From Sulfurimonas sp. (GTDB taxonomy: Bacteria > Campylobacterota > Campylobacteria > Campylobacterales > Sulfurimonadaceae), in NCBI RefSeq assembly GCF_026988655.1, contig NZ_JALSKT010000048.1, positions 1 through 32,650 of the forward strand: 32,650 bases of DNA. The letters run 5' to 3'. Shown in pieces: positions 1 through 32,650 of the stretch. Position 1 is the stretch's first letter, and each line of letters begins with the position of its first letter. The notes below the pieces were generated by a model that saw only the letters and a program-made list of their open reading frames with translations, had not been told where the DNA came from and did no database searches. The position numbers were made by a program, and so were the translations under genes.

Positions 1-27
1 GTGGAAATGTAGGTCGCTGCCTAGTTG
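1..27 (+). rRNA. 5S ribosomal RNA, 3' end (partial)
   Basis: The first 27 bases contain GTAGGTCGCTGCC, which fits the conserved 3' segment of bacterial 5S rRNA (GAGAGTAGG...CTGCC(A)GG in other species), followed by the closing-stem bases. The rest of the molecule would lie upstream of the window, so this is probably the end of an rrn operon. The 3' end is estimated. No strong hairpin follows, only T-rich DNA from base 34 that could serve as a release site. The call rests on recalled 5S consensus, not on a full fold. Confidence 0.6.
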
Positions 28-496
28 ATCAGTTCTTTTTATTTAATCACTCCTTTTTATTTTTACCTACTCTTTTTATATCAATCTTTTCTATATTATT
101 GTATTGTTTTCTATTTTTACTCTTCTTTGGTCTTACTTCTCTTTTTATTTCTTTTACTATTTGCTTCATATTTTACTATTTATGTGATAATAATGTTACT
201 TTTTTACACATTGTTATATTTTTATCACATATAGCTAGATTGTATATATCTAAGTTATTATTATGCATTAGTGAATAATTATAGGTTTATAAGAGCTATT
301 TGCCTCTATATATCAAGTGTACAAATAACTATCTCTTTATTTGCTTATAATAACTTCTTTTTTCTTTTATTATATAAATATTTGTAATAGTTGTATCTTT
401 TGAATTAAGACTAAATTAATTTGATGTGCCATACAATACTTGCAATCGAGATAATGTGTTTATCTCAAAATTTTGATATTACTCTGAGGAGAGAAA
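28..496. other. T-rich intergenic spacer and porin leader
   Basis: No gene seen. Bases 34-235 are strongly T-biased on the plus strand; a 69-codon reading frame there translates to almost only F/Y/L/I and is a composition artefact. Bases 236-480 are ordinary AT-rich DNA with many small AT hairpins and no recognisable RNA gene. GATAAT (450-455) and TACAAT (432-437) are weak -10 candidates for the porin. GAGGAG (486-491) is its ribosome binding site. Confidence 0.5.
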
Positions 497-1726
497 ATGA
501 AAAAAACGATTAAATTAGCAGTTGTAGCTGCTTTAGCTTTAAGTACAACTTCTGCATTTGCAACTAATGGGTCTGCATTAATAGGTTTAGGTGCTAAATC
601 TCGTGCGATGGGTGGAACTAGTATTGGTGTTACTCATGGTGCTGAATCTGGTTTATCTAATCCTGCTCTTATTACATCTGTTGAAGGTACTGAAGTATCG
701 TTCGGTGGTACTTTTTTTATGCCAGATGTTAAGAATACTAATAATATTGGTGGTGGAGATAGTACTGAAACTAGTGCCGCAGACCTAAGTGTTATACCTG
801 AAGTTTCTATTGCTACAAAAATCACAGATAATTTTTATGTTGGTGTTGGTATGTTTGGTACTGCTGGTATGGGTGTTGATTATCGTGATACTGATGCAGT
901 TCAAGCAGGTGGAACACAATTTAATATGGTAACTAATTTACAACTTATGCAATTTGGTGTGCCTTTAGCATATACAATTAGTGGGTTTAGCGTTGCTGTT
1001 ACACCTCTTTTACAATATGGTTCTTTAGATATTAATTATGTTGGTGATGATGGAGCTGGTAATGCCGTACAAAATGGTGCTGGTGTTGCTCAAGATTTAC
1101 AATTTGGTTATAACCTCGGTCTTTCTTATGAAATTTCAGATTTTACTCTTGGTGTTGTTTATAAATCTCAGATAGATATGGATTATAAAGATCAACTAGT
1201 GAATGCTATGAGTGGTTTTGGTGTTCCATATACAAACACAGAGTTATCTACTCCTGCTGAAATTGGAGTAGGTGTTAGTTATGTTTATGGTAGTAGCACT
1301 ATTGCGCTTGATTACAAGCAAATTAAATGGTCTGATGCAAAAGGATATGAAGATTTTAAATGGGAAGATCAAAATGTTTACGCACTAGGTTATGAGTATG
1401 AAGCTAAAACTTGGGCATTACGTGCAGGTTATAATTATGCAAAAAGTCCAATAAGTGAACAAAAATTGGGTTCATTGGGTGCATTACCAAGTGGTGCAGA
1501 TATGGCAGGACTTTTAAATACCTTTAATCTTTTAGGATTCCCAGGTATAGTAGAATCTCACTACACTCTTGGTGGTTCATATGCTTTAAGTGAACAAACA
1601 TCTGTAGATTTAGCGTATACGTATGCTCCTGAGGTTACAAATACATATAAAAACTTTGTAGGTCAAGATATTACTACGAAACACTCACAACAAGGTGTTA
1701 GTTTTCAATTAAATTACGATTTTTAA
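497..1726 (+). CDS. FadL/OmpP1/TodX-family outer-membrane transport protein
   Basis: A 409-residue outer-membrane beta-barrel of the FadL family, which lets hydrophobic substrates such as long-chain fatty acids or aromatics cross the outer membrane. It has a signal peptide (MKKTIKLAVVAALAL..., cleavage near AFA-TN, residue 22-23). An NG-containing mature N-terminus leads into GLGAKSRAMGGTSIG, the family's hatch signature. Alternating Gly/aromatic beta strands run to a terminal ...NYDF, with the C-terminal Phe expected for BAM recognition. ATG has GAGGAG five bases upstream. It stands alone, with a spacer before and a terminator after. The substrate cannot be deduced. Codon use is very T-rich, as expected of a highly expressed protein in this genome. 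Confidence 0.85.
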   Translation: MKKTIKLAVVAALALSTTSAFATNGSALIGLGAKSRAMGGTSIGVTHGAESGLSNPALITSVEGTEVSFGGTFFMPDVKNTNNIGGGDSTETSAADLSVIPEVSIATKITDNFYVGVGMFGTAGMGVDYRDTDAVQAGGTQFNMVTNLQLMQFGVPLAYTISGFSVAVTPLLQYGSLDINYVGDDGAGNAVQNGAGVAQDLQFGYNLGLSYEISDFTLGVVYKSQIDMDYKDQLVNAMSGFGVPYTNTELSTPAEIGVGVSYVYGSSTIALDYKQIKWSDAKGYEDFKWEDQNVYALGYEYEAKTWALRAGYNYAKSPISEQKLGSLGALPSGADMAGLLNTFNLLGFPGIVESHYTLGGSYALSEQTSVDLAYTYAPEVTNTYKNFVGQDITTKHSQQGVSFQLNYDF

Positions 1727-1747
1727 TTAGAGCTAACTCTATCTCAA

Positions 1748-1771
1748 TTACACTATCTTAGGATAGTGTAA
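1748..1771 (+). terminator. Hairpin after the FadL-family gene
   Basis: Perfect 10-bp stem TTACACTATC / GATAGTGTAA with a TTAG loop, 22 bp after the stop codon. The tail is AT-rich but not a pure T run, so termination may be imperfect. A copy of the AAACGCAG motif (1784-1791, minus) sits 12 bp beyond it. Confidence 0.6.
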
Positions 1772-1908
1772 TATATCTTATTACTGCGTTTAATCCTTGT
1801 GTATATCTAATTTAATTTTTCCTTCTCTTTGAAGCTATCTTTGAGACTTATGAGTATATTATTTCCATAAATAATCATCATATTAATTAATCTAGGAGAA
1901 TAAAAGAT

Positions 1909-2228
1909 TTGAATAAAATATATTTTATCATTATAAGTTTTGTTGTGATTTTATTCACAGCTTGCTCAGGTACTGTCCAAGCTCCAAAGAGTGTCAGTAA
2001 CCCTTATAAGGGTAAATATGTGAGTGCATATCTTATAGGAGAATATGAGAGTGTTGCTAGTGTCAAAGAAAAACTTACAAGTGCTAGCTTTGAGGTTCTT
2101 GCTAAGTATTCTCCTGTGTCCAGGGTACGACTATCATCTTTACAAACGCAGCACTTAAGGCTCAAGCTTTAAAATATGGACGCTTAAATGCAGTTGTGCT
2201 TCGTCTTTTTAGTGAACTCAGAGCATAA
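1909..2228 (+). pseudogene. Small lipoprotein, frameshifted
   Basis: A TTG start with AGGAGA upstream (1894-1899) opens a lipoprotein signal peptide (MNKIYFIIISFVVILFTAC, lipidated Cys19). The open frame runs to 2172, but its last 18 or so codons (SRVRLSSLQTQ...) look out of register. Stepping back one base near 2118-2128 gives a sensible continuation, TTIIFTNAALKA...GRLNAVVLRLF, ending at TAA 2226-2228. One extra G in the AGGG stretch at 2121-2124 would restore a single frame of about 105 codons. The family is not firmly identified; the layout resembles small periplasmic lipoproteins seen in Sulfurimonas-like genomes. Either a genuine decayed gene or a single-base sequencing error. Confidence 0.6.
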
Positions 2229-2237
2229 AAAGATTAG

Positions 2238-2262
2238 ATGAAGCTTGAAGAGTTAGCTTCAT
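2238..2262. terminator. Hairpin between the lipoprotein remnant and purM
   Basis: Inverted repeat ATGAAGCT / AGCTTCAT (8 bp) with a 9-base loop, between two convergent genes. It could end transcription from either side. Confidence 0.45.
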
Positions 2263-2284
2263 ATCATTTTATGCTTAATACGCC

Positions 2285-3280
2285 TTATATTATCTTAGCT
2301 TCGCGCTTACCTTCTTTAATCTCGCCGATAAGATAACCATCAGTTTTATCAAGAACTGTTTGAACATTTTTCTCATCAACTACAAGTATCATACCAACAC
2401 CCATATTAAATGCTCTAAACATTTCATCTCTATCAACATGTTCGCTCATAAGTTCAAAAATAGGGAGAACTTGGATAGCATCTTTTTTAACTTCTGCCAT
2501 TAAGTTTTCAGGAAGTACTCGAGGGAGGTTTTCAACTATTCCGCCACCAGTGATGTGTGCCATAGCGACAATCTCATCTTTGAGTTCTTTAAAGGTTTTT
2601 ACATAAATATTTGTTGGCTCTAGCAGGACGTCAATTAATGGTTTGCCATGAAAATCATCATTAAAGTTGAGTTTCATTTTTTCAAAAAGTACTTTTCTTG
2701 CAAGCGAGAAACCATTTGAATGTAGACCAGAACTTGGAAGTGCTATAAGTTTATGTCCAGCACGAACAAGACTTACTCTGTCCATTTCAGACTTTTCAGC
2801 AACACCAACCGCAAAACCAGCTAAATCATAGTCATCCTCACTATACATTCCTGGCATTTCAGCAGTTTCACCACCGATAAGTGCACATTCACTGCGTTTA
2901 CATCCCTCAGCAATTCCAGCTACTACATTTGTAGCAACATTAACATCTAGCTTACCTGTTGCATAGTAGTCTAAAAAGAAGCTAGGCGTTCCAAAGTTAC
3001 AGATGAGATCATTTACACACATTGCTACAAGGTCGATGCCTACAGTGTTATGAATCCCACTATCAATGGCAAGTTTTAATTTTGTACCAACACCATCAGT
3101 TGCAGCGAGCATTACAGGTTCATTAAAACCTTTTGGAAGTTCAAATGCACCAGCAAATGAACCGATACCACCTAGAACACCAGGGACCTTTGTAGCTTTT
3201 ACTAAGGGTTTGATATTTTCTACAAAACTATTTCCTGCGTCTATATCAACACCAGCATCTTTATAGCTAATTTGACTCAT
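2285..3280 (-). CDS. purM: Phosphoribosylformylglycinamidine cyclo-ligase (AIR synthetase)
   Basis: 331 residues, the usual length. It catalyses ATP-dependent closure of FGAM to 5-aminoimidazole ribonucleotide, the fifth step of de novo purine synthesis, in the cytosol. The PurM signature is clear: SYKDAGVDIDAGN near the N-terminus, GGIGSFAGAFELP, ATDGVGTKLKLA, DLVAMCVNDL, GGETAEMPGMY and HITGGGIVENLPRVLP in the C-terminal ATP-grasp-like lobe. It lies three bases downstream of the DUF2892 gene on the same strand, so the two are probably cotranscribed. An AAACGCAG motif falls inside it (2892-2899), read as Lys-Arg-Ser. Confidence 0.97.
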   Translation of the reverse strand: MSQISYKDAGVDIDAGNSFVENIKPLVKATKVPGVLGGIGSFAGAFELPKGFNEPVMLAATDGVGTKLKLAIDSGIHNTVGIDLVAMCVNDLICNFGTPSFFLDYYATGKLDVNVATNVVAGIAEGCKRSECALIGGETAEMPGMYSEDDYDLAGFAVGVAEKSEMDRVSLVRAGHKLIALPSSGLHSNGFSLARKVLFEKMKLNFNDDFHGKPLIDVLLEPTNIYVKTFKELKDEIVAMAHITGGGIVENLPRVLPENLMAEVKKDAIQVLPIFELMSEHVDRDEMFRAFNMGVGMILVVDEKNVQTVLDKTDGYLIGEIKEGKREAKII

Positions 3281-3283
3281 ACT

Positions 3284-3478
3284 TTACTCCGTATCCTGTG
3301 GTAAATCACATTTTTTTGACAAAATACAAAGTGGACAAAAATTAGCAATACCAGCAACGAGAGGGAGTACCCCAAGATAAAACCAGTAGATACCAGTAAC
3401 AACACCAACAGCAATAAGAGCAAGCCCAACAACTATGCGAACTACCCTACATGTTTTTTTAATTTTATTAAAATCCAT
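3284..3478 (-). CDS. DUF2892 small inner-membrane protein
   Basis: 64 residues with two predicted membrane helices (about 11-31 and 32-45) and a C-terminal FCPLCILSKKC segment. This matches the short DUF2892/YgaP-type membrane module, in which Gly-Phe-Cys-Pro-Leu follows the second helix. Here the tail carries extra cysteines (CPLC...KKC), which could bind metal or form a disulfide; that is inference. First gene of a probable two-gene unit with purM. No specific function is known for stand-alone members. Confidence 0.75.
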   Translation of the reverse strand: MDFNKIKKTCRVVRIVVGLALIAVGVVTGIYWFYLGVLPLVAGIANFCPLCILSKKCDLPQDTE

Positions 3479-3535
3479 TCCATACCTTTAAACTTTTTGT
3501 AATTATATCTTTATTAAGTAAAATTAATCCTAATA

Positions 3536-3544
3536 TGCTAAAAT
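3536..3544 (+). promoter_or_regulatory. Probable -10 element for the speE-like/coaE/dapF operon
   Basis: TGCTAAAAT, an extended -10, lies 32 bp before the ATG at 3576, with AT-rich DNA upstream and no clear -35, as usual in Campylobacterota. AGGAAT near 3563 is the likely ribosome binding site. Confidence 0.45.
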
Positions 3545-3575
3545 CACTTTCAATTAATATATAGGAATTATACAA

Positions 3576-4124
3576 ATGAAAGAATTTATTTATAACGAGA
3601 TGATGGTTCATGTACCACTTTGTACACATAAAGAGCCTAAAAATGTGCTTATTATTAGCTCAAACGCAGCTGGCTTTGTTGCTGAAGTTAGCAAATATAT
3701 GGATGATATTAGCTGTGAAGTTATTTCTGCAGATATGAATTTACTACGTGAAGTGGCAGATGATGCTTTTGATGTAGTCATTTCAGAATTAGAAAATGAT
3801 GCAGCTGTTTTAGCACATATCAATCGTGTTTTAAAAGAAGATGGACTTGTTGTAACAAAAAATCCAAGTCTTGATGAAGCTGATGAAAATAAAAAAATCA
3901 TGCAAATATTAGGCAAATATGCAACAGTTGTTATGCCTTATAATTTAGGAGACTCTTCGACAGCACTTTTAGCGTCTAAAGTTTACCATCCTACAGCGGA
4001 TATTATACTCCAACGTGCAGACTTACTTGATGGTTTAGAGTTTTATAACTCTGATGTTCATCCTGCTGCGTTTGCAATGGGGAACAACGTAAGAAAAGAA
4101 TACTTGGGCATTATTAAAAACTAA
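3576..4124 (+). CDS. Spermidine synthase-like protein lacking the N-terminal domain
   Basis: 182 residues that align by eye with the Rossmann half of spermidine synthase. EMMVHVPLCTHKEPKNVLII corresponds to the family's YHEM.VH.PL..H..PK.VL.I. MLKEDG-like text follows (VLKEDGLVVTKN), and the C-terminus YNSDVHPAAFAM matches the Helicobacter SpeE ending YYNEDIHRAAFA. The N-terminal beta-barrel/oligomerisation domain is absent. The GGGDGG loop that binds decarboxylated SAM is replaced by SSNAAGF (residues 28-34). Aminopropyltransferase activity is therefore doubtful, and a regulatory or structural role is possible. TAATG overlap with coaE indicates translational coupling. Confidence 0.7.
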   Translation: MKEFIYNEMMVHVPLCTHKEPKNVLIISSNAAGFVAEVSKYMDDISCEVISADMNLLREVADDAFDVVISELENDAAVLAHINRVLKEDGLVVTKNPSLDEADENKKIMQILGKYATVVMPYNLGDSSTALLASKVYHPTADIILQRADLLDGLEFYNSDVHPAAFAMGNNVRKEYLGIIKN

Positions 4125-4720
4125 TGGCGTTTGAGTATGCTATTGCACTTACTGGTAGTATAGCTACTGGTAAGAGTACTGTAGCTTCACTTTTAGGTCT
4201 TAATGGCATGCGAGTGATAGATGCAGATACAATTTCTCATGAGATCCTTGATACATCCTCCAAATGGGTTAAAGAAACTTTTGGCTCAGAGTACCTTAAC
4301 GGAGCGAAAGTAAATAGAAGTAAGCTTGGTGAATATATCTTTTCAAATGAACAAGCAAAAAAAACATTAGAAGAGTACCTCCATCCAAAAATCAAAATAG
4401 AAATACAAAATCGAAGCGAGCAACAAGACAAATTTAAATTTCCTTATCTGATAGATATTCCGCTTTTTTTTGAAAATAATAACTACAATATAAAAGAGAG
4501 TGTAGTAGTGTATACTCCAAAAGAGTTGCAACTTGAGCGTTTTATGAAAAGAAATGGCTACTCAAAAGAAGAGTCAATGAAAAGGATTGCTTCACAGCTT
4601 CCTATTGATGAAAAAAAAGAGCGGGCAACTTGGGTTATTGATAATTCTAAAAACTTAAAACATCTACAAAATGAGGTAGAAGAGTTTGTTTCTAAAATAA
4701 AGAAAATCTATAAGAAATAG
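4124..4720 (+). CDS. coaE: Dephospho-CoA kinase
   Basis: 198 residues; phosphorylates dephospho-CoA at the ribose 3'-hydroxyl, the last step of coenzyme A synthesis. The P-loop is GSIATGKST (residues 11-19), slightly different from the usual GGIGSGKS. VIDADTISHEI is the CoaE substrate-binding signature, and PYLIDIPLFFE plus VVVYTPKELQLERFMKRN follow the family order. The start overlaps the preceding stop by one base, and dapF begins 9 bp after its stop, so the three genes form one operon. Confidence 0.95.
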   Translation: MAFEYAIALTGSIATGKSTVASLLGLNGMRVIDADTISHEILDTSSKWVKETFGSEYLNGAKVNRSKLGEYIFSNEQAKKTLEEYLHPKIKIEIQNRSEQQDKFKFPYLIDIPLFFENNNYNIKESVVVYTPKELQLERFMKRNGYSKEESMKRIASQLPIDEKKERATWVIDNSKNLKHLQNEVEEFVSKIKKIYKK

Positions 4721-4729
4721 GAGAACAAA

Positions 4730-5500
4730 GTGAAAGTTGCAAAATATAGTGCGAATGGAAATGACTTCGTTATTTTTCACTCCAATATAAAAAAAGAACG
4801 CTCCGAGCTTGCAAAAGAGTTGTGTCATCGTCAAGATGGTGTTGGGGCTGATGGTCTGATTGTTGTTCTGACAGATGAAAAAGAAGAAAATAGATACGAT
4901 TTTGAATGGCAATTTTACAACTCAGATGGCTCTCATGCAGATATGTGTGGGAATGGAAGTAGAGCTTGTACTCACTATGCCTATAATAATGCCTTAGCAG
5001 AAAAAAAGATGAAATTTTTAACAGGGGCAGGTATCATAGCGGCTAGGGTGGAAGATAACACGCCTACTAGTGCAATGGTTGAGAGTGACCTCACTCCTCC
5101 GAAGATACTTGAAAAAGAGATAATCTATAATGAAAAAATTTGGTGGCTTATAGATACTGGTGTTCCTCATCTTGTCCGCTACAGTGAAAATATCAATGAG
5201 TTTGATATTGAAGAGGCAAGAGAGTTACGTTACATCTATAATGCAAATGTAAATATAATGCAGATAGAGGGTGAAAACTTAAGAGTTCGTACTTATGAAC
5301 GCGGTGTTGAAGATGAAACACTTGCTTGTGGCACTGGGATGTCAGCTTGTTTTTATAGAGCATTTATGGAGGAAAAAGTAAAAAATAATATTGAAGTTTA
5401 TCCAACGAGTGGAGATACTTTATTTCTTGGGTACAATGGAGAGACTATTACTTTTAAGGGAAGAGTGAAAAAAACCTTTGAAACAGACTGGGCTAATTAA
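4730..5500 (+). CDS. dapF: Diaminopimelate epimerase
   Basis: 256 residues; converts LL- to meso-diaminopimelate for lysine and peptidoglycan synthesis, without a cofactor. Both catalytic cysteines are present: Cys73 in [11 protein letters not shown] and Cys200 in [17 protein letters not shown] near the N-terminus and DGVGADGLI are also family signatures. The start is GTG, chosen because AGGAGA ends six bases upstream and homologues begin at this point. The stop codon overlaps the prfA stop from the other strand in the shared tetramer TTAA (5497-5500), so no dedicated terminator separates them. Confidence 0.96.
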
Positions 5501-6564
5501 AGTCCAGCTGCCTCAACGATTTTAGTTTGATGATCCGCGATGAGGGGTTCTACGATTTCATCTAAAAGTCCCCCACTCATAATCTCATTTAAACGGTAAA
5601 GTGTAAGATTTATTCTATGGTCACTTATACGGTTTTGAGGATAGTTATAAGTACGAATACGACCACTTCTATCTCCGCTTCCTACTTGTGCTGCACGTTC
5701 TGCTGCATTTTCAGACTGTTGTTCTTGCATCTCTAAGTCATAAAGTCTCGCTTTGAGTACTTTCATTGCTTTTTCACGATTTTTATGTTGTGATTTTTGA
5801 TCTTGATTTGTTACGACTAAACCTGATGGTAAGTGAGTAATTCTCACTGCTGAATCGGTAGTATTTACAGATTGGCCACCACAACCAGATGAACGCATAA
5901 CGTCTATCTTTAAATCTTTATCTTCAATGACTACTTCAACATCATCAACTTCAGGCATAACAGCTACTGTAATTGCTGATGTGTGAACACGCCCTTGGGA
6001 CTCTGTTGCTGGAACACGCTGAACTCTATGAGTTCCGCCTTCGTATTTCAAACGACTATAAACCTGTTCCCCTTTAATAAGGGCTGTAACTTCTTTGTAT
6101 CCACCAGAATCAGAAGGCGATGTGCTTATAATTTCGATTTTCCAACCACGAAGGTCAGCATAACGGGTATAAGCATCAAATAAATCTCCAACAAAAATAG
6201 CAGCTTCATCTCCACCAGCACCAGCACGAAGTTCTACGATAATATTTCTATCATCATTTGGATCTTTTGGTAAAAGAAGCATTTTAATCTCTTCTTCTAT
6301 AAGTGGTTTTTTAGGTTCTAGCTCTTTAAGTTCTTCTTTTGCCATTTCGCCCATTTCAGCATCACTAAGCATCTCTTTTGTATCTGCAATATCTGCGATC
6401 AAAGCTTGATACTCTTTTGCTTTTTCAACGATTGGTAAAAGATTTGATTGTTCTTTGGAGAGGTCTGTCATCCGCTTGATGTCAGAAGTTATGTCAGGTG
6501 AACTTAGCAATTCGCTAAGTTCATTATAGCGCGTGATAAACGGTGTGAGTTTATCTGCTAGCAT
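5497..6564 (-). CDS. prfA: Peptide chain release factor 1
   Basis: 355 residues. It recognises UAA and UAG stop codons and triggers peptide release. The RF1-type recognition tripeptide Pro185-Ala186-Thr187 ([10 protein letters not shown]) distinguishes it from RF2. The catalytic GGQ is at 229-231 in [16 protein letters not shown], the usual site of glutamine methylation. The upstream gene rpsT is 14 bp away on the same strand and very probably cotranscribed. No prmC methyltransferase gene is adjacent. Confidence 0.98.
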
Positions 6565-6578
6565 ATGTTATGCTCTGA

Positions 6579-6839
6579 TTATATTGCGTTTACAGATTTG
6601 TGTAGACGACTTACTTTTCTAGCTGCAGTCTCTTTTTTCAAGATACCTTTGCTTACAAATTTATGAATTTGTTGGTTAGCTACTTTAAATGCTGCTTGTG
6701 CTTCTTCTTTGTTACCAGCTTCGATTGCTGTGCTAACTGCTTTTACAATGTTTTTAAGACGAGTTCTGTAGAAACGATTACGTTCAGTACGAACGATTGT
6801 TTGGCGAATTCTCTTAATTGATGACTTGTGATTTGCCAT
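6579..6839 (-). CDS. rpsT: 30S ribosomal protein S20
   Basis: 86 residues, very basic, with the S20 N-terminus [17 protein letters not shown] and the helical repeats typical of the protein, which binds 16S rRNA in the bottom of the 30S subunit. ATG is preceded on the minus strand by AAAGGAC (near 6847-6853). It leads an rpsT-prfA unit. Confidence 0.97.
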
Positions 6840-6874
6840 TATTTTGTCCTTTTTGGAAATTAAGTGCGGAATAA

Positions 6875-6902
6875 TAACTTAAAAATAATTAAAATTAAGT
6901 TA
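6875..6902. promoter_or_regulatory. Inverted repeat in the rpsT/glmM divergent region
   Basis: TAACTTAA / TTAAGTTA, 8-bp arms separated by 12 bp, in the 106-bp gap between rpsT and the glmM leader. It is AT-only apart from one C/G pair, so it may be chance. It lies where the rpsT promoter should be. Confidence 0.25.
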
Positions 6903-6949
6903 AAGTCAAGGTGAATATCTAAAATAGAGCTAAATTAATATATTTATGT

Positions 6950-6955
6950 TAAAAT
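6950..6955 (+). promoter_or_regulatory. Probable -10 of glmM
   Basis: TAAAAT, with its expected start point about 20 bases before the ATG at 6982. The upstream ATG at 6946 lies ahead of this box, which argues against using it as the glmM start. Confidence 0.4.
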
Positions 6956-6981
6956 ACAACAATTTAAAATTGGATGAAAAT

Positions 6982-8322
6982 ATGAAATTATTTGGAACAG
7001 ATGGAGTAAGGGGAGAAGCGGGATCTTTTTTAACTGCGGGTTTGGCTATGCGCGTTGCAATGGCTGCTGGAATATACTTTAAAGAGCATTCTAAGAATAA
7101 AAGAATTTTAGTTGGAAAAGATACGCGTATAAGTGGCTATATGATAGAAAATGCAATTGTTGCAGGTTTGACAGCTACAGGATATGATGTAATTCAGATT
7201 GGTCCTATGCCAACTCCAGCTATTGCTTTTATTACTGAAAATATGCGTTGCGATGCGGGAATAATGATATCAGCTTCTCATAACTCTTTTGAAGATAATG
7301 GTATCAAATTTTTTGATGGACTAGGAAATAAACTTTCTCAAGAGATTGAAAAACAAATTGAAGATATAGCAAATGATTCTGAAGCTATTTTAGCAGGACA
7401 GGTTACAGGGAAAAAAATAGGTAAGGCAAAAAGAATTGATGATGTAATTGGTCGTTATATTGTTCAGCTAAAAAACTCTTTTCCATTGGATATGACACTC
7501 AACGGTATGAGAATTGTACTTGACACTGCAAATGGTGCAGCCTATAAAGTTGGACCAACTGTACTAGAAGAGCTTGGAGCTGATGTAATCGTTTTGCATA
7601 ATACTCCTGATGGCTATAACATAAATGAAGGATGTGGGGCTTTACATCCTAAAGAACTCAGTGAAAATGTTTTAAAATACCGTGCTGATTTAGGTATCGC
7701 TCTTGATGGTGATGCGGATAGGCTTGTTGTTGTTGATGAAAAAGGTGAGATAGTTGAGGGTGATCACCTCTTAGGTGCATTAGGTGTTTATATGCACCAA
7801 ACAGGTATGCTTAAGGGCAATGGCATTGTTTCTACTGTAATGAGTAACCAAGGACTTGAAGATTATGTGAACGATAATGGTTTAGAGCTTTATCGTTCTA
7901 ATGTTGGAGACAAGTTTGTTCTAGAAGTAATGAAAGAGCAGGGTATTAACTTTGGCGGTGAACAAAGTGGGCATATCATAGTAAGTGATTTTGCAAAAAC
8001 AGGTGATGGCCTTGTAAGTGCATTGCAGATCCTTGCACTACTGATACGCACAAATAAAAAAGCTTCAAAAGTCTTACGCCCTTTTAAACTCTATCCACAA
8101 AAACTGAAAAATGTTAAAGTTAAAGTAAAAAAACCTTTGGATGAAATAGATGGTCTTGCTCAAAAGCTTTTAGAGATTGAAAGCGATAATATTCGTCATT
8201 TGGTTCGTTACTCAGGAACAGAAAAAAAACTAAGAGTTTTACTTGAAGGCAAAGACAATAAAAAGCTTAACAATGCAATGGAAGAACTCATAGATTTCTT
8301 CGAAAAGGCTTTAAATGCATAA
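6982..8322 (+). CDS. glmM: Phosphoglucosamine mutase
   Basis: 446 residues; interconverts glucosamine-6-phosphate and glucosamine-1-phosphate, feeding UDP-GlcNAc for peptidoglycan and LPS. The catalytic phosphoserine is Ser99 in [12 protein letters not shown]. The Mg loop is DGDADR, the sugar loop GGEQSGH, and the phosphate loop [11 protein letters not shown]. The open frame extends upstream to 6946. I start at 6982 because GGATGA lies 4-9 bases upstream, homologues begin [11 protein letters not shown], and a -10 box sits inside the extension. The 3' end overlaps lspA by 8 bp. Confidence 0.97.
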
Positions 8323-8785
8323 TAGAAGTCATAGTAACATCTTACTGCGTTTGAGTGCGATTTTACTCTTCTCTATGGCGGGAGTATTTATTGTAGATCA
8401 AAACATTAAGACGTTGTTTGTTGAAGGCTTTAGGTATTACACAGACTGTATAGATTTAATTTTAGTTTACAATAAAGGCGTTGCTTTTTCTATGTTTGCT
8501 TTTTTAGCAGACTATCTCAAGTATATTCAACTCGTGTTGGTTACGGGAGTGATGGCATATGTTTTTTTCTTGAGAAAACTTTGTTATGCGATGCCTGCAG
8601 GAATACTCCTTGGAGGAGCATTTTCAAATATTTATGATCGCTTTGTGCATGAGGGTGTTGTTGATATGGTCTATTGGCATTGTGGTTTTAACTTCGCTGT
8701 TTTTAATTTTGCAGATGTAATGATAGATCTTGCTGTGGTTTGGATACTTGTTTTGAACTTGAAACCGCAGCTTTGTAAAAGCTAG
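8315..8785 (+). CDS. lspA: Lipoprotein signal peptidase (signal peptidase II)
   Basis: 156 residues, four membrane helices. It cleaves the signal peptide from diacylated prolipoproteins just before the lipid-modified Cys. The family blocks appear in order: [29 protein letters not shown]...GVVDMVYW and FNFADVMID. The two catalytic aspartates are in the VVD and NFAD motifs. The start overlaps the end of glmM, so the genes are coupled. An AAACGCAG-type motif sits 30 bp into the gene (8345-8352, minus). The two lipoproteins in this window (1909 and 24023) would be its substrates. Confidence 0.94.
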
Positions 8786-8820
8786 ATAAAAGCAGTTTTT
8801 TGGTATTATTGCTCAAAATA

Positions 8821-8836
8821 ATAGTATCAATACTAT
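8821..8836. promoter_or_regulatory. Palindrome upstream of tig
   Basis: ATAGTAT-CA-ATACTAT, a perfect 7-bp inverted repeat, 28 bp before the tig ATG. An overlapping weak hairpin TATTATT / AATAATA (8804-8823) precedes it. It could be an operator or a leader hairpin. It does not match the CIRCE heat-shock element (TTAGCACTC-N9-GAGTGCTAA). Confidence 0.35.
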
Positions 8837-8864
8837 AGAATATAACATAAATAAAAGGAAATTG

Positions 8865-10163
8865 ATGGAAATCAAATCAAACAAAATCAATGGTGCAAAT
8901 GCTGAAATAGAAGCTGTAATCTCAATGGATGAGGTAAAAGCTAACATAGAAAAAATTGCTAAGCAACTTTCTAAAACTGCAAATGTTCAAGGCTTCCGTA
9001 AAGGAAAAGTTCCTGTTGCAATTATCAAAAAGCAATATGGTGAAAAACTTGTTGAAGATGCAGAAGCAGAAGCATTAAGAGAAGTGCTTGCAAAAGGTTT
9101 AGATGAGTTGGCAATTGCAAATGAGTCTTTGATTGGTGAGCCAAATATTTCTAAATTTGACAAAAGTGATGACAAAATTGAAGTAGCTATTAAAGTTGCA
9201 ATGCGTCCACAAATTGATTTAGACAATGTTAAATCTTTGGTACCTGAGTTTACAAAACCAGAAGTGACTGATGAAGAAGTTGAAAAAAGAATTAAAGAAA
9301 TAGCTGAAAATCAAGCTCCTTTAGTTGATATCAAACGTAACCGTAAAATGAAAGAGGGTGATACTGCTGTTATTGATTTTGAAGGTTTTGTTGATGGAGA
9401 TGCTTTTGAGGGTGGTAGTGCAAAAGATTTTGAACTTCTTTTAGGTTCTGGTCAGTTTATCCCTGGATTTGAAGATCAACTTGTTGGTGTAAAAAGAGAT
9501 GAAGAAGTTACTATCAATGTTACTTTCCCCCAAAGTTATGGTTCAGATGCTTTAGCTGGCAAAGATGCAGAGTTTAAAGTAAAAGTAAACGGCATTAAAG
9601 TAAAAGATGATGTTGTTATTGATGATGAACTTGCAAAGAAACTCCTTCCAGGTGAAGAAGATGCGACACTTGAGAAATTAAAAGAAGAAGTAAAAAAAGC
9701 GATAGCTCAAGAAAAACTTGCAAAACTTTACAATGAAGATTTAAAACCAAAGCTTTTAGAAGCTTTAGTAGAAAAAATCGAGTTTGATCTTCCTGAATTT
9801 GTTGTAGAGCAAGAAATTGATATGGCATTAAACAAAAAAGCTTCTGATATGAGTGAAGATGAGATCAAAGAGCTTCGTGAAAATGCAGATAAACTTAAAG
9901 AACTTCGCGAAACATTCCGTGATGATGCAATAAAAAGTGTAAAAGCAACTTTTATCATTGATGCTTTAGCGCAAGATCTTGGCATCAAAGTGGAAGAACA
10001 AGAAGTTATGCAAACTATCTACTACGAAGCAATGCAAATGGGTCAAGATCCACAAAAAGCTTATGAGCAGTACAAAGAAGCAGGCTATCTTCCAGCGATA
10101 CAAATGTCAATGGTAGAAGATAGAGTTTTAACAACTTTATTAAACGAAAAGATTGAAGCGTAA
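8865..10163 (+). CDS. tig: Trigger factor
   Basis: 432 residues. Ribosome-bound chaperone with prolyl isomerase activity that meets nascent chains at the exit tunnel. The ribosome-docking loop GFRKGKVP is at 43-50. The FKBP-type domain follows at about 150-240 (GDTAVIDFEGFVDG, FELLLGSGQFIPGFEDQLVG), then the helical C-terminal chaperone arms. A TTG at 8862 could extend it by one residue; ATG 8865 is preferred, with AGGA five bases upstream. clpP starts three bases after the stop, the usual tig-clpP pairing that links folding and proteolysis. Confidence 0.97.
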   Translation: MEIKSNKINGANAEIEAVISMDEVKANIEKIAKQLSKTANVQGFRKGKVPVAIIKKQYGEKLVEDAEAEALREVLAKGLDELAIANESLIGEPNISKFDKSDDKIEVAIKVAMRPQIDLDNVKSLVPEFTKPEVTDEEVEKRIKEIAENQAPLVDIKRNRKMKEGDTAVIDFEGFVDGDAFEGGSAKDFELLLGSGQFIPGFEDQLVGVKRDEEVTINVTFPQSYGSDALAGKDAEFKVKVNGIKVKDDVVIDDELAKKLLPGEEDATLEKLKEEVKKAIAQEKLAKLYNEDLKPKLLEALVEKIEFDLPEFVVEQEIDMALNKKASDMSEDEIKELRENADKLKELRETFRDDAIKSVKATFIIDALAQDLGIKVEEQEVMQTIYYEAMQMGQDPQKAYEQYKEAGYLPAIQMSMVEDRVLTTLLNEKIEA

Positions 10164-10166
10164 GTT

Positions 10167-10757
10167 ATGAGCTATATTCCTTATGTAGTAGAAAAATCAG
10201 GGCGTGGTGAACGCTCTTATGATATCTACTCTCGTCTTTTAAAAGATAGAATTGTTATGTTAAGTGGAGAGGTGAATGACCAAGTTGCTTCTACGATAGT
10301 TGCACAATTTTTATTTCTTGAAGCAGAAGACCCAGAAAAAGACATCTATTTTTACATTAACTCTCCTGGTGGCGTTGTTACTGCAGGTATGGCTATCTTT
10401 GATACTATGAATTATATTCGTCCTCATGTTGCGACTATCTGTATAGGTCAAGCGGCTTCTATGGGTGCTTTTTTACTCTCAAGTGGTGAAAAAGGGAAAC
10501 GCTATGCGCTTCCACATGCGAGAATCATGATTCACCAGCCTTTAGGTGGTGCGCAAGGTCAAGCAACAGATATCGCAATTCAAGCAGAAGAGATTCTTCG
10601 TATGAAAAAAGAGCTCAATGGCATATTGGCAAAAAATACAGGTCAAAGTATTAAAACTGTAGAAAAAGATACAGATCGTGATAATTTTATGAGTGCTAAA
10701 GAAGCAAAAGATTACGGTATGATTGATGAAGTATTAGCAAAAAAAGATAAAGAATAA
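10167..10757 (+). CDS. clpP: ATP-dependent Clp protease proteolytic subunit
   Basis: 196 residues. Serine protease that forms double heptameric rings and degrades proteins fed by ClpX or ClpA. The catalytic triad is visible: Ser98 (GQAASMGAF), His123 ([10 protein letters not shown]) and Asp172 (DRDNFMSA). YINSPGG is the conserved oxyanion region. It lies directly behind tig and 9 bp before the GGDEF-like gene, all in one plus-strand run. The pro-peptide is short or absent. Confidence 0.98.
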
Positions 10758-10766
10758 GGAGCAGAT

Positions 10767-11825
10767 ATGGCAGGTGCAACACGAAGTAGAAATCGTAGAA
10801 ATATTGATGATACTCCAAAAAAAACCAAAGGTGTACCTGTTATAAAAGCACTTGATTCAAATAGTCCTTCTAGCGAGGTAGAACTCTATGCAAAAGAAGT
10901 ACTCGATGCTCTTATAGCAGACAGTCTTCCTCCTACCCCTGATAATTTTTCCCTTTATTTTGACAGACTTTTAGAAGGTAAAAGTGAAAGCCTTAGAAAA
11001 CAGATTTTTTCAATGCTTGAACTTGAAGAGAGTAATGATGCTGAAAATACTATTCGTCTTGAACAAAGTTTAAAACAGGGTTTTAGTTCGATAAAAAATA
11101 TACTCAATGTAACAGCAAATCTTTATAAAAATATGGCGTTAATGACGAAAATATTGGAAAGAAGAAAAGCAGAGCTAAGTGAAAATCCAGAGCTTGGCGA
11201 AGCTATGAGCATCGTTGGCGTACTAGAGGGTGATGTCTCAAAATTGAATTCTATTTTGAAATCTCAAAGCTCTCAAATGAAAAATTTTTATGATGACACT
11301 GCAAAAATTGTAAAAAATGTTGAAAATGAGACTATATTTGATAATAAATTTGGAGTTTACAATAAACGCTATCTATTAACGAAAATTGAACAAGAGATTG
11401 AATTAATTAGTAAATTTAATCATAAAAGTTCGTTGATAATGATAGAGCTTTCTCGTGAACTTAAAAAAAGTATCAAAAATGAAAAAGCTATTATGCTTAT
11501 GACAAGAACGATTGCGAGACTACTACTCAAAACATCAAGAAGAAGTGATGTTGTAGCGCACTATGGTAATGGTGTTTTTGCAATGCTTTTAAAACATACA
11601 GATATAAAAAGCGCGAAAAAAGCCAGTGAAAGGTTATGTGATTTAGTTTCAAATTCAAACTTTTTTCTTGCAGACCGAGAGATACAGCTTCAAATCTCTA
11701 TTGGTATCACGGCTATTGAAGAAAACTATTCTGTAGAAGAGATAGTGGTAAGCTCAATGGAAGGCATTGAAAAAGCTTATGAAGAAAAAAATAGAGACTA
11801 TGCAGTTTCATTACGAACAAAATAA
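10767..11825 (+). CDS. Degenerate GGDEF-domain protein
   Basis: 352 residues. Residues 1-185 are basic at the start, then helical with coiled-coil character and no membrane segment. The C-terminal part from about 190 follows a diguanylate-cyclase fold: FDNKFGVYNKRYL corresponds to D.LTGL.NRR.., and SRRSDVVAHYGNGVFAMLL to the active-site hairpin. The signature GGDEF is replaced by GNGVF (267-271), losing the catalytic acidic pair, and the following strand (LQISIGIT) is normal. It is therefore unlikely to make c-di-GMP and more likely a sensor, effector or scaffold. It sits between clpP and def with short gaps (9 and 13 bp), suggesting one transcript. Cytosolic. Confidence 0.75.
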   Translation: MAGATRSRNRRNIDDTPKKTKGVPVIKALDSNSPSSEVELYAKEVLDALIADSLPPTPDNFSLYFDRLLEGKSESLRKQIFSMLELEESNDAENTIRLEQSLKQGFSSIKNILNVTANLYKNMALMTKILERRKAELSENPELGEAMSIVGVLEGDVSKLNSILKSQSSQMKNFYDDTAKIVKNVENETIFDNKFGVYNKRYLLTKIEQEIELISKFNHKSSLIMIELSRELKKSIKNEKAIMLMTRTIARLLLKTSRRSDVVAHYGNGVFAMLLKHTDIKSAKKASERLCDLVSNSNFFLADREIQLQISIGITAIEENYSVEEIVVSSMEGIEKAYEEKNRDYAVSLRTK

Positions 11826-11838
11826 GAAAGAGTAGAAT

Positions 11839-12363
11839 ATGAAGTTAACAATTGTTGAATATCCAGATAAAAGATTACGACAAATTTCTCAGGATGTAAA
11901 AGTTTTTGATGAAAAGCTCCATAATCTTTTAGATGCTATGCATCCGTTTATGATAGAAACAAATGGTATAGGGCTTGCAGCTATTCAAGTGAATCACCCT
12001 ATTCGAGCATTGGTTTTAAACCTACCTGATGAAGAGGGTGAACAACATCCTGAGAATCTCTTAGAAATTATTAACCCTGTATTGACACGTAAAGAGGGGG
12101 AGACAACCTACCAAGAGGGATGTTTAAGTGTTCCGAAGTTTTATGAAGATGTTAAACGCAGTGACTCGGTTACTATTAACTATCAAGATAGACATGGCAA
12201 CACAAAAACTTTAGATGCTGATGGCTTACTCGCGATTGCTATTCAGCATGAGATGGACCATCTTGAAGGGATTTTATTTATTGACAGACTCTCTTATTCT
12301 AGACGTAAAAAGTTTGAAAAAGAGTATAAAAGAATGCAAAAAGAGAAGAAGAAAACTAAATAA
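11839..12363 (+). CDS. def: Peptide deformylase
   Basis: 174 residues. Removes the formyl group from N-terminal Met of new proteins. All three family motifs are intact: GIGLAAIQ (43-50), EGCLS (93-97) and HEMDH (137-141). The metal ligands are Cys95, His137 and His141, with Glu138 as general base. A basic tail (KKFEKEYKRMQKEKKKTK) extends the C-terminus, plausibly touching the ribosome. It lies 38 bp before comM. Contains one AAACGCAG motif (12154-12161), read as Lys-Arg-Ser. Confidence 0.97.
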   Translation: MKLTIVEYPDKRLRQISQDVKVFDEKLHNLLDAMHPFMIETNGIGLAAIQVNHPIRALVLNLPDEEGEQHPENLLEIINPVLTRKEGETTYQEGCLSVPKFYEDVKRSDSVTINYQDRHGNTKTLDADGLLAIAIQHEMDHLEGILFIDRLSYSRRKKFEKEYKRMQKEKKKTK

Positions 12364-12401
12364 TCAACTATTATAGTTTCAATTAAATTGAGGTTGCTGT
12401 T

Positions 12402-13910
12402 ATGAAAAGAGTCCGTTGTGCAACGTACGAAGGTGTTGATGCTAAGGTCGTTGATGTAGAATCTACATTAACCAAAGGGCTTCCTTCTTTTTCCATTGTA
12501 GGTATGGCTTCTACTGCGATTACAGAATCAAAAGAGAGAGTCAAATCTGCACTTTTAAGTAATGACTTTTCATTTCCTCCCAAACGGATAACTTTTTTAC
12601 TCGCGCCCTCAGAACTTGCAAAATCTGGTTCTCAATTTGACTTGAGTATGGCAGTTCTAATTTTACTTCATGACAGTGCAGAAGATTTTTATGAGTGGTT
12701 TGTTTTTGGTGAACTCGGTCTTGATGGGAGTGTCAAAGAAAATATTCAACTCTATCCTCTCATCCTTTCTTTGGCAAATCAAGGTTTAATATCCAAAGCT
12801 ATAGTCCCGTATGAATCTCTGCAGAAGCTCTCCAAGATACCAAATGTCTCTTTTTATGGGGTGAAGACATTAAATGAAGCAGTAGATATATTAAAAAATC
12901 AAGAAAATCATCAACCTAGTATTGCACAAAGTGAAATTGCTTATCCTTTTTATGAACTTACTGGAGAAAAGTATTATTATGTAAAAGAGTATGAAGAAGA
13001 TTTTATTGATGTCAAAGGGCAAGAAGTGGCAAAACGGGCAGCTTTAATTGCAGCTGCTGGATTTCATAACATTATCTTTGAGGGAAGTCCTGGTTGCGGT
13101 AAAAGTATGATAGCTTCACGGCTGCGTTATATTTTACCGCCGATGACTGCTAGCGAGATACTGGATGTAGCTAAGCTTGAAGTGCTTGAAGGGTATGAAC
13201 CTACATTTAAACCACGTAGATCCTTTACAAATCCACATCATAGTTCTACAAGTGCGAGTATTTTCGGTGGAGGAAGTCACAAAGCCAAGATTGGTGAAGT
13301 TGGTCTTGCAAATAACGGTATTTTATTTTTTGATGAGTTACCACATTTTTCTAAAGGCGTTCTAGAATCTTTACGAGAGCCTATGCAGGATGGCAAGATT
13401 CGTATCTCGCGTGTAAATTCTAAAGTAGAATATCCTGCCAAGTTTTTATTTGTTGGAGCGATGAATCCATGCCCTTGTGGGAATTTATTAGATAGCCATA
13501 AAGAGTGTCGTTGTAGTGATTTGGAAATTCAAAGATACAAAAATAGACTCTCTGATCCATTTCTTGATAGAATCGATTTGAATGTAGTAATGCAAAATGT
13601 AAACGCAGAAGATAAGCCAAGTTTTTCATCAAAAGAGATGCATAAAATGGTAGTGGAAGCACATATATTTGCTAAACAAAGAGGTCAAGAGAGTCTAAAC
13701 GCAGTGATGAAAGATAATGAAATTCAAAAGTATTGCCCAATGGATGAGGAGGCAAAAAACACTTTAGAAATGGCAATAACTAGATTTGGACTCTCTTTTC
13801 GTAGCATAAAAAAGGTACAAAAAGTCGCTAGAACTATTGCAGACCTAGAAAAATCACAAATCATATCACAAAAGCATATTTTAGAAGCAATTTCCTATAG
13901 AAGAAGATAA
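12402..13910 (+). CDS. comM: YifB/ComM-family Mg-chelatase-like AAA+ helicase
   Basis: 502 residues. Hexameric branch-migration helicase that helps integrate incoming single-stranded DNA during natural transformation in Vibrio, Haemophilus and others. The N-terminal Lon-like fold (GVDAKVVDVE...LPSFSIVGMA) is followed by the Mg-chelatase ATPase with Walker A GSPGCGKS (228-235) and Walker B NNGILFFDELPHF. A CPCGN...CRCS cysteine cluster near 360 and the C-terminal chelatase domain complete the family order. GAGG (12390-12393) precedes the ATG. Two AAACGCAG motifs lie in its 3' part (13601-13608, 13697-13704). It overlaps a terminator shared with the RND gene. Confidence 0.93.
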   Translation: MKRVRCATYEGVDAKVVDVESTLTKGLPSFSIVGMASTAITESKERVKSALLSNDFSFPPKRITFLLAPSELAKSGSQFDLSMAVLILLHDSAEDFYEWFVFGELGLDGSVKENIQLYPLILSLANQGLISKAIVPYESLQKLSKIPNVSFYGVKTLNEAVDILKNQENHQPSIAQSEIAYPFYELTGEKYYYVKEYEEDFIDVKGQEVAKRAALIAAAGFHNIIFEGSPGCGKSMIASRLRYILPPMTASEILDVAKLEVLEGYEPTFKPRRSFTNPHHSSTSASIFGGGSHKAKIGEVGLANNGILFFDELPHFSKGVLESLREPMQDGKIRISRVNSKVEYPAKFLFVGAMNPCPCGNLLDSHKECRCSDLEIQRYKNRLSDPFLDRIDLNVVMQNVNAEDKPSFSSKEMHKMVVEAHIFAKQRGQESLNAVMKDNEIQKYCPMDEEAKNTLEMAITRFGLSFRSIKKVQKVARTIADLEKSQIISQKHILEAISYRRR

Positions 13911-13932
13911 GAAAAGTTTTAAGAAACTTTTC
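13911..13932. terminator. Shared bidirectional terminator between comM and the RND pump gene
   Basis: Perfect 9-bp stem GAAAAGTTT / AAACTTTTC with loop TAAG, directly after the comM stop (13908-13910) and covering the last codons and stop of the convergent RND gene. The arms give A-rich/T-rich flanks on both strands. Confidence 0.65.
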
Positions 13933-16900
13933 CTACTTCATACCATTTTCTTAGCCATGCGTCTATGGGGTTGATAAGTTTGTAGATAACAGGCACAATA
14001 AAGAGTGTTAAAATCATAGAACTTATAAGTCCACCGATAATAGAAATAGCCATTGGTGCTTTTGTTTCACTTCCTAGTCCGTCACCTAGTGCTAGAGGTA
14101 GCATTGCAAAAACCATAGCAAAAGTTGTCATAAGAATTGGTCTAAGTCTTTTTTCTCCAGCTTCAAGCAGTGCTTCATCGGCATTTTTACCCTCTTTGAT
14201 AGCTAGGTTTGCAAAGTCTACAAGTAAAACAGCATTTTTCCCAACCATACCCATAAGAAGCATAAACCCAATCATAACAAACAGAGAAAAATGTAGGTGA
14301 CTCAAATAGAGTGCTAACATAACACCGATGATGCTCAGAGGCAGTGCAAACATGATGATAATGGGTTGAATAAGTGACTCATACAAAATAGCTAAAATAA
14401 TAAACATTAAGATAAGTGAAAGTCCAATGGCAACACCAAAAGCTTTTCCTGTTTTTGCCATCTCTTCAGCAAATCCTGTAAATCTATATGTTACATCTTT
14501 TGGCATAAGCTCATCAATCTTTGCATTTGTATAGTTGACTGCACCACCTAGGTCGAGTCCAAAAAGATCAGCATAGACTGTCACTTGTCTTTGTCTATCA
14601 TAATGATAAATAGTTGCTTGAGAAGCGCCTTTAGAAATTGCTACAAGTCCATCAAGATAGACTAAGTCACCATTTTTTGTGCGTAGTTGAATCTTTTTGA
14701 GATCATTAAGACTTTGACGGTTTGCATCGTCAAATCTGAGTGTGATGTTGTACTGTTTTCCATTCTCTTCAAAGTGAGATATTTCTATATCACTTGAAAA
14801 AGCTGTTGCAATTGCACTTGCAATTTGTGTTGCACTAATGCCTAAACGACTTGCATTTTCTCTCAAAATAGTTATATTGTATTGTGGTTTTGGGTCATCA
14901 AGATTTGTATCTACATCTACAAAACCTTTTTTTGCTTTGAGATAAGTTACAAGATTTGTTTTCGCTTTTTGCAATGAATCAAAAGAGTCAGATTTGAGCA
15001 CAATTTGATAAGGGACACTCACCCCTGCACCTTTGATGTTAGGAATAGCAGCAGCGGTGATAAACATATCCTCAGCATAAGGCTTGAGCGCTGCTCTGGT
15101 GTTTTGAATGATTTGCTCTTGACCAAGAGAACGTTCTGTTTTTGGGAGGAGTTTTACATAGATAAGGGCTTTATTCTTCTCTTTAGCAGAGTTATAAGCA
15201 ACACTTAAAGTTGTAAAGGCTACATTGTCATTTTTTTTGATAGCATCTTCAATTATTTTTGATTTATGTATCATATACTCTAGTGAAATACCTGGTTGTG
15301 CTTTGATTTTTACTTCAAATTCGGACTTATCTTCTTTTGGTATAAAATCCATACCTATTTTTGGAAAGAGCGAAAGCGAACCAACAAAAAGAGCTAAAAC
15401 AAGTAAGAGCGTGACAATTTTAAAGCGTAAGACAACTTTTAAAAGCAGGGCATAGATCTTATCTATAAAGACAAAAATAGGCTCAGTTAGATTATAAAAC
15501 TTACTTTCGCCTTTGTTCAGTATACGTGCACTAAAACTTGGTATAAATGAAAGTGCTATGGTGTAAGAGATAATGATGGCAAAACCAACAGTCATAGCAA
15601 AACTCTCAAAGAATTTTCCTACAATTCCACTCATATTTGAAACAGGCATAAAAACTGCAAGAAGCATAGCTGAGATAGCAAAGATTGCAAAAGCCATCTC
15701 TTTGGTTCCCTCATAAGCGGCTTCAAATTTGCCCATACCAGATTCAAGTTTTTTATAAATGTTTTCTATGACCACAATGGCATCATCTATAATGATACCT
15801 ATAGCTAATGTTAATCCTATAAGCGTCATCTTGTTGAGTTCATAATGCATCACATCCATCAGAGCAAATGTACCTAAAATAGAGGCTGGAATAGAGAGTG
15901 CTGAAATAAGAGTAATAGTGAAGTTTCGTAAAAAAACAAAAATAATAATAGCTGCAAGTAGTGCACCATAAATAAGGTCAAACTTTACATCTTCAAGTGA
16001 GTTAATGATGAAAGGGGTTGTGTCTTGTAATGTTTTTACCTCAAATCTATCTCCTGCTAGTTTTTGTAACTTCGGAATAGTGTTTTTCACACGTTGGACG
16101 ATATCGATGGTATTTGTGCCAGAAATTTTTTGAATCTCAAGCATAACACCAGGAACGCCGTTATAAGAAGAGTAACTGTCTGCATCACTAAGGGTATCTT
16201 TAACGCTTGCAACATCTTTGAGTCTGATACTATCTTTGATTTTCATATTTTGTAAATCTTGGACACTGAGTGCATCGGCATGAACTTTTAAAATATATTC
16301 ATTTTTATCCGTGATAAGTTTTCCACCACCAATTTTTACATTTTCATTTGTGACAGCACGGTTAAGCTCAAGAACTGTGATACCATACTTGTTGAGTGCA
16401 TCGATATCGGGAAAGATTTTTATCTCTCTATCTCTATATCCGATGATATTGACACCACCCACACCCGTTATCTTTTGCAAAGCAGGTTTGGCTTTTTCAT
16501 CTGCAAAAATCATAAGCTTTGCTAAAGAATCATTCTTTGCGGTTAAGAAGACATTGATGATGGAAGCTCCCCCGATGTCGAGCTTACTTACAAGTGGTGT
16601 TTTGGCATCTCTTGGGAGATCAACTGCGGATACTTTGTCACGTACATCATTAGTAGCCTCATCAATGTTACGTTCTAAAAAGAACTTCACCATGATGATA
16701 CTTGCTCCATCTGTGCTCGTAGAAGTGATGCTGTCCACGCCACCGATTTGAGAGATGGCTTCTTCGATTTTATCTGTTACTTGTGACTCTATTGTGCTTG
16801 GCTCAGCACCTGGATATATTGTCTTTACTGTGACTATTGGAAAGTCAATGTTTGGATAGAGTGCTGAGGGCATACTCTTAAAACTCATATATCCAAATAT

Positions 16901-16960
16901 CATCAGTGTAACAACGTACATTAATGTTGTTATAGGTCTGTTGATTGCTAATTTATACAT
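13919..16960 (-). CDS. RND-family multidrug efflux transporter, inner-membrane subunit (AcrB/HAE1 type)
   Basis: 1013 residues. Trimeric proton-driven pump that exports hydrophobic compounds through a MFP-TolC conduit. The N-terminal helix (residues 10-30) is followed by a porter domain, a helix bundle at about 330-530, a second porter domain and a second bundle at about 840-1000. The proton-relay residues of AcrB are kept: paired Asp near 391-392 in GIIIDDAIVVIEN, and Lys near 908 in GMVGKNAVLLVDF. This places it in the drug (HAE1) rather than metal (HME) group. It is the last gene of tetR-tolC-MFP-RND; six bases separate it from the MFP gene. The actual substrates are unknown. Confidence 0.93.
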   Translation of the reverse strand: MYKLAINRPITTLMYVVTLMIFGYMSFKSMPSALYPNIDFPIVTVKTIYPGAEPSTIESQVTDKIEEAISQIGGVDSITSTSTDGASIIMVKFFLERNIDEATNDVRDKVSAVDLPRDAKTPLVSKLDIGGASIINVFLTAKNDSLAKLMIFADEKAKPALQKITGVGGVNIIGYRDREIKIFPDIDALNKYGITVLELNRAVTNENVKIGGGKLITDKNEYILKVHADALSVQDLQNMKIKDSIRLKDVASVKDTLSDADSYSSYNGVPGVMLEIQKISGTNTIDIVQRVKNTIPKLQKLAGDRFEVKTLQDTTPFIINSLEDVKFDLIYGALLAAIIIFVFLRNFTITLISALSIPASILGTFALMDVMHYELNKMTLIGLTLAIGIIIDDAIVVIENIYKKLESGMGKFEAAYEGTKEMAFAIFAISAMLLAVFMPVSNMSGIVGKFFESFAMTVGFAIIISYTIALSFIPSFSARILNKGESKFYNLTEPIFVFIDKIYALLLKVVLRFKIVTLLLVLALFVGSLSLFPKIGMDFIPKEDKSEFEVKIKAQPGISLEYMIHKSKIIEDAIKKNDNVAFTTLSVAYNSAKEKNKALIYVKLLPKTERSLGQEQIIQNTRAALKPYAEDMFITAAAIPNIKGAGVSVPYQIVLKSDSFDSLQKAKTNLVTYLKAKKGFVDVDTNLDDPKPQYNITILRENASRLGISATQIASAIATAFSSDIEISHFEENGKQYNITLRFDDANRQSLNDLKKIQLRTKNGDLVYLDGLVAISKGASQATIYHYDRQRQVTVYADLFGLDLGGAVNYTNAKIDELMPKDVTYRFTGFAEEMAKTGKAFGVAIGLSLILMFIILAILYESLIQPIIIMFALPLSIIGVMLALYLSHLHFSLFVMIGFMLLMGMVGKNAVLLVDFANLAIKEGKNADEALLEAGEKRLRPILMTTFAMVFAMLPLALGDGLGSETKAPMAISIIGGLISSMILTLFIVPVIYKLINPIDAWLRKWYEVGKVS

Positions 16961-16966
16961 AAAAAC

Positions 16967-17683
16967 CTACTTTTTTGCTTGTGTTTGTGTGTGTATATAA
17001 CCATCACCAAAAAGTCCTGGTAGAAAATTATCAGCTTTTACTTCTGCGTTTATTTTTCTATCTTGCAGGTTTGCTCTTGGATAAACTTTTGATATTTTAG
17101 CACTGTATTTTTTTGTATCTCCGTCAAGTTTATACTGAAATAGATCACCAACCTTGACAAGTTTTCTGTTTTTTTGATCAAAAGAAAGAAGTAGTTTACG
17201 TTTTGATCCACTTTGAATCTTAAACGCAGTACGAAGCATCATACCACTCACTGCATCCCCGATCTCTATCTCTTTGTCATAGATGACCCCAGTAAAAGGT
17301 GCTTTAAGAAAGGTCTTATTGTAGAGGGCTTGTTGATAGGCAAGTTGATTTTTTGCACTTTCATATTTGTTAGCAACTGCATCAAATTTTGCTTCATCGA
17401 TAAGACTTTTGATCTTGAGTTGTCTTTCATAATCTTTTTGTGCATATTTGTAAGTAGTTTTTGCTACTTCAAGCATGGCTTTGATGTCACTGTTTTGAAG
17501 CTCTGCTAAGATTTCACCTTTTTTTACCTTAGAACCAACCGTGACATAAATTTTATTGACGATACCGCTGGCAATAAAAGCGAGATTTGCATCTTTATCT
17601 GCTTTGACGATAAATGTTGTGTAAACATCAGCAGCATTTGTAAGACTCACTAACATGATAAGTGTAAGTAGTATTTTTTTCAT
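16967..17683 (-). CDS. Efflux periplasmic adaptor (membrane-fusion protein), short form
   Basis: 238 residues. Links the RND pump to the outer-membrane channel. A cleavable signal peptide (MKKILLTLIMLVSLTNA) precedes the first lipoyl half (SGIVNKIYVTVGSKVKKGEILAEL cut as SGIVNKIYVTVGSKV and GEILAEL). A helical hairpin (about 70-130) and the second lipoyl half (FLKAPFTGVIYDKEIEIGD) follow, then a beta-barrel. Typical adaptors are 350-400 residues; the helical hairpin is short and the membrane-proximal domain seems missing. No lipobox Cys. The ATG overlaps the tolC-like stop by one base. Two AAACGCAG motifs lie inside. Confidence 0.85.
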   Translation of the reverse strand: MKKILLTLIMLVSLTNAADVYTTFIVKADKDANLAFIASGIVNKIYVTVGSKVKKGEILAELQNSDIKAMLEVAKTTYKYAQKDYERQLKIKSLIDEAKFDAVANKYESAKNQLAYQQALYNKTFLKAPFTGVIYDKEIEIGDAVSGMMLRTAFKIQSGSKRKLLLSFDQKNRKLVKVGDLFQYKLDGDTKKYSAKISKVYPRANLQDRKINAEVKADNFLPGLFGDGYIHTQTQAKK

Positions 17684-18927
17684 TATTTTATTTCCTCTTG
17701 TATATTTTTTCCACTGTAGTAGTAATAGGTTGCATATGCAACTTCTAAGTCATTTAAAGAGCTCTCATACAGTGCTTTTGAACTTGTCTTTTTTGTGAGT
17801 GCATCAAGATAGATGATATAGTCAACTATGCCCGCATTGTATTTTTTCTCTATGGTATGAAAGGCACTCTTGGCTGCGTTTAGCGCACTTTTTGCACTTA
17901 AAATCTTGAGTTTTGCTGTGGCAATCCTTGCTTTTGCGAGTTCATACTCTGTTTGTTGCTCTTTTGTTTGGTAGTTTATCTGTGCATTGAGTACTTTTGC
18001 ATTGAGGCGTACTGCTTCTTTTGAGCTGCTGATTTGACCGAAATCAAAAAGACGCATATTTACTGTAAGCATGATTTTATTTTGATTATCAAGCGGATTT
18101 GCTAAGGCTTTTGTTTGTGGGTCAAGTCTATCATATCCATAAACCGAGAAGGTGTCTTCTATGCGTATATTTGGATAGTAAAAGCTATCTACTGCGTTTG
18201 AAGCTGCATTTATGGCATTTTTTTGTGCAATGATGGCTTGTATATTTTCTAATGTTGCAAAATTTTCGTTTTCTTCTTTCTTAAACGCAGTAGCTTCAAA
18301 GCTTTTGATTTTTGCACCTGTTGTTAGCTCAAGTTTTGATTTTAAAGAGAGAATGTCAAACTTAATGGTTTCAATATTGTAGATATTGGTGTCGTAGTCA
18401 GCTTGGACTCTTTGAACATCATCAATTGTTGCCATTTTCGCTTCATAAAATTTTGTTATTTTTTCTAGTTGTGCTTTGAGTGTTTTTTGTGCTTCTTCTC
18501 TTGCATTGAGTGAAGCTTGCAAACTCTTAATGGCAAAAAAATCTTGTGTGATGCCTAATGCGAGTGACTTTTTGTATGCAGTTGTCTCAAACGCAGCAGA
18601 TTGGAGTGTTTGTGCTTTTTCATCTACTAAAGCACTGCGTTTACCACCATCATAGATATCAAAACCTACTTTGGCAAAGGCACTGTATATATCGCCTGCT
18701 TGAAAAGGAGTGGCTGCATCATCACGTTTGTAAAAACCACCAATATCAACCGTTGGATAGTAGCTACTTTTTTGAGAATCAAGCGCTTGTGCTTTTGAAG
18801 CTTCATTGTATTTTTTTGCCGTGACTAAGTCATTGTGTTTTTGTGCTAAATCTATAAGTTCTTTAAGATTTTGGGCACAAAGTAGGGCAGGAACTAAAAC
18901 AAGAAATGTTGCAATGCTTTTTTTCAT
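17683..18927 (-). CDS. TolC-family outer-membrane efflux protein
   Basis: 414 residues. Trimeric outer-membrane channel of the tripartite pump. A signal peptide (MKKSIATFLVLVPALLCAQ) is followed by two repeats of the outer-membrane efflux (OEP) fold with long helices rich in Ala, Lys and Gln (for example residues 20-190 and 220-400). The start is fixed by the ATGA overlap with the tetR stop (18924-18927). It carries five AAACGCAG motifs in about 770 bp, the densest stretch in the window. The gene is divergent in sequence, as is usual for TolC-like proteins, so the substrate cannot be read from it. Confidence 0.88.
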   Translation of the reverse strand: MKKSIATFLVLVPALLCAQNLKELIDLAQKHNDLVTAKKYNEASKAQALDSQKSSYYPTVDIGGFYKRDDAATPFQAGDIYSAFAKVGFDIYDGGKRSALVDEKAQTLQSAAFETTAYKKSLALGITQDFFAIKSLQASLNAREEAQKTLKAQLEKITKFYEAKMATIDDVQRVQADYDTNIYNIETIKFDILSLKSKLELTTGAKIKSFEATAFKKEENENFATLENIQAIIAQKNAINAASNAVDSFYYPNIRIEDTFSVYGYDRLDPQTKALANPLDNQNKIMLTVNMRLFDFGQISSSKEAVRLNAKVLNAQINYQTKEQQTEYELAKARIATAKLKILSAKSALNAAKSAFHTIEKKYNAGIVDYIIYLDALTKKTSSKALYESSLNDLEVAYATYYYYSGKNIQEEIK

Positions 18928-19520
18928 TTTTTTACCTCTATAAGAGAAAATATTGTCTCTATATTTACATTGAGTTCTTTTTGCAAGTCCTCAATTGTAT
19001 TTGTTGTACTGTCGGCTATAAACATGCCTTCTCCTAGTGCAAAGAGACCTTTTGCGAGGTGGATAGACTCAGGGAGTATCTCTTTGTTATCTATACCTTC
19101 TTGAATGATTTCACACATCCAGTTAAAATATTTGTTCACACAAGTTGTTTGAAACTCTTTCATGTGTAGATTTGGTGAACTGAGGTTGATTGAGATAAAA
19201 TCTTTGTAAATCTCTCTAAGTTGTGCTGTCTCATCACAATAGAAAAATTCTGCAAAAATTTTCACTCTCTCTTTCGTTGTTTGTGCTTTTTGTAACTTTT
19301 TCTTTTTTATCACATCGTAATCTTCAAGCATGATGTTGAGGAGTTCAAAGACGATTTCTTCTTTGTTAAGAAAGTAGTCATAAATACTGCCTTTACTCAC
19401 ACCTGCATTTGATGCTATCTTTGATACTGTCAAATCCTTGAGTGAATTTTTAACAAATAATTCTTGACAAGCGAGTGCAATATCCCTCTTCTTTTGTATT
19501 TTATCTACGATAATTGCCAT
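18924..19520 (-). CDS. TetR-family transcriptional regulator of the efflux operon
   Basis: 198 residues. The N-terminal helix-turn-helix is clear (LTVSKIASNAGVSKGSIYDY, then FLNKEEIVFELL), and the C-terminal two thirds form a ligand-binding helical domain of the usual size. First gene of the four-gene efflux operon and translationally coupled to tolC. A perfect 21-bp palindrome lies 18 bp upstream of its start, between the -10 box and the ATG. That suggests autorepression of the whole operon, relieved by a pump substrate. Confidence 0.9.
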   Translation of the reverse strand: MAIIVDKIQKKRDIALACQELFVKNSLKDLTVSKIASNAGVSKGSIYDYFLNKEEIVFELLNIMLEDYDVIKKKKLQKAQTTKERVKIFAEFFYCDETAQLREIYKDFISINLSSPNLHMKEFQTTCVNKYFNWMCEIIQEGIDNKEILPESIHLAKGLFALGEGMFIADSTTNTIEDLQKELNVNIETIFSLIEVKK

Positions 19521-19537
19521 AGTTTTGCTCCATTAAT

Positions 19538-19558
19538 AATGACTGACCATCAGTCATT
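19538..19558. promoter_or_regulatory. TetR-type operator
   Basis: AATGACTGA-CCA-TCAGTCATT, perfect 9-bp arms around a 3-bp centre. It falls between the minus-strand -10 (19575-19580) and the tetR ATG, at about +10 to +30, where a bound dimer would block elongation or initiation. The binding protein is inferred from adjacency. Confidence 0.75.
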
Positions 19559-19574
19559 TATGTTAGTTTACTGT

Positions 19575-19580
19575 TTTATA
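19575..19580 (-). promoter_or_regulatory. Probable -10 of the efflux operon
   Basis: TATAAA on the minus strand, about 55 bp before the tetR ATG and directly upstream of the operator. Confidence 0.4.
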
Positions 19581-19636
19581 ACTTAATAATTAATTAGTGA
19601 AGTTTTCTTTTGCGTAAGAACTTAAGCTTGTATAGA

Positions 19637-19642
19637 TATAAT
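19637..19642 (+). promoter_or_regulatory. Probable -10 of the Bax-like gene
   Basis: TATAAT, 30 bp before the ATG at 19673. It lies inside the longest possible reading frame (TTG at 19610), supporting the later start. Confidence 0.5.
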
Positions 19643-19672
19643 TTCTACGAAATTTTTGAAAAAGGGTTTATA

Positions 19673-20353
19673 ATGGAGTATTTATTGGCGATTGCTTTGC
19701 TTATTGGGGCAAGTATAACAGAAACAAAACTTTTTAAACCAACTTATACTTCTGATGTAATTCCAAAACATATGTCAACAAAACAGAAAAAAGAGCGCTT
19801 TAATTACCTACTTGTTCCTGCTGTGCAGTATGTTCATAAAGAACTTATGCAACGATATAAGAAAATCGTAAAAGATATAAAAACAGGGCAAAATAAACAA
19901 GAGATTCAAAAACTCAAAAAAGAGTATGGGGCAAAAAGTGATGAAGATTTACTAGCACGACTGAAGCCACACCCTGTTAGCATTACACTCGCCCAAGCTG
20001 CGATGGAAAGCTCATGGGCAACATCAAGATTTTTTCAAGAAGCAAATAATGTTTTTGGTATATGGAGTACAAAAGCTACTGAGCCACGGATTGCCGCTAG
20101 TGAACAACGCGGTGGTAAGCATACTATTTGGCTTAGAAAATTTGATACTATTGAAGATTCTATACGTGCGTATTATGAGCTTATGTCAAAAGGAAAAGCG
20201 TATAGTAAGTTTCGTAAGCTGCGTTTAGAGACTGAGGATCCGTATAAAATTACAGCGGGACTTGATAAATACTCCGAAATAGGTCAAGAGTATATCAATG
20301 TGCTAAATCAGGTAATCAAACATAATAATTTTACAAAATATGACACAAAGTAA
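19673..20353 (+). CDS. Bax-like glucosaminidase-domain protein
   Basis: 226 residues. N-terminal signal or membrane anchor (MEYLLAIALLIGASIT), a charged linker, then a glucosaminidase fold with the Bax-type motif AQAAMESSWATSRFFQEANNVFGIW. The Glu in MESSW is the expected catalytic acid. Members of this family act on the glycan strands of peptidoglycan in the periplasm; the precise bond is not known here. The frame extends to a TTG at 19610, but ATG 19673 has AAGGG seven bases upstream and a -10 in place. Single gene, convergent with metH. Confidence 0.85.
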   Translation: MEYLLAIALLIGASITETKLFKPTYTSDVIPKHMSTKQKKERFNYLLVPAVQYVHKELMQRYKKIVKDIKTGQNKQEIQKLKKEYGAKSDEDLLARLKPHPVSITLAQAAMESSWATSRFFQEANNVFGIWSTKATEPRIAASEQRGGKHTIWLRKFDTIEDSIRAYYELMSKGKAYSKFRKLRLETEDPYKITAGLDKYSEIGQEYINVLNQVIKHNNFTKYDTK

Positions 20354-20367
20354 ATTTTTACTTTGTG
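20344..20367. terminator. Bidirectional terminator between the Bax-like gene and metH
   Basis: CACAAAGTAAA / TTTACTTTGTG, an 11-bp perfect inverted repeat with a 2-base centre, enclosing the Bax-like stop codon and ending 4 bp before the metH stop. T runs occur in the middle, so the functional loop is probably larger. Confidence 0.65.
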
Positions 20368-20370
20368 CTC

Positions 20371-23300
20371 TTATACGTTATAGTATGTAGCTTCTGGATG
20401 ATACACTACTAAAGCAGAAGTTGATTGCTCAGGATGAATTTGGAATGTTTCACTCAGCTTTATGCCAAACTCTTCAGGTTTTAAGAGATTAAAAAGAGGA
20501 CGGTTGAGCTCCAAGTCGGGACAAGCTGCATACCCAAATGAGTAACGGCTTCCTTGATATCTGTTCATACGAACATCTGCTAGAGTATTTCCCTCATCTT
20601 TTGCAATGTTTAAATCAAGTCTGATTTGTTTGTGTGCTATTTCAGCAAGGGCTTCTGCGAGTTCGACACCAAGACCATGAAACTGGTAATACTCTGTATA
20701 GTCACCTCTATCATAAATCTCACGTTCCGCATCACTGATCTTGCTTCCTGCACTAACACAGGTCAGAGCAGTGACATCATGTCTATCATTATGAAAAAAG
20801 TCACTCAGGGCACGATGAGGTTTTTTTCTTTGTCTTGGAAAATTAAAAACTTCTTCGGCTCGTCCAATAATCTGACTTAAAGGTTCACGGTTGATATCTT
20901 CTTCTTTGAACCAGCCTTCACTCTCAGGAAAGAGAAGTAAAGATGAGTCATCACTTCTACATGGCCAGTACCCATAGATAATAATTGGATCAAAAAGTTT
21001 TTCATCTAAGAAACGTTTTTTGAGTTTCTCATATGCTGGCCAGACTACTTCATCTAGCTGTTTTTCATAAGCCTCTTTTGTCATACCTTTTGAGGAATAC
21101 CCCCAACGAGATTTGAAAAGAATTTTATGGTTTATCCACTCAAAGGCCATTTCAACTTGTTGCTGTGTGAGTTTGATCTCACGTCTTCCCCAGAATGGAG
21201 GCGTTGGAACAGCTACATCACGAGAAGGCATTTTAATCTCTTCAAATGGCGGGATAATATACTCTTTGACCTCTTTATGCTCTATCTCAGGTGCATCAGG
21301 ATGAAGGTTCGTGTCCATATTTCCGGCTTCTATACGGCTCATAGCTGTCACACCATCAAAGGCATCTTTACAGTAAAAAATGGGGCCATCATAAGCAGGA
21401 CGACAAAAATCATCGATGAAAGCTCGAGTAAGTGCTGCTCCACCAAGAAGAACCGGAATTTTAATGCCTTTTTCTTGTAGTATGTTGAGGTTTTCAAGCA
21501 TAACTTGTGTTGACTTTACCAATAAGCCGCTCATCCCAAGGGCTTGTGCATTTGATGTTTCAAGTGTTTGAAGAAAATTATCAAGTTCTACTTTAATTCC
21601 AAGGTTGACAACTTTATAGCCATTGTTTGAGAGGATAATGTCAACAAGATTTTTTCCAACATCATGTACATCCCCTTTGACCGTTCCTAGTATCAGTGTT
21701 GTATCTGTCTCTTTTTCAACTTTTGGAAGATAAGGTTTGAGATGATCTACTGCTTTTTTCATCGTCTCTGCAGACTGTAAAACAAAAGGCAGTTGCATCT
21801 GACCTGAGCCAAAAAGCTCACCAACGACTTTCATAGCATCAATGAGAATTTCATTTACAATTTTTTCAGGTGCAATAGTATGACGTGCCTCTTCAACAAG
21901 AGGAATCATTCTATCTTTATCTCCATCCATAAGAAGTTTTGCAATTTTTTCTTCATCATTCATAGCAAGATATGCTTCATCTACAGCATCATTATCAACT
22001 GCTTCTTTGGATGAAAAATGCTCAATAAAAGTAAAAAGTGCCTCTCCATTTGGTTTACGGTTGAAAATTAAATCATCACAAATTTCTTGATCTTCTTTTG
22101 GAATTTTATTGAGGGGGATGATATGTTTGACATTGATGATAACAGAGGTAAGTCCTGCCTGAACACAGTGGTGTAGAAACATTGAGTTTAAGTAGGGACG
22201 TGCATCTTTATCAAGCCCGAAAGAGATGTTAGAAAGTCCAAGTATTGCGCCTACTTCGGGGTGTTTCAAACGCAGTTGACGGATAGCTTCTATGGTATTG
22301 ATACCAGCTTCAAAGTACTCTTCATCTCCTGAACCAAGTGTAAAGGTGAGAACATCAAAAACCAAATCTTCTTTTTTGATGCCATGACGATTGGTTGCAA
22401 GGTCGATAATACGCTCAGCAACTTTTATCTTATCTTCAACTGTTTTTGCCATTCCAACTTCATCGATAGTCAAACAAACAAGACTCGCTCCATACTTTTT
22501 AGCAAGTTGACAAACAGCATCAAATTTTGGTTCTCCATCTTCTAGGTTAACAGAGTTGAGGATAGGTTTACCACCGATATGTTTGAGTGCTGTTTCAAGT
22601 CCCTTTGTTTGCGTAGAATCTGGCATCAAAGGAAGGGCTATTTTTTGGGCATACATAGCCATGACTTCTGTCATATCTTTAGTCTCATCACGACCAGCAA
22701 AGCCGACATTGACATCTAAAACATGCGCTCCTGCACGAACTTGTTGCTGTGCGACGGAGAGTGTCCCTTCGTAGTCCTCTGCTAAAAGCAGTTCACGAAA
22801 GGCTTTTGAACCAGTTGCATTTGAGCGTTCACCAACAAGTAGTGGAGCAGGCTCTTGCATAAGAGGCACTGTGTTAAAAAGCGATGCGATAGAGTTTACT
22901 TGTGATCCTGAAGGAGCTTTTGGTGTATAGCTCGTTACTTTATCCACTAAAGCACGTATATGCTGTGGTGTAGTTCCACAACAGCCACCTAAAAAGCTTA
23001 CACCATCATAGGCTAAAAACTTCTCTTGCTGTGCAACAAATTCATCCGGTCCCATCGGGTAGTAAGTATAGCCACCACGGTTTTGTGGAAGCCCTGCATT
23101 GGCATGGACACTGATTGGTTTGCCCCAGAGTTCACTGAGTGTTTTGACATGTTTGAGTACCTGCTCTGGCCCTGTTCCACAGTTGAATCCAAGGGAGAGA
23201 ATATCAAAAGGCTCAAGAATTGTTGCGATAGTTTCAGCGTCAGTTCCGATAAGCATAGTCCCGCTGAGTTCAATAGTCACAGAAACCATGATAGGGATTT

Positions 23301-23859
23301 GCACTTCTCTTTGTCTGCAAGCCTCTTGTATAGCATGTAAGGCTGCTTTTATCTGCAGTGGATCTTGTGCGGTTTCAATCAAGAAAACATCAACACCACC
23401 ATCAATAAGTGCGAGACAAAATTCTGTATATCCTGCATACATTTCATCGTAGGTGATGTGTCCTAGAGATGGGAGTTTTGTTCCTGGTCCTATAGAACCT
23501 AAACAAAAACGGGGATGCTCTAGTGTTGAAAAAGCTTCACACTGTTTTTTGACAAGTTCTGCTCCGGCTTTTGTGAGCTCATAGGCACGATGGCCAATTT
23601 GATACTCATCAAGTACCCAAGAAAAGGAGCCAAAAGTATTTGTTGTGATAAAATCTGCACCCGCTGTAAGATAAGCTTTAAAAATATCGTTCATAATCTC
23701 AGGAGCTGTAACATTTAAAAGCTCATTGCACCCCTCATTATTTTCCCATGCTTCTTTAGGTATTTGATCATCACGTTGTTGGAGTTGCGTTCCCATAGCA
23801 CCATCGATGATGAGAGGGCGTTTTGTAATGGTTTTTAGAATATACTGTTTTGTTGTCAT
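20371..23859 (-). CDS. metH: Cobalamin-dependent methionine synthase
   Basis: 1162 residues, full modular enzyme. Transfers methyl from methyl-tetrahydrofolate to homocysteine through methylcobalamin. Order: homocysteine/zinc domain (GFNCGTG near 227 and GGCCGT near 293 supply three Cys ligands), folate-binding barrel (VGERSNATGSKAF), helical cap, B12 domain with DVHDVG near 730 (His is the lower cobalt ligand), and the C-terminal SAM reactivation domain (ending ...YHPEATYY). All modules are intact. No cobalamin riboswitch is recognisable in the 163-bp leader. One AAACGCAG motif (22268-22275), read as Leu-Arg-Leu. Confidence 0.97.
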   Translation of the reverse strand: MTTKQYILKTITKRPLIIDGAMGTQLQQRDDQIPKEAWENNEGCNELLNVTAPEIMNDIFKAYLTAGADFITTNTFGSFSWVLDEYQIGHRAYELTKAGAELVKKQCEAFSTLEHPRFCLGSIGPGTKLPSLGHITYDEMYAGYTEFCLALIDGGVDVFLIETAQDPLQIKAALHAIQEACRQREVQIPIMVSVTIELSGTMLIGTDAETIATILEPFDILSLGFNCGTGPEQVLKHVKTLSELWGKPISVHANAGLPQNRGGYTYYPMGPDEFVAQQEKFLAYDGVSFLGGCCGTTPQHIRALVDKVTSYTPKAPSGSQVNSIASLFNTVPLMQEPAPLLVGERSNATGSKAFRELLLAEDYEGTLSVAQQQVRAGAHVLDVNVGFAGRDETKDMTEVMAMYAQKIALPLMPDSTQTKGLETALKHIGGKPILNSVNLEDGEPKFDAVCQLAKKYGASLVCLTIDEVGMAKTVEDKIKVAERIIDLATNRHGIKKEDLVFDVLTFTLGSGDEEYFEAGINTIEAIRQLRLKHPEVGAILGLSNISFGLDKDARPYLNSMFLHHCVQAGLTSVIINVKHIIPLNKIPKEDQEICDDLIFNRKPNGEALFTFIEHFSSKEAVDNDAVDEAYLAMNDEEKIAKLLMDGDKDRMIPLVEEARHTIAPEKIVNEILIDAMKVVGELFGSGQMQLPFVLQSAETMKKAVDHLKPYLPKVEKETDTTLILGTVKGDVHDVGKNLVDIILSNNGYKVVNLGIKVELDNFLQTLETSNAQALGMSGLLVKSTQVMLENLNILQEKGIKIPVLLGGAALTRAFIDDFCRPAYDGPIFYCKDAFDGVTAMSRIEAGNMDTNLHPDAPEIEHKEVKEYIIPPFEEIKMPSRDVAVPTPPFWGRREIKLTQQQVEMAFEWINHKILFKSRWGYSSKGMTKEAYEKQLDEVVWPAYEKLKKRFLDEKLFDPIIIYGYWPCRSDDSSLLLFPESEGWFKEEDINREPLSQIIGRAEEVFNFPRQRKKPHRALSDFFHNDRHDVTALTCVSAGSKISDAEREIYDRGDYTEYYQFHGLGVELAEALAEIAHKQIRLDLNIAKDEGNTLADVRMNRYQGSRYSFGYAACPDLELNRPLFNLLKPEEFGIKLSETFQIHPEQSTSALVVYHPEATYYNV

Positions 23860-23972
23860 ATGTGTAATCTTTTTGATATTAAAATAAGTATTGTTATTTT
23901 AGCTAAGAAGAGCATAAAAAATGCTTTGTGATATTTTTACAATAAAAAACTTCAAATTAAAATATTCTTTGC

Positions 23973-23978
23973 TATAAT
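23973..23978 (+). promoter_or_regulatory. -10 promoter element for the lipoprotein/TraF-like pair
   Basis: Perfect TATAAT, preceded by TTTGC and AT-rich DNA, 45 bp before the ATG at 24023. It runs directly into a three-copy 9-bp repeat that would form the start of the transcript. Confidence 0.55.
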
Positions 23979-24003
23979 TGAAAAAATTGAAAAAATTGAA
24001 AAG
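23977..24003 (+). repeat. Three-copy 9-bp tandem repeat in the leader
   Basis: ATTGAAAAA, ATTGAAAAA, ATTGAAAAG in direct array, between the -10 box and the ribosome binding site GAGGAG (24011-24016). Copy number could vary by slippage and change leader length. Confidence 0.7.
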
Positions 24004-24022
24004 AGATAAAGAGGAGTATTTT

Positions 24023-25105
24023 ATGTATAAACAAATTCTTACATCATCATTCATTGCAGCAACAATATTGTTTTCTGGTTGTGGAAATGATGATACAACA
24101 TGTAGAATAGGGGTGCAACAAGCCATAGATGAGGGTAGATATGATGATGCTATTACAGATTTAGAGGGAAAATGTTCTACTGCGTTTACCACGAGTGATT
24201 TAAATATGAACCTTGCAGCAGCATATATGGGTAAATCAGGATATAGTGTAAGTAGCATTGCAGACATGTTAATTAATGCTGATGATAATGGAGATGCATT
24301 TTCATCATTTATCTCTAGTGTTGATGAGAAGAAAAACGTAGACTCTTTACCTCTGTTAACAAAAGCAAATGATTTCTTTTTTTATGCAATTGAACAAAAT
24401 AGTACAAGTGATATCAATACTCTTTGCAGTGCAGATAACATTGCTAATTTGGATGATTCACGTCTAACAAATGCATGTCTTTATATTGGGTTTAATAAAA
24501 CAATCACTGCTGCGAATACTATCACTTACTTAACTGGAGATATTGGTGCTGTTGTAGATTCTATCAGTAATGATTCTAATACAACTCCATATGATATGCA
24601 AGCGAGTTTAGATGCTTTGCAATGGGCAACAACGAGCACTTATATACCTAAAAGTGACACAAATATAACAGCAAAAGATATTAATATCAGCAGTAATCCA
24701 TTTACACACATAGAAGTAGTGTATACAGAGAATGGTACTTCAAGTACATTCTATAGGCTTGCTAAAAGTAGTGTTAGAGATGCAAATAACACAACTCTTA
24801 TTACAGATGGGTATTGTGATAGCGATGGGAATAGAACTGCTTGTGCTGGGATTGAAAATGATGATGGGTCTATTAATGATTTAACGGTTGCGTGTTACGC
24901 ATGTCCTGTTACGTTGGATTTAAATGCTACATTAAGTGTTGCAGATTTACTTGTCGATACTTTAAATGGTGGTTCTGACACTATTGCTGCAGTTTCTGGA
25001 GATGAAGACATAACAAGTAGCATTGCAGATTTTAAAGAAGAGATTACAGGTAGTCGTGATGGGAATATTACGATTGATGATATTATAGATTATTTACAAC
25101 AGTAA
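24023..25105 (+). CDS. Lipoprotein with TPR-like N-terminus, function unknown
   Basis: 360 residues. Signal peptide MYKQILTSSFIAATILFSG with lipidation Cys20. Residues 27-95 look like helical TPR-type repeats (DEGRYDDAITDLEGKC, LNMNLAAAYMGKSGYSVSSI). The middle and C-terminal parts are rich in Asp, Asn, Thr and hold further cysteines, including CDSDGNRTAC and VACYACPVTL, which may pair as disulfides in the periplasm. I do not recognise a named family. A TTG-initiated extension to 23978 would translate the 9-bp repeat as lysine/leucine and is rejected. The TraF-like barrel gene starts 12 bp after its stop, so they are probably made together. Contains one AAACGCAG motif (24180-24187). Confidence 0.8.
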   Translation: MYKQILTSSFIAATILFSGCGNDDTTCRIGVQQAIDEGRYDDAITDLEGKCSTAFTTSDLNMNLAAAYMGKSGYSVSSIADMLINADDNGDAFSSFISSVDEKKNVDSLPLLTKANDFFFYAIEQNSTSDINTLCSADNIANLDDSRLTNACLYIGFNKTITAANTITYLTGDIGAVVDSISNDSNTTPYDMQASLDALQWATTSTYIPKSDTNITAKDINISSNPFTHIEVVYTENGTSSTFYRLAKSSVRDANNTTLITDGYCDSDGNRTACAGIENDDGSINDLTVACYACPVTLDLNATLSVADLLVDTLNGGSDTIAAVSGDEDITSSIADFKEEITGSRDGNITIDDIIDYLQQ

Positions 25106-25117
25106 AGGGGAAAGAAT

Positions 25118-26314
25118 ATGAAAAAATTATTACCATTATCAGTTATTGCTTTGAGCACATTAGTATATGCAGATATGTCAACGCAGGAGTTTTTATATAA
25201 AGATCCCCGTATTATGAGTATGGGGGGAGCTAACACTGCTGTGGGTGGTTATTCTACTTCGATTTTTTCAAATCCTGCAGGTTTGATTAAGATTAAAAAG
25301 AGTCATGGTGTTGAAGTAGAACTTCTTGGTGTTACCGTGTCTGGTTCTGAAAAAATTAAACCATTTATGGATGATTTGAGTAATTCCCAAGATAGTGAAA
25401 TCATAGATACAATCAATAAATACTCAGGGGATGCGTTTAACGCAACAATTTCAAATTACACCTCGTTTTCTTATCATGCACAAAATGATATTGCTTACTC
25501 TTTTGGGCTCCTTGCGGCAGCTGATTTGAATTTTATTCCACATGCAAATAGTGGCGCAAATGGTGTTATAGAGACTCACAGTAGAGCATATGGTGGAATT
25601 TTTCTTGCTAGTGCTAAAAAGTATCATGGTATATCATCTTCTGTTTTTGATGGTGCACTTGATGGTTCTGTAACAATAGGTGTAACACTTAAATATATTA
25701 ACCAAAAATCATATGAAGCAGGTTTGGATTTAGGTGAAGTTACTGCACATAAAGATGATTTGGTACAGTACATTACAGATACCTATGAAGTAGATAACTC
25801 TGGTGTTGCTATGGATGTTGGGGCATTATATGAATTTCAAAATAAAACGTGGAATCCTGCTATTGGTTTAAGTGTTATGAATATTGGAACTTTAGATTTT
25901 GATGCTTATGGAGCACAACCTTTAAGCGTAAATCTTGGCGCTTCTGTATCTCCAGAAATTTCATGGTCAAATAGTTTGAAGTTTTCTGTTGATTATGTAG
26001 ATGTTTTTAATTCTCAACAAGCTAGAATCCGCAATTATAACCCTTATCGTTCACAAGATCAATATGATAATGCTGAGATAGGATATGATGCAATGAATCA
26101 TCTACGTTTAGGAGCAAGTTTAGGTTTGCTCGACAATATGTGGTTTATGGCAACATTAAATGCAGGACTCTATAAGGGTGCCTATACAGCAGGTTTAGAT
26201 ATGCAGTTAGCAGTAATAAAATTACAACTAGCAACATACCAAGAACAATTAGGCTCGGAAATTGGACAGCTTGAAGATAGACGATATATTTTAGGACTCG
26301 GAATAGGCTGGTAA
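25118..26314 (+). CDS. TraF-like (OmpP1-related) outer-membrane beta-barrel
   Basis: 398 residues. Signal peptide MKKLLPLSVIALSTLVYA, then DPRIMSMGGANTAVGGYSTSIFSNPAGL, the motif (given here in pieces: MSMGGANTAV and FSNPAGL) shared by FadL-like barrels and the conjugal-transfer TraF_2 family. Strands of alternating residues continue to the terminal ...LGLGIGW, an aromatic C-terminus as expected for BAM substrates. No conjugation gene is nearby, so the TraF label is by similarity only. It forms a two-gene unit with the preceding lipoprotein. AAGGGGAAAG upstream is its ribosome binding site. Confidence 0.75.
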   Translation: MKKLLPLSVIALSTLVYADMSTQEFLYKDPRIMSMGGANTAVGGYSTSIFSNPAGLIKIKKSHGVEVELLGVTVSGSEKIKPFMDDLSNSQDSEIIDTINKYSGDAFNATISNYTSFSYHAQNDIAYSFGLLAAADLNFIPHANSGANGVIETHSRAYGGIFLASAKKYHGISSSVFDGALDGSVTIGVTLKYINQKSYEAGLDLGEVTAHKDDLVQYITDTYEVDNSGVAMDVGALYEFQNKTWNPAIGLSVMNIGTLDFDAYGAQPLSVNLGASVSPEISWSNSLKFSVDYVDVFNSQQARIRNYNPYRSQDQYDNAEIGYDAMNHLRLGASLGLLDNMWFMATLNAGLYKGAYTAGLDMQLAVIKLQLATYQEQLGSEIGQLEDRRYILGLGIGW

Positions 26315-26332
26315 AAAAGAAAATTACAAAAT

Positions 26333-26372
26333 TTGACGGATTAAAGGAAAAATAATTGACTTTAATCGTCAA
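26333..26372. promoter_or_regulatory. Inverted repeat overlapping the promoter of the resolvase-like gene
   Basis: TTGACGGATTAAAG (26333-26346) and CTTTAATCGTCAA (26360-26372) are inverted copies matching over 13 bases with one extra G in the left arm. The right arm covers the -35 box (26356-26361). It could end transcription of the barrel gene, but there is no T run after it, so an operator or attenuator for the next gene fits as well. Confidence 0.55.
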
Positions 26373-26385
26373 CTTGAGCTATAAT
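26356..26385 (+). promoter_or_regulatory. Sigma-70-type promoter of the resolvase-like/ccoG operon
   Basis: TTGACT (26356-26361), 18-bp spacer, TATAAT (26380-26385), 40 bp before the ATG at 26425. It is the only canonical two-box promoter I see in the window. Confidence 0.65.
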
Positions 26386-26424
26386 GACGATGAAATTAAA
26401 AATAAAGAGAGGTTTTATCGTTAA

Positions 26425-27060
26425 ATGGTACTAGCATACATACGTCCAGATAAAAACTTTCTCGCGGCACACGAACAATTACAACACATAAATGCATACG
26501 CTTTGGTAAACGATATCATCATAGATGATGAATTAGTTGATCATACCTCTCAAAACAAACGTCTTGAAGATAGAACAAATGTGACAAAATATTTTCAAGC
26601 ACATCAAGAGTCTACTCTACTCGTTTATGATGTTTGGGTTTTGAGTACAGATATGGAAGATTTGATTCAAATGGTAAGTTGTTTAATGAAAAACAACTAC
26701 AATGTTCATTTTGTAAAACATTCTGTCATAATGTCACAACAAAGTAGTGCAATGTTGATACTTGGTCTGATGGATCAGTTACGTCAAAAAATGCAGGCAA
26801 ATGCAAAAAGGGTAATTGGTCGTCCAAAAGGAAGTAAGTCGAGTTCTAAGTTTGATGTCTACATCAATGAAGTTCTACAGTACATTAAAGAAGGAAAAAG
26901 TGTGAGTGAAATGGCACGACTCTTAAGTGTTAGTAGAAGTTCATTAAAGGATTACATTGAGTCTCGAGAGTTAAAGCAGGTTGCTTTTGGTTCTTTAGTA
27001 CAAGAAGTTTCAGAAAATGCAGAAGAAGTAGTTATCAATACTATTGTCTGTCCAAAATAA
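26425..27060 (+). CDS. Resolvase-fold protein with HTH, catalytic residues lost; possible regulator of ccoG
   Basis: 211 residues laid out like a small serine recombinase. A Rossmann-like N-terminal domain (VLAYIRPDK...; LLVYDVWVLSTDMEDL; NVHFV) precedes a long helix (LILGLMDQLRQKMQANAKR), the linker GRPKGSK (132-138), and a helix-turn-helix (KSVSEMARLLSVSRSSLKDY, 158-177). The recombinase YxRVST motif with its nucleophilic serine reads YIRPDK here, and the DRLxR arginine motif reads WVLSTD. It should not cut DNA, so DNA binding is the likely remaining activity. The stop is 15 bp before ccoG, so they share a transcript. Confidence 0.75.
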   Translation: MVLAYIRPDKNFLAAHEQLQHINAYALVNDIIIDDELVDHTSQNKRLEDRTNVTKYFQAHQESTLLVYDVWVLSTDMEDLIQMVSCLMKNNYNVHFVKHSVIMSQQSSAMLILGLMDQLRQKMQANAKRVIGRPKGSKSSSKFDVYINEVLQYIKEGKSVSEMARLLSVSRSSLKDYIESRELKQVAFGSLVQEVSENAEEVVINTIVCPK

Positions 27061-27075
27061 AAAGAGGAGTTTAGG

Positions 27076-28536
27076 ATGAGTGAAAAGAAAAAAAGTAAGG
27101 GTATTGAGATACCTACACCTTGGAGAATCAAGCGATATTATCTATACTCAATAGTAACTATAGTTGCTTTAATTTTACCGTGGATTCAGATAAATGGGCA
27201 TCATTTCTTTCTACTAAGTTTTGATAAAATGAAACTTGATCTTGCGTTTGTACGTTTTGATATGCAAGAACTTTATTTAATGCCATTTTTGTTAATGTTA
27301 CTGTTTATCACTATTTTTGGTATGACAGTAATGGGTGGACGTGTTTTTTGTGGTTGGGTTTGTCCTCAGACAGTTTTTCGTGTCATTTATCGTGATTTGA
27401 TTGAAACAAAACTTCTTAAACTTCGTAAACGTATTGGAAACAAACAACAAGAACCTGATATGACGAAACCTGAAAATAAGGTGAAAAAGTCTATAGCCAT
27501 TTTACTATGGACTATCTTAGCTCTTATTGCTGGGGCTGACTTTATTTGGTACTTTGTTCCACCAGAGGATTTTTTCAAATATCTTAGTAATCCAGGTGAT
27601 CATATGACTATGATTGGTTTTGTTCTTGGTATTGCAGCATTTTTGATTTATGATATAGTTTTTCTTAAAGAAAACTTTTGTATTTATGTATGTCCATACT
27701 CTCGTGTACAATCAGTACTTTATGATGAACATACAATTATGGCACTCTATGATGAACATCGTGGTGGAAAAATTTATGAAAATGATGGTCAAACGCACCA
27801 TAAAGTGGTTGAGAAACAAAAAGATCTTCAAGCAATTGATCCAAATGCAGAATGTACAACTTGTGAAAAATGTGTGACTGTTTGTCCTACACATATTGAT
27901 ATCCGTCAAGGTTTACAACTAGAGTGTATCAACTGTCTTGAGTGTGTGGATGCTTGTACAACTGTTATGGGTAAACTTGGAAAACCTTCTTTGGTTACTT
28001 GGTCAAGTGATTATGAGATCGTTGAGCGAAAAGGAAAAACAAAATATTTCCGTCCAAAAGTTATTGCATATATGGTTTTACTTGTAGGGCTTATGGTTGC
28101 TCTTGCATATATGAGTACAACAAAAGAGCATATGCTTTTAAATATTAATAAAGAGACAAGACTCTACTCTGTAAAACATCCTAGTCCAGATAAGTTTATA
28201 GTGGAGAACTCATATATTTTCTTACTTCAAAATACTGAAGCAAGTAAAATGAAATTTTTCTTTGAAGTTGTACCTCCAAAAGGTATGGAAGGGAAAATTA
28301 CAATTGCAAAACCATCAAAACCATTTCATGTAGTTCCTGGTGTGAAAAAGAAAAAAATTGTTACGCTTAGAACGACAGAGTTGTTAGCAGATGATAAAAG
28401 AAAAGATACGATTATTCCGATTACGATTCATGCATATGCATTGGATAAAGATGGAAAACCAAGTAAATTAGTTTCTGTAATTAGACATACAACTTTTGTA
28501 TTTCCAAAAGAGAAAGTCTTAAACGCAGGAAAATAA
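27076..28536 (+). CDS. ccoG: CcoG (FixG/RdxA) cytochrome cbb3 oxidase accessory protein
   Basis: 486 residues. Membrane ferredoxin needed for copper handling in cbb3 oxidase assembly; the Rhodobacter protein is a cupric reductase. Membrane helices near 22-38, 70-88, 140-160, 178-197 and 340-358. Membrane CxxxCP motifs at Cys92/96 and Cys202/206. Two 4Fe-4S binding sets, Cys260/263/266/270 and 284/287/290/294. The periplasmic C-terminus has the FixG Ig-like fold. AAGAGGAG precedes ATG. An AAACGCAG motif lies at the 3' end (28521-28528). No ccoNOPQ or ccoI genes are in the window. Confidence 0.95.
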   Translation: MSEKKKSKGIEIPTPWRIKRYYLYSIVTIVALILPWIQINGHHFFLLSFDKMKLDLAFVRFDMQELYLMPFLLMLLFITIFGMTVMGGRVFCGWVCPQTVFRVIYRDLIETKLLKLRKRIGNKQQEPDMTKPENKVKKSIAILLWTILALIAGADFIWYFVPPEDFFKYLSNPGDHMTMIGFVLGIAAFLIYDIVFLKENFCIYVCPYSRVQSVLYDEHTIMALYDEHRGGKIYENDGQTHHKVVEKQKDLQAIDPNAECTTCEKCVTVCPTHIDIRQGLQLECINCLECVDACTTVMGKLGKPSLVTWSSDYEIVERKGKTKYFRPKVIAYMVLLVGLMVALAYMSTTKEHMLLNINKETRLYSVKHPSPDKFIVENSYIFLLQNTEASKMKFFFEVVPPKGMEGKITIAKPSKPFHVVPGVKKKKIVTLRTTELLADDKRKDTIIPITIHAYALDKDGKPSKLVSVIRHTTFVFPKEKVLNAGK

Positions 28537-28557
28537 TTAGGCTTTAATATTTTATGA

Positions 28558-28592
28558 GATAAACTTTACAAAATTGTTTTGTGGAGTTTATC
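28558..28592 (+). promoter_or_regulatory. Hairpin covering the ribosome binding site of the DUF748 gene
   Basis: GATAAACT-tt-ACAAAA-ttg-TTTTGT-gg-AGTTTATC: two stems of 8 and 6 bp separated by a 2x2 internal loop. The GGAG site (28583-28586) lies partly in the loop and partly in the outer stem, and the TTG start follows at once. No T run follows, so translational control is at least as likely as termination after ccoG. Confidence 0.55.
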
Positions 28593-31484
28593 TTGTTAAA
28601 AAAAATATTTATTTATGCCATACTTCTCTATGGTGTTTTAGGTTTTATACTTCTTCCCCTTATTTTAAAACCTCAAATAATTCAGCTTACTCAAGAAAAC
28701 ACCCATACAAAAGTTTCTATTGATTCGATATATTTTAATCCATTTTTATTCAAATTTAAAATCTCTGGATTAGAGCTAACTGATCTAAACGCAGCTCCAC
28801 TTGTGAGCTTAAAGGGATTTTATCTTGATGTTGATGTCTATTCTCTCTTGTATGGAGCAGTACATATTCATGCGCTGGAGTTGAGCGGACTAGATGTTGC
28901 ATTAATTAGAAAAAAAGATAAAAGTGTTAATCTCCTTTGTATTTTAAAAGAGAATAATACAACAACAAAGAAGGAAACAAATAGCTCCTTTGCTGTACCA
29001 AGAATAATTATTGATTCCATCAAAGTTACAGATTCTAGCTTATTCTTTGAAGATAATACCTTAAGAGAACCTTTTCATTTGCGTGTGAAGAAGATAGGTT
29101 TAAGCTTAAAAGATGTAGACACTGCCGAGAAAAATAATGCAAAAGGAAAACTCCGTTTTTATGCTTCACTTGGTGATGGTGGATTTATTGATTTGCACTC
29201 AAACTTGCGTAATTATGCACCGCTTGCAATACAAGGTAATTTGAACTTTGAAGCAAATAAGCTTTATACTCAGTGGCGATATGTTAAAGATATGCTAAAT
29301 ATTGAGGTGGCAGATGGACAAATTTCACTCCATACAGATTATACTTTTAACAGTGCTGACATAAATGCAACGAAACTAGAAAATACAACTCTTGCTATTA
29401 AAGATTTACGCTTAAAACCAAAACTAGAGGCTTATGATATTTTAAATTTAAAAGAGTTTAGCTTGAATAATATGACTATCAAACCTTTTAAACGCAGTGT
29501 TGTTGTCCCAAATATCATAGTGGATACTTTGGATGTTAAAGTCAAACGCAGTAAAACAAAAAAGATTGACTGGCTAGAATATGTTAAAGTAAATATACCA
29601 AAAACAGAGCAAAAAGAGCAAAATAGCACAAAAGTAGAGACTCCTTTTTCTTTTCTTATAGATAGAGTTTTTCTTAAATCTTCAAGTGTCACCTTGAAGG
29701 ATGAAGCCTTAGATAAACCGGCAATAAATTCTATAGATCATATTAGTATCAATTTATATAACATAAACAGTGATGCAAATAGTTGGCTAAAATATGATAC
29801 AAAAATGCAGATTGACAAAAAAGGTTTGATAGCCACAGAGGGGAAAATTCGACAGAGACCTTTAAGGCAAGAGGGTACTTTCAGGATTAAAGATATCTCC
29901 TTAAAAGAGATCACACCTTATTTGCAAGAGCAAACGTATCTAGCAGTTGAAGATGGGTTTTTTTCTGCTAAAGCAAAAACTTTATATGAAAAGTCATCCA
30001 CTCAAGCTGATTTGAGGATGAGTGGGTCTTGCTCTTTGAACTCTTTATTTATCTATAATACACTTGAAAAATCGCTTTTGTTCTCTTTAAATGAGATTAC
30101 AGTGCAACCCTTTACTTTAGAATTGATGCCAAATCGATTGTATGTTGATACAATTGATATGAATGCATTTTATGTTGATGCAAAAATTGATAAAGATAAA
30201 ATATTGAATTTTTCAAAGCTTGTTAAGAAATCAACAAGTAAAAAGAGTGAGAAAAAAGAGAAGTCAAATGCAGTAAAGAAAGAACCTTTTCCTGTAAAGA
30301 TTGCGCAACTTAAGGTCACTGATGGGAGTGCGAAATTTCAAGATTTTTCAATTCCTTTAAAATTTAAAACAGATATACATGATTTAAATGGTGTTATTTA
30401 TACTATTTCAAACAATCCAAAAGAGATTACGCTTATAAATATTGATGGAGAGATAGATAAGTATGGTTCAACAAAACTCAAAGGAAGAATCAATACTGCA
30501 AGTCCAAGAACCTATACGGATATTGATTTTAACTTTAAAAATTTAGCTTTAAACTCTTTAAGTGGATACAGTGCGAATTTTGCAGGGTATAAAATAGACT
30601 CAGGTAAGCTGTTTTTAGATTTGGGATATGATATAGTAAAGTCAAAACTACATGGTTCAAATAACGTTATCATTAAAAATATAGAACTTGGTGATGAGGT
30701 AGATGATGAGAATGTTACGGTATTACCTCTTGGTTTTGTTATAGCGCTTTTAGAAGATGATGAGGGTGTGATAGACATTGATATGCCAGTAGAAGGTAAT
30801 CTAGATAAGCCTGATTTTAAATATGGAAAAGTTGTCTGGAATACTTTTACAAACCTTGTGACAAAAGCTGTAACATCGCCATTTAAATTCTTAGGTTCGA
30901 TGTTGGGTATAGATAGCGCAGCTTTAGAATATGTAGAATTTGAGGCTGGAAAAAGTTTGATATCGCCAATGCAAAGAGAAAAACTTGACAAGCTTGCTGG
31001 TATCATGCAAAAACGTCCAAAACTGCATTTGAGTGTAATAGGGGCTTATGATAGTTTAATGGATACAGAGGCAATTCAAACTGAAAAATTAATAGCCGAA
31101 GTATTACAAAAAAGTGGCTTAAAAAACAAAAAAGAGCATCAAACTGTTATGAATATTACAACTTTAGAAGAGGTATATAAAGAGAGAACAAAAAATACAA
31201 AACTTAAAAAACTCAAAAGTGAATTAGCCAAAAAATATACAGATGCAGATGAATATGCCCTCATGTATAGAAATAAACTTATACTCCTTTGTAAATCACT
31301 CATGCCAGTGAGTAAAAAAGAGCTAGAAACACTTGCAAAAAAACGTGCTCATAGTATTATCTCTTATTTGTCAGTAGAGAAAAAAATAGCTTTGAGTAGA
31401 CTGCAAAAGAGTAAAATTGAAGATGAAGTAAATGAAGATAAATTCGTTAAAGTAAAGTTTGAACTAGGTGTAAGTACGAAATAG
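28593..31484 (+). CDS. DUF748 / AsmA-like envelope protein
   Basis: 963 residues. One N-terminal membrane helix (LKKIFIYAILLYGVLGFILL) anchors a long beta-rich periplasmic region with repeated SLKG/DLNG-type segments, as in DUF748 proteins, which are related to the AsmA/YhdP group implicated in lipid transport and envelope upkeep. The C-terminal stretch (SLISPMQREKLDKLAGIM, then RPKLHLSVIGAYD) is the typical DUF748 end. The frame also allows GTG at 28581, but GGAG is spaced six bases from TTG 28593, which I prefer. Three AAACGCAG motifs lie in its 5' third. Substrate unknown. Confidence 0.8.
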   Translation: MLKKIFIYAILLYGVLGFILLPLILKPQIIQLTQENTHTKVSIDSIYFNPFLFKFKISGLELTDLNAAPLVSLKGFYLDVDVYSLLYGAVHIHALELSGLDVALIRKKDKSVNLLCILKENNTTTKKETNSSFAVPRIIIDSIKVTDSSLFFEDNTLREPFHLRVKKIGLSLKDVDTAEKNNAKGKLRFYASLGDGGFIDLHSNLRNYAPLAIQGNLNFEANKLYTQWRYVKDMLNIEVADGQISLHTDYTFNSADINATKLENTTLAIKDLRLKPKLEAYDILNLKEFSLNNMTIKPFKRSVVVPNIIVDTLDVKVKRSKTKKIDWLEYVKVNIPKTEQKEQNSTKVETPFSFLIDRVFLKSSSVTLKDEALDKPAINSIDHISINLYNINSDANSWLKYDTKMQIDKKGLIATEGKIRQRPLRQEGTFRIKDISLKEITPYLQEQTYLAVEDGFFSAKAKTLYEKSSTQADLRMSGSCSLNSLFIYNTLEKSLLFSLNEITVQPFTLELMPNRLYVDTIDMNAFYVDAKIDKDKILNFSKLVKKSTSKKSEKKEKSNAVKKEPFPVKIAQLKVTDGSAKFQDFSIPLKFKTDIHDLNGVIYTISNNPKEITLINIDGEIDKYGSTKLKGRINTASPRTYTDIDFNFKNLALNSLSGYSANFAGYKIDSGKLFLDLGYDIVKSKLHGSNNVIIKNIELGDEVDDENVTVLPLGFVIALLEDDEGVIDIDMPVEGNLDKPDFKYGKVVWNTFTNLVTKAVTSPFKFLGSMLGIDSAALEYVEFEAGKSLISPMQREKLDKLAGIMQKRPKLHLSVIGAYDSLMDTEAIQTEKLIAEVLQKSGLKNKKEHQTVMNITTLEEVYKERTKNTKLKKLKSELAKKYTDADEYALMYRNKLILLCKSLMPVSKKELETLAKKRAHSIISYLSVEKKIALSRLQKSKIEDEVNEDKFVKVKFELGVSTK

Positions 31485-31498
31485 AGAATTTTTTTCGA

Positions 31499-31504
31499 TA
31501 TAAT
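31499..31504 (+). promoter_or_regulatory. Probable -10 of the YeiH-family gene
   Basis: TATAAT preceded by a seven-T run, 36 bp before the ATG at 31541. AAAGG near 31530 is the ribosome binding site. Confidence 0.5.
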
Positions 31505-31540
31505 TCGATTTTAGTTTAAAATTTTATTAAAAGGTTCATT

Positions 31541-32605
31541 ATGGCATTTTCAAAAGAAAATAGAAGTGGTACAATTAACGGTATCATTTTTGTTGCAATT
31601 TTTGCAGCAGCTGCAACTGCAATAGCGCAGATAGCATTTGTTAAATCACTTGGTATTTCTCCTCTTGTAATTGGTATCGTTTTAGGTATCTTTTACGCAA
31701 ATACACTTCATAATCATATTCCAAGTTCATGGAGCACGGGTATCACATTCTCGGGTAAAAAAATCTTACGTTTTGCTATCGTATTTTACGGTTTTAGGAT
31801 TACATTTCAGCAAATTATGGATGTTGGGATGAGTGGCTTTATGGTTTCACTTATCATGCTCTCTACTACATTTATTTTAGGTACATATTTAGGTATTAAA
31901 ATATTTAAGATGGATAGAGATACTTCAATGCTTACAGCTTCAGGTGCTTCTGTTTGTGGTGCTGCAGCTGTTCTAGCAACAGAACCTGTACTTAAAGCAG
32001 AAGGTCATAAAACGGCAGTAGCTGTATCTATGGTTGTGCTTTTTGGAACAATTTCAATGTTTCTTTATCCTGTACTCTATTCGGCGATTATTGAGCCGGC
32101 AACGGGCTTTTTACATATGACTCCTGAGCAGTTTGGTATCTATGTAGGTGGAACTATTCATGAAGTAGCACAAGTTGTTGCTGTCCCTGCTTCTGTTCCA
32201 GGTGCTCCTGAAGTTATGGCAAATTCAGCAGTTATTGTTAAAATGACACGTGTTATTATGATTGCTCCAATGCTTATCATTTTAGGGATTTATCTTTCAA
32301 TGCAAGCAAAACGAAGTGGTGCTGCAGGTGGTGGCTTAACACTTACTATACCTTGGTTTGCAGTATATTTTGTTGCTATGGCAGGTTTTAACTCACTTGA
32401 TTTAGTGCCACATGCAATTGTTGGAACTATTAATGAAATCGATACATTCCTTTTAACTATGGCTATGACAGCACTTGGTATGGGGACAATTTTCGCTAAA
32501 TTTAAAGGTCTTGGTTTAGCACCACTCTATACAGCTGGTGGAATGTTTGTATGGCTTGTAGTTGGTGGTTTTGTCATTACTAAACTTGTAACTGCTACTT
32601 TTTAG
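31541..32605 (+). CDS. YeiH / UPF0324-family membrane protein (putative sulfate exporter)
   Basis: 354 residues with about ten membrane helices. Family landmarks include SPLVIGIVLGIFYAN, ITFSGKKILRFAIVFYGFRIT, ASGASVCGAAAVLATEPVL and GGTIHEVAQVVA. These match the conserved UPF0324/YeiH family, often labelled putative sulfate exporter; direct evidence for the substrate is thin. In a sulfur-oxidising organism, export of sulfate or an organosulfonate product would make sense, but that is inference. It has its own promoter and stands alone. A 6-bp hairpin CTGCTA / TAGCAG encloses the stop codon. Confidence 0.85.
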   Translation: MAFSKENRSGTINGIIFVAIFAAAATAIAQIAFVKSLGISPLVIGIVLGIFYANTLHNHIPSSWSTGITFSGKKILRFAIVFYGFRITFQQIMDVGMSGFMVSLIMLSTTFILGTYLGIKIFKMDRDTSMLTASGASVCGAAAVLATEPVLKAEGHKTAVAVSMVVLFGTISMFLYPVLYSAIIEPATGFLHMTPEQFGIYVGGTIHEVAQVVAVPASVPGAPEVMANSAVIVKMTRVIMIAPMLIILGIYLSMQAKRSGAAGGGLTLTIPWFAVYFVAMAGFNSLDLVPHAIVGTINEIDTFLLTMAMTALGMGTIFAKFKGLGLAPLYTAGGMFVWLVVGGFVITKLVTATF

Positions 32606-32650
32606 CAGGAGTAAAAGCTTTTAAGTGCCAGACAAGAATAAGTGACATAA

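Follow-up and report, generated by a model that had tools for sequence, protein, structure and literature searches.

A serine-recombinase-like protein encoded next to ccoG in Campylobacterota as a candidate autoregulating transcription factor

In the 32,650 nt contig of Sulfurimonas sp. analyzed here (hereafter the window), an ORF with the layout of a DNA resolvase but unusual residues at the catalytic positions lies directly upstream of ccoG, which raises the question of what a recombinase-like protein does beside an oxidase assembly gene. The initial annotation proposed that the protein is a serine-recombinase fold without its active site that shares a transcript with ccoG and senses or regulates respiratory-oxidase assembly.

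Fold and conserved residues of the recombinase-like protein

The coding features on which the analysis rests are as follows.

26425..27060, + strand: regulator gene, serine-recombinase-like, 211 aa (ORF, Pfam, AF2 model and structure matches)
26437..26454, + strand: YIRPDK, a degenerate form of the catalytic motif that active enzymes have as YxRVST (sequence and family alignment)
26680..26682, + strand: codon of Cys86 (invariant, 119/119 members)
26818..26832, + strand: GRPKG linker, residues 132-136, with G132, R133, P134 and G136 invariant (family alignment)
26902..26964, + strand: predicted helix-turn-helix, about residues 160-180, with a highly conserved recognition helix region VSRSSLKDYI (alignment and AF2 model)
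27049..27051, + strand: codon of Cys209 in the C-terminal tail (118/119 members)
27076..28536, + strand: ccoG, cbb3 oxidase assembly factor and cupric reductase, the next gene after a 15 nt gap (TIGR02745)

The regulator ORF is intact and open, and its N-terminus reads MVLAYIRPDK at the YxRVST position, as the initial annotation had read it. The protein matched PF00239 Resolvase at 29.6 bits (cut-off 23.3, E 8.8e-7), while HTH_7 remained below its Pfam cut-off (18.9 vs 23.8 bits); other HTH families and a CCA-adding-enzyme domain were discarded because their Pfam scores were also below cut-off. The nearest NCBIfam model, the Mpi-type DNA invertase NF009949, scored 40.7 bits and did not meet its cut-off of 272, and the match in PHROGs was a DNA-invertase family (E 6.5e-10). 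A sequence search of the PDB returned only Tn3 resolvase (E 0.023) and the repeat protein 8vd6, which matches the HTH. The window genome contains a single match to the recombinase-like protein. Plasmid matches amounted to 35 records, each below 60% identity, and no relatives in viral contigs were found by the family alignment, for which one peptide pattern only was used. The Pfam match, the linker at residues 132-136 and the HTH at about residues 160-180 agree with the resolvase layout of N-terminal domain, long helix, GRPKG linker and HTH that had been claimed for the protein.

An AF2 model built from a 107-row alignment of the window and locus proteins had a mean pLDDT of 86 and a pTM of 0.69. 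The top PDB match in Foldseek was a Tn3 resolvase-site III complex (E 3.9e-7); a resolvase-Hin chimaera and gamma-delta resolvase came next. Over the full length, TM-scores against solved resolvases were low (0.36-0.42 by query; 0.36 for Tn3 resolvase) and the domain orientation differs; the good match is the N-terminal domain, and recombinase-domain chains reached a TM-score of 0.73 by target. Using model residues 1-132, VIA-align gave Z 12.9 for 4bqq, a serine integrase from a Streptomyces phage, and for gamma-delta resolvase (2gm5_C) a Z of 12.4, with 115 residues aligned at 2.8 A. The structure prediction suggested in the initial annotation thus yielded a model resembling Tn3/gamma-delta resolvase and serine integrases, and on this model the regulator is a serine-recombinase fold with a C-terminal HTH. 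As the pTM was 0.69 and residues 191-200 averaged a pLDDT of only 60, a contact between C86 and C209 is not established by the model.

We aligned 119 distinct family members, all of them open, and assigned columns to R8, R45, D67, R68 and R71 of gamma-delta resolvase by eye; as an internal yardstick for the catalytic columns we used the weak relative L138, in which both YVRVST and RLGR are retained. The nucleophile column contains Ser in 2/119 members and Asp in the window protein. At the DRLxR columns R68 and R71, Arg occurs in 0/119 members each, so that the absence of these arginines noted in one protein holds for the whole family, and the D67 column has Asp in one member. R50, aligned with R45 of gamma-delta resolvase, is Arg in 119/119 members; at R7, the R8 position, 95 members have Arg and 23 have Lys. 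The claim that the active site is absent therefore stands for the nucleophile and the DRLxR arginines but not for the R45 and R8 positions; with these kept, the active site has been dismantled rather than wholly erased. From the missing residues, and without an activity assay, we infer that the regulator is a catalytically dead serine recombinase.

The residues G132, R133, P134, G136, S139, S141, D144, R171, S173, D176, S180 and R181 are invariant in 119/119 members, as are Q18, R50 and C86, while K142, S170 and Y177 are kept in 118/119, making the motif SRxSxxDYxxSR nearly invariant. Cys86 is accompanied by Cys209 in 118/119 members, the latter located in a tail of variable length, and 64/119 members have exactly two cysteines in the whole protein. 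There is no CxxC-type motif among the conserved family columns, and none of 11 weak relatives has a cysteine at the place of C86 or C209. Conservation across the 119 members centres on DNA recognition and the two cysteines, not on catalysis.

A second degenerate serine-recombinase family (L128-L131 and L133-L137, in genomes of family f7) was also encountered. It is devoid of C86 and C209, and the nucleophile Ser is absent in 7/9 members. This family occupies a conserved chromosomal place, with neighbours that are presumably ubiX/coaD/tmk-like in 6/6 loci examined and rplI/hslV/hslU-like in 4/6, and TTTGTATAA-like repeats lie upstream at several loci. It is possibly another domesticated regulator.

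Linkage to ccoG and distribution of the gene

The product of the next gene matched TIGR02745 at 460.4 bits (cut-off 316.7). CcoG is described as a cupric reductase that serves the biogenesis of cbb3 oxidase, and the oxidase activity of Campylobacter jejuni lacking CcoG is reported to be down by about half (PMC8267372). We searched a genus set of 135 genomes and a phylum set of 397 genomes. In the genus, 66/135 genomes match the regulator at E 0.001, 64 of these at E <1e-80, and 127/135 have ccoG above cut-off. In the phylum, 159/397 match at E 0.001 and 98 at E <1e-20, the next match being at about 6e-10; with the best 7 candidates per genome scored, carriers number at least 98/397. These counts over genomes and loci come from related sequences and are not independent events.

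Downstream of the regulator gene, ccoG was found on the same strand in 97/98 strong carriers, distributed over many families of the order Campylobacterales; in the exception (L090), the contig ends 119 bp past the regulator gene. The neighbourhood survey hence did not find the scattered homologues that would have spoken against the initial annotation. Gaps between the two genes, measured on mechanical ORFs, are mostly -41 to +40 nt, with outliers including L041 (+176), L072 (-116), L075 (-113), L094 (-104) and L126 (-107); at L073 the only CcoG-like frame is broken or distant, and at L106 the contig breaks off with no more than the start of ccoG present. A total of 61 phylum genomes have weak matches only, and of the 11 weak relatives fetched from these (48-59 bits, all with an ORF) none has ccoG within about 6 kb; at the weak genus locus L139 no ORF was matched. 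Across 115 loci, the protein distances of the regulator are correlated with those of CcoG (Mantel r 0.82; 0/999 permutations as high), and the regulator evolves faster than CcoG (mean identity 0.41 vs 0.62). A shared transcript of the two genes fits the gap and the synteny, and remains a prediction without RNA data.

Some further observations concern the surroundings of these loci. One MAG (G088) has two full-length regulator copies on separate short contigs (C171 and C172), perhaps through strain mixing. In the window, metH lies at 20371-23859 on the - strand, opposite to ccoG, with a score above the NCBIfam cut-off, and an RND efflux operon (permease, adaptor and TolC-like protein) lies at 13919-18927 on the - strand, its best scores being below the cut-offs.

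In all 20 genus non-carriers that were read, ccoG is present at the matching locus without the regulator gene and without the operator described below (0/20). The locus was recognized by a metH-like gene upstream on the opposite strand in 19/20 genomes, the contig being short in the twentieth. A TTATAATnATTATAA box with at most one mismatch, which we take to be the Bacillus PerR consensus, precedes ccoG in 13/20 of these non-carriers (L176-L195) vs 0.09 expected from dinucleotide shuffles, and the same box occurs in 0/38 genus carriers and 3/80 other carriers (0.12 expected). With neither gene nor operator at the non-carrier locus and a PerR-like box instead, the regulator gene appears to have been lost or replaced at the same place. 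PerR/Fur-type control of ccoG is thus a relative of the system proposed here in that its putative box precedes ccoG within the same genus, but the box is absent in genus carriers, an apparent regulator swap at one locus.

Predicted operator, promoter and regulon

A conserved repeat and a promoter precede the regulator gene. The region 26333-26385, which the initial annotation had named for a DNA-binding assay, holds both.

26334..26371, + strand: O1, predicted operator, inverted repeat TGACG-N28-CGTCA of 38 bp, with the right arm inside the -35/-10 spacer (conserved repeat)
26356..26361, + strand: predicted -35 element TTGACT (geometry common to 112/119 upstream regions)
26380..26385, + strand: predicted -10 element TATAAT, spacer 18 (conserved geometry)
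26385..26423, + strand: O2, second operator-like repeat TGACG...CGTTA of 39 bp, reaching from the -10 as far as the start codon (sequence)

Family-wide, the putative operator is an inverted repeat TGACG-N28-30-CGTCA in the regulator promoters. In the 119 upstream regions, TGACG...CG(T/C)CA pairs were counted 87 times at total lengths of 38-40 bp vs 9 times at all other lengths from 15 to 60, and 84/119 regions contain any such arm pair, for which mononucleotide shuffles gave 0.008 per length. A promoter of the form TTGA(C/T)-17/18-TAnnnT was recognized in 112/119 regions; the right arm starts 11 nt after the start of the -35 in 103/112, and the left arm lies at -22 to -24 in 99/112. In the per-position profile of 111 regions, the left side reads TGACGAAAAAA and the right side TTGACTTTnnTCGTCA. 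An autoregulating transcription factor is expected to have a conserved operator that keeps a constant position within the promoter of its gene, and the predicted sites fit this, in the absence of binding or transcription data. Both arm types of the second repeat, O2, are present near the start in 29/39 upstream regions of the genus, counted loosely and without regard to spacing, and G002, G011, G012 and G017 have the O2 repeat, at 2 mismatches, next to the operator of the regulator gene. A different layout, TGACG direct repeats 19-22 bp apart in up to three copies, was seen in 20/119 upstream regions, all within L064-L098.

The strict genus pattern, TGACGN{17,22}GACTTNNNNCGTCA, was found in 53/135 genus genomes, and its reversed-pattern control in none. 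The site is present in 52/64 carriers vs 1/71 non-carriers, the sole non-carrier being G082, a genome that is 64% complete. With a slightly wider pattern for the phylum, the strict operator was found in 62/397 genomes, comprising 62/98 carriers and 0/299 non-carriers. It misses 36/98 carriers, and some of the carriers without the strict pattern have CATCA as the right arm. That an operator be found only where the regulator gene is present is a second criterion, which the predicted sites meet. The reversed control of the phylum pattern gave 11 matches in 397 genomes, so single strict sites can be chance; one strict site (L251, in G342) lies inside an ORF. Looser searches were rejected. Without its GACTT core, the pattern was uninformative in the window genome, matching 3 places vs 7 for the reversed control, and the place on C18 is inside an ORF. 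Allowing 2 mismatches returned mostly noise, with the control equalling or exceeding the matches in 5/10 genomes and both such sites of the window genome inside ORFs.

The window genome has two strict sites on different contigs, one in the promoter of the regulator gene and the other before a pair of genes that includes an M48 peptidase. The latter (G000:C84:13932-13970) lies 78 nt before the gene of a 69-aa protein with one transmembrane segment (TM), followed by the M48 peptidase gene. Other Sulfurimonas-type genomes and sister genera have the same site before the one-TM/M48 pair although the genes on the far side differ, indicating that the site follows this pair. We sampled this second target in 28/64 genus carriers and 20/71 non-carriers. 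The small protein was present in 24/28 carriers, with a site of at most one mismatch at 17/24 copies and no good site at 7/24, and in 6/20 non-carriers, with a site at 0/6 copies. A TAnnnT sequence lies 41-43 nt after the site in 17/17 cases and is TG-extended in 14/17, whereas TGnTAnnnT occurred in 15/969 other 3-nt windows. Given this distance to a mostly extended -10 and the lack of a -35 at the site itself, the layout resembles that of an activator. The small membrane protein has no Pfam match at 0.01 and no NCBIfam match at 0.001.

Apart from its site, the one-TM protein is conserved at 63-78 aa with a DYxxLxGxKK motif, has an M48-type peptidase frame next to it in the printed loci, and has no Pfam or NCBIfam match where scanned (L143:4745-4954, and the target-2 loci L197, L201-L204, L210, L211, L224, L238, L258 and L261-L263).

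Leaving aside the sites G334:C1:347691 and G485:C1:2620214, sites in sister genera precede a Pyr_redox_2 flavoprotein in G425, G261, G494 and G465. The site of G468 precedes an operon for a Nitro_FeMo-Co-domain protein, DUF6858 and this flavoprotein, that of G420 goes with a Nitro_FeMo-Co-domain protein and a rhodanese gene, and that of G484 lies before a 97-aa protein without a Pfam match; within the genus, G017 has a 1-mismatch site before DUF6858. For the three flavoproteins scanned, the best NCBIfam models were type III SQR and a SelD-linked family, but every score was far below its cut-off; 'SQR-like' therefore denotes no more than resemblance. Of the sulfur-type promoters in sister genera and other families, 5/7 (L252-L255 and L257; not L256 or L259) have a repressor-like layout, in which a TATAAT-type -10 is located 16-17 nt from the TTGACT within the site, like in the regulator's own promoter. 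Control of ccoN itself was discarded for the window genome, in which neither operator arm occurs within 400 bp upstream of ccoN. The predicted regulon is not plainly one of respiratory-oxidase assembly beyond ccoG. The initial idea of a domesticated recombinase acting as a regulator near ccoG thus gains a conserved operator at its own promoter and before a few other genes, but that the protein 'senses' is unproven and a regulon of oxidase assembly is not apparent.

Proposed mechanism, alternatives and precedents

We consider it highly probable, in the absence of expression, binding or mutant data, that a domesticated serine recombinase acts as an autoregulating, sequence-specific transcription factor that controls ccoG together with a small regulon. 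What has been computed is the dead active site, the fold, the ccoG linkage, the operator with its promoter geometry, the gene-operator co-occurrence and the small regulon; DNA binding, the dimer, the sign of regulation, cysteine sensing and the identity of the signal are inferences. The recombinase would have been domesticated long ago, before the split of many Campylobacterales families. It may bind as a dimer to the 38-40 bp inverted repeat (TGACGAAAAA...TTnnTCGTCA), the helix-turn-helix reading TGACG at each end and the GRPKG arm lying in the A/T-rich interior, an arrangement known from resolvase-DNA complexes. As the right half-site lies between the -35 and -10 elements, binding at its own promoter should block RNA polymerase, and the regulator-ccoG operon would be autorepressed. 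The one-TM protein and M48 peptidase would be activated from the upstream site, and given this activator-like position the protein may act as a dual regulator. The likely signal input would be C86, in the recombinase domain, together with C209 in the tail, through disulfide or persulfide formation or Cu(I) binding. The cysteine pair, the partnership with CcoG and the sulfur-type target genes point to a thiol switch, but sensing of sulfur species or copper through thiols is a guess, in which we place reactive sulfur first and copper close behind. The full version of this hypothesis is put forward only tentatively: a one-component thiol-sensor family built on a dead serine recombinase, whose cysteine pair senses reactive sulfur or copper. 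Such a sensor would repress sulfide-oxidation genes along with its own ccoG operon, would activate the membrane-protease pair from a fixed distance before an extended -10 and, in part of one genus, would have given way to PerR/Fur-type control of ccoG.

The resolvase fold, the Pfam match, the R45 position kept fully and the R8 position largely, and the 38-40 bp inverted repeat upstream could all be claimed for an active or conditionally active serine recombinase or invertase, which would use the repeats before ccoG to invert or resolve DNA. This is scarcely credible for a family with the nucleophile Ser in 2/119 members and Arg at the R68 and R71 positions in none; moreover, the window genome offers only two strict sites, on different contigs, one at a -35/-10 promoter and one before a small operon, and the promoter geometry is fixed in most of 112 regions. 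We rejected this reading on the lost catalytic residues, the family conservation and the co-inheritance with CcoG. We give practically no weight to a pseudogene either, that is, a degenerate mobile-element leftover that landed by chance before ccoG: the active site is lost and only 64/135 genus genomes carry the gene vs 127/135 with ccoG, but the 119 distinct members are open, with Q18, R50, C86 and GRPxG invariant and SRxSxxDYxxSR nearly so, are co-inherited with CcoG and come with a conserved operator. Residue conservation and the correlation with CcoG distances led us to reject it.

Co-occurrence of site and gene is no proof of direct contact, and without binding data the repeat might be the operator of another transcription factor while the recombinase-like protein does something else, for instance as a CcoG accessory protein. 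We regard this as improbable, considering that no strict site occurs anywhere in the genomes of 299 non-carriers, that the target-2 copies of non-carriers are devoid of the site (0/6), and that the resolvase-type HTH holds many of the most conserved residues of the family. Sites of resolvase-like dimers have outer specific bases and an inner A/T part, and the layout of the predicted operator is the same. Alternatively, the regulator is real but its signal is copper, or an iron-sulfur or redox state, rather than reactive sulfur, and C86 and C209 bind Cu(I) or a cluster. The constant partner CcoG, described as a cupric reductase, and the two conserved cysteines are compatible with this signal, which is nevertheless somewhat unlikely in view of the SQR-like, rhodanese and FeMo-co-domain genes among the sister-genus targets and the lack of a CxxC-type motif among the conserved columns.

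As a domesticated transcription factor, the regulator can be compared with several known systems. Tn3/gamma-delta resolvase (TnpR) and the Mpi, Gin and Hin invertases are alike in fold, in domain order (recombinase domain, long helix, GRPxG-type linker and HTH) and in having inverted half-sites that are A/T-rich on the inner side. TnpR is, in addition, a repressor of its own promoter. The regulator differs from these recombinases by having no DRLxR arginines and the nucleophile Ser in only 2/119 members, by being cellular and co-inherited with ccoG, by its predicted 38-40 bp operators at promoters and by scoring far below the NCBIfam invertase cut-off. Another transcription factor, TldR, has its origin in TnpB and has lost the nuclease. 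By analogy, TldR is the nearest precedent for the general idea, being a transcription factor of mobile-element origin as far as the accessible parts of the source go (PMC13418256). TldR is RNA-guided and belongs to another protein family, whereas for the regulator we propose direct protein-DNA recognition without a guide RNA. The two-cysteine sulfide/persulfide repressors BigR, SqrR and CstR resemble it in their two cysteines and in target genes of the sulfide-metabolism type, but appear to differ in fold: the model of the regulator matches serine recombinases, although the lack of ArsR- or CsoR-type folds among its structure matches carries no weight by itself, and its cysteine chemistry is inferred. 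According to the available portion of PMC5823870, BigR recognizes the -10 region of its own operon as a repressor and leaves DNA upon formation of a Cys42-Cys108 disulfide, which is sulfide-induced, and its operon keeps respiration going under sulfide (PMC5823870).

No report of a recombinase-derived regulator of ccoG was found in the literature searched, which left subscription papers mostly outside. In the accessible text of a review on mobile-element recruitment, serine recombinases figure as invertases and resolvases, and the co-opted factors are Xre/Ner types, antitoxins and RHH proteins (PMC8987985); in that of a 2019 review on respiratory regulation in Campylobacterota, the terms recombinase, resolvase and ccoG do not occur (PMC6682613).

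If the proposal is true, the serine-recombinase fold would join the scaffolds of dedicated bacterial transcription factors, with a defined operator, a regulon and probable sensing residues, and a new kind of regulator would have been built from an old recombinase. The protein would be a concrete candidate for tying copper or sulfide status to the assembly of cbb3 oxidase, and the ccoG locus, with two alternative control elements within one genus, would offer a natural experiment.
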